This document shows, one piece after another, positions 1 through 64,000 of a DNA stretch of 64,000 bases. The stretch lies in NCBI GenBank assembly GCA_009838845.1, contig VXRD01000126.1, positions 1-64,000 on the forward strand, in the 5' to 3' direction. How positions within the stretch are numbered: position 1 is the first letter of the stretch; every line of letters begins with the position of its first letter. The stretch comes from Gemmatimonadota bacterium. Its GTDB lineage: Bacteria > Latescibacterota > UBA2968. The position numbers and the translations under genes are program-made. The notes beneath the pieces were generated by a model. It had not been told where the DNA came from. It was given only the letters and a program-made list of their open reading frames with translations, and made no database searches.

Positions 1-107
1 CGCGGATGGCCGTGGAACGCAACCGCATATCCTCCTACAATCATATAGCGTACATTATTTTTTTCTAAAAACCCTAATAGTTCTTCGAAGTCGGGCTGGG
101 TAGTCAT
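1..107 (-). CDS. Nucleotidyltransferase family protein (N-terminus only, cut by left edge)
   Basis: The first 35 codons of a minus-strand gene are present. It starts at the ATG complementary to 105-107 and runs off the window. The visible protein has an acidic helical start, then 'VRYMIVGGYAVAFHGHPR'. That segment matches, from memory, the N-terminus of MNT/AbiEii-like nucleotidyltransferases (DUF6036 group), in which a GG motif is followed by HG(H/R)PR and then the catalytic D-x-D, here beyond the edge. The start lies inside the 3' end of the small upstream ORF (55-225), a 53-bp overlap that suggests translational coupling. Such enzymes often act as toxins that modify tRNA or protein, but many relatives have unknown substrates. 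The family call is good for so short a fragment; the toxin role is inferred. Confidence 0.65.
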   Translation of the reverse strand, partial: MTTQPDFEELLGFLEKNNVRYMIVGGYAVAFHGHP

Positions 108-225
108 ATAGAAATTTCCCGGATTGGATTCGCAATTTTTCTACAAGGTCAAGGCGTTCTTCGGACGTAGAGGCCTGATTTTCTTCTTTTTTTTTGTCGT
201 GTATATTTTTTACTGTGATTTTCAT
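55..225 (-). CDS. Small basic protein (56 aa), putative partner of the nucleotidyltransferase
   Basis: This 56-aa ORF begins at the ATG complementary to 223-225, with a GGAG Shine-Dalgarno about 8 nt upstream on the minus strand. A longer reading from 297 is possible but has no ribosome site. The middle is charged and helical ('ERLDLVEKLR') and the end is basic ('YPARLRRTIRVFRKK'). I recall similar ~55-residue proteins with an 'E-x-G-K-F-x-Y-x-Y-P-x-R-x-R-R' pattern directly before nucleotidyltransferases of this group. The stop lies inside the next gene, so the two are probably co-translated. An antitoxin-like or chaperone role is inference. Confidence 0.6.
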   Translation of the reverse strand: MKITVKNIHDKKKEENQASTSEERLDLVEKLRIQSGKFLYDYPARLRRTIRVFRKK

Positions 226-268
226 GGCGTGTTTCTCCGTTTTTTTGTAATCAAATATAGGGACGATT

Positions 269-2206
269 TTGTCTAAAAGCCATTTCATTATTCGCACGCT
301 AATTCTGGTCCCGATTTTTGCGGGATGTCAGCAGAGCGAACAGGTGACGGTTTCGGGTGCGGTTGCAAAGCCGGGTACTTATGTATATCAGCCCGACAAA
401 TCGGCGAATAGTTATCTCGAAGGTGCCGGTGGCCTGACGGAAGAAGCGCTTCTCGATAGTGCATATCTGGTTCGAGGTTTGGTTGACTCTTCTGGCAAAG
501 AGATAATCAAAAGTGTGACGATTCCCCTGTCGGAGCATCCAGAAGTTTTGCCCGGTGATGAGATTAAAGTGCCAACTCGTGTTTATGACGTGCGATTGGA
601 TACGGTTCGCGTTTTGCGCGATGTACGATTGGTGCACGAGAATCGGATTCTCAAAATTCCCACGGGTGCCCTGGTGTCTGGGTGGACAGAGCGCGGCGTG
701 CTGGTCGCGTTGTTACTTGGTCGCGGAAAAGTTTACGAGATGGTTGATACCGCAAAGGCTGTGTGGGCTTTTCATTACTTATACGTTCATTTGCACCCCG
801 ATGAATACAGTCGCCTGAAGGGTTTTTCGGGAAATGTGATTGATAGTTTGGAGGCTCTGGAAGATGCACACGCCATCCATACACGCACCAGAACGCAGTT
901 GGATTATGTGCGTCCTGAAGGGTTACAACTTCCGGACACGGGTTATTGGCGTGTGTTGCTGGGGATTTTGCTAACGCCCAGGAGTGCATCCTTTCCGGGT
1001 AGTGGATTGCGCCGGCGTCGCTTTGAGGATGGGCGTGTGTGGACGACTTTTCCCAATGGGCGACAGCGCTGGCAGTATCCCGATGGGCGGGTGGAGGTGA
1101 TATTGCCCGGGGGCGTGAAGAAAGAAACCCGATTTCCCGATGGACGGGTTGTATCTGGCTATGAACAGCAGGTGTCTCGTTTGACAGATGAGTCTGCGGT
1201 TCGCAATGGTGTAGCTGGCCGCGCGATGGAGCAACGCACTTCGGAAAGGGTGACGAAGATTTCGGCAGAGGTAATACCCGATGGCACTATAGTAACCCGC
1301 AAAAAAGAGGAAAATGAGCCTGCCATTCAGCCCGATGGGTATAGGATTGTGAAAGGGGAGGATGGTTCAAGTCGGGAGACATTTCCCGATGGGCGAGAGA
1401 TCGAGCGTAATCGCTTTGGACAAAAGATCACCTCGTGGCCCGATGGTCGAAAAGAAGTGCGGATGCCAGTAGCATACAGTTATCCCAGTCCGTTGCGAAC
1501 AGATCTCGCGGTGGTCAATTCGCTTCCAGACTCGGTTGCCGCAGGTGAAGAACTGACGGTTTCAGGACAGCTACACAGCGAGGTGGAAGATATATCTATC
1601 GCGGCCTTTCTCGCGCCCGATGGCAGTGTGATCAAAGGGGCTGTGCGAAGGCAGGGGCGGCGGTTTCAGGCGCGGTTTCGGTTTGGGGAGGTGGGACATT
1701 GTCGCGTACAGGTTCAGGTTGTCCTGCCCAAGGCACGCACCTTTACGGTTTCTCATCAGGCGGTGGTTGTTGGCAATCCCGAGAAGTTAGAAGACGAGGT
1801 TTTGACAATAGTCCCTTATCCGGGCGATGAGGCGGCTGAACAATTTTTGATTGATGAAATTAATGCGGCGCGAAGGCGGATCGGTCGTCAGGCTGTACTT
1901 CCACATCCCAATTTGATGCATGTGGCGCGCATCCGCCTCGAGGAAATGCTGGCTTTGGGTGAGGTATCCCACTTTTCTTTATCGGGATTGGATGTGATGT
2001 GGCATGTAACCACCCGACGCTTGCCTTTTTCTCAGGTGAGCGAAAATGTGGCAAACGGATATTTTGTCGAAACGATGCAGGCAAGTTGGATGTTAAGTGC
2101 GAGCCATCGTTCAAATATATTGGCGAGACACTGGACACATGTGGGGGTAGCTGTGGCAAAAGATAGGGGTATGGTATGGGGCGTTCAGGTGTTTGCACGG
2201 CAATAA
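269..2206 (+). CDS. Lipoprotein with SLBB, PDGR-repeat and CAP domains
   Basis: This is a 645-aa secreted protein. The start is a TTG preceded by GGGAC; a hydrophobic stretch ends in 'IFAGC', an acceptable lipobox, so it is probably a membrane-anchored lipoprotein. Residues ~25-100 resemble an SLBB beta-grasp domain ('VSGAVAKPGTYVY...GGLTEEAL'), the fold found in polysaccharide-export proteins. Residues ~245-400 contain spaced PDGR units ('YPDGRVEV', 'FPDGRVVSG', 'FPDGREIE', 'WPDGRKEV') like the beta-sheet repeats of Tcp10_C. An Ig-like segment follows, and residues ~515-645 form a CAP/SCP-PR1 domain ('INAARR', 'SHRSNIL..HWTHVGV'). The combination is unfamiliar to me. Cell-surface binding is likely; no enzyme activity can be assigned. 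It ends 14 bp before the formate dehydrogenase genes, with no evident functional link. Confidence 0.85.
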   Translation: MSKSHFIIRTLILVPIFAGCQQSEQVTVSGAVAKPGTYVYQPDKSANSYLEGAGGLTEEALLDSAYLVRGLVDSSGKEIIKSVTIPLSEHPEVLPGDEIKVPTRVYDVRLDTVRVLRDVRLVHENRILKIPTGALVSGWTERGVLVALLLGRGKVYEMVDTAKAVWAFHYLYVHLHPDEYSRLKGFSGNVIDSLEALEDAHAIHTRTRTQLDYVRPEGLQLPDTGYWRVLLGILLTPRSASFPGSGLRRRRFEDGRVWTTFPNGRQRWQYPDGRVEVILPGGVKKETRFPDGRVVSGYEQQVSRLTDESAVRNGVAGRAMEQRTSERVTKISAEVIPDGTIVTRKKEENEPAIQPDGYRIVKGEDGSSRETFPDGREIERNRFGQKITSWPDGRKEVRMPVAYSYPSPLRTDLAVVNSLPDSVAAGEELTVSGQLHSEVEDISIAAFLAPDGSVIKGAVRRQGRRFQARFRFGEVGHCRVQVQVVLPKARTFTVSHQAVVVGNPEKLEDEVLTIVPYPGDEAAEQFLIDEINAARRRIGRQAVLPHPNLMHVARIRLEEMLALGEVSHFSLSGLDVMWHVTTRRLPFSQVSENVANGYFVETMQASWMLSASHRSNILARHWTHVGVAVAKDRGMVWGVQVFARQ

Positions 2207-2220
2207 AAGCGAGGTTTGGT

Positions 2221-3810
2221 GTGAATAAAAAACAGGCCGATGTGCCCGATTTACTCCAGATTGAAGGCGGGTTAAATTCAGGCGTGTCGCGGAAGGTGTC
2301 GCAACAAACCGGCGTTCCCGAAGCGCAGGTCTATGGCGTGGGTAGTTTTTTTGATTTGTTGACGGATACGGACAAAAAAGTGCGGGTATGTACGGGTTTG
2401 TCGTGTCGCATGGCGGGTGCAGATCAGGTGTTGCAGGCGATGGTAGATGCGGGTCTGCCCGCGATGGGGTGTTCGTGTCTGGCAGCTTGTGATCGTCCGC
2501 CTGCGGTGTTGCGAGACCGCGATGTGTTGCCCGCTGTATCGGTCGAGGATGTGGTGCGGGCAGATGGCGATTGGACGCGGCTCCTGCCAGAGATAGTGTC
2601 CAGTGGCAACTTGGGACATGTGGGACCAGAGGTGGATGATCCAGATACTATGGCGATCAATTTGTTGGGGCAGGCCGATTGGTCGGGCAAAGCGTTTGCT
2701 AAGGCCGCGAAGATGCGTCCCGAAGAAATTATCGAAAAAATAGAGATGTCGGGGTTGCAGGGGCGCGGTGGCGCGGGTTTTTCCGCGTCTTTTAAGTGGA
2801 ATGCTGTGTGTTCAGAAAAAGAGACCACGCGTTATGTGGTTTTAAATGGCGATGAGAGCGAGCCAGGTACATTTAAAGACCGCGAGATTTTGATGCGTCG
2901 TCCCGATCTGGTTGTTGAAGGATTGGCGATTGCGGCTTATAAAATCGGGGCGAGAGATGTTTATTTGTACTTGCGGGGCGAGTTCGCATTTCCAAAGGCT
3001 GTGATGACAAAAGCAATTGCAGAGTTTGAATCACATAATATATTTCCCGATATCCGTTTTCACATGCACTCGGGGCAGGGTGCGTATATTTGCGGCGAAG
3101 AGACGGCACTTTTAGAGGCATTGGAAGGCAAGCGCGGAATGCCGCGTTTGCGCCCACCCTATCCCACAGAATACGGTCTGTGGGGAAAACCCACACTTAT
3201 TCACAATGTGGAAACTATTGCGTGCGTGCCTTCGATTATTTCAAGAGGCGGCGATTGGTTTCGCAATTTGGGGCGCACAGAGGCGGGGTCAAAAGTGTAT
3301 TGTATTAGCGGGCATGTCAAACGCCCCGGTGTCTATGAGTTGCCGCTCGGTGTGACTTTAGATGAGTTGGTCGAAGAGGCCGGCGGATATATTGGTACTC
3401 CGAAAGCGTTTAGTCCCGGGGGTGCGAGTTCGGGCTTTTTGCCGGCTAAATACAGGGACCAACCATTGGATTTTAAGACAATGGATGGGTTGGGTTCGCT
3501 GCTCGGCTCGGCCGGTGTTGTTGTGTTGAACGACACGGTGGATATAAAATGGTCAGTCAGTCAACAGTTGAGATTTTTTCACGATGAAAGCTGCGGCCAA
3601 TGCGCCCCCTGTCGCATTGGCACGCGGTATTTACACGAGGCACTGGAAAATCGCATTTGCAATCGGGAACAGGGCCACAACCCTCACTTGCAACACGCAG
3701 CAGACGTGGCGTGGCAAATGAATGAGGGTTCGATATGTGGTCTTGGGCAAATCGCTTCTCTCCCCCTGACGAGTGCCCAAAAATTCTTCCCCGAGGAGTT
3801 TGATGAATAA
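2221..3810 (+). CDS. Formate dehydrogenase NADH-binding subunit, NuoE-NuoF fusion
   Basis: This is the electron-transfer subunit that passes electrons from the catalytic subunit to NAD+. Residues 1-~110 are NuoE-like, with a thioredoxin-fold [2Fe-2S] set Cys57-x4-Cys62 and Cys86-x3-Cys90. The rest is NuoF-like: 'GRGGAGFSASFKW' and 'DESEPGTFKDRE' for FMN/NADH, an SLBB region, then 'ESCGQCAPCRIGT' and a distal 'SICGLG' cysteine for a [4Fe-4S] cluster. The fusion corresponds to FdsG plus FdsB, or to HoxF. I chose the GTG at 2221 because GCGAGG precedes it; an in-frame ATG at 2176 would overlap the upstream gene. Its last 8 bases overlap the catalytic gene. Context makes formate dehydrogenase the best call; the subunit alone could also serve a hydrogenase. 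Confidence 0.9.
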   Translation: MNKKQADVPDLLQIEGGLNSGVSRKVSQQTGVPEAQVYGVGSFFDLLTDTDKKVRVCTGLSCRMAGADQVLQAMVDAGLPAMGCSCLAACDRPPAVLRDRDVLPAVSVEDVVRADGDWTRLLPEIVSSGNLGHVGPEVDDPDTMAINLLGQADWSGKAFAKAAKMRPEEIIEKIEMSGLQGRGGAGFSASFKWNAVCSEKETTRYVVLNGDESEPGTFKDREILMRRPDLVVEGLAIAAYKIGARDVYLYLRGEFAFPKAVMTKAIAEFESHNIFPDIRFHMHSGQGAYICGEETALLEALEGKRGMPRLRPPYPTEYGLWGKPTLIHNVETIACVPSIISRGGDWFRNLGRTEAGSKVYCISGHVKRPGVYELPLGVTLDELVEEAGGYIGTPKAFSPGGASSGFLPAKYRDQPLDFKTMDGLGSLLGSAGVVVLNDTVDIKWSVSQQLRFFHDESCGQCAPCRIGTRYLHEALENRICNREQGHNPHLQHAADVAWQMNEGSICGLGQIASLPLTSAQKFFPEEFDE

Positions 3811-6619
3811 ATTGATATTGAACGGACAGACGATATGCTTTGCCGAAGGCGAGACCCTGCTGGACATTACATCTCGTCAGGGATTGGAAATTCCGACCCT
3901 GTGTCACGATCCGCGTTTAGAACCCGCGGGTGCGTGTCGCTCTTGTCTTGTGGAAGTTGATGGCGAGCGGTTGATGACGCCGGCCTGTGCGCGCATCGCA
4001 CAAGACGGGATGGTGGTGACGACCGAGAATGAGCGTATTGATCGGCACCGCCAAACCCTGATGGCTTTGTACATGACTGATCATCCGCACGAGCGCGAAG
4101 TATCGGAAGTCGGTTCGCCGGATTTATTGCTGGATATGGCTGCCGAGTTCGATGCGCCAATGGATTGGGGATGGATGGAGCCGATGCGAGGAGATAGGGA
4201 GGATCGCAATCCCTATGTGGATTTTAATCCCGATACCTGTATTGCGTGTGCGCGATGCGTGCGCTATTGCGAGGAAATAGAAGGTGTTTCGGCTATTACT
4301 CTTGCGGGTAGAGGGTCACATACGACGATTTCTACGGTGGAAGAAAAATCTCTGCTGGATACGACGTGCGAGTTGTGCGGTGGATGTATCGATGTGTGTC
4401 CAACTGGTGCTATGAATGAAAAATTGCCACTGATGCGCGGGCAAAAACCCGAGCGCGAACTGGTAAAGGTGCGGTCAACTTGCAACTTTTGTGGGGTGGG
4501 CTGTCAGCTCGATCTCAATGTGGATTCAGAAGGTCGCGATGGCAAGGGGCAGATTGTAAAGGTGACGAGTCCTCCGCCGGGCACGACGACCAATGACGGC
4601 AATTTGTGTGTCAAGGGACGCTTTGCCTATGACTTTGTGCACCACAAAGATCGGTTGACTGAGCCGCTTGTGCGCGGTGAGGATGGTGTATTGTATCCAA
4701 CTACCTGGGACGATGCGCTCGAAAGAGCAGCGGAAGGATTGTTGGGCGTTGCAGAGCGACACGGCGCAGATGCCCTGGGTTTTGTGAGTTCGTCGCGGTG
4801 TACGATGGAGGAAAATTTTCTCGTTCAGAAAATGGCGCGCGCGCTGTTTCGGGCAAATCACGTCCATCAGTGTGCGGCCACGTGACACGCGCCAACTGTG
4901 GCCGGTCTGGTCGAAACATTTGGTGCGGGTGCTATGACGAATTCAATTGGCGAGATACGCGATGTTGATTTTCTGTTTGTGATTGGCAGCAATACGAGCG
5001 AGGCACATCCGATTATCGCTATGGAAATGAAACGCGCGATTCGCAAAGGCGCGACCTTGGTTGTCGCCGATCCCAGGGCGATCTGGATGACGTCTATTGC
5101 GGAAAAGCATTTGCAACTCAATCCCGGTACAGATGTGTGGTTGCTCAATGCCATGGCGCATGTGATTGTGGCAGAGGATTTGATCGATCGCGAATTTATC
5201 GAAAATCAGACTGAAAATTTTGAGCAGGTCAAAGAGGCTGTCGCGTCTTATACACCCGAAAAGGCTGAAGAGATAACGGGTATTTCAGCAGATGATATTC
5301 GCTGGACTGCGCGGCAGTACGCTACGACGGAAAAAGCGGGTATATATTATACGCTGGGCATTACGGAACACGCACACGGTACGGATAATGTGTATGCGCT
5401 TGCAAATCTGGTTTTGATGACGGGGCATCTGGGCAAGCCATCGACCGGGATGAATCCACTGCGCGGACAGAATAATGTGCAGGGTGCGAATGACGCGGGT
5501 GCTACGCCGATGTTTTATCCGGGTTATCAGCGTGTGGATGATCCAGAAGTGCGGGCAAAATACGAAAAGTCCTGGGGTGTTCCGCTGTCCCCGGTGCCGG
5601 GTCTGAATCTCAATGAGATGATGAAGACGGTGGGGGAACAGATGCGCGGCTTTTTTGTGATGGGTGAAGATATTGTGTTGTCCGAACCCAATGTTCTCGA
5701 GTTGGAAAAGGGATTGAATAATGTTGATTTTATCGTGATGCAGGATGCGTTTATGAATGAGACGGCGCGTTTTGCCGATGTGATTTTGCCCGCAGCCGTG
5801 TTTGCCGAGAAGGAGGGTACGTTTACCAATTCAGAGCGCCGCATTCAGAGGGTTCGCAAAGCAGTTGATCCTCCTGGTGAAGCGCTTCCAGATTGGGAGA
5901 TTCTGGTTATGCTGGCGAATAAGATGGGCGCGAATTGGTCGTATAAAGATCCAGCGGAAGTTTATGCCGAGATGGTTAAAGACGTTCCCCAATTTGCCGG
6001 TATCAGTCACGAGAAATTGGAAAAGATAGATCGCGTAGCAGGTGAAGAGAGCATAGCGGGCTTACAGTGGCCGTGCCCCGATGCGGATCATCCGGGTACA
6101 AAATTTTTACACGAAGATGGCATTTTGCGCGGTAAGGGATTGTTTATGCCCGTGCATTATATCCCACCGGCGGAATTGCCAGATGAAGATTACGGTCTTT
6201 TTCTTTCTACGGGACGCACGCTGTATCACTACAATGCCGCAACACAGACGCGCCGAGAGTCCGGGCTTGATGCGAAACAGTCCGAGGCTTTTGTAGAGTT
6301 GCATCCGAGCGATGCGCGGAAACGGGGTGTTCATCACGGGGATGTGGTGGAGGTGACGACGCGGCGCGGAAGTGTGCAGTTGCGGGCTATTTTGTCGCGG
6401 CAAGTGCGCCCGGGGTGTATCTGGATGCCCTTGCATTTCGCCGAGGCGCGCGCCAATGTGTTGACGAATGATGTTGGCGATGCGGTGACGGGGACAGCCG
6501 AGTACAAGGTGTGTGCGGCGGAGGTGCGATTGGTTGAGTCAATGCCCGATAATGAAACGTTCTTTCCGGGGAGCTATTACTACGAAGAGGGACCGGGGTT
6601 GCAGCGCGTGGGTGATTGA
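3803..6619 (+). CDS. fdhA: Formate dehydrogenase catalytic subunit, selenocysteine-containing (TGA at 4883-4885)
   Basis: This molybdo/tungstopterin enzyme oxidises formate to CO2. It is one 938-aa protein read through an in-frame TGA, which I take as Sec361; without recoding it would appear as two ORFs. Order: [2Fe-2S] ferredoxin (Cys34, 45, 48, 62); two [4Fe-4S] motifs ('CIACARCVRYC', 'CELCGGCIDVC'); the MopB cluster motif 'CNFCGVGC' with a distal Cys; then 'HQCAAT-U-HAPTVAGL', exactly where formate dehydrogenases carry Cys or Sec. The C-terminal half has the bis-MGD motifs ('MTGHLGKPSTGMNPLRGQNN') and a molydopterin-binding C-domain. The ATG at 3803 has GAGGAG upstream and overlaps the NuoEF-like gene. 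A SECIS hairpin lies at 4892-4923. The cell must carry selA, selB, selC and selD elsewhere. Confidence 0.92.
4892..4923 (+). promoter_or_regulatory. Bacterial SECIS hairpin (selenocysteine insertion element)
   Basis: Beginning six nucleotides after the TGA, CCAACTGT (4892-4899) pairs with ACATTTGG (4916-4923) at 7 of 8 positions. Above it GGCC (4900-4903) pairs with GGTC (4909-4912) around the loop GGTCT, with GAA bulged on the 3' side. Eighteen nucleotides separate the TGA from the GGTCT loop, the same spacing and loop motif I recall for E. coli fdhF. SelB binds such a loop to deliver Sec-tRNA. Confidence 0.85.
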
Positions 6620-6666
6620 GTCAGGAGATAAAAAAGCCACTGTGATACTGTGAACTATACCTTTCT

Positions 6667-8136
6667 TTAGGATAAAGCTTCCTGCCCGAATCGCTCGGCG
6701 GTCTGCAGGGTCTCGCGCACATCGTCCCATGTCGTGGTGTGGTTGGCGATGCAGAGTCTGAGTGAAAATTTTCCATGCAGAAGCGTTGAGGATATGAAGG
6801 CTTTGTCTTCCCAAAAGATGCGGGCGAGTATTGTCTTGTTGATTTCTGCGAGTTCTTCCTCGTCAACAGCGGTATCGGCGGGGTTGACGCGGAAGCATAC
6901 GATCCCCAGCGATGCGGGGTTTAACATTTCCAGGGTTTGACTTTCACGGACGTATGCCTCGGCGCGGGCAGCCAGTTCCATTCCCTTTGCTACGGCTCGC
7001 CGGAATGCGTCCATTCCGAAGGTTTGGATCGACATCCAGATCTTAAGAGCGCGTACCGAGCGGCTCAGTTGCAGGCCGCGATCCGAGAAGTTCGGGTGGT
7101 TCGCGCCCCATATTGTGTCCTGGAGAATGTCGTGGTGAACGCCGAAGGCGTTTTCAAGTGTACTCAGGTCTTTGACCAGCAGACAGCCAGCCTCATAAGG
7201 CTGGAAGAACCATTTGTGCGCGTCCAGGCCGATGGAATCAGCCCGCTCGATCCCGCGCAAGAGTTCCTTGCCCTGTTCGGTCACGACAGCGAAGCCGCCG
7301 TACGCAGCGTCAACGTGTAGCCATATACCTTCTGCCTCGCAGTAGTCTGCCATGGTTTCGATCGGATCAATAGTTCCGGTGCTGCTCGTTCCGGCATTGG
7401 CGCATACCGCAATGGGGTTGAATCCCGCTGCGCGGTCATCGGCTACAGCCTGTGCGAGTGCTTCCACGTCCAGGCGGAAGAGGTCGTCGCTCGGTGTCAG
7501 GCGTATGCATTCTGGTCTGACGCCGATGATCCTGGCTGCTCGTATGTGCGCGCTATGGCTCTGGTCGCTCATATAAACAGTGGCGCGTTCAGGGTGGCCC
7601 GCTGCTTCTCGCGCTGCGACGAGGGCGTTGAGGCTGGCTGCGGAGCCGCCGCTCGTCAAAAGCCCACCCGCGCTTTCTGGATATCCGAGCCATTGCCGCA
7701 ACCAATCAATGACGACCAGTTCGAGTTGGCTCGGACCGCTTCCGACCAGCCAGGTGCATGCGTTGACGTTGTATCCGGCGGCCATGAAATCGGCCAGCAC
7801 GCTGGGCCATGTGGGCGCCGATGGGATAAACGCGAAGCAACGGGGGTGGTCCAGTCGCATCGCAAATGGGAGGATTTCGCGTGCGGCCTGCTCAATGACT
7901 TCTACTGGGGGCCGCCCAGCTTCGGGCGGATCCTTCAGGAGTTGTTTCTCCAGTCCCTGCCTGAATTCTCCATCCCAGGCATTTTCCCCGGGCAAGGTCT
8001 CAGTTCGCGCCACCAAAAGCTCCGCGGCTTTGTGCGCGAGTTCAAGCATGAGTTCGGGGGCCATCTGGAGGCTGTTGCCCGTCTCGTCTGAAAGTTCTTG
8101 TTTTGTGTCTGATCTTCTTTCCATACCCCTTCTCAT
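6667..8136 (-). CDS. Pyridoxal-phosphate group II amino-acid decarboxylase
   Basis: This is a 489-aa cytosolic PLP enzyme of the aromatic-L-amino-acid/tyrosine/glutamate decarboxylase family. The cofactor lysine is in 'DAHKWFFQPYEAG'; the preceding 'HVDAAYGG' supplies the Asp that contacts the pyridine nitrogen; 'TSGGSAASLNAL' binds phosphate. Length and motif order are normal, so it is probably active. The 'SIGLDAHKW' context resembles aromatic amino-acid decarboxylases more than glutamate decarboxylases, but the substrate cannot be fixed. The start at 8136 has AAGGTG upstream and overlaps the stop of the preceding lipoprotein gene (ATGA), so the pair is co-translated. A second ATG at 8124 has a poorly spaced GGGG. 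Confidence 0.88.
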   Translation of the reverse strand: MRRGMERRSDTKQELSDETGNSLQMAPELMLELAHKAAELLVARTETLPGENAWDGEFRQGLEKQLLKDPPEAGRPPVEVIEQAAREILPFAMRLDHPRCFAFIPSAPTWPSVLADFMAAGYNVNACTWLVGSGPSQLELVVIDWLRQWLGYPESAGGLLTSGGSAASLNALVAAREAAGHPERATVYMSDQSHSAHIRAARIIGVRPECIRLTPSDDLFRLDVEALAQAVADDRAAGFNPIAVCANAGTSSTGTIDPIETMADYCEAEGIWLHVDAAYGGFAVVTEQGKELLRGIERADSIGLDAHKWFFQPYEAGCLLVKDLSTLENAFGVHHDILQDTIWGANHPNFSDRGLQLSRSVRALKIWMSIQTFGMDAFRRAVAKGMELAARAEAYVRESQTLEMLNPASLGIVCFRVNPADTAVDEEELAEINKTILARIFWEDKAFISSTLLHGKFSLRLCIANHTTTWDDVRETLQTAERFGQEALS

Positions 8137-9059
8137 TCTTTCACCTTCGGATAAAAGCCCGAGAGGAAGGTTAATTCCATGCCGGTTTGTGAGTCAGTGA
8201 TTGGGATGGCATAACTGATCTTGGGCGAGCCAATGGGATCTCCGGTTAATTCGCCATCACCATTCTCATCTACCGCCGGATTATCGAAATAATACGCGAC
8301 AAAACCGCCACCTGCTGCGGCTGCAGCGATGAGTTCCTGGACGTATTTGACGCCATTGGGATCTTCAAAGTTAATCAGGTTTTGTCCCTCGAGATCTGCA
8401 TTGGCTGCGTGATACACTATGACGCCCTCGCTGTTTAAAACTGCGAGGTAGATGGCTTCGTGTTTCCACCTGCCGCCCTCTTGTCTGAATTCTTCTGCGA
8501 TGTCTTCGGAAAAGGGGAAGCTTTTCGCGTATTCTTTTGCGGCTCCGACAAATGATTTCAGGGTTTTCTTATCTACTACATCTCTGGCTGTGATCTGCTT
8601 TGTTGGCTCTTCCAGGGAGTATGAACCTTTCACCTGTGCTTTTCCGCCAATGGGTAAATAGAGTATGACCTTATAGCCTGCGTTAATTGGTATGCTGGAC
8701 CAGGAGCCGATCTCGACTCCGTCCTGCGAAGCACGCGCCTGGTAATAACCATTGCCCGATGCGATTTCCACCAGTGTCTGACCTTTTTCATCGGTTGTGC
8801 CTGACCACTGATAGTCGGGTGCCTGTCCGGCAATGGAGCGCGAAAATTCTACGGTTGCACCACTTACTGGTGTGCCGTCACGAGACAGATTGACCATGAC
8901 CACAGCCTGTGCTTTGTGATGGGCTACTGCCAATTTGCTCAGAGGACGACCAACCTGCTCTTCTGTTCCGATTTCTGACTGCGTTACGCGCTCGCCGCCG
9001 CAGCTCCACATCAGTCCTGAGGCAAGAGCTATGACAAAAATACTGCGAATATGGTTCAT
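8133..9059 (-). CDS. Secreted lipoprotein with Ig-like and sCache domains
   Basis: This is a 308-aa exported protein. The start at 9059 is set by GGAGG seven nt upstream; a longer reading to 9152 would begin inside the -35 box. A hydrophobic signal ends in 'LMWSCGG', a weak lipobox. Residues ~45-125 are an Ig-like/carboxypeptidase-regulatory beta domain ('VSGATVEFSRSIAGQAPDY', 'SIPINAG'). Residues ~140-308 are a single-Cache (sCache_2-like) sensor domain: helix, 'AVLNSEGVIVYHAANADLEG', 'NGVKYVQELIAAAAAGGG', 'FVAYYFDNPAVD', 'SYAIPI'. Cache domains bind small molecules but normally belong to receptors; none of the usual transmembrane or signalling output is present here. It is coupled to the decarboxylase gene, which hints at a link with that enzyme's substrate or amine product. 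Confidence 0.8.
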   Translation of the reverse strand: MNHIRSIFVIALASGLMWSCGGERVTQSEIGTEEQVGRPLSKLAVAHHKAQAVVMVNLSRDGTPVSGATVEFSRSIAGQAPDYQWSGTTDEKGQTLVEIASGNGYYQARASQDGVEIGSWSSIPINAGYKVILYLPIGGKAQVKGSYSLEEPTKQITARDVVDKKTLKSFVGAAKEYAKSFPFSEDIAEEFRQEGGRWKHEAIYLAVLNSEGVIVYHAANADLEGQNLINFEDPNGVKYVQELIAAAAAGGGFVAYYFDNPAVDENGDGELTGDPIGSPKISYAIPITDSQTGMELTFLSGFYPKVKE

Positions 9060-9123
9060 CACCGGTCCTCCCTTTGTTGCGTTTTTTCGGATTTTGCAAA
9101 AGTCTGCTATATGGTGTAAATGC

Positions 9124-9152
9124 AGTTTATGCTTAGAAACTCTATTTGTCAA
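9124..9152 (-). promoter_or_regulatory. Sigma-70-type promoter for the sCache lipoprotein and decarboxylase operon
   Basis: On the minus strand TTGACA (9152-9147) and TAAACT (9129-9124) are separated by 17 nt. Transcription would start near 9117, leaving a leader of about 58 nt before the GGAGG-preceded ATG at 9059. Confidence 0.65.
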
Positions 9153-9181
9153 ATATGTTTGTGAGGTCCTTGAGTAAAATA

Positions 9182-9212
9182 AAAAAGCCGCGAATTATGC
9201 TCACGGCTTTTT
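9182..9212 (-). terminator. Rho-independent terminator of the double-sCache gene
   Basis: AAAAAGCCG (9182-9190) and CGGCTTTTT (9204-9212) pair; read leftwards the stem ends in a T-rich run. It sits 25 bp past the stop of the minus-strand gene at 9238 and just upstream of the promoter of the next operon. Confidence 0.75.
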
Positions 9213-9237
9213 AGCCTCCGTTTGTTGAATCTCATAT

Positions 9238-10833
9238 TTATTTTACCAGAAGCAGCCGTCGAATGATGACGCTACTTGAATGTGCCAACCGATAAATGTA
9301 AACGCCGCTGGAAACTTCTCGGCCAAACTCGTCCTTGCCATCCCATCTGACCCGATACTGACCAGGTGCTTGACTGTCCTGTACCAAAACGCGAACCTGT
9401 TGTCCCAACGTGTTGTATATCGCCAGACTCACATGCCCTGCTTCGGGTATCTGGTAGGCGATTTGCGTAGATGGGTTGAAGGGGTTGGGTACATTGGGAT
9501 GTAGGACGAGGTCCTGCATAGCCGTCTGAGCGCGATCACCTATGGGAAGGGTGAGCGTTGTTGGTTCTCCGCCGTTGATGGGAATGCTATTCCATGTGGC
9601 GAGCGTGTTTCCATCGGCGTCCTTTGCTCGGGCGAGGTAGTAGCCCGAGACGTCGCTATCAGATTGGATTTCGATGGTGGTGCGTCCTTCGGCATCAGTG
9701 GTGCCCTGCCACTGGTATTCGGGTGCGCGACCAGCAATGGATCGGGAGAATTCGACTGTGGCGTCTGCTACAGGCTGGTCGTTCTGGGTGAGGGTGATAT
9801 TCAGGATAATGCGCTTGAGGTCTTTATAGAACCCGGCGCCGACGATATACTCCCCGCCACGGAACACAACGAGTTCGGCGTAGCTCACTTTAGGCGAACC
9901 GATGTCTTCATCTCCTTCTACCGCCGGGTCGTCGAAGTAATATTCGACATATCCGCCGCCCGCCTTTGCCACGTTAATGAGTTCCCGGATGAACTTAACC
10001 CCGTTTATATCCACCCGATCGAGACTGCTCACAAACCTGTGCTCTACCGACCGGTCGGCACCGTGAAAGTGCACGTAACCGTCCGTGGTGAAGACAAAGA
10101 AATAGACGGAGCCTTGTCTATAGGGACCGCCTTCTTCTCTGAAGAGATCCTGATTTTGCTGAAGCACATCAAGCCCGACTTGCTCTATGGCTTTTAGATA
10201 GCGGTTTCCCGTCCCCTGTACGAATGCCTTGAGGGTTTTCCGATCAACCACGTCGGCGGCTGTGACGTCGGGAGGAGGGATGAGGGACGGGTCGAACGGC
10301 GTTGCACTGGCATGCGAAACATCCTGGTAATAGCCGCCGATCAGGACCACCGTGGTTCCGGCTATTCCGGAGGTATAATTGACGGCGTAGGCGACCTTGG
10401 GGGTGTTCTCGTCTCCTTCCATTGCCGGGTCATCCCAGTAATACTCGACGTGGCCTCCGCCCATGTTAGCTGCTGCAATAAGGTTTTGTACGACTTTATT
10501 GCCGCGGGCGTCTTCGATGTCGTACAGATGCTTGCCGTTCGCGCTGATGTCACCGGCATGATGAAACACCGTGCCATCTGGTAACATGATGATGAGGTAC
10601 GTGTTCCCGTGTTTCCAATCCCCCTCGATACTGATGCTGTGGAGATACGGCGCGAGTTCGTTGGGATCGGTAAAAGCTTCCGCATGTGATTTCGCATATA
10701 ATACGAATGCCTCCAATGTCTCCGCATCTACCACTTCACTGGCGGTTATCTTCTGAGTTTGGGCTACTGCGGGCTGCACTACTGCGCAGAAGGTGAACAA
10801 CCCCAGAATGATTACTGCTGTTAGACGTCTCAT
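9238..10833 (-). CDS. Secreted double-sCache protein with Ig-like domain and C-terminal sorting domain
   Basis: A 531-aa protein with a clear signal peptide ending 'VVQPAVAQ'. Two sCache_2-like domains follow (~28-170 and ~188-345), each with a 'V-x-YYWDDPA' or 'V-x-YYFDDPA' strand and a helix like 'NLIAAANMGGG'. Residues ~350-440 repeat the Ig-like module seen in the two neighbouring lipoproteins ('VEFSRSIAGRAPEYQW', 'SIPINGG'). The C-terminal ~85 residues ('NVPNPFNPSTQIAYQIPEAG', 'SSGVYIYRL', final 'LLLVK') are the FlgD-like/type-A sorting domain common in FCB-group secreted proteins, so export and surface attachment through a type IX-like pathway is likely. No catalytic motif is visible. 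It forms its own transcription unit. Confidence 0.82.
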   Translation of the reverse strand: MRRLTAVIILGLFTFCAVVQPAVAQTQKITASEVVDAETLEAFVLYAKSHAEAFTDPNELAPYLHSISIEGDWKHGNTYLIIMLPDGTVFHHAGDISANGKHLYDIEDARGNKVVQNLIAAANMGGGHVEYYWDDPAMEGDENTPKVAYAVNYTSGIAGTTVVLIGGYYQDVSHASATPFDPSLIPPPDVTAADVVDRKTLKAFVQGTGNRYLKAIEQVGLDVLQQNQDLFREEGGPYRQGSVYFFVFTTDGYVHFHGADRSVEHRFVSSLDRVDINGVKFIRELINVAKAGGGYVEYYFDDPAVEGDEDIGSPKVSYAELVVFRGGEYIVGAGFYKDLKRIILNITLTQNDQPVADATVEFSRSIAGRAPEYQWQGTTDAEGRTTIEIQSDSDVSGYYLARAKDADGNTLATWNSIPINGGEPTTLTLPIGDRAQTAMQDLVLHPNVPNPFNPSTQIAYQIPEAGHVSLAIYNTLGQQVRVLVQDSQAPGQYRVRWDGKDEFGREVSSGVYIYRLAHSSSVIIRRLLLVK

Positions 10834-11021
10834 AACAATTCCTCCCTTTTTGAGTTGTGATACTGTGAACTTGCCTTGCTTATGGAGAATAATGATACGA
10901 TTCCTTTCTGAAAAAAAGTAGATTTATTTATACAAACGTTTTCAATTCATTAATTTAATTTATGATACAAGCAGAAGCGCAAATCCAGGGTCCTCTGCTT
11001 TGAAAGGAGGAGTGAAAAAAC

Positions 11022-11057
11022 AACCGCTCTCTTGTTGGGAAGTGCAAGAGAGCGGTT
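11022..11057 (-). terminator. Rho-independent terminator
   Basis: A perfect 13-bp stem, AACCGCTCTCTTG (11022-11034) with CAAGAGAGCGGTT (11045-11057), is followed leftwards by six T on the minus strand (complement of 11015-11020). It ends the transcript of the LivK-like lipoprotein gene at 11098. Confidence 0.9.
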
Positions 11058-11097
11058 GAATATAGTAAGAAATGAATTGTTGATTGATTTCAGGACC

Positions 11098-12702
11098 TCA
11101 CGGCGTGAACCGATAGACGATGGGCAATTGCGCGGGGTCTGTGATGTTCAAATCTGTGTGGTGATAGATGTTTATGCGCCCGGTGCCGCAGTCTCCAAAT
11201 TCGTCGCAGGTGAGCGTGCCGAGGAGGCCCTGGAAGCCGGATGTATGATGGAGTTCCCTGCGCAGTGCGGCGCGATCGACATACAATTTCCCGTCATCTT
11301 CGCCCGCGACAATCTCGATGGCATTGAGCAGTAGCGTTGTGGCGTCGTAAGAGTGCGCCCAGTAAGGCGTGCCTGGAAATCCGCCATACGCGGCTTCATA
11401 CGCGGCGAGCACGTCATCTACGCTTTTACCCGTTGTAGAATTGACATTTGTGCCGAGGTCCGTCTCAGGTCCCGCAGCGTAAATGCCCTCTGACTGCGGT
11501 TTGGCGAGGAACTCCGAATCAAGGAGAGCCGCACCCGCGATGAGTGTTGCGTCTTTCAGGCTGTCGTGTTCCCGCACTTGCTTGGCGAAAGGTATGCCTT
11601 CTTCGTCGAAGAGTGGGAAAAAGATGCCGTCTGGTGTGGCTGCTGCGAATTCCGCGAGGACAGATGTCATGTCCGTCTGTCCTTTCGCGATCCTGGCGGT
11701 GGCTGCAACTTCGCCTCCGATAGCGCTAAACGCATTGCCAAATGCGATGGTGAGGCCCATGGTGTACGGGTCGCCATCGTCGATGGCCGCCATGCGCCGC
11801 AGGCCCAATTCATTATAGGCGAAGTCGGCGACTGCCCGCGCCTGGTAGAGATCGTTGACCGATACGCGGAAGTAGCCGGGGTGATAGTCGGAACTCGCGT
11901 TGCCTGCGAGGTCGGATGTGAGTGCCGGCGAGGTGTTGGACGGCGAGATCATCACCAGTCCCGCCGCGCTGATTACTGGCGAGGCCGCCACTGCCGCACC
12001 CGAGCAGGATGTGCCGATGACGCCCAGTACCTGTGGGTCGGCGATGATCTGCTCCGCGCCCATGTGTCCGCCTTCCGGTCCACACCCGGTGTCTATTGAC
12101 TCGCCCAGTTCGACCGCGTGACCGTGGATCAGGCCAAAGTCTTGCACAGCCAACTCAACGGCGTTTCGCGACGGCACACCGAGCGACGCCGCGATGGTAA
12201 GTGTGAGCAATGAACGGATTTGTACGGCTTCGCCCTCACCAATCACGACAAGGGAACGCATGGATGAACCGGTTACATGTGCCCTTCCTCCAATGGGCAA
12301 ATCGAGCATGACTTCGTAGCCCGCGTTGATCGGAATGCTCGACCAGGAACCGATCACGACCCCGTCCTGAGAGGCACGCGCCTGGTAATAACCATTGCCA
12401 GATTTGATTTCCACCCATGCATGACCGTGGTCGTCGGTCGTGCCCGACCAATGGTAGTCTGGTGCCTGTCCCGCAATGGAACGCGAAAATTCTAAAGTTG
12501 CACCGCTTACTGGTGCGCCATCACGGTGCACAGTGGCTCTTACTATAGCCTGTACGGCATCTCCGTGCGCTACCAATTTGCTCAGGGGACGTCCAATTTG
12601 TTCGTCTGTCCCGGTCTCTGACTGCGTGACGCGCTCTCCGCCACAGTTCCACATCAGTCCTGCGGCGAGGGCTATAACAACTATAATGCGGATGTGTTTC
12701 AT
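11098..12702 (-). CDS. Lipoprotein: Ig-like module fused to a LivK-type periplasmic binding domain
   Basis: This is a 534-aa exported protein. The start at 12702 has AGGAGG about 7 nt upstream; a longer reading to 12813 has no ribosome site. The first ~145 residues (signal 'GLMWNCGG', then 'GERVTQSE', 'FSRSIAGQAPDY', 'GNGYYQARASQDG', 'SIPINAG') are close to the N-terminus of the lipoprotein at 8133-9059. The rest is a Peripla_BP_6/LivK-like ligand-binding domain ('LAVQDFG', 'VLGVIGTSCSGAAVA', 'MISPSNTSP', 'YFRVSVND', 'YGGFPGTPYWAHSYDAT'), as in branched-chain amino-acid or amide ABC receptors. No ABC transporter genes lie nearby, so it may sense rather than import. The upstream region holds a tandemly duplicated leader (12715-12822). 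Confidence 0.85.
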   Translation of the reverse strand: MKHIRIIVVIALAAGLMWNCGGERVTQSETGTDEQIGRPLSKLVAHGDAVQAIVRATVHRDGAPVSGATLEFSRSIAGQAPDYHWSGTTDDHGHAWVEIKSGNGYYQARASQDGVVIGSWSSIPINAGYEVMLDLPIGGRAHVTGSSMRSLVVIGEGEAVQIRSLLTLTIAASLGVPSRNAVELAVQDFGLIHGHAVELGESIDTGCGPEGGHMGAEQIIADPQVLGVIGTSCSGAAVAASPVISAAGLVMISPSNTSPALTSDLAGNASSDYHPGYFRVSVNDLYQARAVADFAYNELGLRRMAAIDDGDPYTMGLTIAFGNAFSAIGGEVAATARIAKGQTDMTSVLAEFAAATPDGIFFPLFDEEGIPFAKQVREHDSLKDATLIAGAALLDSEFLAKPQSEGIYAAGPETDLGTNVNSTTGKSVDDVLAAYEAAYGGFPGTPYWAHSYDATTLLLNAIEIVAGEDDGKLYVDRAALRRELHHTSGFQGLLGTLTCDEFGDCGTGRINIYHHTDLNITDPAQLPIVYRFTP

Positions 12703-12809
12703 CACCGGTCCTCCTGAAAAACGTTGTGTGAAAATACTGTCTCGATAAAAGCCATGCCTAAAAATAGAAACCTCCCTGGAGAAAAAGCGTTGTATGAAAA
12801 TGATGTCGA

Positions 12810-13832
12810 TCACGCAAATGCCAGAGCTTTTCTGGCAGCTTGAGCCTGAGGTGAATTGGGATCGCGTCGTATGGCGCGATTCATGGCAATATACGCGCGC
12901 TCATCTCCCGCTTTAGCCAGTTCGAGGGCTTCTGCAAAACCTTTCTCTGAATAGCTGAGGTCGCGGGGTATGATGTGATTGTTCTGGTTTTGCCAGTAGT
13001 ATTTGAGGTCGTCGCTTGCCCAGTCTTTGTACACGTCTTCCCAGGTGAGATTGTTGAAGATGTTCAGATGGGGTTCGAGCATGTGCTCGGATAGGGTGTC
13101 GCCGAGTTTTTGATAGCGGTTGTCGAGGGAGACGCGAAGGCGGTCTTCGGTGAGGTTTGGTAGAGCCTGGTGTACTGTGAGTGCGGGAAAGATCAGGGTA
13201 TCGCCGATTTCGTAGTTGGTACTGTGCCATTGGCCTTCCAATTCGTCGGTGTGGATGCACAGGCTGCCCGCGCCGAGGGAGAAGTGGTGGTTCATCACGG
13301 CATTGATTTTGTGAGAGCCGGGCAATACGGCGAGGCCACCCAGTTCAATGGGACAGTCGCCAACAGGTGCCCAGCAGGTGTAGGTGTCGAAGTTGCCCTG
13401 AAAGTGTACAAAGTCCTGGTGAATCGGTGTGGTGTGCGCCGTGTATTTGGGAAACCACAGGCGAGCGACTTTGTGCGGATGCGGGAAGACAGGGCCATCC
13501 ATTACTTTTTCGAGCAGGTCGAGAACTTCTGGTTCATGGGCGATGCGGTGAAAGGCTTCGAGTTTGTACACTTCGTGATATACGTCGGTGTATTCGGGGT
13601 CGCCTTCGGTACACTGTTTGGAAATATCGGCAATGCCATCTATGGGGTCGGTTCCCTCGACGAGCCACGGTGTCATTTTGTGGAGCATTTGTCGCCGCAA
13701 TTCCCAGAGTTTGTCCGGGTTCTGTAATTTGCGAAAGAAGAGGTACCCTTCTTCTCGGATGCGCCGCCGCAACTCTTCCGAATCGTTGATCGCGTCGTTG
13801 GATACGCGCAATTCTACAATCTGGTCCGTCAT
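12810..13832 (-). CDS. Phytanoyl-CoA dioxygenase (PhyH) family protein
   Basis: A 340-aa Fe(II)/2-oxoglutarate oxygenase of the PhyH family. The iron-binding facial triad is visible as 'HQDF' (H-x-D) and a distal His in 'TVHQALPN'; the 2-oxoglutarate-binding Arg is likely in 'DRLRVSLDNRY'. 'GGLAVLPGSHK' is the family's typical loop. The C-terminus carries an extra ~60 residues with an alanine-rich helix. The start at 13832 has AGGAG upstream. These enzymes hydroxylate diverse small molecules and the substrate cannot be read from sequence. The family is strongly expanded in several uncultivated marine phyla, and this window has three members (also 30267 and the right edge). Confidence 0.9.
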   Translation of the reverse strand: MTDQIVELRVSNDAINDSEELRRRIREEGYLFFRKLQNPDKLWELRRQMLHKMTPWLVEGTDPIDGIADISKQCTEGDPEYTDVYHEVYKLEAFHRIAHEPEVLDLLEKVMDGPVFPHPHKVARLWFPKYTAHTTPIHQDFVHFQGNFDTYTCWAPVGDCPIELGGLAVLPGSHKINAVMNHHFSLGAGSLCIHTDELEGQWHSTNYEIGDTLIFPALTVHQALPNLTEDRLRVSLDNRYQKLGDTLSEHMLEPHLNIFNNLTWEDVYKDWASDDLKYYWQNQNNHIIPRDLSYSEKGFAEALELAKAGDERAYIAMNRAIRRDPNSPQAQAARKALAFA

Positions 13833-14000
13833 GGCCTGCTCCTGGGTTAATAAGGAGATTTGGGCGATTTCTCTTCGGGGGAGTTGGTCTTCAATTTATA
13901 ATTATAGGCTTTATATATTAGAATGCAACTTAAATTAGCAACGAGAGTTTTAATTTCTATAATTATTTTTAACTGACTGACAGGGCATCGCAAACTCTGT

Positions 14001-14029
14001 TTGCCAAATCTGTGCAAATCTTCGATAAT
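14001..14029 (+). promoter_or_regulatory. Promoter for the RND pump gene
   Basis: TTGCCA (14001-14006) and GATAAT (14024-14029) are 17 nt apart. The predicted start near 14036 gives a short leader before the ATG at 14074. The region 13833-14000 is AT-rich and otherwise shows nothing recognisable. Confidence 0.5.
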
Positions 14030-14073
14030 TAATAGCGATACTCCGATGGTGCTAACTAACTGCTGAATTTGCC

Positions 14074-17000
14074 ATGAATCCCAAATCTTCTCTTTTACCG
14101 CGTATTTCGGTGTTGCGACCCGTGTCCGTTACCATGTGCCTTGTCGCGCTGTTGGTACTGGGGGCGGTGGCGTATGTGCGTATGCCCGTCGAGATGATGC
14201 CCGATGGTTTGACACCGCCCTTTTTGGCTGTGTCTGTTGGGTTTCGCAATGCCTCTCCGCAGGAGACCGAGCAACAGATCACCCTGCCGCTGGAAGAGAC
14301 GCTGCGTACCGTAAAGGGTATTAAGACCCTGCGTAGCTACAGCTCTCGGGGCGCACGCGTGCATATGGAATTTCGTCAATATACAGATATGGCGGCTGCG
14401 TACAATCAGGTTTCAGATCGGCTCGAGCGCCTCAAGCCCCTGTTGCCAGAAGAGGCTCGAGACGAGGTGCGTATTCACAAATACGATCAGGATTCGAAGT
14501 CTGTTATGTATGTGGCTGTGTCGATTGACTCGGCCATTACAGAACCCTTTCAGTTTATCGAGACCTTTGTGCAGTATCCTCTGGAGCGCGTGGATGGGGT
14601 TGGGCGCGTGGATATTTTTGGCGCAGATCGCAAGGAAGTGATGGTGGAGGTGGATCAAGATCGCATGAGGGCGCGCGGTGTGCGCATTGGCGAGATTGTT
14701 TCGACCTTGAGGGGCGACAATTTCGCACTTGCCGGGGGGTATGTGCGGGAGGGACCAAAGAAATTTTACGTGCGGTCGCTGGCGCAGTATGTCACGTTGC
14801 AGGAAATTGAAAATATCCAGATTCGATCGCGGGCAGGCAAGGTGCGCCTTGGCGATGTGGCTTCGGTGGTTTTCGAGGTGCCCGAAAAATCGTGGACGCA
14901 GCGCATTGATGGCAAAAGAGGTATGAGTTTTGGCATCAAACAGGAATCGGGTGCAAATGTCGCGGATGTGACCGATCGGGTTGTGGCAAAATTGAAAGCT
15001 ATCGAAGAAGATCCGCGCATGGCCGGGCAGGTGTCGTTTCAGGTGATGTTCAATCAGGGGTTTTTTATTAAGGAATCGATTCGCAATCTTCGGGAAACCG
15101 GGCTTTGGGGCGGGCTATTTGCCGCGCTGGTGTTGTTGTTCTTTTTGCGTACCGTGCGGATGACGGCCATTATTACTTTGGCTATTCCGCTGTGTGTGAT
15201 GATTGCGATGACCGCGTTGTATTTTGTCGGCTGGTCGCTCAATGTGGTGACTATGATGGGACTTATGGTTGGGATTGGGCTGGTTGTGGATAATGCCATT
15301 GTGATTTTGGAGAATATTTATCGCCGGCGGGGCAATGGCGAGGCACCCGAAGATGCCGCTATCTTCGGTGCGAGTGAGGTGGGGCAGGCCATTACTATGG
15401 CGACGTTTACGACGGTGGTGGTGTTTTTGCCTATGATGTTGTTTAGCGGCAATATGTTTATGACTTTTTACATGACGCGCCTGGGCGTTCCGGTTGGGGT
15501 GGCTCTGGTGGGATCGCTATTTGTGGCGCTGTTATTTATTCCCCTGGCGTCGGTGCGATTGGGCAAAGGTCGGGTGCGTCCCAATCCCAAAATCATTGTG
15601 AAGGCGCGAGGAATTTATGAGCGCATGTTGAGTTGGACATTGCGACACCGCCGGGACGCGGTGTTGATCGCGCTGGCACTTGCGGCAACGACGATGTATC
15701 CCCTGGATAATCTGAAGCGCGCAGACCGCCACCGCGGTGGCGCGTTTAACGATTTGGATGTGCGGTTGAGGTTGCCGCGTCACTTTTCGCCAGAAGAAAC
15801 CGAGGATATTGTGGGGGAGGTTGAGGAATTTCTGGAGGCGCGGCGTGAAAAATACGGCTATGAAACCCTGCGCGTTTACTACCGACCTGGCTACGGTAAT
15901 CTGAGCTTGTATATGCCGGCTAAGAGCGATGATCCGTGGTGGTACGTGGCGTACAAAAATACGCGCAGTGCTCTGGGGATACCCGTTGCTGGACCCATGG
16001 AACGGGCTGAAGTCGCGGAAGATATTAGCAAAAATATGCCCAGATATGTGGGTGTGCGGCATTCCGTGGAAGGGGCTCGCAATGAGGGCGGAGGTAGTGA
16101 TCCGGGCGTGACGATTTATCTGGAAGGCGATGATACCGAGGTCCTGGTCAGTCTCGTCGATGAGGTCGAGCGACGCTTGAGACAAATCCCGTCTCTTGTA
16201 GGCGTTGACACGGATTTGGAACTGGCCGATGACGAGGTGCGGGTCGTGATTGATCGGGAGCGGGCGAAACGACTTGGGATTTCTGTACGGGATGTTGCGC
16301 GCTATATCTCTTATGGTCTGCAAGGGGTGTCGTTGCCCCGTTTTAAGTCCGACGACGGCGAGGTGCGGGTGCGGCTTTTTCTGGATAGGACAGACCGACA
16401 AAATTTGAATCAGTTGCGCAATTTTCCGTTTGAGACCGACGATGGTACAGAAGTGGCATTGAGCGAAGTCGCCTTCTTCCAGGTCTCGCGGGGGATGGGG
16501 CGCATTGCGCGGTACGATGGCAAGGTCAAGTTGCGTATCAGAGCTTATACGACGCGGACAGATATTAGGGGCCTGGCCGCGGAGATTGACAAAGTGATGG
16601 ATGGTCTCGAGTTGCCCCGCGGGTATTCGTGGGACAAGGGAGAGAGTTTCAAGCAACTTAGAGAGGACGAAGCCTCTGAGCGGCTGGGAATTGTGATGGC
16701 GGTGATATGTGTGTTTTTGTTGATGGGCGTTTTGTTCGAGTCGTTTATTTTGCCGTTTTCAGTGCTTTTTTCAATTCCATTTTCTTTTTTGGGTGTTTAC
16801 TGGACGCTGTATTTGACAGGCACGCCCATGGATAGGATGGCGTCTGTGGGGGTGATTGTGTTGATCGGTGTGGTGGTGAATAACGCGATTGTGCTGGTGG
16901 ATATGGTCAATCGCTTGCGTGCCGATGGCATGAATCGCTTTGATGCCATTATGGAAGCGGGGCACAATCGCTTTCGCCCCATTTTGATGACGACGTTTAC

Positions 17001-17241
17001 AACGGTCTTTGGCTTGCTGCCCATGGCTGTGGGCGATAGCAATGCAATGGGTTCGTCTTATGCGCCTTTGGGACGCACGATGATGGGTGGGCTGTTGGCC
17101 TCGACATTCCTGACGTTGCTGGTTGTGCCCCTGTTTTATACCTTGCTCGACGATTTGCGTCTGGCGATTCGGCGTTTGAGCGCTGGCGCATTTGCCTCTC
17201 GCGCGAGGGATGAGGCTTATGATACGGCCGACGATGATTGA
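14074..17241 (+). CDS. RND-superfamily efflux pump inner-membrane subunit (AcrB/HAE1 type)
   Basis: This 1055-aa inner-membrane antiporter uses the proton gradient to export substrates. It has the two-fold RND layout: TM1 near residue 13-33, a large periplasmic loop, TMs 2-6 (~340-500) with 'GIGLVVDNAIVILENIYRR', a second TM7 and loop, and final TMs with 'VLIGVVVNNAIVLVDMVNRLR'. The Asp in 'VVDNAIV' fits the proton relay of drug-type RND proteins rather than metal-type ones. No periplasmic adaptor or TolC gene is adjacent, so it may share partners encoded elsewhere or act alone. The ribosome site before the ATG at 14074 is weak. Its stop is 19 bp from a 25-aa membrane peptide gene that shares its terminator. 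Confidence 0.92.
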   Translation: MNPKSSLLPRISVLRPVSVTMCLVALLVLGAVAYVRMPVEMMPDGLTPPFLAVSVGFRNASPQETEQQITLPLEETLRTVKGIKTLRSYSSRGARVHMEFRQYTDMAAAYNQVSDRLERLKPLLPEEARDEVRIHKYDQDSKSVMYVAVSIDSAITEPFQFIETFVQYPLERVDGVGRVDIFGADRKEVMVEVDQDRMRARGVRIGEIVSTLRGDNFALAGGYVREGPKKFYVRSLAQYVTLQEIENIQIRSRAGKVRLGDVASVVFEVPEKSWTQRIDGKRGMSFGIKQESGANVADVTDRVVAKLKAIEEDPRMAGQVSFQVMFNQGFFIKESIRNLRETGLWGGLFAALVLLFFLRTVRMTAIITLAIPLCVMIAMTALYFVGWSLNVVTMMGLMVGIGLVVDNAIVILENIYRRRGNGEAPEDAAIFGASEVGQAITMATFTTVVVFLPMMLFSGNMFMTFYMTRLGVPVGVALVGSLFVALLFIPLASVRLGKGRVRPNPKIIVKARGIYERMLSWTLRHRRDAVLIALALAATTMYPLDNLKRADRHRGGAFNDLDVRLRLPRHFSPEETEDIVGEVEEFLEARREKYGYETLRVYYRPGYGNLSLYMPAKSDDPWWYVAYKNTRSALGIPVAGPMERAEVAEDISKNMPRYVGVRHSVEGARNEGGGSDPGVTIYLEGDDTEVLVSLVDEVERRLRQIPSLVGVDTDLELADDEVRVVIDRERAKRLGISVRDVARYISYGLQGVSLPRFKSDDGEVRVRLFLDRTDRQNLNQLRNFPFETDDGTEVALSEVAFFQVSRGMGRIARYDGKVKLRIRAYTTRTDIRGLAAEIDKVMDGLELPRGYSWDKGESFKQLREDEASERLGIVMAVICVFLLMGVLFESFILPFSVLFSIPFSFLGVYWTLYLTGTPMDRMASVGVIVLIGVVVNNAIVLVDMVNRLRADGMNRFDAIMEAGHNRFRPILMTTFTTVFGLLPMAVGDSNAMGSSYAPLGRTMMGGLLASTFLTLLVVPLFYTLLDDLRLAIRRLSAGAFASRARDEAYDTADDD

Positions 17242-17260
17242 TGATTAAAGAGGATGTGTA

Positions 17261-17338
17261 ATGGAAATAGTGATTGGGATGATTGTTGTGTATATCATTG
17301 CGGTCCTGGTGGTGAGGTGGCAGGGAAAAGAGAAGTAA
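17261..17338 (+). CDS. Single-pass membrane micropeptide (25 aa)
   Basis: A 25-codon ORF 'MEIVIGMIVVYIIAVLVVRW...' ending in the basic tail QGKEK starts at ATG 17261, with AGAGG about 8 nt upstream. It encodes one hydrophobic helix followed by positive charges, so it should sit in the inner membrane with its C-terminus in the cytoplasm. It follows the RND pump by 19 bp and is followed by a strong terminator. By position it may be a small accessory subunit of the pump, like AcrZ with AcrB in E. coli, but there is no sequence match I can claim. Confidence 0.55.
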   Translation: MEIVIGMIVVYIIAVLVVRWQGKEK

Positions 17339-17343
17339 GGATT

Positions 17344-17372
17344 GTGGCGGTTTTGAGACCGCCACTTTTTTT
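17344..17372 (+). terminator. Rho-independent terminator
   Basis: GTGGCGGT (17344-17351) pairs with ACCGCCAC (17358-17365), followed by seven T. It closes the RND pump and micropeptide transcript just before pdxA. Confidence 0.9.
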
Positions 17373-17381
17373 GGGATTTTT

Positions 17382-18410
17382 ATGTTAGAGAAAGACGTTT
17401 TAGACAAACGCCCGCTGATGGGCATTACGATGGGCGATCCGTGTGGTATAGGACCGGAAGTAATTTTGAAGGCTCTGGCACGTGGGGAAAGCTATCGCGT
17501 GTGTAAGCCGCTGGTTATTGGGCATCCGGAAATATTGAAGCGCGATATGGCTATGGCCGGTGTGCGATTGGATGTGCGGGTTGTGAAGCAACCCGAAGAT
17601 GGTGCGTTTGAGTTTGGGTGTGTTGATGTCTGGTGTCCGATTGATGTGGATATGGATCAGATTGAAATGGGCGAGGTGTGTCGCGAGTCGGGTAGAGCAG
17701 CAGCTGAGTGGGTGATTCGCGCGGTTGATCTGGCGATGGCGGATCGAATTGACGGGATTGTGACGGCGCCTTTAAATAAGGAGGCGATGAATCTGGCGGG
17801 TTATCCGTATGCGGGTCATACGGAATTGTTGGCTGGGAAATCGGGCGCAGGACGCGCACATATCATGCTGGTATCTGAGCGCCTGACTGTGTCGCATGTG
17901 ACGGGGCATATTGCGTTGCACGAGGTTCCCGATAGGCTTACGGTTGATCTGATTTACGATACGGTTCGGCTTACCCGCGATGTGCTCGTCGGTCTGGGTA
18001 AGTTAGACCCCAGGATAGCAGTATGCGGGTTAAATCCACACGCGGGCGAAAATGGCTTGTTCGGTAGCGAGGATGCAGAGGTCGTCCGTCCCGCAGTTGA
18101 AAAGGCTCTGAGCGAGGGCTGGCGCGTTGATGGGCCTCTGCCTGCGGATACGACTTTTTTGAAGGCCTACAATGGAATATACGACGGGGTGGTGGCGATG
18201 TATCACGATCAAGGCCATGTGCCCGCAAAGCTGGTGGCGTTTGATGAGGCTGTCAATGTGACTCTGGGCTTGCCGATTGTGCGGGCGTCTGTGGATCACG
18301 GTACGGCTTATGATATCGCGGGCAAGGGCATCGCTAAGGCCGTGAACATGTTGCAGGCGATTCGCGTGGGGAGTAAGTTGGCGATTCAGATTATTCCATC
18401 CCCGCGATGA
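17382..18410 (+). CDS. pdxA: 4-hydroxythreonine-4-phosphate dehydrogenase PdxA
   Basis: This 342-aa NAD-dependent enzyme of the vitamin B6 pathway oxidises 4-phosphohydroxy-threonine. Family motifs are all present: 'MGDPCGIGPEVILKA' at the start, 'TAPLNKEAM', 'AGHTELLA', 'GLNPHAGENG', and the metal-binding region 'MYHDQGHVPAKL' with 'DHGTAYDIAGKG'. Length is normal. No other pyridoxal genes are adjacent; related PdxA2 proteins act in sugar-acid breakdown (4-phospho-D-erythronate and similar), so a catabolic role is possible. The ATG at 17382 has GGGA upstream within the terminator's tail. The 3' end overlaps the convergent ridA gene by 20 bp. Confidence 0.9.
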   Translation: MLEKDVLDKRPLMGITMGDPCGIGPEVILKALARGESYRVCKPLVIGHPEILKRDMAMAGVRLDVRVVKQPEDGAFEFGCVDVWCPIDVDMDQIEMGEVCRESGRAAAEWVIRAVDLAMADRIDGIVTAPLNKEAMNLAGYPYAGHTELLAGKSGAGRAHIMLVSERLTVSHVTGHIALHEVPDRLTVDLIYDTVRLTRDVLVGLGKLDPRIAVCGLNPHAGENGLFGSEDAEVVRPAVEKALSEGWRVDGPLPADTTFLKAYNGIYDGVVAMYHDQGHVPAKLVAFDEAVNVTLGLPIVRASVDHGTAYDIAGKGIAKAVNMLQAIRVGSKLAIQIIPSPR

Positions 18411-18768
18411 CGTCGAGGAGTATGAGGTGTGCGCCGGTATCGCCGAAGATGGGCGTGCGCGTGGGTGCATTCTCCGGAAAAAATTCGGCGTAGGCGTCGT
18501 TGAAGTCCGAAAAAAGAGAGCGGTCCTGGAGGATGGCGGTTACTTTTAGAACGTTGTCGAGCGATGTTCCCGCGTCTTCGAGTATGCCCGCGATATTGGT
18601 GAGTATGCATCGGGTTTGCGTTTTGACATCGTCTCCGACAATTTCATCGGTTTCCGGATCGACCGGGGGTTGGGCAGAGATGAAGATGAGGTCGCCGTAG
18701 ATTATGGCTTGTGAGTAGGGGAATTTGGGGATGTTCCCGCGTGTGCTGGTGAAGGGTTGTTTTTTCAT
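18391..18768 (-). CDS. RidA/YjgF-family reactive imine deaminase
   Basis: A 125-aa RidA-type protein; these trimers hydrolyse reactive enamine/imine intermediates released by PLP enzymes. Core motifs are visible: 'PYSQAIIYGDLIFISAQPPVDPET', 'QTRCILTNIAGILEDAGTSLDNVLKV', and the end 'PTRTPIFGDTGAHLILLDVIAGME'. The canonical substrate-binding Arg of the C-terminal 'R-x-x-(V/x)-x-V' region seems replaced by 'TRTPIFG', so specificity may differ from E. coli RidA. The start at 18768 has AAGGAG six nt upstream; a longer reading to 18819 has none. Convergent with and overlapping pdxA. A deleted copy of this locus lies near 30.05 kb. Confidence 0.85.
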   Translation of the reverse strand: MKKQPFTSTRGNIPKFPYSQAIIYGDLIFISAQPPVDPETDEIVGDDVKTQTRCILTNIAGILEDAGTSLDNVLKVTAILQDRSLFSDFNDAYAEFFPENAPTRTPIFGDTGAHLILLDVIAGME

Positions 18769-18923
18769 TGGGTTCTCCTTTTGGGAATGAATGGTGAGGA
18801 TGTGTAATATAATTCTCAATAAAAAAAATAAAAAGGTTTAGATGTGGGATGGGAGATGATAGGCGGGAACGTTCTGGCGTATTGGTTGGTCTAAGGTTTA
18901 GTGATTAAAAATAGGAATGTGTT

Positions 18924-19403
18924 TTGGATATCTCAACCCAACAATCTCGGCGAGGAGACGCCGACCTGCTTCGGCGTTTTGTTCTCGCTATTTTGATGAT
19001 GGGAATTGTCGGCACGGGAGCCGAGCTTGTTCTCCTTGAGCATATGGAGGATTTCTGGCAGTGGGTTCCTCTCGTGCTCTTTGTGGCGGCACTTCCATGC
19101 GCCGGTTGGCTCTTTATTGCGCCTGGCGTGGCGAGTGTCCGCGTTTTTCAGATTTTGATGGTGCTGTTTGTTGTTTCGGGTTTTGTTGGGCAGTGGCTTC
19201 ACTACAAGGGGAATGTCGAGTTCGAATTGGAGATGTATCCATCTCGTAGCGGGCTTGAGCTCGTTTGGGAAGCTCTGGGCGGTGCCACCCCGTCGCTGGC
19301 ACCAGGTACGATGACACTTCTCGGATTGCTCGGTTTGGTGGTTTGTTTTCGCCACCCAGGCTTGCGGGCTGGTGAAGTGAGAAATTCTCAGGAGGGAACA
19401 TGA
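18924..19403 (+). CDS. Unknown polytopic membrane protein (159 aa)
   Basis: I do not recognise this protein. After a polar N-terminus ('DISTQQSRRGDADLLRR') it has four predicted membrane helices: 'FVLAILMMGIVGTGAELVLL', 'WVPLVLFVAALPCAGWLFI', 'VFQILMVLFVVSGFVGQWL' and 'MTLLGLLGLVVC'. The start is a TTG with GGAA upstream. Its stop overlaps the start of the helix-hairpin-helix lipoprotein gene by 4 bp (ATGA), so the two are translated together and may work together in the envelope. Confidence 0.7.
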   Translation: MDISTQQSRRGDADLLRRFVLAILMMGIVGTGAELVLLEHMEDFWQWVPLVLFVAALPCAGWLFIAPGVASVRVFQILMVLFVVSGFVGQWLHYKGNVEFELEMYPSRSGLELVWEALGGATPSLAPGTMTLLGLLGLVVCFRHPGLRAGEVRNSQEGT

Positions 19404-20095
19404 ATATTTGCGGTAGAAGAGAGAAGTTTACCAATATGGTGGTGTTGCTGGTGTGTTTTGCGATGCTCTGGGGTTGTGGTGGGTCGAACGTGGATGAGAC
19501 ATCTGTCTCCGACGCTCCCACGGAAGAAGCCGTGAGTAGCGCGGTGGTCGTCAATCCAAATCTCGCAGGATCCGATGAACTCGGTGCCCTTCACGGGATG
19601 AGTAAAGAACTCGCTGACGCGATTGTGGCGCAGCGCCCTTTCTTGGGAATGGAAGCATTGCACCCGGTCGTGTCACAGCATCTGGGCCAGGAGGCGGTCG
19701 AGATGCTCTACGTTCAGATGTTCATTCCGCTTAATCTGAATACTGCCAGCGAGGAGGAGATTCTTCTGGTGCCTGGCGTGGGAAAGCGGATGGCGCACGA
19801 GTTTGAGGAGTACCGTCCTTATACGGCTATTGCCCAATGGCGCCGTGAGATGGGTAAATACGTAGATGATACCGAGGTGGCGCGTCTGGAGCAGTATGTT
19901 TTTGTGCCTATCGACTTGAATACGGCTACTGAGGAGGAGATCCTCGCCATTCCCGGTGTGGGAAAGCGGATGGCACACGAGTTTGAGGAGTACCGTCCGT
20001 ATTCGAGTATGGAACAGTTCCGGCGCGAGATTGGCAAGTATGTCGATGATGGCGAGGTGGCGCGTCTGGAGCGGTACGTGGAGATTCGACCTTAG
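19400..20095 (+). CDS. Lipoprotein with tandem helix-hairpin-helix (ComEA-like) repeats
   Basis: A 231-aa exported protein: the signal ends in 'LWGCGG' (lipobox-like), then a Ser/Glu linker. Residues ~52-105 look like a degenerate HhH unit ('NPNLAGSDELGALHGMSKELADAIV'). Two near-identical ~60-residue units follow, each with 'NLNTA(S/T)EEEIL-x-x-PGVGKRMAHEFEEYRPY' and 'REMGKYVDD/REIGKYVDD'. The PGVGKR hairpin is the classic non-specific DNA-binding loop of ComEA and similar proteins. The DNA of the two units (about 19730-19909 and 19910-20089) is also a tandem repeat, so duplication is recent. Surface DNA binding is plausible, but HhH repeats also occur as protein scaffolds. Confidence 0.82.
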   Translation: MNICGRREKFTNMVVLLVCFAMLWGCGGSNVDETSVSDAPTEEAVSSAVVVNPNLAGSDELGALHGMSKELADAIVAQRPFLGMEALHPVVSQHLGQEAVEMLYVQMFIPLNLNTASEEEILLVPGVGKRMAHEFEEYRPYTAIAQWRREMGKYVDDTEVARLEQYVFVPIDLNTATEEEILAIPGVGKRMAHEFEEYRPYSSMEQFRREIGKYVDDGEVARLERYVEIRP

Positions 20096-20168
20096 TGTTT
20101 TTTTCTTCAGATTGCCTATATTGAGCTTGGTTATCTAATGTAGAAGATTTTATGCAATGGAGGTTGTG

Positions 20169-20864
20169 ATGTCTGTTAATCGCCGACGTTTTCTGTGTCA
20201 ATCCGCTGCATTGGGTGCGGCGGTTTTTGTGACGCCAGGGGTTTTTGCCGAGCAACTGACGCTTACACCCCGGCAAACCGAGGGTCCGTTTTATCCGGAT
20301 GAGATGCCGCTGGATGTCGATAATGATCTCGTGATAATCAACGATGCGATTACGCCAGCCGTGGGAGAGATTACGCATTTGACCGGGCGCGTTCTGGATG
20401 TGAATGCCAATCCCGTAAAGAATGCCATAGTGGAGATCTGGCAGGTCGATCGCAATGGGGTTTATATCCATTCTGAGGCTCCGCGGCGCAATAGGCGAGA
20501 TACCAATTTTCAGGGTTTTGGGCGTTTTGAGACGGGATCTACGGGTGAATATCGCTTTCGGACGATTAAGCCCGTGCGGTACGGGGGGTCGCGAACCGCT
20601 CATATTCATTTTGCGATTAATAAAAATGGGCACCGGCTTTTGACGTCGCAGATGTACGTGAAAGACAATCCGGACAATGAGTGGGATTCTATTTTCAGGA
20701 ATACTGGTCGCGCGTCTCACGATTTGCTGTCCGTGCCGTTTAAGCCATTGCCCGGGTCTGAGATTGGCGAATTGACGGCAAATTTTGATATTGTGATTGG
20801 CGAGTCGCCCGAAGACCGGGAAAATGATCGGGGTCGGCGAGGCCGGCGGCGCGGGTGGTGGTAA
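20169..20864 (+). CDS. Intradiol ring-cleavage dioxygenase, Tat-exported
   Basis: A 231-aa protein of the protocatechuate/catechol dioxygenase family, which cleaves catechols with non-haem Fe(III). It begins with a twin-arginine signal ('NRRRFLCQSAALGAAVF...GVFA'), so it is folded before export through Tat (tatA at 54436). The conserved 'TEGPFYPDEMP' opens the domain. Iron ligands are visible as Tyr in 'DRNGVYIH', Tyr in 'VRYGG', and the His pair in 'AHIHFAI'. The tail is Arg/Gly-rich ('RGRRGRRRGWW'). Secreted single-chain members of this family are poorly characterised. I chose the ATG at 20169 with GGAGG upstream over an earlier in-frame ATG at 20157. Confidence 0.87.
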   Translation: MSVNRRRFLCQSAALGAAVFVTPGVFAEQLTLTPRQTEGPFYPDEMPLDVDNDLVIINDAITPAVGEITHLTGRVLDVNANPVKNAIVEIWQVDRNGVYIHSEAPRRNRRDTNFQGFGRFETGSTGEYRFRTIKPVRYGGSRTAHIHFAINKNGHRLLTSQMYVKDNPDNEWDSIFRNTGRASHDLLSVPFKPLPGSEIGELTANFDIVIGESPEDRENDRGRRGRRRGWW

Positions 20865-20941
20865 AAAAAATATGTGTCTTGACGAAATAAGCGCTTTTGG
20901 CTATTTTTTTGTAAACTTTCCAACTTCTGGAGATTTGAGCC

Positions 20942-21295
20942 GTGTTTCGTCGTTTTCCGTACATTCTTATTGTCGCGCTGACGCTCATAGGAATGGTTGC
21001 ACCCTGTCTGTGCTGGGCGCATCAGGTGTCGATGCCAGAGTGTCATGCTGCGGCAGAGATGAAAGATTGCTGTTGTACCAAAGAGGCAGCAGTTGATCAG
21101 GAGATGCCAGCGGGCGACGTGGCTGTTTTGCCCGGTGGATGGCAAAATCCAAAGTTGGATTTGACATGTGTTACATTGTATCCCTCTGTTGTTCTTTCCC
21201 AGAGTAATTTCCTTCCTTTTGTGGTGGATGATCGCCAGAGAGCTTTGCGATCACCGCCCGATCTGTATCTTCTCCACGCTGCATTTCTCATCTGA
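20942..21295 (+). CDS. Small exported Cys/His-rich protein beside the copper efflux genes
   Basis: A 117-aa protein of no family I can name with confidence. A GTG start leads into a signal sequence ('YILIVALTLIGMVAPCLCWA'). The mature part opens with metal-ligand-like residues: 'HQVSMPECHAAAEMKDCCCTKEA'. The rest is plain and ends hydrophobic ('LYLLHAAFLI'). Similar short proteins precede metal-efflux operons in many bacteria (DUF2946-like in style). A periplasmic metal-binding or sensing role is inferred from position and Cys/His content only. The ribosome site (GGAG about 13 nt upstream) is distant, so expression is uncertain. Confidence 0.55.
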   Translation: MFRRFPYILIVALTLIGMVAPCLCWAHQVSMPECHAAAEMKDCCCTKEAAVDQEMPAGDVAVLPGGWQNPKLDLTCVTLYPSVVLSQSNFLPFVVDDRQRALRSPPDLYLLHAAFLI

Positions 21296-21428
21296 TTTTT
21301 CCTTCCTGTGCGTGAATGGCATTTGGGGATAGGTGTGTACAAATCGTTCCCGATTGTCGTTTTTCCTGCTGCATGATGTCTTTTTTGCGGTCGTTTTTCT
21401 CTATTAATAAATTCTCTGGAGGTGGCTT

Positions 21429-22688
21429 GTGTATGCTATCCGAGCCATGATCGGACTATGCCTCATGGGTATATCTTTTTTGCCTGTGCGGGCAGATGAA
21501 CTGGATCTGGATGGGCTGATTCAGGAGGCTGTGGAAAATAATCCCAATTTGTCGGTTCTGCGGGCGCGGTTGGCTGCTTTTGAAGCGAAAATTCCGCAGG
21601 CGGGCGCGCTGGAAGATCCGTCTTTTCGCTTTGAGGTGAGCAATGTGCCGTTGAGCGATTTCAATTTGAGTAGTACGCCGATGAGTGGGAATCAATTTGT
21701 GGTCAGTCAGAAGTTTTCTTTTCCGGGAAAACAGCGGGCGCGCGAGCGATCAGCCCAGTTTGCCTCAGACTCTGTTGCATGGCTGTTGCGTGACCGAGAA
21801 CTGGTAATTGCCAATGCGATTAAGCAGCCTTTTTTTGATCTGGCTTATGTGATCCGTGCTATTGCGATTATGGAAAAGAATCGGGTTTTGTTGCAAGATC
21901 TGGTTCGCATTGCTCGCACGAAATACGCCGTTGGAAAAGGGTTGCAACAGGATGTGTTAAAAGCTCAGGTTTCGCTTTCTGCACTGGATACGGAGTTGAT
22001 TGCTCTTCGGGCTAAAAAGCAATTGGCAGAGACGCGTTTGAATCTGGTGTTGAATCGGTCTCCACAAGGTTCTTTGGGCGCGCCGCCAGATACTATTGGT
22101 CTTTCAGGCGTGCCGCTGACGATTGATGTCTTGCTGGCTCAAGCCGATGAGAGGCACCCATCCCTGAAAGCTATGGATCAATCGATTTTGATGTGGCGAG
22201 CAGAGGTTGAGGTTGCGAGAAGAAATGTTTGGCCGGATATGACGGTGAGTTTGGGTTATCGCCAGCGCGTGTTTGCGGCCAATGATCCGGTGAAAGGAAG
22301 CGATTTTATATCTGTTGGTATAGGTATTCCACTTCCCGTGTTTGGCGGACGCAAGCAACGCCAGCAGATTGCAGAAGCGAGAGCCAATCTGCGAGAGGTT
22401 GAGGCTCAAAAGGCTGCTGAACGCCAGGAGATTCACTACGAGATTCAGCGTCTAATTATTGAGGTCAGACAACACCGGGAAAGTGCCGAGTTGTTTCGCT
22501 CTGCGATGTTGCCTCAGGCAGAGCAGTCGCTGGCGTCGGCATTGTCGGGGTATCGGGTGGATAAGGTGGATTTTTTGACGTTGTTGAATAATCAGGTGAC
22601 GCTATTGAATTTTGAGATCGCACATTATCGACATGTGATTGAGCATGAAAAACGGGTGGCGGATCTGGCGGCGGCGGTGGGGCATTAG
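21429..22688 (+). CDS. TolC-family outer-membrane efflux protein (CusC-like)
   Basis: A 419-aa outer-membrane channel subunit of the tripartite metal efflux pump. A signal peptide ends near 'PVRADE'; the two OEP repeats follow, with 'LIQEAVENNPNLSVLRARLAA' opening the first and 'LLAQADERHPSLKAMDQSI' the second. Long coiled helices, 'GKQRARERSAQFASDS' and 'YAVGKGLQQDVLKAQVSL', are typical of the periplasmic tunnel. 'VFGGRKQRQQIAEARANL' closes the domain. The GTG start at 21429 has GGAGG upstream. There is no lipobox, unlike E. coli CusC. It is followed by the adaptor and pump genes. Confidence 0.9.
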   Translation: MYAIRAMIGLCLMGISFLPVRADELDLDGLIQEAVENNPNLSVLRARLAAFEAKIPQAGALEDPSFRFEVSNVPLSDFNLSSTPMSGNQFVVSQKFSFPGKQRARERSAQFASDSVAWLLRDRELVIANAIKQPFFDLAYVIRAIAIMEKNRVLLQDLVRIARTKYAVGKGLQQDVLKAQVSLSALDTELIALRAKKQLAETRLNLVLNRSPQGSLGAPPDTIGLSGVPLTIDVLLAQADERHPSLKAMDQSILMWRAEVEVARRNVWPDMTVSLGYRQRVFAANDPVKGSDFISVGIGIPLPVFGGRKQRQQIAEARANLREVEAQKAAERQEIHYEIQRLIIEVRQHRESAELFRSAMLPQAEQSLASALSGYRVDKVDFLTLLNNQVTLLNFEIAHYRHVIEHEKRVADLAAAVGH

Positions 22689-22739
22689 GTGCGAGGTAGG
22701 GGCAGGCCTGTGTCTGTCCGTTTAAAAAGGAGTTGAGAG

Positions 22740-24119
22740 ATGAAATATCTCCTTCCAATTCTATCATTGATTGTGGGATTTGTTGGCGGGGTCTGGATTT
22801 CGGGAGATACGCATACAGAGCAGGTGCAGGCGTTGGAAACATATATTTGTCCGATGCATCCGACGGTGGTGTCGGATAAGCCCGGATCTTGTCCAATCTG
22901 CGGTATGGATCTGGTGGAGAAAGAGGTGGATGGTGGGCACAGTCATGAGATGCAGGCGGATCGCGAAACATATATCTGTCCGATGCACCCGACGGTGGTG
23001 TCGGATAAGCCGGGTAGTTGTCCCATTTGTGGTATGGATCTGGTGCAGAAGGAGACTGATGCATCGTCAGTTCAGGATGGAAGCGTGCAGATTGATCCTG
23101 TGACGATTCAGAATATTGGTGTGAAGACGATGGTGGTGGAAAAGCAGCCTTTGAAGCGGACGGTGCGTGCGGTGGGCAGGGTGGATTACGACGAGACGCG
23201 GATTATGGATGTGAATAGTAAGATCGCCGGGTGGGTTGAAGAGTTATATGTGGATTATACCGGTCAGTGGGTGGAAAAGGGGCAGCCTTTGCTGGCGCTT
23301 TATAGCCCTGAACTGGTTGCAGCGCAGGAGGAGTATTTGACGGCTCTGGATTATGCGGAGAGAATGCGCGGTGGTGTGGATCGAGATGTGGCGCAAAGTG
23401 CCGACGATCTGCTCGTTGCTGCGCGGCAAAGGTTGTTGTACTGGGATATTTCGGCGGGGCAGATTGCAGCGTTGGAAAAGACGCGACGGGTTGGGCGGAC
23501 AATGCCCATTCTGGCTCCTCGTTCGGGGATTGTGACGCACAAAGATGTGCTGGAGGGTGCGTATATCGGGTCGGGTCAACATCTGTATCGCATTGCGGAT
23601 CTGTCGGTGGTGTGGATTTATGCAGATGTGTACGAATACGAGATGCCCTGGGTTTCCAAAGGGCAGCGCGCAGAGGTGTCGCTGTCTTATTTGCCGGGTG
23701 AGCAGTTTGAAGGCAAAGTGGATTATATTTTTCCGTTTATGAATGAAAAGACGCGCACGGTGCAGGTGCGGATGGTTTTTGACAATGCAGATGGTGCGCT
23801 TAAACCGGATATGTATGCCGATGTGGTGATTCGCCCCGAGGTGGCGCGTGAGGGTATTGTGATACCCGCTCAGGCGGTGATTCATTCGGGGACGCGCAGG
23901 GTTGTTGTGATGGCCCATGGAGACGGCAGATTTGAGCCGCGTGAGGTTCATATCGGGGTCGAGACTGAGGATGGATATGAGGTGCTGAAGGGGCTAAATC
24001 CGGGAGAGCAGATTGTGACTTCGGCGCAATTTTTGATCGATTCAGAGAGCAATTTGAAGGCTGCACTGGCGGGGATGCAAAGGGATATTGGTGGTCATGG
24101 TGGACATGGTGGACATTGA
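22740..24119 (+). CDS. CusB-like RND adaptor with two heavy-metal-binding domains
   Basis: A 459-aa periplasmic adaptor joining the pump to the outer-membrane channel. After an N-terminal membrane anchor ('YLLPILSLIVGFVGGVWI'), two almost identical ~45-residue domains carry 'TYICPMHPTVVSDKPGSCPI' followed by 'CGMDLV' (residues ~36-66 and ~78-108). This is the YHS-like heavy-metal-binding domain that feeds Cu/Ag to efflux systems. Then come barrel-sandwich, hairpin ('EEYLTALDYAERM') and beta-barrel domains ending in a His-rich tail 'GGHGGHGGH'. Most relatives have one metal domain; duplication is unusual. Start ATG 22740 has AAGGAG upstream. Confidence 0.93.
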   Translation: MKYLLPILSLIVGFVGGVWISGDTHTEQVQALETYICPMHPTVVSDKPGSCPICGMDLVEKEVDGGHSHEMQADRETYICPMHPTVVSDKPGSCPICGMDLVQKETDASSVQDGSVQIDPVTIQNIGVKTMVVEKQPLKRTVRAVGRVDYDETRIMDVNSKIAGWVEELYVDYTGQWVEKGQPLLALYSPELVAAQEEYLTALDYAERMRGGVDRDVAQSADDLLVAARQRLLYWDISAGQIAALEKTRRVGRTMPILAPRSGIVTHKDVLEGAYIGSGQHLYRIADLSVVWIYADVYEYEMPWVSKGQRAEVSLSYLPGEQFEGKVDYIFPFMNEKTRTVQVRMVFDNADGALKPDMYADVVIRPEVAREGIVIPAQAVIHSGTRRVVVMAHGDGRFEPREVHIGVETEDGYEVLKGLNPGEQIVTSAQFLIDSESNLKAALAGMQRDIGGHGGHGGH

Positions 24120-24148
24120 GGTGCGTATTTTGAGGGGGTTGGAACGCG

Positions 24149-27100
24149 ATGCTAAATCGAATTATTGAAGCGAGTGTGAAGAATCGGTTCCTGGTGGTGA
24201 TCGCTACTTTGATGGTGATTGGATGGGGGTTGTATGCGATGCTGAATACGCCACTGGATGCGATTCCCGATTTGTCGGATGTGCAGGTGATCGTGTTTAG
24301 CGAATATTCGGGGCAGGCGCCGCAGGTGGTGGAAGATCAGGTGACGTATCCGCTGACGACGGCGATGTTGTCCGTTCCTTATGCAAAGACGGTGCGGGGA
24401 TATTCGTTTTTTGGCATGTCTTATGTGTATGTGATTTTTGAGGATGGTACGGATATGTACTGGGCGCGCAGTCGGGTGTTAGAGTATCTCAATTCCGCGT
24501 CTGATAGATTGCCGCAAGGGGTGACGCCAAAACTAGGGCCAGATGCGACGGGTGTGGGCTGGGTTTATCAATATACGGTGCTGGATACAACGGGGAGATA
24601 CGATCTTTCAGAATTGCGCTCGATTCAGGATTGGTATTTGCGTTATGAGTTGAGCAGTGTGCAGGGTGTGTCGGAAGTGGCATCTGTGGGTGGATTTGTG
24701 AAGCAGTATCAGGTGGTTGTGGATCCCAATCGCTTGCTGGCATACAATATTCCTTTGCAGAAGGTCCGGATGGCGATTCAGCGCAGCAATAGCGATGTGG
24801 GAGGGCGATTGGTCGAACTGGCAGAGACGGAATTTATGGTGCGTGGGTTGGGGTATATCCAATCTGTGGCGGATATCGAGCAGATTGCCCTGGGCGTGGA
24901 TGAACACGGTACGCCGATTCGCGTAAAAGATGTTGCGACTGTGCAGGTGGGGCCAGAGCTTAGAAGGGGATTGGCCGAATGGAATGGCGAGGGGGAGGTG
25001 GTGGGAGGTATTGTGGTGATGCGGTATGGGGAAAATGCGCTCAAAGTTATTGATCGGGTGAAAGAAAAGATGACGTCGCTCAAACCCGGTCTTCCCGAGG
25101 GTGTGGTGGTGGTCGCCAATTACGATCGCTCGGCGCTTATTCTGCGCGCGGTTGATCATTTGCAAAAAAAGCTGATTGAAGAGATCGCGATCGTGGCGGT
25201 GGTGTGTATCGTTTTTTTGCTCCATTTTCGCAGTGCTTTTGTGGCTGTTTTCACATTGCCGATGGGGATTTTAATTGCGTTTGCCGCGATGTATCACCAG
25301 GGTGTCAATTCGAATATCATGTCTCTTGGGGGTATTGCGATTGCCATTGGGGCGATGGTGGATGCCGCTATTGTGATGATCGAAAATGCCCACAAGCATA
25401 TCGAACGCGATGGCGGGACAAAGTCGCACAGCGAGATGATCATTGCTGCTTCGAAAGAGGTGGGGCCTGCGCTGTTTTTTTCGCTGCTGATTATTACGCT
25501 GTCGTTTTTGCCGGTTTTTGCGCTGGAGGCACAGGAGGGACGATTGTTTAAGCCGCTCGCATATACCAAAACTTATGCTATGGCGGCGGCGGCATTTTTG
25601 GCGATTACGGTTGTGCCGGTGCTGATGACTTTTTTTGTGCGCGGCAAAATTCGGCCTGAGGCGGAGAATCCCATCAGTCGCGCGTTGATTTATCTGTACC
25701 GGCCCGTGATTGATTGGGTGCTGCGACATCGGGTGCTGACTGTGGTGTTGGGCGGGCTGGTGTTGTTTGTGACGGTGTTTCCATTCCGGGATATCGTGGT
25801 GTCGCGTTTTTCAGACCGGCCGCAGAGTTTGACTTATCGGGCACTGGTGAAGTTGGACGCGCTATTTCCTATGGAAAAAATTGGATCGGAATTTATGCCG
25901 CCTCTGTACGAGGGCGATCTGTTGTATATGCCCACGACATTGCCAGGGATATCGATTACGAGGGCGCGGGCACTGTTGCAACAGACGGATAAAATTATCC
26001 GCACTTTCCCGGAAGTTGAACACGTATTTGGCAAAATTGGTCGGGCGGAGACTGCGACAGATCCGGCGCCGTTGTCGATGATTGAGACGACGATTATGCT
26101 CAAGCCCGAGTCCGAGTGGCGAGAAGGCATGACGCCTCAAAAATTAATTCGGGAATTGAACCAGGCGGTGAAATTTCCGGGGTTGACCAATGCGTGGACT
26201 ATGCCGATTAAGACGCGCATCGATATGCTTTCAACGGGTATTAAGACGCCTGTGGGTATCAAGGTCGTGGGAGATGATCTGGAGACCTTGCAGATGTTGG
26301 GCGAGGAAATCGAGACAGTGGTGCGCGATTTGCCGGGTACGCTGAGTGTGTTTGCCGAGCGCGCAGCAGGTGGCAATTATCTGGATTTTGAGATCGATAG
26401 ACAGGCTGCTGCGCGTTATGGGCTGACGGTTGGGGATGTGCAGGATATTATTATGTCGGCATTGGGCGGGATGAATATTACGCATACTGTGGAGGGTTTG
26501 GAGCGCTATCCGGTGAATTTGCGTTATGGGCGAGAGTTGCGCGACAATTTGCCCGCGCTTCGGCGCGTGCTGGTGCCCACGCCGATGGGGGCGCAGATTC
26601 CCATTGGACAGTTGGCCGATCTGCGCATTCGGAAAGGACCGCCGAGCATTAAGAGCGAGAATGCGCGGTTAAATGCGTGGGTCTATGTCGATATTGAAGG
26701 TGTGGATGTGGGAACTTATGTCGCACGGGCACAACAGGCGGTGTTGGAGCAGGTGCAGATGCCACCCGGATACACCGCGATCTGGAGCGGTCAGTATGAA
26801 TATATGTTGCGGGCAGAGAAAAAGCTGAAGGTTGTGGTGCCCGTGACGCTGGCGATCATTTTTGTGCTGTTGTATCTGAATTTTAGAAATGTGACTGAGA
26901 CCGCGATTGTGATGCTTTCTCTGCCCTTTGCTCTGGTCGGTGGGATATGGTTGATGTATATTTTGGATTACGATATGAGTATTGCCGTGGGTGTTGGATT
27001 TATCGCGCTGGCGGGATTGGCTGCCGAGACAGGGGTGGTGATGCTGATTTATCTGGATCAGGCTTATGAGAGTATTAGACGCGAAAAAGGCGATGTTTTG

Positions 27101-27349
27101 ACGCTGGCGGACTTAAATCAGGCGGTGATGTCCGGTGCTGTGGAGCGGGTGCGGCCCAAGTTGATGACGGTGTTTTCAACGATGGTTGGTCTGTTGCCGA
27201 TTATGTGGTCCACAGGCACGGGGTCCGAGGCGATGAAGCGCATTGCAGCGCCTATGGTGGGGGGGATGGTGTCATCGACGATTTTGACACTGCTGGTGAT
27301 TCCGGCGATTTATGCGTTGTGGAAGGAGCGGAATGTATCCGCAGAATGA
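24149..27349 (+). CDS. CusA-like heavy-metal RND efflux pump
   Basis: A 1066-aa inner-membrane RND transporter of the heavy-metal (HME) subfamily, exporting Cu(I)/Ag(I) or related ions. Signature features: 'IPDLSDVQVIVFSEYSGQAPQ' near the N-terminus, 'AIAIGAMVDAAIVMIENAHKH' in TM4, and 'GFIALAGLAAETGVVMLIYLD' in the second half. Met-rich clusters ('MPTTLPGISI', 'SEFMPPLYEGDLLYMP') fit metal-type pumps. Length is normal and both RND repeats are complete. It lies 29 bp after the adaptor gene and ends the core efflux operon. Confidence 0.95.
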   Translation: MLNRIIEASVKNRFLVVIATLMVIGWGLYAMLNTPLDAIPDLSDVQVIVFSEYSGQAPQVVEDQVTYPLTTAMLSVPYAKTVRGYSFFGMSYVYVIFEDGTDMYWARSRVLEYLNSASDRLPQGVTPKLGPDATGVGWVYQYTVLDTTGRYDLSELRSIQDWYLRYELSSVQGVSEVASVGGFVKQYQVVVDPNRLLAYNIPLQKVRMAIQRSNSDVGGRLVELAETEFMVRGLGYIQSVADIEQIALGVDEHGTPIRVKDVATVQVGPELRRGLAEWNGEGEVVGGIVVMRYGENALKVIDRVKEKMTSLKPGLPEGVVVVANYDRSALILRAVDHLQKKLIEEIAIVAVVCIVFLLHFRSAFVAVFTLPMGILIAFAAMYHQGVNSNIMSLGGIAIAIGAMVDAAIVMIENAHKHIERDGGTKSHSEMIIAASKEVGPALFFSLLIITLSFLPVFALEAQEGRLFKPLAYTKTYAMAAAAFLAITVVPVLMTFFVRGKIRPEAENPISRALIYLYRPVIDWVLRHRVLTVVLGGLVLFVTVFPFRDIVVSRFSDRPQSLTYRALVKLDALFPMEKIGSEFMPPLYEGDLLYMPTTLPGISITRARALLQQTDKIIRTFPEVEHVFGKIGRAETATDPAPLSMIETTIMLKPESEWREGMTPQKLIRELNQAVKFPGLTNAWTMPIKTRIDMLSTGIKTPVGIKVVGDDLETLQMLGEEIETVVRDLPGTLSVFAERAAGGNYLDFEIDRQAAARYGLTVGDVQDIIMSALGGMNITHTVEGLERYPVNLRYGRELRDNLPALRRVLVPTPMGAQIPIGQLADLRIRKGPPSIKSENARLNAWVYVDIEGVDVGTYVARAQQAVLEQVQMPPGYTAIWSGQYEYMLRAEKKLKVVVPVTLAIIFVLLYLNFRNVTETAIVMLSLPFALVGGIWLMYILDYDMSIAVGVGFIALAGLAAETGVVMLIYLDQAYESIRREKGDVLTLADLNQAVMSGAVERVRPKLMTVFSTMVGLLPIMWSTGTGSEAMKRIAAPMVGGMVSSTILTLLVIPAIYALWKERNVSAE

Positions 27350-27406
27350 AGGCGAGTAATTCGAGCATGAACGCAGATAGACGCAGATGAAAGGCAAGAC
27401 GTAGGA

Positions 27407-27423
27407 GTGGGTTTTTAACCCAC
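27407..27423 (+). repeat. Short hairpin repeat after the pump gene
   Basis: GTGGGTT (27407-27413) and AACCCAC (27417-27423) pair around TTT with no T-run after. Just upstream (27370-27388) the 9-mer ACGCAGATA or ACGCAGATG occurs twice. This looks like an intergenic repeat remnant rather than a terminator. Confidence 0.45.
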
Positions 27424-27466
27424 CCGATGTAAACCCCAAAGTTATTCATTTATCAGGAGGTGTGTT

Positions 27467-27823
27467 ATGAAGTCTCGTATTTTTGCATTATTGGTCATTG
27501 GCGCAACAGCGATAGGCATGGCGGGATGGGTCGGCTGTTCGTCAAAGTCGGAGGCGACGACTGTCGAGGTGAAGTTGTCCACGATGCAGTGCGCTATGTG
27601 TTCGCATACCATAGAGGAAGCCCTGAAAAAGGTCGATGGCGTTCAGAGCGTGGAAGTCAATCTGGATGCGAAAACAGCGAAGGTGACTTTTGATGACAAG
27701 ATGACCAGTGTTCCCGCCCTGGAGCAGGCTGTTGTCAAGGTGGGTTATGCGGCGAATGACAAAAAGGCCGATACTGATGCGTATGCAAAGTTGCCCAGTT
27801 GCTGCCAAGTTCCTGAGAATTAA
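27467..27823 (+). CDS. Exported HMA-domain metal-binding protein
   Basis: A 118-aa exported protein with one heavy-metal-associated domain. The signal ends in 'MAGWVGCSS' (imperfect lipobox, possibly anchored). The HMA motif is 'TMQCAMCSHTIEEALKKVDG', with the CxxC pair as Cys-Ala-Met-Cys. The expected betaalphabetabetaalphabeta order follows to about residue 95, and the tail adds 'LPSCCQVPEN' with a Cys-Cys pair. It is likely a periplasmic Cu/Hg-type metallochaperone supplying the pump. Start ATG has AGGAGG upstream. It is 117 bp from the pump gene. Confidence 0.88.
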   Translation: MKSRIFALLVIGATAIGMAGWVGCSSKSEATTVEVKLSTMQCAMCSHTIEEALKKVDGVQSVEVNLDAKTAKVTFDDKMTSVPALEQAVVKVGYAANDKKADTDAYAKLPSCCQVPEN

Positions 27824-27878
27824 TCTGCCGATTGTTGGATCAAAGCCTCGGATGTTTTGGTAAATTCGGGGCTTATTT

Positions 27879-29018
27879 TTATAACTGTGCAACACCCAGC
27901 CCCAGCAATGCCAGAGTGATAGCTGATAAGACGCCCAATATTACCGGTTTTATACCGCCTGCTTTCATTGCAGCAAATGCCGTAGATAATCCAACTCCAG
28001 CCATCGCGCATATAATAATCCACTTGCCGCTCTGGCTCAATAAGCCAGCCAGGTCTATATGCCGATCGCCTGCACCAAACACAAATTGCTCGGATAAATG
28101 TAATGTAACTTCCGGCAAAAAGCCCAGGGTTCGCAGCAGCGCCATTGCCAGAAACAAGACGACAAAACCCGGGACCAGCCTGGAATAACGCACTGGTTCA
28201 TCGATATAAATCGTCTGTCGCTGCGTATAAGCAAACCACGCCCCCAGCACAAATACGACAGGTCCCAATAGTGAAATGCGCACCAGTTTGACAATTGTCG
28301 CCATTTCACCCGCTGTCTGCCCATCTCCTGCATGCGCGAATCCCGCGGCAATTACCTGTGGTGTTGCGTGAATGCCCAATCCACACCAGATGCCATATAC
28401 TTCTGCATCCAGCATTGCCAGAGATCCAACCACGGGAAATAGCAGCATCGCCACTACGCCCAGCAGATTGATCACCCCGACCGAATACGTTATTTCTTCG
28501 TTGTTGGCTTTGATCAGGGGCGCGAGGGCTACAATGGCAGAACTTCCGCAAACCCCTGTGCCCACACCAATCAATAGCCCCATTTTTTTTTCGATGTTAA
28601 GCCAGCGCGATATTAGATGGGTGAATACAACAATTATTGCAATCAATATGGTCGCACCAATCAGGACCTGCACTGCGACGCGAATCAAATCGTAAAAATC
28701 CAACCGCGCACCCAGGAGCACAATTCCAACGGGTAGCCACTTTTGCACCACTGTATCTATGCCAGGCTTCAGTTTTGCTGTTGACGGCATCGCATTGCAC
28801 AATAGCAGGCCCAATAACAATGCCAGTAATACTGCGCTCAGGGGATGCTGGCCCGAGGACAGTGTAAACGGAGGAAAAGGCAATGTGTTTAAATATATTG
28901 CTGCCCACGACAAGATTACACATACCCCAATGCCTGGCCAGGGACTTTCTTTGGGCCAGATAGAGAGTTTTTTGCGAAATTGCGCTTCAAATGATCGCTC
29001 TTTCCCGCTCAGATTCAT
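27879..29018 (-). CDS. YeiH/UPF0324 family transporter (putative sulfate exporter)
   Basis: A 379-aa integral membrane protein with about ten helices, of the YeiH family (Cons_hypoth698). Family marks: 'LSAVLLALLLGLLLCN', 'WLPVGIVLLGARLDF', the loop 'GVGTGVCGSSAIVALAPLI', and 'CGLGIHATPQVIAAGF'. Some relatives are called sulfate or sulfonate-linked exporters, but biochemical proof is thin. The gene lies 12 bp after cysteine synthase on the same strand, which supports a role in sulfur metabolism. The start at 29018 has GAAGG upstream. Confidence 0.87.
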   Translation of the reverse strand: MNLSGKERSFEAQFRKKLSIWPKESPWPGIGVCVILSWAAIYLNTLPFPPFTLSSGQHPLSAVLLALLLGLLLCNAMPSTAKLKPGIDTVVQKWLPVGIVLLGARLDFYDLIRVAVQVLIGATILIAIIVVFTHLISRWLNIEKKMGLLIGVGTGVCGSSAIVALAPLIKANNEEITYSVGVINLLGVVAMLLFPVVGSLAMLDAEVYGIWCGLGIHATPQVIAAGFAHAGDGQTAGEMATIVKLVRISLLGPVVFVLGAWFAYTQRQTIYIDEPVRYSRLVPGFVVLFLAMALLRTLGFLPEVTLHLSEQFVFGAGDRHIDLAGLLSQSGKWIIICAMAGVGLSTAFAAMKAGGIKPVILGVLSAITLALLGLGVAQL

Positions 29019-29030
29019 ACCTTCATTTCC

Positions 29031-29990
29031 CTATAGAAGTGCATTTACATTTTGCACTTCGTCACGCCGAAAATATTCTTCAATACTGAAATATCGCGTT
29101 CCCGTATCACACAGTACTGTCACGACTACGTCATTGCTCGAAAGCCTCTGGGCCACGCGCCGGGCCGCCAGTACATTTGCCCCCGAAGAAATTCCGACCA
29201 ATAATGCCTCTTCTCGCGCCAGAGTTTCCGTCATGTCAAATGCCTCGCGATCTTCTATTGTGATTACCTCATCCAGTATATTGCAATTTAAAATCGATGG
29301 AATAAATCCCGCTCCAATTCCCTCGATCGCGTGAGGACCCCGGCTTTTACCACTTAATACAGCCGAACCCGCAGGCTCAACAGCCACTACTTTTGCATCT
29401 GGCACTTCTGCCTTGAGTACTTCGCCTACACCCGTAATTGTCCCACCTGTCCCTACTCCTGACACAAAAGCCGTTATCTTTCCCCCTGTTGCTTTTACTA
29501 TTTCTGGCCCTGTGGTCTGTCGATGGGCTTCTGGATTGGCAGGATTGTCAAACTGCTTTAACTCAATGCAATTTGCATTCTTTTTTACGATCTCCTGCGC
29601 CCGCTGTTTTGCGCCATCCATATCGCCCGAGCCGGGTGTGATGACCACTTCGGCCCCGTATCTGGTTACCAGTGCCCGTCGTTCAAAACTCATTGTCTCA
29701 GGCATTGTCAATACCAGACGATATTTGAGTTTGGCACATAACATCGCCAGGCCGATTCCGGTATTTCCACTGGTCGCCTCTACAATGGTCATGCCGGGTT
29801 TGAGTGTTTTGGCTTTCTCAGCATCTCGAATCATACTTAGCGCGATGCGGTCTTTCACGCTGCCACCCGGATTGAGATATTCCATTTTGGCCAGAATGGT
29901 AGCGCCCCCCGCTGGCGACAAATTCTCTAACCGCACCATCGGCGTTCCACCAATGATATCGGAAACGCGACCCACAATAGTCTCTGGCAT
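29031..29990 (-). CDS. cysK: Cysteine synthase A (O-acetylserine sulfhydrylase)
   Basis: This 319-aa PLP enzyme makes cysteine from O-acetylserine and sulfide. The cofactor lysine is in 'NPGGSVKDRIAL'. The substrate loop 'EATSGNTGIGLAM', the phosphate loop 'GVGTGGTITGVG' and 'GIGAGFIP' are intact, as is the C-terminal 'GISSGAN'. Length matches CysK rather than CysM. The start at 29990 has GGGAG about 8 nt upstream. It heads a two-gene unit with the YeiH-type transporter. Confidence 0.94.
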   Translation of the reverse strand: MPETIVGRVSDIIGGTPMVRLENLSPAGGATILAKMEYLNPGGSVKDRIALSMIRDAEKAKTLKPGMTIVEATSGNTGIGLAMLCAKLKYRLVLTMPETMSFERRALVTRYGAEVVITPGSGDMDGAKQRAQEIVKKNANCIELKQFDNPANPEAHRQTTGPEIVKATGGKITAFVSGVGTGGTITGVGEVLKAEVPDAKVVAVEPAGSAVLSGKSRGPHAIEGIGAGFIPSILNCNILDEVITIEDREAFDMTETLAREEALLVGISSGANVLAARRVAQRLSSNDVVVTVLCDTGTRYFSIEEYFRRDEVQNVNALL

Positions 29991-30041
29991 AGCATTCTCC
30001 CTTGGAGGACGAGATCAAATCCCGTGTCCTGTGTATCCGGC

Positions 30042-30116
30042 GCGAAGGGGTGAGAAATACGAGGTGTGCGCCGGTGTGACAATATAATTCTCGATGGTAA
30101 AAAATAAACAGGTTTA
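30042..30116 (-). pseudogene. Deleted remnant of a ridA locus
   Basis: Bases ~30042-30075 resemble the 3' end of ridA at 18405-18440 (shared run gaggtgtgcgccggt). They are followed directly by sequence resembling the region upstream of ridA at ~18800-18840 (shared aatataattctc and aggttta). The order and orientation agree, with the ridA coding middle (about 350 bp) missing. It therefore looks like a duplicated ridA locus that lost its interior. Confidence 0.5.
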
Positions 30117-30175
30117 TGGGCATTGGGATTTATGTGAGGTTTAGAGCTTGGGTGTTTTTTTAAATCAGTTGTGTC

Positions 30176-30204
30176 TTGAATTATTTGCAGGTGATGAGTA
30201 TATT
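30176..30204 (+). promoter_or_regulatory. Promoter for the PhyH gene
   Basis: TTGAAT (30176-30181), a 17-nt spacer and TATATT (30199-30204) precede the gene at 30267. Transcription would start near 30211, leaving a ~56-nt leader with AGGAGG before the ATG. Confidence 0.65.
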
Positions 30205-30266
30205 CGATTCGAAATATTCTTCAGTCTGGCGAGATACCTGGATATGCAGGTTATAAGGAGGTATTT

Positions 30267-31193
30267 ATGGCTCTTGCGATGACAGAGCAGCAAGAGAGAG
30301 ATTTTGATGAAAAGGGATTTGTTATTCTCGAGGATTTCTTTACTCAGGACGAGGTGAATCGGCTTTTGCTGGCTATTGATGAGGTGGCAGAGCGGATTCG
30401 AGAGGCCGAGGGTCTGGGACCTGATGATCCTTTTGCCGTGCGCAATGCCCTGTCGCAGCACGAGGCGTTTCTCGATTTGATCGATCATCCGCGCATGCTG
30501 CCTATGGTGGTGGATGCGATTGGCTGGAATATTCAGATTCGAACTACGCATCTGGACTATCGACCGCCGTATCCCGAGGGTTTGAAAGCAGGTGATGTTG
30601 GCGTTGGCAAGGGCGAAGATCAGGAGGTTGGGTACCGCAATGTTGCATGGCATCCCGATTTGGCGAGCGATACGCTATTTCTGGGACCTTCGCTCGATGG
30701 ACGTCTCCCGTTTATGGAGATTAAGGTTTTTTACGTGCTTTACGATATGACCGAATCCAATTGTGGCAATCTGTGGTTGGTGCCAGGCAGTCACAAGCGC
30801 AAGCCAGAAGAATTGCGGGAAATGGGGCGCGAAGTCAATCCGGAAGAGGCGGTTGAGCTCAAGTTGCGGGCTGGTTCTGCGGTGTTGTGGCGAACCGCTG
30901 TTTGGCACTGTGTGGGTCCCAATTTGTCGAGAAAAACGCGAAAGATTATGCATGTGGGCTATAATTATCGTTGGCTTCGTCCGACTGATTATATCGCGCA
31001 GGATGCGGAGCTTATTGAACGGAGTTCGCCAATTCGGCGTCAGTTGTTGGGCGCGCTGGCATCGGGAAAAGACCCGCTTGGTCCAGAACCAGATTTTCAC
31101 CCTTCGTCACAATACTGGCTGACTAAGAATTGGGATGATGTTCCGCTGCGAGCCTGGGCACAGGCGCGAGCACAGGATATTCTAAAAAAATAA
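30267..31193 (+). CDS. Phytanoyl-CoA dioxygenase (PhyH) family protein
   Basis: A 308-aa Fe(II)/2-oxoglutarate-dependent oxygenase. Iron ligands are visible as H-x-D in 'AWHPDLAS' and a distal His in 'VWHCVGPNLS'; the 2OG-binding Arg is probably in 'SRKTRKIMHVGYNYRW'. The loop 'GNLWLVPGSHKRKP' is typical of PhyH/ectoine-hydroxylase-like proteins. The start has AGGAGG upstream and its own promoter, and a terminator follows the stop, so it is a single-gene unit. Substrate unknown; related genes in uncultivated phyla are numerous and unassigned. Confidence 0.9.
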   Translation: MALAMTEQQERDFDEKGFVILEDFFTQDEVNRLLLAIDEVAERIREAEGLGPDDPFAVRNALSQHEAFLDLIDHPRMLPMVVDAIGWNIQIRTTHLDYRPPYPEGLKAGDVGVGKGEDQEVGYRNVAWHPDLASDTLFLGPSLDGRLPFMEIKVFYVLYDMTESNCGNLWLVPGSHKRKPEELREMGREVNPEEAVELKLRAGSAVLWRTAVWHCVGPNLSRKTRKIMHVGYNYRWLRPTDYIAQDAELIERSSPIRRQLLGALASGKDPLGPEPDFHPSSQYWLTKNWDDVPLRAWAQARAQDILKK

Positions 31194-31219
31194 ACCCCAG
31201 GAGCGTGCTTCTGGGGTTT
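31192..31219. terminator. Bidirectional rho-independent terminator
   Basis: AAACCCCAG (31192-31200) pairs with CTGGGGTTT (31211-31219), a 9-bp stem overlapping the PhyH stop codon. It lies between two convergent genes and can serve both. Confidence 0.75.
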
Positions 31220-31245
31220 GTGGTGTGTCGGGAGCTATTTTAATA

Positions 31246-31917
31246 TTATGGAGGATCAAATTTGTAGCCGACACCGCGTACTGTGGTAATGGCTCTGCCC
31301 GATTCGCCGAGTTTGGAGCGCAAGCGGCGAATGTGTACATCAACGGTGCGCATGCCGCCGTAATAGTCATAGCCCCAGATGCTGTCGAGCAGGTCTGATC
31401 GGGTAAATACGCGGGTCTCGTGGGTGACCAGATGTTTGAGTAGTTCGTATTCTTTTAGTGTGAGTTCGACAACACTGCCCTTGACGCGCACTTCATAGCG
31501 CGCCATATTGATGACGAGGTCGTCTATTTTTAAGGTGTGGTCGTCGGGGGGATGGTCGTCGTTCCAAAGAGCCAGGCGCAGGCGGGCTTCGAACTCGCGC
31601 AGGCTATAGGGCTTGATGATAAAATCTGAAATGCCGAGTGAAAAGTCGAGGTTGAGTGCGGTCATTTCATCGGTGATGACGAGTAGGGAACTGTCGTTGG
31701 CAGGGCGCTGTTGTTGAAGGTGCGCAATGGCCTGTGCGAGGCGATCGAGGGAGGACTCGGGGTCAATGATGGTCAAGTCAATGCCGTTGGTGGGTATGGG
31801 TGGCAAATTGCTCCGCCCCCTCAAAATCACGTGTTCAACTTGATGCCCGATGTATTCGAGGTCTGATTTGAGACGCGCGCCGTAGGCTTCGTCTGCGAGA
31901 AGAAGAATAGTTGCCAT
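31246..31917 (-). CDS. OmpR/PhoB-type response regulator, orphan
   Basis: A 223-aa two-component regulator. The receiver (1-~120) has the acidic pair Asp9-Glu10, phospho-acceptor Asp52 in 'TIIDPES', a Thr in 'LLVITDEMT' and Lys in 'FIIKPYS'. A winged-helix DNA-binding domain follows ('LTLKEYELLKHLVTHETRVF', 'RTVDVHIRRLRSKLG', 'TVRGVGYKF'). I chose the ATG at 31917; the longer reading to 32022 adds a hydrophobic stretch not found in this family. No histidine kinase is adjacent. It is divergent from the gamma-glutamyltransferase gene and may regulate it. Confidence 0.9.
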   Translation of the reverse strand: MATILLLADEAYGARLKSDLEYIGHQVEHVILRGRSNLPPIPTNGIDLTIIDPESSLDRLAQAIAHLQQQRPANDSSLLVITDEMTALNLDFSLGISDFIIKPYSLREFEARLRLALWNDDHPPDDHTLKIDDLVINMARYEVRVKGSVVELTLKEYELLKHLVTHETRVFTRSDLLDSIWGYDYYGGMRTVDVHIRRLRSKLGESGRAITTVRGVGYKFDPP

Positions 31918-32116
31918 TGGAGACGAAATAGGGAATAAGGGAGGAACTGATATTACGCATTTTAATGCGCCCGTGTGTAATATCAGTACTGAAAACAGAA
32001 AGCCGAAAATTAGTGGCCTCATGGCATTTTGTCAAGGTGTATCTGAGAATACGGGCGCGGGCGTTGACAAAACACTTTTATCACTTTTTATCAAAAAATC
32101 GCCTCAGGAGTACATT

Positions 32117-33754
32117 ATGTCTTCTCCTCATGCAATTGCCTATCCCGCCTTCAGGCCGTCCATTATGGGTAGGAATGGCGTGGTTACGTCGGGACACCAT
32201 CTCGCTTCTCAAGCAGGTATTCAGATTATGAAGGCCGGAGGCAATGCCATTGATGCCGCCATTGCTACAGCCGCTGCGCTCGGTGTGGTTGAACCGCAAT
32301 CTTCAGGCGCAGGGGGGGATGGTTTTATTTTAATTTACTCGGCTAAGACGGGTACCGTATCTGCCATCAATGCCACTGGCGCAGCCCCAACGGGCGCGAC
32401 CCGAGAATTTTATCTCCAACGCGGTGGTATTCCAATGAAAGGTATTCTGAGCGTTTCCATCCCCGGCCTGGTAGATGGCTGGCTCGTTGCTCACGAGCAC
32501 TTTGGCACGCGCCCGCTCGAAGATATTTTTGCGCCGGCAATCGCCTTTTGCGAAGACGGTTTTCCGCTCAGTCACAAATTGGCGGATAGCTTGCGGGGAG
32601 AAACAAGACGCTTTGCATCCGATCCATATACGCGGGCGGTTTTTACAAATGATGGTCAGCCTCTCAGTCCCGGAGATATAGTTTATCAGAAGGACTTGGG
32701 TAAGACCTTGCGAAAAATCGCCGCAGAGGGCCGCGACGCCTATCGCACGGGTGAAATAGCCCGGGCACTTGTTGCATTCAGCCAGTCGCGAGGTGGTTTG
32801 TTTACCGAAGCCGATTTGAAAAACCATTGCGCCCGCATTGGCGATCCCATTGCCGTGACTTACAAAGATTATACGGTGTATGAAACGCCGCCCAATTCGA
32901 GTGGGCATATTTTACTTCAAGAACTCAATATTGTCGAAAATTTTGATCTTCAGGCGCTGGGTTGCAATACTGCCGAGAGTATCCACCTTATGGTCGAAGC
33001 CAAGAAACTCGCTTTTGCAGACCGAGAAAAATACGTGGCTGATCCAGATTGGATTGATGTGCCGGTTGAAGGACTTCTTTCGAAAGAATATGCAAAAGAG
33101 CGCGCTGCGTGTATTGACCTCGAACGCGCTGCTATCCACGTTCCGCCCGGTATCCCGGAATCGGTTGAGGATACTACATGTTTCTGCGTAGCTGACGGCG
33201 AGGGCAACGCGGTTTGTCAATTGCAGAGTATTCAATCTGGCTGGGGGGCAAGTCTTATTGCGGGGGATACGGGTATTCTTCTCAACAATCGCATGACTTA
33301 CTGGCATCTGGAAAAAGATCATCCCAATTGTCTGATGCCCGGCAAGCGAGTTCGCCACACTATGAATCCCGTTATTGTCGCGAAAGACGGTAAACCCGTT
33401 CTGATATGCGGCACCCCGGGCGCAGATACACAGGTGCAGACGAATTTGCAATTGGTGACACATATTCTGGAATTTGGCATGACGCCTCAAGAGGCTGTTG
33501 AAGCCCCCCGCTGGCGTTCTTTGCAAAATCCCATGGAATCCACGGTTCCCCATACCTGCGAAGATGTGCTTCAACTCGAAAGCCGTTTTCCTACAATCGA
33601 GTGCGAAGCTCTGGCTCGGAAAGGTCACGACCTTCGCTACCTCTCAAATTGGGGTGGGCCGGGAAATGCACAGGCCATTCAGATCAATCCCGAGACCGGG
33701 ACCCTGATGGGCGGTTCAGATCCCAGGCGAGATGGATACGCCGTTGCTTTTTAA
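32117..33754 (+). CDS. Gamma-glutamyltransferase family protein
   Basis: A 545-aa Ntn-hydrolase precursor of the GGT family. The N-terminal block 'GVVTSGHHLASQAGIQIMKAGGNAIDAAIATAAAL...VEPQSSGAGGDGFIL' is classic. The autoprocessing/nucleophile Thr lies in 'VEDTTCFCVADGEGNAV', but the usual TTH is TTC. The oxyanion motif GSPGG reads 'CGTPGADTQ'. Both changes point away from ordinary glutathione hydrolysis; the acyl donor may differ. There is no signal peptide, so it is probably cytosolic. The start ATG 32117 has AGGAG; the earlier in-frame start at 31973 lacks support. It lies 11 bp before the enolase-superfamily gene (an operon). Confidence 0.87.
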   Translation: MSSPHAIAYPAFRPSIMGRNGVVTSGHHLASQAGIQIMKAGGNAIDAAIATAAALGVVEPQSSGAGGDGFILIYSAKTGTVSAINATGAAPTGATREFYLQRGGIPMKGILSVSIPGLVDGWLVAHEHFGTRPLEDIFAPAIAFCEDGFPLSHKLADSLRGETRRFASDPYTRAVFTNDGQPLSPGDIVYQKDLGKTLRKIAAEGRDAYRTGEIARALVAFSQSRGGLFTEADLKNHCARIGDPIAVTYKDYTVYETPPNSSGHILLQELNIVENFDLQALGCNTAESIHLMVEAKKLAFADREKYVADPDWIDVPVEGLLSKEYAKERAACIDLERAAIHVPPGIPESVEDTTCFCVADGEGNAVCQLQSIQSGWGASLIAGDTGILLNNRMTYWHLEKDHPNCLMPGKRVRHTMNPVIVAKDGKPVLICGTPGADTQVQTNLQLVTHILEFGMTPQEAVEAPRWRSLQNPMESTVPHTCEDVLQLESRFPTIECEALARKGHDLRYLSNWGGPGNAQAIQINPETGTLMGGSDPRRDGYAVAF

Positions 33755-33765
33755 GAGGAACAATT

Positions 33766-34965
33766 ATGAAAATCAAAGATATCCGCGCAGTTGCCGTCGA
33801 TATTTCTCCCGATCAAAAAACAGAACCTCGCGTCCCAAAGCTGCCCACAGATGGGTTTATTAGCCCTATGGCGCGATATCCCGAATTTAAAAAATCGAAG
33901 TGGAGTTCAAATTGGACCCGCGCAGCCTGTGTCGTGACCGCGCATGACGGCACCTGGGGAATTGGTTTCACCATCAATAGCGGTCCGGTGCTCAGTATTA
34001 TCAACGATCATTTTGCCCCTTTGCTCGAAGGGCAAAATTGCATGGCGACTGAAAAGTTATGGGATATGATGCGCCGCGCTTCTTCGCCTTATCATACGGC
34101 GGGTTTGTCCAGCTATGCCATCAGTGCTGTGGATAATGCCCTGTGGGACTTGAAAGGAAAAATTTTGCAGCGTCCTGTTTACGAGCTTTTGGGCGGTCCT
34201 CAAAAAGAAAAAATTTTCTGTTATGCCAGCAATACAGATATATCTTATGGTACGGAAAATAGCATTGAATGGTTTCTCGAATTGGGTTTCAAGGCGGTCA
34301 AGCTTTTTGCGCGATATGGACCGGAGTCCGGTATTGAGGGGATAAATAAGACTGAAGAGCTGGTTGCAAAAACGCGCGAGCAGATTGGCGATGATGTGGA
34401 ACTCATGCTCGATGCGTGGATGTCGCTCAATGTCGAGTACACGGTTCGCCTCGTCGAAGCTCTGAGGCCGTATCGCCTCAAGTGGCTTGAAGATTACGTG
34501 CTGCCCGAAGATATGGAAAGCTATATGAAAGTGCGCCAGCGCGTCCCCGGGCAGATTCTCGCAACGGGCGAACACTGGTACACCATTCATCCCTTTGCTA
34601 CAGCCGCGAGCCAGGGGCTTGTCGATATTTTGCAGCCCGATATTCAGTGGGCAGGTGGTGTCACGGCTTTGATGCGAATATGCCATATTGCCGAGGCGCA
34701 TGGGCTAACGGTTATCAGCCACGCGGGCATGAATTATCCCTATGGTCAGCACCTTTCTTATGCTATGCCGGCGATACAGTGGGGCGAGCGTTCCGAAGGG
34801 GTATCGCCTCCAGGCGTCCCGCTTGAAGAACGCGTCGCGCTGCCGGGAACCCCTGTGATCAAAGACGGTTATCTCATTCCGAGCAATGCCCCCGGTTTTG
34901 GTCTTGAAATCACGAAGGACTGGTTGGAGCAAAAGGTCAGGGCGAATAGACGAATAGACGAATAG
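33766..34965 (+). CDS. Enolase-superfamily dehydratase (mandelate racemase / L-rhamnonate dehydratase-like)
   Basis: A 399-aa sugar-acid dehydratase-like enzyme. Mg2+ ligands appear in order: Asp in 'ELMLDAWMSLN', Glu in 'KWLEDYVLPEDME' and Glu in 'LATGEHWYTIH'. A catalytic His lies in 'VISHAGMNYPYGQHLSYA'. The 'EDYVLPED...GEHWYT' pattern resembles L-rhamnonate dehydratase. Start ATG 33766 has AGAGGAA and follows the GGT gene by 11 bp. The last residues ('RANRRIDE') and the stop codon are encoded by the 8-bp repeat array at 34942 onward, so the native C-terminus was replaced or extended. Confidence 0.87.
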   Translation: MKIKDIRAVAVDISPDQKTEPRVPKLPTDGFISPMARYPEFKKSKWSSNWTRAACVVTAHDGTWGIGFTINSGPVLSIINDHFAPLLEGQNCMATEKLWDMMRRASSPYHTAGLSSYAISAVDNALWDLKGKILQRPVYELLGGPQKEKIFCYASNTDISYGTENSIEWFLELGFKAVKLFARYGPESGIEGINKTEELVAKTREQIGDDVELMLDAWMSLNVEYTVRLVEALRPYRLKWLEDYVLPEDMESYMKVRQRVPGQILATGEHWYTIHPFATAASQGLVDILQPDIQWAGGVTALMRICHIAEAHGLTVISHAGMNYPYGQHLSYAMPAIQWGERSEGVSPPGVPLEERVALPGTPVIKDGYLIPSNAPGFGLEITKDWLEQKVRANRRIDE

Positions 34966-35086
34966 ACGAGAAAAGCGCGAATAGACGAACCCCACCCTAC
35001 CACCCAGAGTCAGCGCAAACTCCATTCGCTGATTCGTAGATTCGCTGATTCGTAGATTCGCAGATTCGCAGATTCGCAGATTCGTA
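34942..35086. repeat. Armed 8-bp repeat element, copy A
   Basis: The left arm (34942-34988) is built of CGAATAGA units. The core (about 34989-35023) starts with CCCCACCCTACCACCC. The right arm (about 35024-35086) is built of GATTCGTA, GATTCGCT and GATTCGCA units. The two arms are roughly inverted relative to one another. Copy B lies at 41262-41364 with the same left-arm sequence but its core reversed. The element sits between two same-strand genes and directly abuts the ribosome site of the next. Confidence 0.85.
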
Positions 35087-35095
35087 GGAGACGAT

Positions 35096-35641
35096 ATGGC
35101 GCAAGAGTGGAAACACTTGCTCAAGTTTCGCTGCACTCGCTGTGGAAATTGCTGCCGAGACCCCATTGTTCTGGTTACCGACGAAGATGTGCGCCGCATT
35201 ATTGAGGGCACAGATCAGGCTGCTTGTGATGTTGTCGATTTTTATAAGCCGAGTGAGATTGAATGGGGCGAAGATCAACCCGGCTGGATACGTCTGAGGT
35301 CTGGCCAGCGCATTATGGGATTGCGCCGAACCGAGAGCGGATGCCAATATCTGGGTGAAGACGATTTGTGTACTATCTACGATTATCGCCCGGTGACTTG
35401 TAGAAGGTATCCATTTGATCTCGAGTTTGATGAAGAGGGCGATATCGAGTTGCTCAGCATTAGCCAATCTACCGATTGTCCGTATGAGCTCGACGGGTAC
35501 ACGCCATTGGGTGAGATTAAGGCTATTGCAAAATGGGAGACGTGGGAAGAAGAACCCTATTATGCCAGAGTTGAAGCGTGGAATGCGCGCAAAGAGACGG
35601 GCGGGAAAAAGACATTTCTCAAATTTATTGGGTTGGGATGA
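35096..35641 (+). CDS. YkgJ-family cysteine-cluster protein
   Basis: A 181-aa soluble protein of the YkgJ/UPF0153 group, which binds zinc or an Fe-S cluster through 8 cysteines. The cluster motif 'FRCTRCGNCCRDP' is followed by 'SGCQYLGEDDLCTIYDYRP' and 'VTCRRYPFDLEFD', the classic layout. Function is unknown family-wide. The start has TAGGAG immediately after the repeat element. Spacing to the next gene is 15 bp, so they form an operon. Confidence 0.88.
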   Translation: MAQEWKHLLKFRCTRCGNCCRDPIVLVTDEDVRRIIEGTDQAACDVVDFYKPSEIEWGEDQPGWIRLRSGQRIMGLRRTESGCQYLGEDDLCTIYDYRPVTCRRYPFDLEFDEEGDIELLSISQSTDCPYELDGYTPLGEIKAIAKWETWEEEPYYARVEAWNARKETGGKKTFLKFIGLG

Positions 35642-35656
35642 AATGGAAGATAGTCT

Positions 35657-36517
35657 ATGAGTCACAACATTTTTGAGCGCGCTGAAGAATTTATCTATAA
35701 TAATGCGCGGCTGCTCGAGCGACAGTTGTTTGCCTATCATTTCAAAGGGGGTTCACGGGAGCAGGTGCTGACAGCGCTTCGCGCCTATCAGAATGAAGAT
35801 GGCGGATTTGGGCATGCCCTTGAACCGGATATTCGCTGTCCAGAAAGCCAACCCGTGCCGGTGCAGCACGCGCTTGAGTTTCTCAATGCCGTGGGTTTTG
35901 ATGCCGATATGGTGCAGCGCGCCTGCGATTATTTGATGGAGATTACTACGCCCGAAGGTGGTGTTCCGTGGTTGTTGCCTTCTGCACATCGCTATCCGCG
36001 AGCATCATGGTGGAATACAGTTGAAAATCCACCGGCATCTCTGAATCCAACGGCTGCGATTGCTGGTTTGTTACACAAGAATCGCGTTCAACATGCGTGG
36101 GTAGATTGCGCGACCACGTACTGCTGGTCAAAGATAGCCGATCTGCAACCTGCGGAAATGCATGAAATGGGTGTGGTGCTGACTTTTCTCTATTATGTGC
36201 CGGACCGGGCGCGCGCAGAGCGCGAAATTGAGCGTCTGGTCGGTGGGATGTTTTCTGCGGGTCTCGTTGCCGATGCAAATGCTACAGGCTATGTCCGCAA
36301 GCCGCTCGACTGGGCGAGTACGCCCGATCATCCGCTTCGCGATTACTTTCGAGAAGAGGATATTGCGGCAAATCTCGATGCAATTGTTGCGGGACAACAA
36401 GCAGATGGGGGGTGGAATATTACCTGGCAAGCCGTGAGTCCGGGTTGCGAACTCGAATGGCGCGGCTGGGTGACGCTGGGTACACTGCTGACGCTCAGGG
36501 CGAATGGGCGATTGTAA
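35657..36517 (+). CDS. Prenyltransferase/terpene-cyclase-like alpha-toroid protein
   Basis: A 286-aa protein with QW-like alpha/alpha-barrel repeats ('ALRAYQNEDGGFGHALEPD', 'TTPEGGVPWLL', 'GQQADGGWNITWQ'), as in squalene-cyclase and prenyltransferase folds. It is much shorter than true cyclases (~600 aa) and lacks a DxDD motif, so cyclisation of squalene is unlikely. Such short proteins are common as unassigned genes. It lies between the YkgJ-like and RidA-like genes with 15- and 17-bp gaps. Confidence 0.75.
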   Translation: MSHNIFERAEEFIYNNARLLERQLFAYHFKGGSREQVLTALRAYQNEDGGFGHALEPDIRCPESQPVPVQHALEFLNAVGFDADMVQRACDYLMEITTPEGGVPWLLPSAHRYPRASWWNTVENPPASLNPTAAIAGLLHKNRVQHAWVDCATTYCWSKIADLQPAEMHEMGVVLTFLYYVPDRARAEREIERLVGGMFSAGLVADANATGYVRKPLDWASTPDHPLRDYFREEDIAANLDAIVAGQQADGGWNITWQAVSPGCELEWRGWVTLGTLLTLRANGRL

Positions 36518-36534
36518 TTGTACAGAGAGTTATC

Positions 36535-37284
36535 ATGTTGATTGCTAAGATAGAAGGGCACTACCACTTTCTCAAGGGTATTGACCCCTATTCCTGCGGC
36601 GTTATTGCCGATCCCGGCTGGGAGATTGTCCATGTGACACTGGAACAGGCGCTGCCCTGGCGGCATGGGTTTGATCGGGTTGAGGCGCATTTGCAGGAGG
36701 TCGGGCGAGATCTACAGGCATTGTGCGGTATGGAATTGCGTTCGCCTGCGCCTTTTACGATGGCGGGGTTCATTGCTTTCAATCGGGATTATTGTCAGGT
36801 GCTCAAGGCATGGGACCTGTACGTGGGAGAGTTGAATCCAGTAGCGCGCACCAATGTGGCACCGCTGTTCGATCCGCCGGGGGAACCGGTGCTGCACGCA
36901 TTTTCCTATACGGTGCCAGCAGCGACTGATATACCCCGGACTCTGGTGATCGCCGGGGCAGGGGAATTGCGCGAGGGGGTACTTGTGGAGCAGGGTATTG
37001 TCCGCAGTGGGGATATCAGTGCAGAAGCGATGCGGGAGAAGGTTAGTTATGTGGTGGATGTAATGGTCGAGCGTTTGTTTGGTCTGGGTGGGGCTTGGGA
37101 GATGATCAATGCGGTGGATGTGTACACGGTGCATTCTCTGGACGGGCTGGTAGAGGATATTTTGTTCAATCGCATTGGGCCAGCCCGACGGCACGGTTTC
37201 CGCTGGCACTTTACCCGGCCGCCAGTGGTCGATATTGAATTTGAGATGGATATGCGAGGGGTGCGTCGTGATCTGGTGATATAA
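36535..37284 (+). CDS. RidA-like (YjgF-fold) protein of unknown substrate
   Basis: A 249-aa protein. The C-terminal half has a RidA-like pattern ('TLVIAGAGELREGVLVEQGIV', 'SAEAMREKVSYVVDVMVERL', 'INAVDVYTVH'), reminiscent of the larger 2-aminomuconate-deaminase-like RidA group. The N-terminal half ('GHYHFLKGIDPYSCGV') is not recognised. A Cys and conserved His lie in this N-terminal part. The start at 36535 is modest ('agagagtt' upstream); an earlier reading would overlap the preceding gene by over 100 bp. It is the third gene of the 35096-37284 operon. Confidence 0.6.
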   Translation: MLIAKIEGHYHFLKGIDPYSCGVIADPGWEIVHVTLEQALPWRHGFDRVEAHLQEVGRDLQALCGMELRSPAPFTMAGFIAFNRDYCQVLKAWDLYVGELNPVARTNVAPLFDPPGEPVLHAFSYTVPAATDIPRTLVIAGAGELREGVLVEQGIVRSGDISAEAMREKVSYVVDVMVERLFGLGGAWEMINAVDVYTVHSLDGLVEDILFNRIGPARRHGFRWHFTRPPVVDIEFEMDMRGVRRDLVI

Positions 37285-37332
37285 GATCACGGGCAGAGAT
37301 GGGGTGGGCTGATTGCGAAATGATATTTTTTC

Positions 37333-37362
37333 TTGACATATTCCACTGAGATTGCGTAAGTT
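37333..37362 (+). promoter_or_regulatory. Promoter of the branched-chain amino-acid operon
   Basis: A perfect TTGACA (37333-37338) is followed after 18 nt by TAAGTT (37357-37362). Transcription would start near 37369, about 40 nt before the leader ORF. The -10 match is weak. Confidence 0.55.
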
Positions 37363-37408
37363 ATTCAATCTAAAATACATTATTACTTCTTTTCCCAAGT
37401 CTTCTATT

Positions 37409-37561
37409 ATGCGCTCAATTTCTACATTGGCGATTTCCACCATGCGAGACGGTGTACAACTGCGTATCCGTTCTTTGCGCCTTTCTATTGCAGGGCGAGT
37501 TCTGCTCATTCTGCACCTTCTCCTGCTCGTGAGCCTTTTTCTATCTATTATCATTCATTAG
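37409..37561 (+). CDS. Putative branched-chain amino-acid leader peptide (50 aa)
   Basis: An ORF starting at ATG 37409 (ATG 37442 is an alternative) ends in 'VLLILHLLLLVSLFLSIIIH'. Of these last 20 residues 15 are Leu, Ile or Val, in runs. It lies ~100 bp upstream of ilvN and the leu genes, and mutually exclusive RNA stems follow its stop codon. This is what an attenuation leader should look like: a ribosome starved for Leu/Ile/Val-tRNA would stall here. There is no good ribosome site, and the N-terminal part ('RSISTLAISTMRDGVQLRIR') is longer than in enteric leaders. A hydrophobic small membrane peptide is the alternative. Confidence 0.6.
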   Translation: MRSISTLAISTMRDGVQLRIRSLRLSIAGRVLLILHLLLLVSLFLSIIIH

Positions 37562-37564
37562 TTT

Positions 37565-37640
37565 CAGGCTCTTTCCCCAACTCTTGCGACAACACCCATA
37601 ATAAGGACAGAGCCTGTGATTTACTCATAGGTCGTTGTCA
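37565..37640 (+). promoter_or_regulatory. Candidate attenuator: mutually exclusive stems between leader and ilvN
   Basis: Stem A pairs CAGGCTCTTTCC (37565-37576) with GGACAGAGCCTG (37605-37616), 11 of 12 positions. Stem B pairs GCGACAAC (37585-37592) with GTTGTCAC (37633-37640), 7 of 8. The order A1-B1-A2-B2 means they cannot both form as simple hairpins. A ribosome stalled on the leader's Ile/Leu run would mask A1, only 4 nt past the stop codon. No T-run follows either stem, so the outcome may be Rho-dependent or translational. Confidence 0.55.
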
Positions 37641-37664
37641 CTTCATGTATTCGGGAAATGTTTA

Positions 37665-38156
37665 ATGACTCACAAACACACGATAAGTGCCCTGGTCGAA
37701 AATCATTTTGGCGTTCTGTGCCGCGTTGCAGGCCTTTTTTCCAGTCGCGGATTCAATATCGATAGTCTGTCCGTTGGCGAGACAGAAGACCCGAGTATTT
37801 CTCGCATGACCATTGTCGTCGGTGGCGACGATAGCGTGCTCGAGCAAGTGGTCAAGCAATTGGATCGCCTCATTGACGTCATTCGCGTGATCGATATTAC
37901 ACAGGGCCAATTTGTTGAACGCGAACTCATGTTGGTCAAGGTCAAAGCCGATACAACAACGCGTGCAGAAATTATCCAAATTGCCGAAGTGTTTCGCTCA
38001 AATATTGTCGATGTATGTCCCAGATCGATGACCATAGAGGTTACGGGCAAAAATGATAAAATTCAAGCTATCATTGGCATGCTCAGTTCTTTTGGCATCG
38101 AGGAAATCGCGCGTACAGGCACAGTTGCCCTGTTGCGAGATTCCGCGACACAATAA
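37665..38156 (+). CDS. ilvN: Acetolactate synthase small (regulatory) subunit
   Basis: A 163-aa regulatory subunit; it makes acetolactate synthase active and sensitive to valine. The N-terminal ACT domain is plain: 'TISALVENHFGVLCRVAGLFSSRGFNIDSL' and 'SRMTIVVGGDD'. The C-terminal domain ('DVCPRSMTIEVTGKNDKIQA') is complete. I placed the start at ATG 37665, preceded by GGGAAA; a TTG at 37635 would fall inside stem B. No catalytic ilvB gene is in the window; it is usually immediately upstream. Confidence 0.92.
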   Translation: MTHKHTISALVENHFGVLCRVAGLFSSRGFNIDSLSVGETEDPSISRMTIVVGGDDSVLEQVVKQLDRLIDVIRVIDITQGQFVERELMLVKVKADTTTRAEIIQIAEVFRSNIVDVCPRSMTIEVTGKNDKIQAIIGMLSSFGIEEIARTGTVALLRDSATQ

Positions 38157-38169
38157 GGAGGTGATGCAG

Positions 38170-38283
38170 ATGGATCCCGATCTCGGTGATCTTACCGAAG
38201 AACTCGCTCTCGTTTGGCAGATGGGGATAGACCGCCAGAGCGTTCCATCTGCCCATTTCCTCTTCGATTCTGGCATGTTTTAG
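38170..38283 (+). CDS. Unknown 37-aa protein between ilvN and leuA
   Basis: A short ORF beginning 'MDPDLGDLTEELALVWQMGI' and ending 'LFDSGMF'. A perfect AGGAGG (38156-38161) overlaps the ilvN stop and lies 8 nt before the ATG at 38170; an in-frame ATG at 38164 is too close. It is acidic and has no membrane segment. It fits tightly between ilvN and leuA (13 and 9 bp gaps), so it should be translated. I know of no family. It may be a small regulator or only an aid to leuA translation. Confidence 0.6.
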   Translation: MDPDLGDLTEELALVWQMGIDRQSVPSAHFLFDSGMF

Positions 38284-38292
38284 GGAATAACA

Positions 38293-39849
38293 ATGTCAAA
38301 CGCGAAAAATAAAGACCGCGTCATTATTTTTGATACCACTTTGAGAGACGCGGAACAGACGCCGGGGGCTTCGCTCGCGTTGCGCGAAAAAGTTGAAATT
38401 GCCCATCAACTCGCGCGGCTCAATGTCGATGTTATCGAGGCCGGATTTCCCATATCGTCCGATCAGGACTTCAATGCCGTGCGGCGTATCGCACACGAGG
38501 TTGAAGGTCCTGTTATTTGCGGTCTGTCTCGCGCAATTTTCAAAGATATTGACCGCGCAGGTGAAGCTTTGAAAGATGCGCCAAATCCGCGCATACACAC
38601 GTTTATTGGGACATCGCCGCTCCATATTTCCATGGTTGGCAAAACGCCCGCTCAAGTTCTGCAAATGGCTGTTGATGCGGTTGCGCGAGCTAAGTCGCAT
38701 TGCGACGATGTGGAGTTTTCGCCGATGGATGCTGCGCGCACAGAGCCGCAATATCTCCTCGACGTGATCGAGGCTACCATTGAAGCGGGTGCGACAACCA
38801 TCAATATACCCGATACCGTGGGCTACGCCGTTCCCGACCAGTTTGGCCGCATTATTCGCAATATTTGCGAGAAAGTGCCCAATGTCGATCGCGCCATTAT
38901 CAGTGTCCACTGCCACGACGATTTGGGCATGGCGACTATCAATGCTCTCGAAGCACTCAGAAATGGCGCGCGTCAGGTCGAATGCACGGTTAATGGGTTG
39001 GGTGAACGCGCGGGCAATACCTCGCTTGAAGAAGTGGTTATGGCCGTCAAGACGCGCGGGGATTATTTCGATCTCTATACGGATATCAAGACGCGCGAAA
39101 TCGTAAATACGAGCCGTCTGGTCAGCCGCCTCATGGGTATTGTCGTTCCGCCCAACAAGCCCATTGTAGGAGCCAATGCATTTGCACATAGTTCGGGTAT
39201 CCATCAGGACGGGGTACTCAAGGACCGCGAAAATTTCGAAATTATCGATCCCAAATCTGTGGGCTGGGAAGAATCGAGTATTGTGCTTACGGCGCGTTCT
39301 GGTCGCCACGCATTGCGCCATCGTCTGGAAGAGCTCGGCTATCATCTCAATCAGGATGAATTAAATATCGCTTATGAGCGTTTTGTCAAAGTTGCAGATA
39401 AAAAGAAGGAAGTTTATGACGAAGATCTCATGGCTATTGTGGAAGATGAAATTCGAGACTTTCCCATGCGGTTCGTGCTGGACTATTTGCATACTGTGAG
39501 TGGCACCGGTACGGTTCCCTCTGCGACGGTTCGCATTGGTATTGACGGTAAAAACCACGTCCAGGAATCTGCCTGGGGCGATGGACCGGTAGATGCAACG
39601 TATCGGGCGATCAAGAAAGCCACAGATAATACAAATACAAAAGTGGAAGAATATACTATCCGCGGCGTTACCGGGGGTGCCGAAGCGATGGGAGAAGTCA
39701 CGGTCAATGTGTCGTGCAATGGACGCCTGACCAGGGGACGCGGCGTTTCAACCGATATTATCGAAGCCAGTGCCAAAGCTTTTCTCGATGCGCTCAATCG
39801 CCTGGCCATTCAGCAAGACAATCACAAGGAGCGAGAACCAACCGTTTAG
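38293..39849 (+). CDS. leuA: 2-isopropylmalate synthase
   Basis: The first committed enzyme of leucine synthesis: acetyl-CoA plus 2-ketoisovalerate gives 2-isopropylmalate. The 518-aa length fits the long bacterial form with a leucine-binding regulatory domain. The catalytic barrel has 'FDTTLRDAEQTPGASL', 'HTFIGTSPLH', 'NIPDTVGYAVP', 'SVHCHDDLGMA' (metal HxH) and 'VNGLGERAGNTSLEE'. The C-terminal LeuA dimer domain runs from ~375 ('SGTGTVPSATV') to the end. Feedback inhibition by leucine is expected. Start 38293 follows GGGAATAAC. Confidence 0.95.
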   Translation: MSNAKNKDRVIIFDTTLRDAEQTPGASLALREKVEIAHQLARLNVDVIEAGFPISSDQDFNAVRRIAHEVEGPVICGLSRAIFKDIDRAGEALKDAPNPRIHTFIGTSPLHISMVGKTPAQVLQMAVDAVARAKSHCDDVEFSPMDAARTEPQYLLDVIEATIEAGATTINIPDTVGYAVPDQFGRIIRNICEKVPNVDRAIISVHCHDDLGMATINALEALRNGARQVECTVNGLGERAGNTSLEEVVMAVKTRGDYFDLYTDIKTREIVNTSRLVSRLMGIVVPPNKPIVGANAFAHSSGIHQDGVLKDRENFEIIDPKSVGWEESSIVLTARSGRHALRHRLEELGYHLNQDELNIAYERFVKVADKKKEVYDEDLMAIVEDEIRDFPMRFVLDYLHTVSGTGTVPSATVRIGIDGKNHVQESAWGDGPVDATYRAIKKATDNTNTKVEEYTIRGVTGGAEAMGEVTVNVSCNGRLTRGRGVSTDIIEASAKAFLDALNRLAIQQDNHKEREPTV

Positions 39850-39863
39850 AATAGAGGTTATAG

Positions 39864-41261
39864 ATGGGTCAAAGTTTATTTCACAAAGTTTGGGATGCGC
39901 ATGCGGTGCGAACGCTGCCTTCGGGGCAGACGCAGTTGTTTATCGGCCTGCATCTCGTTCACGAGGTTACCAGCCCGCAGGCTTTTGATATGCTCAGAGA
40001 GCTGGGTCTCACCATTGCGTATCCAGATCGCACATTTGCCACGGTTGATCACATTGTGCCCACAAGCGATGTGGCACGCCCATTTGCCGATGAGATGGCC
40101 GAGGACATGATGATCGCCATCGAAGAAAATGCCCAACAGTTTGGCCTTTCTTTTTTTGGGCTCGACGACGAGCGTCAGGGTATTGTCCACGTTATTGGTC
40201 CTGAACTGGGTCTGACACAGCCGGGCATGACCATTGCCTGCGGCGATAGCCACACTTCAACGCACGGAGCTTATGGCGCCATTGCATTTGGCATTGGCAC
40301 CTCGCAGGTGCGCGATGTGCTTGCCACACAATGCCTGGCGATGGATCCTCTCAAAGTGCGCCGCATTGAAGTATCAGGCACGCTGGGCAAGGGGGTTTAC
40401 GCCAAAGATGTCATTCTCAATATTATTCGCAATCTCGGCGTAAAAGGCGGTACGGGCTATGCTTACGAATATGCCGGATCCGCTATTGAAGCTATGGATA
40501 TGGAAGCGCGCATGTCGGTGTGCAATATGTCTATTGAAGGCGGCGCGCGCGCGGGGTACGTGAATCCCGATCAGACGACTTATGACTATCTGCGGGGACG
40601 CACTTATGCACCTTCGGGCGAAGCTTTTGATCGCGCGGTTTCCTGGTGGCGTTCTATGGCTTCCGATGCCGATGCCGATTACGACGATGTTTATCATCTC
40701 GATGGCTCCGCTCTTGAGCCTACTGTGACATGGGGTATCACGCCGGGGCAGGCACTTTTTGTATCAGAAAAAGTACCGGCGCTGACGGATCTGCCCGACG
40801 ATGAGCGCGATGTTGCAGCCGAAGCGTATGATTATATGGACTTAAAACCGGGTACGGCTATATCTGGTATGCCGATTGACGTGGCTTTTGTGGGGTCGTG
40901 TACCAACAGCCGTATCTCTGACCTCAGAGAAGCTGCCAGAGTCGCCGAGGGACACAAGGTGGCCGATGGCGTCAAAGCGCTTGTTGTGCCGGGGTCCAAA
41001 TCCGTTCTCAAGACAGCCGAAGCGGAAGGCTTGCACCACATTTTTGAAGATGCTGGCTTTGAATGGCGCGGTGCGGGGTGTTCGATGTGTTTGGCTATGA
41101 ATCCCGACAAATTGCAGGGACGCGAAGTGTGCGCGTCGTCGAGCAATCGCAATTTCAAAGGGCGTCAGGGCAGTCCCACGGGACGCACGCTCTTGATGAG
41201 TCCCGCAATGGTCGCAGCCGCGGCTATCGCAGGTGAGGTTATTGACGTACGCGCGATGTAA
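39864..41261 (+). CDS. leuC: 3-isopropylmalate dehydratase large subunit
   Basis: A 465-aa aconitase-family subunit that carries the [4Fe-4S] cluster and isomerises 2- to 3-isopropylmalate with LeuD. Visible motifs: '[19 protein letters not shown]', '[21 protein letters not shown]', cluster cysteines in '[11 protein letters not shown]' and '[11 protein letters not shown]', and the end '[20 protein letters not shown]'. Complete. Its stop codon is immediately followed by repeat copy B, which separates it from leuD by 115 bp. Confidence 0.96.
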
Positions 41262-41364
41262 AAGCGCGAATAGACGAATAGACGAATAGACGAATGGCGA
41301 TACACACTGATTTTGGGAGGATGGGCGGGATTCGCAGATTCGTTGATTCGTTGATTCGTCTATT
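41262..41364. repeat. Armed 8-bp repeat element, copy B, between leuC and leuD
   Basis: The left arm (41262-41297) begins with the same 19 bases as part of copy A (AAAAGCGCGAATAGACGAA) and continues in CGAATAGA units. The right arm (41331-41364) is GATTCGCA/GATTCGTT units ending ATTCGTCTATT. The core between them, on the minus strand, aligns with the core of copy A (about 21 of 29 positions). In mRNA the arms can form a long hairpin: AATAGACGAAT with ATTCGTCTATT is perfect. Confidence 0.85.
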
Positions 41365-41376
41365 GAAAGGTTATTT

Positions 41377-41970
41377 ATGAATTCATCAGTGATTCAGCAG
41401 GTAGAAGGGCGCGCGATTCCCGTTCGGGGAAATGACATCGATACCGATCGCATTATTCCCGCGCGATATCTTCGCGCCATCACGTTTGACGGCCTGGGTG
41501 AGCACGCATTTGAAGACGACCGCAAATCAAATCCCGATCACCCATTTGATGATCCGCGCTATCAGGGCGCATCCGTACTCATCGCCAATGACAACTTTGG
41601 ATGTGGATCATCCAGAGAACACGCGCCTCAGGCGCTGATGCGCTGGGGGATTTGTGCCATTGTGGGCGAATCTTTTGCCGAAATTTTTTTGGGCAATTGC
41701 ACGGCTATGGGCGTGCCTTGTCTGACGGCTTCGACCGGGGATATTGTCAAAATTCAGGACGCTGCCGAAGCAGATCCACAACGGGAAATGACTGTTGATT
41801 TAAAAGAGAAAAAATTGACATTTGGCGATATAGAAGTCGATCTGCAGATTGCAGAAGGCAATCGGCTCCAACTCATTGAAGGCGCGTGGGATGCTACAGG
41901 CATGCTCCTCGAAGGCCGCGATGCGGTGCGGGAGGTTGCCAATAAACTTCCCTATGTTACGGGCTTTTAA
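41377..41970 (+). CDS. leuD: 3-isopropylmalate dehydratase small subunit
   Basis: A 197-aa swivelling domain partner of LeuC. Key motifs: 'GNDIDTDRIIPARYLRAITF' at the start, 'LIANDNFGCGSSREHAPQAL', 'AIVGESFAEIFLGNCTAMGV'. Length and order are normal. The start ATG follows AAGG at the end of repeat copy B, so the repeat lies in the untranslated gap of the leuCD transcript. A terminator follows 8 bp after the stop, though the operon may continue through to cimA. Confidence 0.95.
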   Translation: MNSSVIQQVEGRAIPVRGNDIDTDRIIPARYLRAITFDGLGEHAFEDDRKSNPDHPFDDPRYQGASVLIANDNFGCGSSREHAPQALMRWGICAIVGESFAEIFLGNCTAMGVPCLTASTGDIVKIQDAAEADPQREMTVDLKEKKLTFGDIEVDLQIAEGNRLQLIEGAWDATGMLLEGRDAVREVANKLPYVTGF

Positions 41971-41978
41971 TCTTTTTT

Positions 41979-42004
41979 ACGCCCGCATCTCGCGGGCGTT
42001 TTTG
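41979..42004 (+). terminator. Rho-independent terminator after leuD
   Basis: ACGCCCGC (41979-41986) pairs with GCGGGCGT (41992-41999), with a five-T run to 42003. A second 7-bp hairpin, CCGGGCA/TGCCCGG (42050-42068), follows without a T-run. The cimA group downstream may therefore have its own promoter, not obvious in sequence. Confidence 0.88.
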
Positions 42005-42143
42005 CGAGTTATTATGTATTCTCACATGCGAACAGGCAGGAGATATTATCCGGGCACTCGTTGCCCGGAAGCCATTGGTTTGGGAATTGGATCGTTTTGC
42101 ATGACCCATATTGGATAACTTTACCCAAACCAGAGGAAATCAC

Positions 42144-43724
42144 ATGTCTGAACTTGTACAAATCTACGATTCGACCCTTCGAGACGGCGCGCAGGCAGAG
42201 GGTATTTCATTTTCCGCTGAAGACAAAACCATGATTGCACAGCATCTCGATGCGATGGGCATTCACTATGTTGAAGGCGGTTGGCCCAATCCGACGAATC
42301 CCAAGGATCTCGAATTTTTTGACCGCGTACGCGATCTCGAATTTCACAACACCAAAATTGTCGCCTTTGGCAGTACATGCAGGGTTGACAATCCGCCCGA
42401 AGACGATCCCACCCTCACCACTTTGCTCAGGGCAGGAACAGAGGTCATCACGCTCTTCGGGAAAAGCTGGACGCTTCACGTGACCGATGTGTTGCGGGCA
42501 ACACTGGACGAAAACCTGCGAATTATCAGGGATTCTTGTGCCTGGCTCAAGGAGAACGGGCGAGAAGTTATTTACGATGCCGAGCACTTTTTTGACGGTT
42601 ATAAAGCCGATCCCGAATACGCGCTGGAAACTTTGTTGGCTGCGCAAGAAGGCGGGGCAGAGGTGCTCGTTTTGTGCGACACCAATGGCGGTACGATGCC
42701 ATATCAGATACAACAGATTATCAGCGGTATTCAACCCAGGCTCGATGTCCCTCTGGGTATTCACACGCACAATGATGCGGGAATGGCTGTGGCCAATAGC
42801 ATTGTCGCACTCGAAATGGGTGCCACGCATGTGCAGGGTACGATCAATGGATATGGGGAGCGCTGTGGCAATGCCAACCTGTGTTCGGTGATTCCAAATA
42901 TTGAATTTAAGCTGGGGAAGACGGCTATTGGCGCGACAAATCTCACAAAGCTCATGGAATTATCGCGGTTTGTCAGCGAAATCGCCAATGTCTATCACGA
43001 CCACCGCCAACCTTATGTGGGCGAGAGTGCTTTTGCACACAAAGCAGGTGTTCACGTCGATGCCATGCTCAAACAACCCGTCGCGTATGAACACTGCGAT
43101 GCGGAATCTGTAGGCAATCAGCGCCGTTTTTTGCTTTCAGAACAATCGGGCGGCGGGGCTGTTGCTGCAAAATTGCACCATCTGATTCCGGGCCTGGACA
43201 AACGTCATCCAACTGTCCAGAAATTGCTGCAAAAAATTAAGCAACTCGAACACGAGGGCTATGTTTTTGAAGCCGCTGAAGCGTCGTTTGAAATTATCGC
43301 CCGCCAGATATTGGGCAGTATTCGCAGACCGTTTAAGCTCATCAATTACAGGACGATCAATCGCAAAAGTGCTGCAGGCTCTGAAGTAGAAGCCATTGTG
43401 AAAATAGAAATTGAAGGACAGATCTACCACACGGTTGGCGAAGGCGATGGTCCTGTCAATGCCCTCGACTCGGCATTGCGCCTGGCTCTTGAACCCAAGT
43501 ATCCCATGCTGAAAGATGTGCGTCTTGAAGACTACAAGGTGCGCGTGTTATCCAGTGCCGATGGTACGGCAGCTAAAGTGCGGGTGCTGATCGAGTCTTC
43601 TGATCGGCGGCGCGTGTGGAGTACTGTGGGTGTATCTGAAAATGTCATCGAAGCCAGTTGGACAGCACTGGTCGATAGTTTGACTTATAAATTGCTACTT
43701 GACGGTATTATCGTTGTTGACTGA
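42144..43724 (+). CDS. cimA: (R)-citramalate synthase
   Basis: This 526-aa LeuA-like enzyme condenses acetyl-CoA and pyruvate to citramalate, the start of the threonine-independent isoleucine route. 'YDSTLRDGAQAEGISFS', 'YVEGGWPNPTNPKDLEFF' and 'FGSTCR' mark the CimA subgroup rather than LeuA. 'CDTNGGTMP', 'GIHTHNDAGMAVANS' and 'NGYGERCGNANL' complete the active site. A LeuA-type allosteric domain follows. Start ATG 42144 has GAGGAAAT. LeuCD can serve both this route and leucine synthesis, so the gene fits its neighbours. Confidence 0.92.
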   Translation: MSELVQIYDSTLRDGAQAEGISFSAEDKTMIAQHLDAMGIHYVEGGWPNPTNPKDLEFFDRVRDLEFHNTKIVAFGSTCRVDNPPEDDPTLTTLLRAGTEVITLFGKSWTLHVTDVLRATLDENLRIIRDSCAWLKENGREVIYDAEHFFDGYKADPEYALETLLAAQEGGAEVLVLCDTNGGTMPYQIQQIISGIQPRLDVPLGIHTHNDAGMAVANSIVALEMGATHVQGTINGYGERCGNANLCSVIPNIEFKLGKTAIGATNLTKLMELSRFVSEIANVYHDHRQPYVGESAFAHKAGVHVDAMLKQPVAYEHCDAESVGNQRRFLLSEQSGGGAVAAKLHHLIPGLDKRHPTVQKLLQKIKQLEHEGYVFEAAEASFEIIARQILGSIRRPFKLINYRTINRKSAAGSEVEAIVKIEIEGQIYHTVGEGDGPVNALDSALRLALEPKYPMLKDVRLEDYKVRVLSSADGTAAKVRVLIESSDRRRVWSTVGVSENVIEASWTALVDSLTYKLLLDGIIVVD

Positions 43725-43744
43725 CCCTTTTCAAAGAGTATCGT

Positions 43745-44917
43745 ATGCAAATCAATTCTCGCCGCATTGAACGCTTGCCGCCCTATGTTTTTCACGAGGT
43801 CAATGCCCGCAAGATGTACCTGCGGCGCAAGGGCGTTGATATTATTGATCTGGGTATGGGCAATCCCGATCAGCCGACGCCGCCACATATTATCGATAAA
43901 CTCACTGAGGTTGTCCGCGACCCCAAGACGCATGGATATTCGCCATCGGCGGGCCTTCCGGCTTTGAGGCGGGCGATTTGTCGCCATTACAAACGCCGTT
44001 TTGGCGTTGATCTCGATCCGGAAACAGAAGCTATTGTCACGATTGGCTCGAAAGAGGGACTGGCGCATATTTGTCTCGCGCTTCTCGATCCGGGCGATCT
44101 CGCCATTGTGCCAAATCCGGCATATCCCCTGCATCTTTATGGTGTTGCGATTGCCAATGGCAATGTCTTCAGCATGCCTTTGCGCCCGGAAAAAGAATTT
44201 GTGCCAGACCTGCAAATGATCCCGCGAGAATTGTGGCCCAAACCCAAAGTGATGATTTTTAATTTTCCCCACAATCCCACCACGGCTACTGTCGATATTT
44301 CTTTTTTTGAGGAGATTGTGGATTTTGCCCGCCGTCAAAATATTATTGTTATTCACGATATGGCCTATTCGGATATTGCGTTTGACGACACTGTGGTGCC
44401 GAGTCTTTTACAGGTTAAGGGTGCCAAAGAAGTGGGGGTTGAATTTTACACGATGTCCAAGTCCTACAATATGGCTGGTTGGCGCGTCGGGTTTTGCCTC
44501 GGAAATCCAGAGGTGATTAAAGCGCTTTCCGTGATTAAAAATTACTACGATTACGGCGTTTTTACTCCCATACAGGTCGCTGCAATTTCCGCGCTTGATG
44601 GCCCGCAAGACTGCGTGCAGCAATCGGCCGCTATGTACCAGAGTCGCAGGGATACGCTGGTAGAAGGTCTCAATCGCATCGGTTGGCCCGTCAACAAGCC
44701 CAAAGCGTCGATGTTTGTTTGGGCGCCTATTCCAGAAAAGTATCGGTATCTCGGTTCTATGAATTTTTCCCTCAAGCTCATGGAGGAGGCCGAACTCGCG
44801 GTTTCTCCCGGTATTGGTTTTGGCGATATGGGCGAGGGATATGTACGCATTTCTCTGGTCGAAAATGAACACCGAATCCGCCAGGCTGTTCGCAATGTCA
44901 AACGCGCGCTTTTTTAA
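43745..44917 (+). CDS. alaC: Class I aminotransferase, AlaC-like
   Basis: A 390-aa PLP aminotransferase close to AlaC (glutamate-pyruvate) and to LL-DAP-aminotransferase-like proteins. The cofactor Lys lies in 'TMSKSYNMAGWRVGFCLG'; 'FNFPHNPTTATV' and 'VIHDMAYSDIAFD' are family motifs. 'MGNPDQPTPPHI' opens the substrate arm. Twenty bp after cimA, it could make alanine or catalyse the last step for branched-chain amino acids, though classical IlvE is fold-type IV and different. Ribosome site is weak (AAAGAG). Confidence 0.85.
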   Translation: MQINSRRIERLPPYVFHEVNARKMYLRRKGVDIIDLGMGNPDQPTPPHIIDKLTEVVRDPKTHGYSPSAGLPALRRAICRHYKRRFGVDLDPETEAIVTIGSKEGLAHICLALLDPGDLAIVPNPAYPLHLYGVAIANGNVFSMPLRPEKEFVPDLQMIPRELWPKPKVMIFNFPHNPTTATVDISFFEEIVDFARRQNIIVIHDMAYSDIAFDDTVVPSLLQVKGAKEVGVEFYTMSKSYNMAGWRVGFCLGNPEVIKALSVIKNYYDYGVFTPIQVAAISALDGPQDCVQQSAAMYQSRRDTLVEGLNRIGWPVNKPKASMFVWAPIPEKYRYLGSMNFSLKLMEEAELAVSPGIGFGDMGEGYVRISLVENEHRIRQAVRNVKRALF

Positions 44918-44934
44918 TCGAAAGAAGGTTTATT

Positions 44935-46131
44935 GTGGCGATTAATGAAAAAACTATCTGTCCTCCAAAAGGCTATATGGCCGCGGGACTTCATTGTGGT
45001 CTCAAAGATGGGGATGAGAAAGATCTCGCGCTTATTTTTTCTGATCGAGCGGCTTCTGCAGCGGGGATGTTTACGACAAATCGCGTGTGTGCAGCACCCG
45101 TGCATCTCAATCGGGAACACCTGCAAAATGGACGGGCGCGAGCCGTTGTGGTTAATAGCAAAAATGCCAATGCGTGTACCGGAGATCAGGGCATGGCCGA
45201 TGCGCGCCAGATGGCGCAATGGGTGGGCAGTGGATTGGATGTTGCACCAGAAGACGCGCTGGTCAATTCGACGGGGGTCATCGGTGTGCCTTTGCCGATG
45301 GGGTGTCTTGAAACGGGTATCCGAAATATTATTCCGCAACTCGATGTTGGGGGATGGGACGATGCTTCAGAGGCAATTATGACGACTGATACCGTGCCGA
45401 AGAAAGCATCTGTGCGATGTGAAATAGATGGGTGCGAGATCACCATTGCCGGGATAGCCAAGGGCGCGGGTATGATTGCGCCAAATATGGCGACTATGCT
45501 CGCTTTTGTGCTCACGGATGCAGCGCTTTCCCCAGGGGTACTCCAGGACGCGCTTTGTGAAGCTGTTACACAATCTTTTAATTGCATTACTGTTGACGGC
45601 GATATGAGTACCAACGATACGGTTCTGGCTCTGGCAAATGGCGCGGCGAGGAAGAGCGAACTCGCAGGCGAAGACTTTCGGGTCTTCCAGGCTGCGATCA
45701 ATGCAGTCTGTATTAGTCTGGCCAAACAAATTGCTCGCGATGGCGAAGGTGCGACCAAACTTATCACTGTTCGCGTTGATGGCGCAGGTACCGAGGCTGA
45801 TGCACGCACTGTGGGGCTGTCTGTCGCCAATTCAAATCTCGTCAAGACCGCTGTTTTTGGACGCGATCCCAATTGGGGGCGAATTTTGTGTGCAGCGGGT
45901 TATGCTGGCGTTGACATTGATCCCGACCGCACAGCCGTTTCAATGGCTGGCATCCCCATTTATGATAATGGTAGTGGTCTTCCTTTTGACCAGGACCACG
46001 CTATCGAAGCTCTGGGTGCTTCCGATATCGATATTGACATCAATTTGAACATCGGCGAGGCATCGGCCACTATTTATACGTGTGATCTGACTTATGATTA
46101 CGTCCGCATAAATGCCGAATACACGACATAA
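44935..46131 (+). CDS. argJ: Bifunctional ornithine acetyltransferase / N-acetylglutamate synthase
   Basis: A 398-aa self-cleaving enzyme of arginine synthesis: it recycles the acetyl group from N-acetylornithine to glutamate. The processing/nucleophile Thr lies in 'KGAGMIAPNMATMLAFVLTD'. 'VVNSKNANACTGDQG', 'VNSTGVIGVPLP' and 'DGDMSTNDTVLALANG' are intact, and the final 'TCDLTYDYVRINAEYTT' is typical. GTG start at 44935, 17 bp after alaC, with GAAAGAAGG upstream. Only this arginine gene is here. Confidence 0.94.
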   Translation: MAINEKTICPPKGYMAAGLHCGLKDGDEKDLALIFSDRAASAAGMFTTNRVCAAPVHLNREHLQNGRARAVVVNSKNANACTGDQGMADARQMAQWVGSGLDVAPEDALVNSTGVIGVPLPMGCLETGIRNIIPQLDVGGWDDASEAIMTTDTVPKKASVRCEIDGCEITIAGIAKGAGMIAPNMATMLAFVLTDAALSPGVLQDALCEAVTQSFNCITVDGDMSTNDTVLALANGAARKSELAGEDFRVFQAAINAVCISLAKQIARDGEGATKLITVRVDGAGTEADARTVGLSVANSNLVKTAVFGRDPNWGRILCAAGYAGVDIDPDRTAVSMAGIPIYDNGSGLPFDQDHAIEALGASDIDIDINLNIGEASATIYTCDLTYDYVRINAEYTT

Positions 46132-46139
46132 CACTTCAT

Positions 46140-47345
46140 ATGCCCAAATCTCCTTTTACACAGCGCGTTCTCAATATCCAGGCTTCTGCGACGGTATCGG
46201 CTTTTGCCAGGGCAGGAGAACTGAGACGACAGGGCGTTGATCTCATTTCTCTCGTTGCAGGGGAACCCGATTTTGAGACTCCTGAACATATAAGAGATGC
46301 TGCGATTCGCGCTATTAAAGCGGGCCATACGCGATATACGAATCCCGCGTCGGGCATTCCCGAACTCAAAGACGCGATATGCGACAAGTTTGAGCGCGAC
46401 AATAATTTGCATTATGACCCTTCACAAATTATTGTGACGTGTGGGGCAAAACAAACCATTTTTGACGCTATTATTGTTTTAATAGAGGAGGGGGACGAAG
46501 CCATTATTCCCGCTCCTTATTGGACGAGCTATGCCGATCAGGTGCGCTTAATGGGTGGCAATCCGATCATTGTGCCGACCACTCAGGACTCGGATTTTTG
46601 CATGACGGCGCGGCAACTTCAGGATGCCATTACCCCAAGAACAAAATTTGTGCTCTTAAATAGTCCCTGCAATCCAACGGGAACGGTTTATGCCCGTGAA
46701 AATCTGAATGCACTGGCCGATGTGATTGCGGGTGCTAATATTTATGTGATTGCCGATGAAATCTACGAAAAGCTCCTCTACGAAGATGCCGAGCATGTGT
46801 CTATTGCCGCTTTGTTACCCGGGCTGGCAGATAGAACACTGACTGTCAATGGGGTATCAAAATCCTATGCGATGACCGGATGGCGCGTGGGGTATGGCGC
46901 AGGTCCCCAGAATTTGATTGATCTTATGATTAAAGTCCAGACCCAGGAGACCACAAATACGTGCTCGATTTCCCAATACGCCGCGCTCGAAGCACTTACA
47001 GGCCCTCAAGATTGTGTCGAATCGATGCGGCGAGCTTATGTTAAACGACGCAATCAAATTGTTTCTCGTCTCAATCGGATGCCGGGCGTGTCTTGCAATA
47101 TGCCTCTGGGCGCGTTTTATGTTTTTCCCGATATCTCTGAATACATTGGCAGGTCGTCATCTTGCGGGCGCATTGACAGCGATGTTGCACTTTGCAATTT
47201 TCTGCTCGAAAAAGCGCGTGTCGCCTGCGTTCCCGGTACGGGTTTTGGAGCGCCGGGGTATCTGCGGTTTTCCTATGCTGCGTCACCTGAGCATATCGCC
47301 CGGGGCATGGATCGCATTGAAGCGGCTTTGACCGCACTTTTATAA
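46140..47345 (+). CDS. Class I aspartate/aromatic aminotransferase
   Basis: A 401-aa PLP aminotransferase of the thermostable AspC (1-beta) type. The arm 'LVAGEPDFETPEHI', 'NSPCNPTGTVY', 'VIADEIYEKLLYEDAE' and PLP-Lys in 'NGVSKSYAMTGWRVGYGAGP' are clear, and 'GYLRFSYA' holds the carboxylate-binding Arg. Likely aspartate (perhaps also aromatic or prephenate) aminotransferase. The gene follows argJ by 8 bp; the ribosome site is not obvious, so translation may be coupled. Confidence 0.9.
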   Translation: MPKSPFTQRVLNIQASATVSAFARAGELRRQGVDLISLVAGEPDFETPEHIRDAAIRAIKAGHTRYTNPASGIPELKDAICDKFERDNNLHYDPSQIIVTCGAKQTIFDAIIVLIEEGDEAIIPAPYWTSYADQVRLMGGNPIIVPTTQDSDFCMTARQLQDAITPRTKFVLLNSPCNPTGTVYARENLNALADVIAGANIYVIADEIYEKLLYEDAEHVSIAALLPGLADRTLTVNGVSKSYAMTGWRVGYGAGPQNLIDLMIKVQTQETTNTCSISQYAALEALTGPQDCVESMRRAYVKRRNQIVSRLNRMPGVSCNMPLGAFYVFPDISEYIGRSSSCGRIDSDVALCNFLLEKARVACVPGTGFGAPGYLRFSYAASPEHIARGMDRIEAALTALL

Positions 47346-47357
47346 AGGAAGACATTC

Positions 47358-48326
47358 ATGAGCGACCGATCGTATCTCGATTTTGAACAGCCACTGGCCG
47401 AGTTGGAGGAGAAAATCGCCGCGCTTCGGAAACGGGCTAAAGCGGAAGGTCTGGATGTGACTGACGCAATTGAAGTTCTCGAGAAACGCCACGCGAAACT
47501 CGAACGCGAGATTTTTCGCAATCTCACGCGGTGGCAAAAGTATCAGTTATCGCGCCACCCCCAGCGCCCTTATTCGCTGGACTATATCGACCGTATAACT
47601 TCTGATTTTATCGAACTGCACGGCGATCGCTGTAGTGGAAATGATCAGGCGATTGTCGGGGGGCTGGCGTATTTTGCAGACCAACCCATCGTCGTTATCG
47701 GGCAGCAAAAAGGGCGCAATACAAGAGAGAATCTCAAGCGCAATTTTGGCCTGCCACATCCGGAAGGATATCGCAAAGCCCTGAGGTTGATGCAATTGGC
47801 TGCCAAATTTGGTCGGCCCGTGCTTTGTATGGTCGATACACCGGGCGCGTTTCCAGGTCTGGCCTCGGAACAGCGAAGCATATCAGAAGCCATTGCTCGC
47901 AACCTTTTTGAGATGGCCCGACTACCTGTTCCCATTGTCGTTGCTATTATCGGTGAGGGCGCGAGTGGAGGGGCACTGGGTATTGGGGTAGGTGACCAAA
48001 TCCTCATGCTCGAAAATGCCTGGTACTCTGTGATCAATCCCGAATCCTGTTCGCTCATTCTCTGGCGCAACCGCGACAAACGCACAGAAGCCGCAGAAGC
48101 CATGAAAATCTCGGCTGAAGATCTCCTGGACCTCGGTGTCATCGACAGCATTGTGCCAGAGCCTTATGGGGGGGCACATCGCAACTTTGAGCAGGCCGCG
48201 CAAAATCTCAAAAAAGCCGTTTTAGACGCTCTTGCAGAGATTGTCAAAATACCCGTTGAAAATCTTCCAAAATTGCGGGTTGAAAAATTCAATCGAATGG
48301 GGATTTGGGAAGAGTCTCATAAATAA
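47358..48326 (+). CDS. accA: Acetyl-CoA carboxylase carboxyltransferase subunit alpha
   Basis: A 322-aa subunit of the enzyme that makes malonyl-CoA for fatty-acid synthesis. The N-terminal coiled stretch 'YLDFEQPLAELEEKIAALRK' and the carboxyltransferase core 'IGQQKGRNTRENLKRNFGLP', 'TPGAFPGLASEQR', 'GEGASGGALGIGVGDQ' and 'ISPE'-like 'INPESCSLILW' are typical. accD is not in the window. It ends the rightward biosynthetic run; a weak hairpin with T-run follows at 48362. Confidence 0.94.
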   Translation: MSDRSYLDFEQPLAELEEKIAALRKRAKAEGLDVTDAIEVLEKRHAKLEREIFRNLTRWQKYQLSRHPQRPYSLDYIDRITSDFIELHGDRCSGNDQAIVGGLAYFADQPIVVIGQQKGRNTRENLKRNFGLPHPEGYRKALRLMQLAAKFGRPVLCMVDTPGAFPGLASEQRSISEAIARNLFEMARLPVPIVVAIIGEGASGGALGIGVGDQILMLENAWYSVINPESCSLILWRNRDKRTEAAEAMKISAEDLLDLGVIDSIVPEPYGGAHRNFEQAAQNLKKAVLDALAEIVKIPVENLPKLRVEKFNRMGIWEESHK

Positions 48327-48630
48327 CGGGATCGTACACTTAGGCCGAATATCCACGTCCGAAAACGTATGCGTTTTTCAAGAGTTATTCTTCCGTTACA
48401 ATGTCGTACATCCAGCCTGCATATCCGCTCTGAGAGTCCCTAAAAATTTTTTTATTTAGCAATGTTCTTAAGTTTCAAGACCTTATTTCAATCACCCAAA
48501 AAAAATCGACATTAAAGGTCAATTTAGTAGTTGACGCGCGGACTTTCACTATATATATTCTATGTGTGATTTGAAAGAAATTTTTAGTATATCTCTATAT
48601 TTTTAATATAGTTACAGGTATTTTTATGTT
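48327..48630. other. AT-rich intergenic region
   Basis: No gene is supported here. A small hairpin (AAAACG 48362-48367 with CGTTTT 48372-48377) may end the accA transcript. Further right, TTGACG (48531-48536) and TATATT (48554-48559), 17 nt apart, form a good promoter reading toward the structured RNA. The rest shows nothing recognisable. Confidence 0.6.
48531..48559 (+). promoter_or_regulatory. Promoter upstream of the structured RNA
   Basis: TTGACG, 17-nt spacer, TATATT. The predicted start is near 48566, about 65 nt before the closing stem of the RNA, so a 5' part may be trimmed. A nearer -10-like TATTTT (48619-48624) would start exactly at the stem but lacks a -35. Confidence 0.5.
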
Positions 48631-48862
48631 AGGTGGATGGAGGTTGCTCTAACCTTCCAGCCCTGAATTGGTCCAGGAGGAATTTGGGTTGGCCTTTAAC
48701 GGTCAAACTATGGTATTACCGGGGGAGATAATACTATGGTACTGGCCGACATACTGAAGAAACCACATCCCTATTTTGGTGCACCCCAATCAGCTAAGGC
48801 TGATGGGAAAGACCCCTTCATCCACCTTTACAAAAAAGCGATCCTATCTGGATCGCTTTTTT
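48631..48862 (+). ncRNA. Structured noncoding RNA candidate, family unknown (6S-like in size)
   Basis: The ends close as an 11-bp stem: AGGTGGATGGA (48631-48641) with TTCATCCACCT (48817-48827). Inside, CTATGGTATTA (48708-48718) pairs without a mismatch (two or three G-T) with TAATACTATGG (48729-48739). CGGTC (48700-48704) stacks below it with GGCCG (48744-48748). ATCAGC/GCTGAT (48789-48804) and GGTT/AACC (48642-48654) are side hairpins. A strong terminator follows 4 nt after the closing stem. About 195 nt, rod-like and terminator-ended, it recalls 6S RNA, but I see none of its sequence marks, nor those of tmRNA, RNase P, SRP RNA or known riboswitches. Confidence 0.6.
48832..48862. terminator. 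Rho-independent terminator (RNA gene and/or comEC)
   Basis: GCGATCC (48838-48844) pairs with GGATCGC (48850-48856), flanked by six A and six T. It works in both directions: for the RNA on the plus strand and for comEC, whose stop is 22 bp to the right on the minus strand. Confidence 0.9.
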
Positions 48863-48884
48863 CTTTGTTTTTGTCCAACAATGC

Positions 48885-51257
48885 CTAAGGTTCATTATTC
48901 TTTATCCACGGCACGATATCGATGTGTCCGCGGTCTATTCTCACTGCGATTGCACCCGAATGATCGGTTCGCCAAATTTGTATCCCCATCTCGCGAAAGC
49001 GCTGCACAACTTCTGGCGAAGGATGCCGGAACCTATTGTTTTTTCCGCACGATATGGCCACAATGCTGGGATTGACACCCGCGAGAAATTCGGGCGTTGA
49101 GGAAGTGCGCGAGCCGTGGTGCGCTGCTTTGAGGATGTTTGAGCGCAGGCGATGGTCCCAGCGCATCAGGTCGCCATCTGTCTCGTGCTCTATGTCTCCG
49201 GTCAACAATATCGATGTTCCCTGATAGACGATTCGAATGACGACCGAACCATTATTCACGCCATCAGGTGCCGGTCCCGAGTTGGAAACATAAGCCGATG
49301 TCGGATGGAGGACCAGGCCGCCAATCCCTACCAGACTATCTCCCGCAGCCACAGTATGATATCTGATACCTTTTGTCTTTACGACCTCTTGAAGCCGTTT
49401 GCCCGTAAAAGAATCGACGTGCTGTCCCGCGTCGAGATAATGACCTACCGATAGGTGTTCCAAAACGGAAATCAGGCCACCAATATGATCGGCATGTGGA
49501 TGAGATCCAACCACGACATCGATATGGTCGATACTCTGACTTTTGAGAAATGGGAGAATCACGCGTTTTCCCATGTCGGTGTATTGCGTGCGAATACCAC
49601 CATCGACCAGAAGTGTTAGCCCATTTGGGTATTTGCAAAAAATGGCATCGCCCTGACCGACATCGAGAAAATAGACTTCAAGAGCTGATTCTGTTTGCCA
49701 GATATTTCTCCAAATCCCGATATTTGCCAGAACAAGGGCGATTATGAGACAATAAGTACTCCAGAGCCGTCTGGCAGTCGGGTGAATCAGAGGAATCAGG
49801 ACCAGATAAATCGCAAAGATAACCCAGGAGAGATGTGCAACTTCAAAGGCGGACCACTCTGGCTCGGCCATAAATTCTGTACATTTGATTGCCGTGCTCA
49901 AAACGAGCCAATTCGCGGCGTTTAATATCGTCGCCAGAGGTCCCCAACAGGCGAAAGCCAATACGGTCAGGAGGCCCAGTCCAACGCCAACGCCTATGAG
50001 TGGTACGACAATTAAATTTGCAATCAAGCCAATGACCGACACCAGTCCAAAATATGCCACAACAAAGGGAAGGGTCGTTGCCTGAGCGGCGAGAGAAACC
50101 GCCAATGGCCCTGCGATACAGGTATCGTACCATCCCTTTTTTTGGGGTAACAGATCTCGCAGTGGCCGATAAAAGATCAAAATGCCGCCCGTGGCTACAA
50201 ATGACAGTTGAAAACCCACATCGAATAAATCCTGCGGTCGAGCGATTAACAGCCCCAAACCCGCTATACCCAGGATATTTCCACCGTCTATATCGCGTTG
50301 TCCCACCATGCCCAAAAGTGCCACACAGCCCATCGTCGAAGCGCGCACGACTGAAGGGGGCAACCCGGTTATCAGCGCGTAAAATATCAGCGCGCAGATC
50401 GTCAATGCGGCAGTGATACCCCGCCCGATCCCCAGTATCTTTAGCGAGAAAAATATAGCTCCAGCAATCAATCCCACGTGGAGTCCAGACACCGCTAAGA
50501 CGTGGTTGACGCCGGTTTGCGTAAATGCGGTTTTGACTTCTTTGGGCACAGCATGCTTTGCGCCTAAAAGTACCCCTTTCAAGAGGCCAGCCGGTCCCCC
50601 GGAGAGATTCTGCTCAATTGCCCGGCGAATGAGACTTCTGACGGGTAATACGATCTGCGCCCACCAGTCGTCTTTTTCGCGTCGTTGTGCAATAATCTGA
50701 GAAGGCTTTTGCACCGTGCCCAGAGCATCAATGCCCCTTCGCTTCAGGTAGTTCCGGTAATCAAATGCGCCTGGATTTCGCGGGGGATCCGGTTGATAAA
50801 GCTGTATCTGCAATTGTATTCGATCCCTGTAGGCGGGCAATGCGGTACCCGCCTTAAACCTGATTAGCGCCCTGCCACTTACAGCGCGCACCGTGTCTTT
50901 GACGACGAATTGAATTACGTCAAAGACGACGCGATAATCGCCGTCGATGTTTTCGGGGTCCGATGAAACCAATCCCTCGACTTCGACAAGTGTGCGGTCT
51001 GCAGGTAAGAACTGGGCAAAGTGATCTGCTGCGCGTTCCAGACTCTGCGCGCTTCTCAATGCACCCAGCAAAATGAGAAGTCCCGCAAAAAGGATGCTCA
51101 TTTTCCCTTTATTCCATTGCCACCACAGTCCCGCGCCGCAAATGCAAATAATCGCAAAGGCGCAGAGCATGGTGGGGACTGGAAATACCCCAATATACCT
51201 GTGTAAGCTGATTCCCAAAGCAAAGTACAGCGCAGTCCACAATGCGGGTCTTCTCAT
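48885..51257 (-). CDS. comEC: ComEC/Rec2 family DNA-uptake channel
   Basis: A 790-aa inner-membrane protein that passes single-stranded DNA into the cell. N-terminal helices and an OB-like DUF4131 region come first, then the competence domain ('GVNHVLAVSGLHVGLIAG', 'LSFVATGGILIFY') with many helices. The metallo-beta-lactamase-like nuclease domain follows ('LDVGQGDAIF', 'GSHPHADHIGG', 'LLTGDIEHE', 'KAAHHGSRTSS'). All metal-binding motifs are present, so it may degrade one strand itself. The start at 51257 has AAAGGA; a longer reading to 51302 is unsupported. The HhH lipoprotein at 19400 could be a distant ComEA-like partner. Confidence 0.93.
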   Translation of the reverse strand: MRRPALWTALYFALGISLHRYIGVFPVPTMLCAFAIICICGAGLWWQWNKGKMSILFAGLLILLGALRSAQSLERAADHFAQFLPADRTLVEVEGLVSSDPENIDGDYRVVFDVIQFVVKDTVRAVSGRALIRFKAGTALPAYRDRIQLQIQLYQPDPPRNPGAFDYRNYLKRRGIDALGTVQKPSQIIAQRREKDDWWAQIVLPVRSLIRRAIEQNLSGGPAGLLKGVLLGAKHAVPKEVKTAFTQTGVNHVLAVSGLHVGLIAGAIFFSLKILGIGRGITAALTICALIFYALITGLPPSVVRASTMGCVALLGMVGQRDIDGGNILGIAGLGLLIARPQDLFDVGFQLSFVATGGILIFYRPLRDLLPQKKGWYDTCIAGPLAVSLAAQATTLPFVVAYFGLVSVIGLIANLIVVPLIGVGVGLGLLTVLAFACWGPLATILNAANWLVLSTAIKCTEFMAEPEWSAFEVAHLSWVIFAIYLVLIPLIHPTARRLWSTYCLIIALVLANIGIWRNIWQTESALEVYFLDVGQGDAIFCKYPNGLTLLVDGGIRTQYTDMGKRVILPFLKSQSIDHIDVVVGSHPHADHIGGLISVLEHLSVGHYLDAGQHVDSFTGKRLQEVVKTKGIRYHTVAAGDSLVGIGGLVLHPTSAYVSNSGPAPDGVNNGSVVIRIVYQGTSILLTGDIEHETDGDLMRWDHRLRSNILKAAHHGSRTSSTPEFLAGVNPSIVAISCGKNNRFRHPSPEVVQRFREMGIQIWRTDHSGAIAVRIDRGHIDIVPWIKNNEP

Positions 51258-51380
51258 GTTTTTTCCTTTCTCGAACCCGTATTGTGGCAATTTTCGTGCC
51301 ATCTCTCATGGCGTGCTCATTCAGCTATTTAGGGAAAAAACTGTTCACTTGTCTGAAAAAAATGTTCTCCCTTTTCGTCA

Positions 51381-51409
51381 TTGACTTTCACCATGTGAGA
51401 TGGTATATT
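51381..51409 (+). promoter_or_regulatory. Promoter of the truA operon
   Basis: TTGACT (51381-51386), a 17-nt spacer and TATATT (51404-51409) form a strong sigma-70 site. Transcription would start near 51416, about 83 nt before the truA ATG. The spacer contains TGAGAT, also seen in the promoter at 37333. Confidence 0.7.
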
Positions 51410-51498
51410 TGCAAAACTGTTCGATACTGAGTTTCAACTGTATGCTTTTTGTGGAAGTTGGGATCGTTCTCTCTTCGCGTTTGGTGCGGGCCGTTATT

Positions 51499-52239
51499 AT
51501 GCAGATTCGCCTGACGCTCGAATACGATGGAACCGACTTTAAGGGCTGGCAAATTCAGCCCGACCAGCGCACAGTCCAGGGCGAACTTCAGGCACGCCTT
51601 GAGCAACTCTATGGTGCATCGATATCGGTTACGGCGTCTGGTCGCACAGATGCGGGCGTTCACGCACTCGGGCAGGTCGTCAATTTTACGCCTTCGCGCG
51701 ATATTCCGCTCGATCGCTTGCAGCACGCGCTCAATGGCATGTTACCACCCGATGTTGCCGTCAAAAGTGCCGATTATGTCGATCTTGACTTTCACGCGCG
51801 TTTCGATGCCCAGCGCCGTTATTATTTTTATTGCATCCGGTATAACAAACAGCCCATCGGCCGGCACTATGCGTGGTATATACGTCGCAAACTCGACCTG
51901 AATGTGATAAAACGGGCGAGCAAAGTTCTCATTGGTCGGCACGACTTCACGTCCTTTTGCGTGGCGGCCAATGAAAAAGAAAATCGAGTCTGCCAGGTCT
52001 ATACCTGCGATTGGCAACGGCAGAGTGACGGGCTTACATTTCATATTTCCGGTGATCGCTTTTTACGCGCAATGGTGCGCAGCATCGTTGGCACCCTCGT
52101 AGAAATGGGCCGAGGGGCGCGACCAGCCGAATCTATGCACGATATTCTCGGTGCTCGCAACCGCCAAAGTGCCGGAGAATCCGCTCCTGCCCAGGGTTTG
52201 TTTCTCGAAAGGGTGATTTACGACGATGAACTTCCGTGA
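51499..52239 (+). CDS. truA: tRNA pseudouridine(38-40) synthase
   Basis: A 246-aa enzyme that modifies uridines 38-40 in the tRNA anticodon stem. The N-terminal 'LEYDGTDFKGWQIQPDQRTV' and the catalytic Asp in 'SGRTDAGVHALGQVVNF' are canonical; 'RRYYFYCIRY' and 'FLRAMVRSIVGTLVEMGRG' complete the fold. I start at ATG 51499 since a reading from 51400 adds 33 unrelated residues. No clear ribosome site. It leads the truA-htrA-pssA-tatA-gatAB run; its stop overlaps the protease gene. Confidence 0.94.
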   Translation: MQIRLTLEYDGTDFKGWQIQPDQRTVQGELQARLEQLYGASISVTASGRTDAGVHALGQVVNFTPSRDIPLDRLQHALNGMLPPDVAVKSADYVDLDFHARFDAQRRYYFYCIRYNKQPIGRHYAWYIRRKLDLNVIKRASKVLIGRHDFTSFCVAANEKENRVCQVYTCDWQRQSDGLTFHISGDRFLRAMVRSIVGTLVEMGRGARPAESMHDILGARNRQSAGESAPAQGLFLERVIYDDELP

Positions 52240-53360
52240 GGATGAGTGCCGTGAAGCACCCCCTGCTGATTTTGCTATTGGGCCTGTGCATTGGCCTGGC
52301 ACTATTTCCCCTGCTCAATCGGTCTTCGTCCAACACGAGCGCGGTAAGTACAAGTATTGAGACTTCGCGCCGAAATGCCATTGTTCGAGCGATTGAAAAT
52401 GTGGCACCAGCCGTCGTTAGTATCAACACGGTTTACGATCGGGATTATCCCCGATATCCCGATCGCTTTTTTGAACCCTTTGAACCTTTGTCCAACAGGC
52501 AGCGCATTCCCGGAATCGGCTCGGGATTCGTGATCCAAACCGATGGTTATATCCTGACCAGCAGCCATGTTGTCGATGGTGCTAAGGAAATTTTTGTAAT
52601 TTTTCCCGACGGGCGTGGTTTTGATGTTCTCGACGTTTTTATAGATCGCCAGTGGGACCTTGCAGTTTTGCAAATTGATGCCGATAGCCTCTATGTTCCC
52701 GAGATTGGGACATCTGAAAGCGTCATTATAGGCGAATGGGCAATCGCGCTTGGAAATCCTTTCGGCCTGCACTTTGAAGATCTCAACCCCACCGTTACGG
52801 TTGGTGTTATTAGTGCAGTAGATCGCATTGTTCGCCCAGAGCAAAACGAACGCGCGTACAAAGGCATGATTCAAACGGATGCTTCAATTAATCCGGGCAA
52901 CAGCGGCGGCCCTCTGGTGAACAGTCTCGGCCGAGTTATTGGCGTTAATTCATTTATTTTTTCACAGGGCGGATCATTGGGTATCGGTTTTGCAGTGCCC
53001 ATTGATCGCGCAATCCAGGTGGCCTGCCAGCTCATTGACCAGGGTAGCCGCGAGTTCTGGACCGGGCTGGACATTCACAACATCAACTCGCACATTGCTC
53101 GCACCCTTGGGGTTCAGACAATTAAAGGTGCTTTGATCACCGTCGTTGATCCCCTCAGCCCGGGCGAAAGTGCCGGGTTGCTGCCCGGCGATGTGATTGT
53201 GATGGTCAACGATAAACACACCAGTAGTGCAGATGATGTCGTAGATGCTTTTCGGTACGCGGCTGTTGGCGATACATTTGGTCTCAAAATTTTGCGTGGT
53301 CGAGGAGGTCGCGTATTTGATACCCAACTCGTCTTAGAGGCCGACCCGCGCAACGAGTAA
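52236..53360 (+). CDS. HtrA/Deg-type serine protease
   Basis: A 374-aa envelope protease with an N-terminal hydrophobic anchor ('PLLILLLGLCIGLALFPLL'). The trypsin-like triad is visible: His in 'TSSHVVDGA', Asp in 'RQWDLAVLQID' and Ser in 'NPGNSGGPLVNS'. A single PDZ domain (~285-370: 'GALITVVDPLSPGESAGLLP') follows, so it resembles DegS or single-PDZ HtrA. It likely acts in periplasmic quality control. The start is uncertain: GTG 52236 overlaps truA; ATG 52242 and GTG 52251 are alternatives, the last with GAGG 9 nt upstream. Confidence 0.92.
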   Translation: MRMSAVKHPLLILLLGLCIGLALFPLLNRSSSNTSAVSTSIETSRRNAIVRAIENVAPAVVSINTVYDRDYPRYPDRFFEPFEPLSNRQRIPGIGSGFVIQTDGYILTSSHVVDGAKEIFVIFPDGRGFDVLDVFIDRQWDLAVLQIDADSLYVPEIGTSESVIIGEWAIALGNPFGLHFEDLNPTVTVGVISAVDRIVRPEQNERAYKGMIQTDASINPGNSGGPLVNSLGRVIGVNSFIFSQGGSLGIGFAVPIDRAIQVACQLIDQGSREFWTGLDIHNINSHIARTLGVQTIKGALITVVDPLSPGESAGLLPGDVIVMVNDKHTSSADDVVDAFRYAAVGDTFGLKILRGRGGRVFDTQLVLEADPRNE

Positions 53361-53375
53361 TTCCCGATTGGAGTC

Positions 53376-54107
53376 ATGTCAATGAATGCCAAAGCAGCAC
53401 TGCCCAGCCTGTTTACCATTAGCAGTTTGTTTTGTGGCTTTTTATCTATGTACTACGCTGTGAATGGGCGTTTTATCGGAGCAGCACTTCTCATCGTTAT
53501 TGCGGGACTTCTCGATGCGTGCGACGGAAAAATTGCGCGATACTTCCATACGTCCAGCAACTTTGGCGTCCAATTTGACTCCATTGTCGATGTCTGCTCT
53601 TTTGGCGTGGCCCCGGCTCTGCTCATGTTGTACTATCTCGATACCTTGCTGGTCATTCGGTGGTTGCCTTTTGTCGTTTGTTTTTTGTTTCTTCTGTGCG
53701 GTGCGCTGAGGCTGGCGCGTTTCAACGCACAATTAAAGGGATTTGACAAAGAGAGTTTCTTCGGCCTCCCGATTCCAACGGCAGCGGGTACTCTGGCCGC
53801 ATATATTCTTTTTACAGAACGGGTGTGGCAGAGTAGTACCCACGCGCCTCATATTGCCATTGCCCTGTGCGTTGTGCTCTCATTTCTCATGATCAGTACA
53901 ATCGAATACAGTGTATTTTCGAGGTTATCTATTGAAACCAGACGCGATCGCGTTCGCTTGATTTTTCTACTATGTGTTATTGTGCTTATGTTTTTTTATA
54001 CTTATGAAGTATTCTTTCCCATGGCACTCGCCATTTCCTTATCTGGCCTGTTCAGATGGTTGTATTACACTATCACAAACCGCGAAGTGGCAGATGTACG
54101 GGACTAA
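53376..54107 (+). CDS. pssA: CDP-diacylglycerol-serine O-phosphatidyltransferase
   Basis: A 243-aa membrane enzyme making phosphatidylserine for membrane lipids. The CDP-alcohol phosphotransferase motif is intact: 'LLDACDGKIARYFHTS', then 'NFGVQFDSIVDVCSFG', matching D-x2-DG-x2-AR-x8-G-x3-D-x3-D. Seven or eight helices are expected. 'LPIPTAAGTLAAY' is usual for PssA. It lies 15 bp after the protease gene, with GGAG upstream of the ATG at 53376. Confidence 0.92.
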   Translation: MSMNAKAALPSLFTISSLFCGFLSMYYAVNGRFIGAALLIVIAGLLDACDGKIARYFHTSSNFGVQFDSIVDVCSFGVAPALLMLYYLDTLLVIRWLPFVVCFLFLLCGALRLARFNAQLKGFDKESFFGLPIPTAAGTLAAYILFTERVWQSSTHAPHIAIALCVVLSFLMISTIEYSVFSRLSIETRRDRVRLIFLLCVIVLMFFYTYEVFFPMALAISLSGLFRWLYYTITNREVADVRD

Positions 54108-54135
54108 AAATTCACCTTTTTAAAAAAGCGCGGTT

Positions 54136-54414
54136 ATGGGGCGAAAAAGTCTGGGAATTCTCATTGTTGCGATTGTTATCGGCATTCTTGCCGGTAACGT
54201 GGTTGGTCAGATCCTCGCTGTTATTTTTGACGGTCTCGGTTTGGAAAATAATGTGGTAGAAAAAGTGCTTATTGAATCTTATGTCTATAAGCTCAATCCC
54301 ATTGAGATCAACTTGATCGTTATGACCCTTACACTTGGTTTTTCGCTCAACTTCAATGTGTTGAGCTTTCTCGGTATAGGAATAGCCTGGTATTACGTCA
54401 AGTATTCCTATTGA
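54136..54414 (+). CDS. DUF4321 family small membrane protein
   Basis: A 92-aa protein with two membrane helices: 'SLGILIVAIVIGILAGNVVG' and 'FNVLSFLGIGIAWYYV'. The layout and the middle 'LNPIEINLIVMTLTLGFSLNFNV' recall DUF4321 proteins, found in many phyla often near housekeeping genes; their function is unknown. The ribosome site is weak (GCGCGG). It lies between pssA and tatA in the same orientation. Confidence 0.7.
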   Translation: MGRKSLGILIVAIVIGILAGNVVGQILAVIFDGLGLENNVVEKVLIESYVYKLNPIEINLIVMTLTLGFSLNFNVLSFLGIGIAWYYVKYSY

Positions 54415-54435
54415 GTTAATTTTTGGAGGTGCGAT

Positions 54436-54690
54436 ATGTTCGGCATGGGACCATGGGAAATCGTGATGATTTTGGTCGTTGTTTTGCTGGTATTTGGTGC
54501 AAAACGCATTCCCGAAATTGCCCAGTCACTGGGCAAGGGCATTACCGAATTTAAGCGTGGTGTGAAAGACGTTCAGACCGAAATAGAAAATAACGTCAAT
54601 ACTGATCTGCCCCCCGAACAGCAACCCGCGCAGACCACGCAGACCACACAGACCACACAGACCACATCGGGTACAGAAACAAAATCGTAA
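54436..54690 (+). CDS. tatA: Sec-independent translocase subunit TatA
   Basis: This 84-aa pore-forming subunit of the twin-arginine export system begins 'FGMGPWEIVMILVVVLLVFG' (the membrane helix), then 'AKRIPEIAQSLGKGITEFKRG' (the amphipathic helix with its hinge). Both are textbook. The C-terminus is a low-complexity TTQ repeat, encoded by tandem cagaccac units at 54632-54665. TatC is not in the window. At least one Tat substrate, the dioxygenase at 20169, is. GGAGG precedes the ATG. Confidence 0.94.
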   Translation: MFGMGPWEIVMILVVVLLVFGAKRIPEIAQSLGKGITEFKRGVKDVQTEIENNVNTDLPPEQQPAQTTQTTQTTQTTSGTETKS

Positions 54691-54702
54691 TCTGGAGGCA
54701 GG

Positions 54703-56160
54703 GTGTCTGACGACTCTGTTTTTTCCGTCCAAACAGCGCGGGAGCTTGTACAGGGCATTCGCAGGGGTACGCACACTGCCCGCGAAATAACGGAAGAAAT
54801 CCTCGCGCACATCCAAAATACAAATCCCGATATCAATGCCTTCATCACCATTGATGAAGAAGGCGCGCTCAAAGCTGCAGATGCTGTCGATCAAAAGGCC
54901 GCAGAGGGTCAGGTCCCTGGCCCTCTTGCCGGCATCCCGATTGCCCTGAAAGATGTGTTGTGTACCAAAGGGCTGCGCACGACCTGTGCTTCAAAAATTC
55001 TCGACAATTTTATCCCACCTTATGATGCAACCGTTGTTACCCGTCTGCGTCAGGCCGATGCAATCATCCTGGGCAAACTCAATATGGATGAGTTTGCCAT
55101 GGGTTCTTCCAGCGAAAATTCCCATTTTGGTGCGGTCAAAAATCCACGCGATCAGACCCGCGTAACAGGCGGATCCAGCGGCGGTTCTGCAGCTGCTGTT
55201 GCTGCCGGTCAGGCTCTTATGACTCTGGGGTCTGACACTGGGGGGTCTGTTCGTTTGCCCGCATCTTTCTGCGGTGTGGTGGGGCTTAAACCCACTTATG
55301 GTCGCGTTTCTCGTTATGGCTTGATCGCTTATGCCTCTTCTCTCGACCAGATTGGTCCATTCGCGCGTACTGTCGAAGATGCGGCCACCCTGCTCGGTGT
55401 CATCGCCGGGCACGATTCCCGAGATTCTACCTCTGCCCATGTACCGGTACCCGATTACCTTTTGGCTTGCCAAAGAGGCGTTGATGGTCTCACCATTGGC
55501 TTGCCGATGGAGTTTTTCGGCGAGGGCCTGCAAGCCGACGTTCGCGATGCTGTCATGCAGGGGGTTGAAATTCTGAAAAAAAATGGCGCGTCTATTCACG
55601 AAGTTTCGCTGCCAACTGCTGGACATCCCGCTTTTGCTATTGCCGCATATTATATTATCGCTACGGCTGAGGCATCGTCAAATTTGTCGCGTTATGATGG
55701 GGTGAAATACGGCTTCCGCGATGAGGCAGAAAACCTGATTGATATGTATGTTCAAACGCGCAGCAAGGGTTTTGGCGCAGAGGTCAAGCGCCGCATTATG
55801 CTGGGGACTTATGCGCTGAGTGCGGGGTATTACGATGCGTATTATCGCAAGGCGCAACAGGTGCGCACGCTTATTCGTCGGGATTTTGAGCGCGCGTTTG
55901 AATCCTGCGATCTCCTCGCTTCGCCCGTATCGCCTACTCCGGCATTTAAGTTGGGTGAAAAACTCGACGATCCGCTTCAGATGTATCTTTCCGATATTTA
56001 TACTGTTTCCGTGAATCTCGCTGGTATTCCCGGTATTTCGGTGCCTTGTGGCACATCGACTGAAGGCTTGCCCGTGGGCTTGCAATTGCTGGGCAATGCT
56101 TTTGCCGAAGAGACCATTTTGAGCGCGTCTGCGGTTGTTGAAAGAGAGTTGGCGTCATGA
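54703..56160 (+). CDS. gatA: Asp/Glu-tRNA amidotransferase subunit A
   Basis: This 485-aa amidase releases ammonia from glutamine for GatB. The Ser-cisSer-Lys triad is visible: Lys in '[13 protein letters not shown]', '[13 protein letters not shown]' and '[15 protein letters not shown]'. '[14 protein letters not shown]' and '[11 protein letters not shown]' are typical. GTG start at 54703 with GGAGG. It overlaps gatB by 4 bp. The presence of GatAB indicates that Gln-tRNA and/or Asn-tRNA are made by transamidation; gatC is not adjacent. Confidence 0.95.
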
Positions 56161-57608
56161 ATTACGAATCTGTCATCGGCCTGGAAGTGCACGCCCAACT
56201 TGCGACCACTACGAAAATTTTTTGCGGATGTAGCGCTGAATTTGGCGCCGATCCCAATACCCATGTTTGTCCGGTGTGTTTGGGCTTGCCGGGTGCGCTT
56301 CCCGTGTTGAATCAGAATGTGGTTGAACTGGCGATGCGCGTTGCACTATCTGCGGGTTGCGCGATTCAACCGCGCAGTCGTTTTTTGCGGAAGAATTATT
56401 TTTATCCCGATCTGCCCAAGGGGTATCAAATCTCGCAGTTTCAATCGAATGAAGAAATGCCTCTGGCTACTGGTGGGGGTGTTGACGTGCCCACGGCTGA
56501 CGGTGGTAGGAAGACCATTCGCCTTACGCGTATCCATATGGAAGAAGATGCTGGCAAGAGCATCCACCAGGAGGCCTTTGTGGCTGCAGGGGAGTCTCTC
56601 GTGGATGTCAATCGCTGTGGCGTGCCGCTTATCGAGATTGTGAGTGAGCCGGATCTTTCGACGTCGGAGGAAGTTTTTTACTATCTGACGAGTTTGCATC
56701 AATTGCTGGTGTACACGGGGGTGTCCGAAGGCGATATGGAAAAAGGACATATGCGAATTGATGCCAATGTGTCGATTCGACCCGTTGGAGAAACCCAACT
56801 CGGCACGAAGGTTGAGATCAAAAATGTCAATTCTTTTCGCAATTGCCAGCGCGCTATCGAGTCCGAGATTCAGCGGCAGATTGATTTGGTTGAGACCGGC
56901 GGTGAGATTGAGCAGGCGACGATGCTCTATGACCCCGATCACAATATTTTGCGGGCTATGCGTACAAAAGAGGAGTCGGACGATTATCGCTATTTTCCCG
57001 ATCCGGATCTGGTCCCATTGGTCGTAGATGATGCCTGGGTCGCGCGCGTTCAGAGCCAGATTCCAGAGTTGCCAGAGGACAAACGCGCGCGTTTTGCAGA
57101 GGTTTACGATATTTCCGGCGATCAGATTGATGTGCTTACCGCAGATCGAGATGTTGCGGATTATTTTGAAGCCGCGGTTGCGACGGGTGTGCAGAGCAGG
57201 CTCGTGGCCAATTGGATACAGGGCGATGTGATGCGCGTTCTGAATGACCGGAAGATCGCGATTGGCGATTTGTGCGTTTCAGCCGAACGCCTTGCGGAAT
57301 TGATTGGTTTGATCGATAAGGGCGATATTAGCACCAGTATCGCGCGAACGGTTTTCGACGATATGGTGGAGACAGGGGATAGTCCTGCGGCTATTGTGGA
57401 GAAGAAGGGGCTTGTGCAGATTAGCGATGCGGGTGAACTCGATGGCGTGATCGATCAGATTATTGCGGATAATCCCGAGGAGGTTGAGCGGTTTAAAGGC
57501 GGCGATCAAAAGCTTATGGGGTTCTTTATGGGCCAGCTTATGAGGGCCACAAAGGGCCAGGCCAATCCCCAAAAAGCCAGTCAGTTGTTGCGGGAGAAGT
57601 TGAGTTGA
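56157..57608 (+). CDS. gatB: Asp/Glu-tRNA amidotransferase subunit B
   Basis: This 483-aa subunit binds misacylated tRNA and transfers the amide. Family motifs: '[20 protein letters not shown]', '[19 protein letters not shown]', '[18 protein letters not shown]', '[11 protein letters not shown]' and '[10 protein letters not shown]'. The C-terminal YqeY-like domain ends '[10 protein letters not shown]'. Zinc cysteines (CGC and CPVC) are kept. Overlaps gatA (ATGA) and is followed by an unrelated short gene. Confidence 0.95.
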
Positions 57609-57670
57609 TATAAATCGAAGAAAGGTACTGAAAAACGACTTCTTCAAATGTCTCTACAGAAGCAACAAAA

Positions 57671-57880
57671 GTGGCAGATTTAACAATTGATGAGTTTAGA
57701 GAACTCGTGCAGGAAGTTGTCATACAAACGCTCTCTGAAATGATGATTGACCCAGATGAAGGGCTGGAATTGCGCGATGACTTCGTCGAAGAACTGAAGC
57801 AATCCATTGCTGATGTGGAAGCTGGTGGTAAAACTGTACCTGCACAGAAAGTCGCTGAAAGACTGGGGCTGATCTGGTGA
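57671..57880 (+). CDS. Antitoxin-like small acidic protein, no visible toxin partner
   Basis: A 69-aa acidic protein: 'DLTIDEFRELVQEVVIQTL' then 'DPDEGLELRDDFVEELKQSI' and the tail 'TVPAQKVAERLGLIW'. I recall this pattern in small proteins that usually precede RelE/ParE or PIN toxins. Here no toxin ORF follows on either strand before the pectate lyase gene. GTG start at 57671 with no clear ribosome site. An orphan antitoxin or a remnant of a module are both possible; not certain to be expressed. Confidence 0.55.
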   Translation: MADLTIDEFRELVQEVVIQTLSEMMIDPDEGLELRDDFVEELKQSIADVEAGGKTVPAQKVAERLGLIW

Positions 57881-57898
57881 TGTATGGTATGGAATTTA

Positions 57899-59458
57899 CT
57901 ATAGTGTGTTCACGTTATTCTCGGGCCTGGTATAGTCGATAAACTCAGTCGGATTTGTTCCATTGAGGTATTCCTCAATGTTGGTGTATCCGTCGTTGTC
58001 CTTGTCCTTTGAGGTGTCGGCAGCGTCATGCGGATCAAACCCATATCTCTTTTCCCATTCGTCTGGCATACCGTCCGCATCACTGTCAAGCGGAGCAGGC
58101 AGACTTCTGAGTTCGGGCCACCCACCAACATCTGTCTGTGAATCAATAATACCGCATTTTTTTGATTCATCAGGCACGCGGTTATTCTTCTCATATGTTC
58201 CGCCTTCATAAGTGGCATAGCCATTACGGGTTTCGTCAATAATGCGTGTATCCACTGCATCGCGTTTGGGCAGTGAGGCGCCTGCATTCTCAAGAACAGC
58301 GTGATAGGCATCTTCAGCCGTTTGCTGGTTGATAGGTATAGCGTCAAAAGGTCGGTCGAGTTTTAATTTTGGAATATGCGAACTACCGTCCTCAGGCTGC
58401 ACGCCACCATCCCAGTTATTCGCAGTAACTGCGGAATTGCCATGAACCACATTATCGGCAACATACCATTTGCCGAAACCGTCTGCTGAATCATTTGATG
58501 TAGGATTAACAATGCGGTACGTCACCTCACCCGAACGGGTTGCAGGTCCCGGCTTGTAGTAATTGGCTACCATGTTGACTACGGTAAAGTTAAACTTCTC
58601 ATTGCCTGCCTGTTGTTTTTCACCACCATAGGCACTGTTATAACCCCAGTTGTACACCACGTTGTTTCTGAAATCGTTATATCCGCAACCAGAAGCAAAA
58701 CGCGGATTCCGGCTGGTGTGGTGTGCCAGCAGGTTGTGATGGTACGTGCTGCGGTTTGATCCCCATATTCCTCCGAACCCATGGGTGCCTTTAACATGGC
58801 CAGCATCGTACAAACTTTCGGATATCAGACACCATTGAATGGTTACATTTTCGCAATGGTAGATAGAGACTGTTTCATCAATACTCCAACTTGCCGACAC
58901 ATGATCAAGGATAATATTCTTTTGATACCTGCTGGATATGGCATCTGAATCATCGCCGGTTTCATCTCCCAATCTTACCCTTATATACCTGATAATAACT
59001 TCGCTGGTATTAATTGAGAGCGGATATCTCCTGATGCAAATCCCATCACCTGGGGCAGTTTGTCCGGCGATGGTGATGTGCGGGTTGGAGATTCTCAAAC
59101 GCTTTTCAAGGGTAATTGTCCCAGAAACCTGGAACACAACTATCCGCGGACCTTCTACCTCGCATGCCTCGCGCAAGCTGCCTGGTCCGGAGTCGTTCAG
59201 ATTCGTTACAATGATGACTTTTCCGCCCCTACCTCCGCGCGTCATTGCGCCATAACCTTCGGCACCCGGAAATGCTGGAATATCCTCTGCATATACATTC
59301 GGAATCAGTGCGAGAATACCAACACACACTAAAAGCAAACAGATGTGCAGAAGTATCGGCTGGCAAACATATCGCCCAATGCCAATGAGTCGCTTGATGC
59401 GATTGTTCTTGTTTATGCGCCACACTGGCGTTGAAGGTTTACGACCTGTGGCAGACAT
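57899..59458 (-). CDS. Secreted pectate-lyase-like polysaccharide lyase
   Basis: A 519-aa exported right-handed beta-helix protein. A long basic N-region precedes a signal helix ('LLHICLLLVCVGILALI'). 'FPGAEGYGAMTRGGRGGKVI', 'NDSGPGSLREA' and 'PHITIAGQTAPGDGICI' match pectate-lyase (PL1-like) proteins of marine bacteria. 'NIILDHVSASWSIDETVSIY' and 'NRSTYHHNLLAHHTSRNPRF' hold the likely Ca2+ and catalytic sites. The C-terminal ~60 residues ('DSDADGMPDEWEKRYGFDP', 'DKDNDGYTNIEEYLNGTNP') are Ca-binding thrombospondin-3-like repeats. Its neighbours, two sulfatases, suggest a sulfated pectin-like substrate. Confidence 0.87.
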   Translation of the reverse strand: MSATGRKPSTPVWRINKNNRIKRLIGIGRYVCQPILLHICLLLVCVGILALIPNVYAEDIPAFPGAEGYGAMTRGGRGGKVIIVTNLNDSGPGSLREACEVEGPRIVVFQVSGTITLEKRLRISNPHITIAGQTAPGDGICIRRYPLSINTSEVIIRYIRVRLGDETGDDSDAISSRYQKNIILDHVSASWSIDETVSIYHCENVTIQWCLISESLYDAGHVKGTHGFGGIWGSNRSTYHHNLLAHHTSRNPRFASGCGYNDFRNNVVYNWGYNSAYGGEKQQAGNEKFNFTVVNMVANYYKPGPATRSGEVTYRIVNPTSNDSADGFGKWYVADNVVHGNSAVTANNWDGGVQPEDGSSHIPKLKLDRPFDAIPINQQTAEDAYHAVLENAGASLPKRDAVDTRIIDETRNGYATYEGGTYEKNNRVPDESKKCGIIDSQTDVGGWPELRSLPAPLDSDADGMPDEWEKRYGFDPHDAADTSKDKDNDGYTNIEEYLNGTNPTEFIDYTRPENNVNTL

Positions 59459-59467
59459 GATGCCTCC

Positions 59468-60982
59468 TTAAGCTATCACTGGTGCACTCCGTCCCTCGCG
59501 CTCATACTTTTCCAACAAAGCCGTCAACTCTGCTATCACTTCAGGATGTTCTTCATACACATTTGTGGTTTCTTCTTTGTCTGTCTCCATATTGTAAAGT
59601 TGCCCCTCAGTTTCAACCGTGCGATCGGTCTGACCCCCCGATTCCTGTCCCAATACCAGCTTCCATTCGCCTTTCCTGATTGCGAACATCCCCTGACCGG
59701 AGTGATGGACCGTCGCCTCTCGAATTGGTTTCTCAATTTCTTCGCCCAATATCAATGGCAATATATTATAGCTGTCCTCACCCGCATCTTCGGGCAAGGT
59801 CTCACCCGAAAGCGCCGCTACAGTCGCCAGCATATCCGTCATGCAAATCGTCTCATCACAAACTGTTCCCGCCGTTACCTTACCTAGCCAGCGTACCAAA
59901 AAAGGCACGCGGTGTCCGCCTTCATATATATCCGTTTTGTAACCAAAAAACTCTCCGTTGCACCGATGGCTATACGTCAACTGTTTTCTTCCTTGCACAC
60001 TGTGAATCCCTTCATCGATTCTGCCCAACAATTGCCGGGACGGCCAAACCTGACCATACCCATTGTCCGCCAATTTCTGCAACGCTTGCTCAGGATCGCC
60101 TGCAAGCCCGCCGTTATCACTTGAAAAGATCACCAGCGTGTTATCGAGCGCGCCGTGTTTTTCCAATTCTCCCAACAAACGCCCGACAATATCATCTAAT
60201 TCTGCAACCTTATCACCTCTCAATCCCGCCTGACTTTTTCCAATCCACTTATGGGTTGGCAAACACGGACGATGGATGGCCGACGATGGAAAATACAAAA
60301 AGAAAGGATCGTCCTGCCGCTCTTCAAAATGCGTATTCAGCCATGCTTTTGCTTTGCTAAACAGAACTTGATCAATTTTCTCCGACGTATAATCCGGCGA
60401 CATCAATCCCACAGTCGATTCGGTATCATACACTGGCCACTTTCGCTCATCCGGTTCTAAAACTGCGCGATCATTTTCAATAAAACAATACGGTAGCATA
60501 TTGTTTGACGCGTTCAATCCAAAAAAATAATCAAACCCGTGATCCAGGGGGCTTCCCTTTAGTGGTTTGGTAAAATCAATCGCATCAATCTGATGCGGTG
60601 TCCAGACCTCTGGATCAAATGTCTCGCCATCTTTGGCCTGCCATCCCAAACCCAGATGCCATTTGCCAACCGCTGCGGTTGCATATCCATGCGACTTTAA
60701 AAGCGATGCCAGCGTCATTCGCCCTTCGTCTATCAGTGGTTTCGAAAAGTGTGGCAACACGATCCTTTTTAACCAGGTACGCCACGCATACCTTCCCGTC
60801 ATCAATCCGTATCGCGTAGGCGAACACATCGCCGAGTTGGTATGCGCATCGGTAAATCGCATTCCTTCCGCTGCTATCCGATCCAGATTTGGTGTTGGAA
60901 TTTTCGACTCGGGATTATTTGCTCGTACATCACCAAATCCGAGGTCGTCTGCCAGAATAAAAACGATATTGGGTTTACTCAT
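59468..60982 (-). CDS. Sulfatase (arylsulfatase family)
   Basis: A 504-aa Cys-type sulfatase with no obvious signal peptide. 'PNIVFILADDLGFGDV' carries the metal Asp pair; the formylglycine motif is 'SAMCSPTRYGLMTGR' (C-x-P-x-R); 'VGKWHLGLGWQ' and 'FSSDNGGL' are further metal or active-site motifs. It needs a formylglycine-generating or anaerobic sulfatase-maturing enzyme, not in this window. The start at 60982 (second of two adjacent ATGs) has AGGAG 6 nt upstream; TTG at 61000 is another possibility. Ten bp separate it from the lyase gene. Confidence 0.92.
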   Translation of the reverse strand: MSKPNIVFILADDLGFGDVRANNPESKIPTPNLDRIAAEGMRFTDAHTNSAMCSPTRYGLMTGRYAWRTWLKRIVLPHFSKPLIDEGRMTLASLLKSHGYATAAVGKWHLGLGWQAKDGETFDPEVWTPHQIDAIDFTKPLKGSPLDHGFDYFFGLNASNNMLPYCFIENDRAVLEPDERKWPVYDTESTVGLMSPDYTSEKIDQVLFSKAKAWLNTHFEERQDDPFFLYFPSSAIHRPCLPTHKWIGKSQAGLRGDKVAELDDIVGRLLGELEKHGALDNTLVIFSSDNGGLAGDPEQALQKLADNGYGQVWPSRQLLGRIDEGIHSVQGRKQLTYSHRCNGEFFGYKTDIYEGGHRVPFLVRWLGKVTAGTVCDETICMTDMLATVAALSGETLPEDAGEDSYNILPLILGEEIEKPIREATVHHSGQGMFAIRKGEWKLVLGQESGGQTDRTVETEGQLYNMETDKEETTNVYEEHPEVIAELTALLEKYEREGRSAPVIA

Positions 60983-60996
60983 CATGATCTCCTTTC

Positions 60997-62355
60997 TCAA
61001 CCGCGTAGCCAGGCCCCTTCTTTGAATCTCTCGTCTAACCGACTGCCAAGCTCCTTCACGATATCTGGATTTTCACGCGCGATATTGTCCAGTTCATTCG
61101 GATCATTTTCCAGGTCGTAAAGCTCATTGATATCGTTGTTGTTTTCGATCAGTTTGTGTGTTTTCGTCCGGATCAACCTGAAACGACCAATTTGGCTGAC
61201 CGATTCTGTGCGATGATCATCCGTCTCGCCTCTCAAAACGGGTCCCAATGACTGCGCGTCGATATTTTCCTGTGGTGGCAATCCGGCCCATTCGCAGATT
61301 GTCGCGTTGGTATCGATCAATTCTACTGGTTCTGCCGATACCCTGCCCCCTTCAATACCAGGTCCAGCCACAATAAGCGGCACGCGCAACGAAGCCTCAT
61401 AGGGCACGCTTTTGCCGTAAAGCCCGTGGTCGCCGAGCATTTCACCGTGATCGCTGGCAAAAATAATGTACGTATTGTCCATCATTCCCCGTTTTTCAAC
61501 CGCGTCTAATATTTCGCCAATTTGAGCGTCAATCAGTTCGATGTACGCACAATATTGCCGTCGCGTCTCCAGAATCTCAGCCCCGGTCAGACCTTTTCTG
61601 CTGCTTTCAATATTTTTTGGTTTACCTTTGCTCGTTGCTGGGATCGGAGCTGGCATCTCGGCGTTGCGATATCGTTCGGCATATTCGGTCGGTGGATCAA
61701 ATGGGCTGTGTGGTCCCACAAAACTCACGAATAAATGCCAGGGGAAATCGCCTGGTATGTCTTCGATCCACTGTACAGATCGCTGTCCTATGTACGTATC
61801 TGCAAATGCTTCTGTTGGGAGTACCGAATCATGACACGAGGCGGGGCCACTTCGCGCTGAATAATCATCGACAAACGCATCGAGTAGTCCTTTTTCTTTT
61901 AAAAAATGATTGTAGGGTCCCTGGGGAATTCTGCCCCTGCCAGCATGGCTTTTGCCTTCAACTTCGACGGGATGCGTGAACCCCCACATATACGTAGCTG
62001 GCCTATCGCCATCGCGTCCATTGTACCCATCGGGTTTTGCCAGATCCAGTTTGCCCACGCATCCCACGTAGTAATTGTGATCGCGTAGCCGTTGGTAATA
62101 GGTTGTGGCTGTGCGCGGCAGAAAATTGTTGTTACCCAGCGCCCCCAGGCGAACGGGTTGCAGGCCGGATGCGACCGCAATGCGAGATGGCGCGCAAACC
62201 GGACAATTTGTTATACATTGTGTAAACTGAATGCCGCGCTCTGCCAGCCGGTCCAGATTGGATGTTTTGACAAAATCAGCACCCATTGATCCCAGATAAT
62301 CCCATCGGTGCTGGTCGTCCATGATATAGAGAATATTCGGTCGATTCTGAGACAT
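60997..62355 (-). CDS. Sulfatase (second, choline-sulfatase-like group)
   Basis: A 452-aa Cys-type sulfatase: 'PNILYIMDDQHRWDYLG' holds the first metal ligands and 'NCPVCAPSRIAVASGL' the formylglycine motif C-x-P-x-R. 'FVSFVGPHSPFDPP', 'YIIFASDHGEMLGDHGL' and 'YGKSVPYEASLRVPLIV' are typical of the choline-sulfatase/N-sulfoglucosamine-like clade. No signal peptide. It differs clearly from the neighbouring sulfatase, so the two probably cut different sulfate esters. GGAG precedes its ATG (minus strand). 14-bp gap to the next gene. Confidence 0.92.
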   Translation of the reverse strand: MSQNRPNILYIMDDQHRWDYLGSMGADFVKTSNLDRLAERGIQFTQCITNCPVCAPSRIAVASGLQPVRLGALGNNNFLPRTATTYYQRLRDHNYYVGCVGKLDLAKPDGYNGRDGDRPATYMWGFTHPVEVEGKSHAGRGRIPQGPYNHFLKEKGLLDAFVDDYSARSGPASCHDSVLPTEAFADTYIGQRSVQWIEDIPGDFPWHLFVSFVGPHSPFDPPTEYAERYRNAEMPAPIPATSKGKPKNIESSRKGLTGAEILETRRQYCAYIELIDAQIGEILDAVEKRGMMDNTYIIFASDHGEMLGDHGLYGKSVPYEASLRVPLIVAGPGIEGGRVSAEPVELIDTNATICEWAGLPPQENIDAQSLGPVLRGETDDHRTESVSQIGRFRLIRTKTHKLIENNNDINELYDLENDPNELDNIARENPDIVKELGSRLDERFKEGAWLRG

Positions 62356-62380
62356 AGGTTCTCCATTTTTAGATGTGTTG

Positions 62381-64000
62381 TCAGGGTTTATTAAATTTTG
62401 ATACAGTGTCCAGACTAAGGCCTCCTCGGATGAAGGTTTCCCAGCTGTGTACGGGGAGTTCTTTCAAGATATTCAGGAGGTTTTTCCGGTTGATTTGAGG
62501 AACTTCATCCGGGCTCAATTTGACCAGGCGAATCAGCGCGTCCATGGCGAATCCGACGTCGATGACATTTTTGTCGGTTTGGATGATGTCTTTTAAGGTT
62601 TCGATTGTCGGCTCAAGTGCATTGCCGAGGATTTTGGTGCCATGGGAACAGAGGATAACGATGGACCACAGGGCATTTTCCCGGACTGCAGAGCGAACAG
62701 GCTCAAAGCGGTCGAGGCCAAAATCGACGCCACTGCCTTCGCAGACGTCGCAGTCGTCGGTTGGACGCACAAATTTGATGCTTCGTTTTTGTGCCTTGTC
62801 CATGCTGGGGCGGTTTTCTTCGCGGCTGAGGCTTTGCAAGAGCGCATCGATGCAAGTGGGAATCAGATCAGTGCCTTTACCAGTAGCTACAGCACGGCGT
62901 CCCAAACAGCCCAGGGTTCCCGCGGCTACAGAGCGGACATAGACAGAGGAGTCGTTGTGTAAGCAGGAGGTAACTGCGTCGAGTACATCCTTTGTGAGAT
63001 GGCTGGCGTCGCCCAGGCCATAGATGCCTGCTTTGCGAATCCATTTGATGGGCGATCGGGTTGCTTCGATGAGTGTGTCTGTCGCGTCTGGTCCCACGGC
63101 GATCAGGCCGTATGTGGCGGCGCGTCGCACATTTTCGCGGTCGGTGTGGAGCGCGCGTCCGAGGAATTTGGTGGCCAATGCCGGGTCGCCAATTGAGGCG
63201 AGTTTGTAAGCTGCTCCAATTCGGACGGGTTCAGCTTCGTCGTATTTGGCGTGGAGTTGTTCGAAAAGGGCTTTGGCTTCGCGCTCTTTTTCTTTTTGCG
63301 AAGCAGATTTTGATTCGGGACGGGGTGGCGGTGCCTGGCCGGTTTTGATCCAGTGATGATGATAGCGCCACACTTCGGTGGCATCGTCTGGTGCCCCGGA
63401 GAGGTTGACGCGGGTGATGGGGTCGATGCCGAGGTCGTTCATTGGTACAACGGTGGTTGACCCGTTGGGTGATGGATCGGTGGTGCGATAAAGCCAGAAG
63501 CGCCACATAAAGCGCGGGTTGTCTTCCCAGGTGCGCCAGTCATCGCGCCGGTGGTTGCCCCTGTGGAAGGTGTTGTGCGAGTAGATGATCACGCTGCCTG
63601 CGCGGAGTGGTCCTGCTTCAAAGGGGAGTACGAGAGGCCATTGTGTGTTGGTGACGGCATCGCGCATGCGAATGTCATGGGCGGTGCGCTGGTTGACGAT
63701 GTCTTCGATATCGTATTTGGATTGGGGCCCGCTGACGTGTTCGCTTTGCATGTCGAAGAAGTAGGCAAAATCGAGGTGGTCTGCGCCTGCAAAGTTATCG
63801 TGGTTTTCTTCGTGGTTAAAGGTCCAATATTGTGAGTAGGGGATGGTTGCTGTGGGGCCCATTTCTGCGGTGACATCTTGAGGATAATACAGCATTTCCA
63901 GTTGGACGGCCTGATGGTGGCGCTGTTTTCGGCTGTTGTATGGGCCGTTGTCGTCTTTGTGCCAGTGTTGATCTCTGGGTCCACTGGTAAATACTGCGTT
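62381..64000 (-). CDS. PhyH-HEAT repeat fusion protein (N-terminus cut by right edge)
   Basis: The reading frame stays open to base 64000 on the minus strand, so the start is outside; at least 539 residues are visible. The first ~230 are a PhyH-type Fe(II)/2OG oxygenase: 'SGPRDQHWHKDDNGPY' supplies H-x-D and 'YSHNTFHRGNHRR' the distal His and Arg. A charged linker ('SASQKEKEREAKALFEQL') leads to HEAT/PBS-lyase-like repeats ('VRIGAAYKLASIGDPALATK', 'VRRAATYGLIAVGPDATD', 'VRSVAAGTLGCLG'). A 'CDVCEGSGVDFG' motif interrupts them. Fusion of an oxygenase with a protein-binding solenoid suggests a protein or complex substrate. Confidence 0.82.
   Translation of the reverse strand, partial: NAVFTSGPRDQHWHKDDNGPYNSRKQRHHQAVQLEMLYYPQDVTAEMGPTATIPYSQYWTFNHEENHDNFAGADHLDFAYFFDMQSEHVSGPQSKYDIEDIVNQRTAHDIRMRDAVTNTQWPLVLPFEAGPLRAGSVIIYSHNTFHRGNHRRDDWRTWEDNPRFMWRFWLYRTTDPSPNGSTTVVPMNDLGIDPITRVNLSGAPDDATEVWRYHHHWIKTGQAPPPRPESKSASQKEKEREAKALFEQLHAKYDEAEPVRIGAAYKLASIGDPALATKFLGRALHTDRENVRRAATYGLIAVGPDATDTLIEATRSPIKWIRKAGIYGLGDASHLTKDVLDAVTSCLHNDSSVYVRSVAAGTLGCLGRRAVATGKGTDLIPTCIDALLQSLSREENRPSMDKAQKRSIKFVRPTDDCDVCEGSGVDFGLDRFEPVRSAVRENALWSIVILCSHGTKILGNALEPTIETLKDIIQTDKNVIDVGFAMDALIRLVKLSPDEVPQINRKNLLNILKELPVHSWETFIRGGLSLDTVSKFNKP

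Follow-up and report, generated by a model that had tools for sequence, protein, structure and literature searches.

Probable attenuator of the ilvN-leuACD-cimA operon

The region upstream of ilvN in the window (the whole stretch of 64,000 nucleotides that was analysed) is very probably a ribosome-mediated transcription attenuator of the ilvN-leuACD-cimA operon. Read from the DNA, its overall anatomy is that of a classical four-segment attenuator, with segment 1 in leader codons, segment 2 after the leader stop, and segments 3 and 4 downstream. The initial annotation, which described a candidate attenuator at this place, was right in kind: the leader ORF and its codon run are conserved, the stems are mutually exclusive and covary, and a further site is kept at a fixed distance. 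From these features we infer ribosome stalling, a regulatory response, and a release mechanism. For the stop itself, in most relatives as in the window's own genus, we lean towards a U-less mechanism assisted by a pause or by Rho.

It is proposed that scarcity of charged Leu (also Ile and Val) tRNAs would make the ribosome stall at those leader codons and cover segment 1, whereupon segments 2 and 3 would pair (2:3) and RNA polymerase would continue into ilvN. With an ample supply of these amino acids, the ribosome would reach the TAG codon and cover segment 2 or allow the 1:2 pairing. With segment 2 masked, 3:4 would pair and transcription would stop early. The 3:4 hairpin would probably halt the polymerase at a YRTRY site 14 nt further on, and Rho or another factor would aid the release.

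Promoter and operon

The candidate promoter and the genes of the operon are as follows.

37333..37338, + strand: -35-like box TTGACA (direct reading; kept in the genus members whose upstream region was read)
37357-37362, + strand: candidate -10 box TAAGTT, with an 18-nt spacer from TTGACA (direct reading)
37665..38156, + strand: ilvN, acetolactate synthase small subunit (TIGR00119, 217 bits)
38293..39849, + strand: leuA, 2-isopropylmalate synthase (TIGR00973, 708 bits)
39864..41261, + strand: leuC (TIGR00170, 618 bits)
41377..41970, + strand: leuD (NF002458, 206 bits)
42144..43724, + strand: cimA, citramalate synthase of the isoleucine branch (TIGR00977, 712 bits)

In the window the promoter amounts to a -35-like box and a weak -10 candidate; it is clearer in relatives (TTGACA-N17-TATCTT). 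An attenuator is expected to place a short ORF rich in end-product codons between the promoter and the first structural gene, and the leader ORF described below lies in this way between the TTGACA box and ilvN-leuACD-cimA. The upstream neighbour (36412-37284) matches CnbZ, of the 2-amino-5-chloromuconate deaminase family, and is unrelated to the leu operon. In the window's genus (g1), ilvC is outside the operon (38156-38293 separates ilvN from leuA in the window) and a long-form ilvC is found elsewhere (G000:C49).

The leader ORF and its codon run

37409..37561, + strand: leader ORF of 50 codons and TAG (ATG at 37409, TAG at 37559-37561; kept among relatives)
37499-37558, + strand: putative regulatory Leu/Ile/Val run, the last 20 leader codons (15/20 are L/I/V)

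The ORF is translated as MRSISTLAISTMRDGVQLRIRSLRLSIAGRVLLILHLLLLVSLFLSIIIH*. A recount agrees with the 15 Leu, Ile, or Val codons among the last 20 reported previously, and this number is far outside chance. It is the highest among the 1752 pre-stop stretches of the window, where the runner-up has 12, and among 44,140 stretches from 20 shuffled copies of the window none was above 12. No clear Shine-Dalgarno sequence was seen upstream of the leader ATG in the window. Leader lengths within the genus are 47-54 codons; among 11 genus members they differ by whole codons in every case, whereas the sequence beyond the stop varies in length by single bases, which is the pattern expected of a translated ORF. 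In the same genus comparison, nonsynonymous changes are not rare and not strongly suppressed, which is unsurprising if it is mainly the codon class that matters.

The Leu-rich ORF might instead be the gene of a small membrane peptide, or its run might have arisen by chance; in neither case would it have a regulatory role. Peptides with a hydrophobic C-terminus would resemble it, and the tolerated nonsynonymous changes fit this explanation as well. It is nevertheless hardly credible, given that a Ser/Gly-Leu codon pair is fixed as segment 1, the stop adjoins segment 2, exclusive stems covary, and leu/ilv genes lie alongside throughout the class.

Alternative stems in the leader RNA

37531..37536, + strand: segment 1, GAGCCT within Ser-Leu codons, pairing with segment 2 (putative protector; 6 pairs, duplex -10.5 kcal/mol)
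37565..37576, + strand: segment 2, CAGGCTCTTTCC, beginning 4 nt past the leader stop (pairing with segment 3)
37577..37604, + strand: loop between segments 2 and 3, C-rich and G-poor (base composition)
37605..37616, + strand: segment 3, pairing with segment 2 (putative antiterminator; compensatory changes)
37612..37632, + strand: 3:4 hairpin, GCCTGTGA-TTTAC-TCATAGGT (arms 37612-37619/37625-37632; -8.9 kcal/mol)
37586..37641, + strand: genus-specific outer stem (arms 37586-37593/37634-37641; 66% of cells paired overall, intact in g1 by reading)
37644..37648, + strand: YRTRY site CATGT, 12-16 nt past the 3:4 hairpin, proposed pause/release site (fixed offset among relatives)

The 12-position stem that the initial annotation placed 4 nt after the ORF stop was found at 37565-37576/37605-37616, with 11 of 12 positions paired. 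The 2:3 and 3:4 stems have GCCTG in common and are therefore mutually exclusive. The 2:3 pairing is the stronger one (-15 kcal/mol vs about -9 kcal/mol for 3:4 in the window), so repression would depend on segment 2 being masked by the ribosome. An 8-position stem had also been described previously. It exists as the outer stem (37586-37593/37634-37641, 7/8 pairs), enclosing 3:4 and excluding 2:3; its role as the main switch was rejected because it is conserved in g1 only, and the decisive alternative is 3:4. The 3:4 helix, the segment-1 arm in the leader codons, and the conserved site past the hairpin are additions to the earlier description.

Conservation and covariation among relatives

Homologs of ilvN were collected at the levels of genus, family, order, and class, and their upstream regions were read. 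In families f1-f3, 20 genomes carry this ilvN, and their 20 leaders were aligned. A short ORF ends 100-162 nt before ilvN in 19 of the 20, with 9-15 L/I/V in its last 20 codons; the leader of the remaining genome (G014, locus L013), ending in ...FPYTLPLFASLIAAISIIA*, is under the cut-off and was recognised by reading. Relatives with an intact ilvN-leuA and neither codon run nor stems had been named as the observation that would speak against an attenuator, and 20 of 20 ilvN relatives keep both. The alignment, also proposed at that time, gives a conserved Leu/Ile/Val run and covarying stems, and adds 3:4 as the alternative partner.

The consensus of segment 1 is GAGCC(T), inside Ser/Gly-Leu codons whose distance ahead of the stop hardly varies; that of segment 2 is GGCTC..., of segment 3 ...GAGCCT, and of segment 4 TCAnAGGy. 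An attenuator should have two exclusive stems that share a segment, and here both are backed by compensatory change. Across the 20 leaders, 92.8% of cells are paired in 2:3 (covariation 0.157 vs 0.090 when shuffled and <=0.094 when slid) and 88.8% in 3:4 (covariation score 0.235 vs 0.125 in shuffles). The 1:2 pairing (96.5% of cells in f1-f3, weak in f4) is nearly invariant and hence uninformative on covariation. The stop and the regulatory codons are placed for ribosome masking of segment 1 or 2: in f1, f3, and f4 the leader stop abuts or overlaps segment 2, at distances of -2 to +6 nt. In f2 the stop is 9-11 nt from segment 2, the 3:4 helix is poor, and 1:2 is stronger. Class-wide covariation was counted in an ungapped alignment of segments extracted by our own choice (27 distinct sets), whose rows are related and not independent; on this basis double-change cells number 23 for 2:3 (10.9 in shuffles) and 13 for 3:4 (5.0 in shuffles), the 3:4 score being 0.271 vs 0.153.

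A covariance model (R1) was built from the 20 f1-f3 leaders and used to search 64 genomes of the phylum. It gave exactly one match per training genome (20/20), always at this locus. Outside the training set it matched ten genomes of family f4 (E 1e-5 to 2.5e-3), upstream of ilvC-leuA and with leaders such as MQPQFSIRAFDSSPVLPARGLGLLRPLLLLPLLLISLLLI*; eleven further f4 leaders were found by reading. These f4 sequences are related, and counts over them are not independent. In f4 segment 2 (TAGGCTTCG or TAGGCTCC) includes the stop codon TAG, and segment 3 is CGAAGCCT or GGAGCCT; the inner pairs thus differ on both sides between lineages. The operon setting varies as well: in G023 leuA follows the element directly and the element itself comes after a different ilvC, and in G011 and G012 a short ilvC is kept between ilvN and leuA. 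The attenuator thus stays with the leucine genes though the operon does not always begin with the same gene.

In the f2 genomes G019 and G020, R1 had no match, and neither ilvN nor a true leuA was found there. Matches in G048, G049, and G056 (E 0.02-0.3) were taken as chance; the one in G056 was read. Applied to ilvN loci of other phyla, R1 found nothing outside Latescibacterota-type contigs. Three genomes from outside this class but within the phylum were also read; in these ilvN comes immediately after ilvB, with no visible leader. The upstream regions of trpE, hisG, and the long-form ilvC in ten genomes contained no convincing similar leader.

The termination step

The 3:4 hairpin in the window is followed by CGTTGTCACTTCATG. 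The initial annotation had seen no U-tract, and indeed the U-tract that a canonical intrinsic terminator has after its hairpin is absent here. A promoter/terminator scan reported no canonical terminator in the leader; the same scan also skipped the G011 and ilvB terminators, probably through its stem and loop limits. The tail CGUUGUC might be regarded as a degenerate U-tract, in which case 3:4 alone would terminate, with no extra factor, as in an ordinary intrinsic attenuator. This is supported by G011, where TTTTTTTT (U8) directly follows 3:4, the only such case among those read, and by the U4-U5 near the 3:4 hairpin of G014 and G029. However, in 17 of 18 rows there are 1-3 T among the first eight positions past 3:4, and the ilvB attenuator of the same genome (below) has U9, showing that the lineage makes U-tracts where needed. 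We consider an ordinary intrinsic stop unlikely.

The preferred U-less stop draws on the sequence past the hairpin. Position-specific conservation extends about 18 nt beyond 3:4 and then fades. Within it, 13 of 17 genus-level rows share a Y-R-T-R-Y site whose first base is exactly 12 nt beyond the hairpin, whereas in 5000 within-row shuffles no offset was shared by more than 5 rows, a figure weakened by the fact that the pattern was named after inspection. The sole out-of-sample case is G023, found afterwards, which by direct reading has TGTGT at this offset. The E. coli pause consensus is G-10 Y-1 G+1, and in the hisL pause 10 nt separate the stem from the pause site (PMC9291695). The YRTRY site, divided as YRT/RY, resembles the Y-1 G+1 part of that consensus; the spacing would be 14 nt if YRTRY is the pause, vs 10 nt in hisL (PMC9291695).

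Between hairpin and start codon there are 29-255 nt, while the +14 site stays fixed and the first gene varies (ilvN, ilvC, leuA). The conserved output would accordingly be at the level of RNA and not at the start codon, and this arrangement fits control of transcription rather than translation. The other option is translational control, in which the alternative stems, or the mini-ORF MYSGNV* (37645-37665), would gate translation of ilvN. The mini-ORF overlaps ilvN in the genus, and segment 2 TTTCCCC could pair with GGGAAA near ilvN. The same variable distance and changing first gene argue against this, as does the +14 site, which in several genera is ATA or GTA and no start codon, and translational control appears improbable. 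The +14 ATG as the start of a second leader was likewise rejected as a general feature. The mini-ORF MYSGNV*, which in the window's genus runs into the start of ilvN, has six codons, and short f4 ORFs begin near the same place (ATGCCCTGA, MSIKQPQFLNS*).

As to Rho, C exceeds G in 41 of 41 homologous 2-3 loops (mean 0.38 vs 0.10), and Rho is encoded. Among 78-nt stretches of the window, the one in the leader with the largest excess of C over G ranks no higher than the top 2.7%. A C-rich, G-poor loop and an encoded Rho are compatible with Rho involvement and prove nothing. More tentatively, 3:4 and the fixed-geometry site 14 nt downstream may form a distinct termination module that replaces the U-tract; release would take place at a pause timed by the hairpin, probably with help from Rho. 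The module would be kept across the class in front of differing operons (ilvC-leuA, leuA, ilvN-ilvC-leuA, ilvN-leuA).

A second probable attenuator before ilvB

The same genome has a second probable leader-peptide attenuator ahead of ilvB (G000:C109, locus L228, about 53.7-54.0 kb; also L229, L212, and L213), with the promoter TTGACA-N17-TATCTT, the peptide MIHQITTSRIAITTAVVGRVVVLVPM*, the predicted antiterminator GATGATGGGA/TCCCGTCATC, and the terminator CCGTCAT...ATGACGG followed by T9. It is common to G005, G007, and G010, and by its sequence it is of the canonical, textbook type with U9. Because the lineage makes canonical attenuators, the U-less one at ilvN-leu is a real difference. One genome with two attenuators, with a U-tract at ilvB and without one at ilvN-leu, offers a direct test of U-less stopping by a translation-controlled hairpin. 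In G019, a genome without an ilvN or leuA match, the Shine-Dalgarno sequence of ilvB (locus L210) is directly preceded by a strong hairpin carrying T7 (CCGCCGTTGAGTTCGCTCGACGGCGGTTTTTTT).

Relation to known systems

The leu and ilv leaders of E. coli contain a Leu/Ile/Val leader ORF, segments 1-4, and exclusive antiterminator and 3:4 stems. The element described here shares with enterobacterial leuL, ilvBN, and ilvGMEDA the type of leader codons, the four segments, the exclusive stems, and the pathway genes; it differs in its longer leader (47-54 codons in the genus), mostly no U-tract, and the fixed YRTRY site 14 nt after 3:4. The tnaC leader of E. coli belongs to a catabolic operon, is induced by tryptophan, and has no 2:3/3:4 switch. 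It is unlike the present element in its catabolic operon and missing switch, and like it in having a leader peptide and, probably, in a non-intrinsic stop, termination at tnaC being Rho-dependent (cited so in PMC1262725). Pausing in leuL was described in PMC9291695.

The ilvB-II motif (Corynebacterium), Leptospira ilvB, and the multi-phylum ilvB-OMG motif combine an upstream ORF rich in branched-chain amino acid (BCAA) codons with alternative stems (PMC10272879). Like the present element, they lie by acetolactate synthase genes, some outside enterics. However, these motifs precede ilvB, and ilvB-II ends in a U-containing terminator, whereas here ilvN, ilvC, or leuA comes first and the U's are mostly missing; the ilvB attenuator of this genome resembles them more than the ilvN-leu one does. 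The actinobacterial LEU element, in which the Leu run pairs with the leuA Shine-Dalgarno box in a pseudoknot (PMC1262725), also has a Leu-run leader ORF before leuA, but the present element has classical 2:3/3:4 stems away from the start codon. Actinobacterial cys leaders, for which Rho was proposed, resemble it in having no obvious terminator (PMC1262725). The initial annotation correctly gave enterics and actinobacteria as groups with leader attenuation, but the distribution is wider and includes Firmicutes (hisS/hisZ leaders; PMC2965389), S. aureus, with a leucine-rich attenuator peptide (PMC5794164), and Leptospira (PMC10272879). This kind of attenuation is thus not new to bacteria generally; the variant is mostly U-less and, in the window, outside the intrinsic-terminator type.

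The Rfam release 15 covariance models, run on the window and five loci, reported no leader family, even at permissive E-values. In the open-licence literature we found no attenuator paper on Latescibacteria/Latescibacterota, a search that could miss subscription work. The present analysis documents probable leader-peptide attenuation in Latescibacterota. In a Spirochaetes bacterium contig (L067, about 4580-5060), an ORF ending in SRIVSVSIIIVLVLLLILGIPGSFAS* lies 162 nt before ilvN, and it is possibly an independent leader in another phylum.
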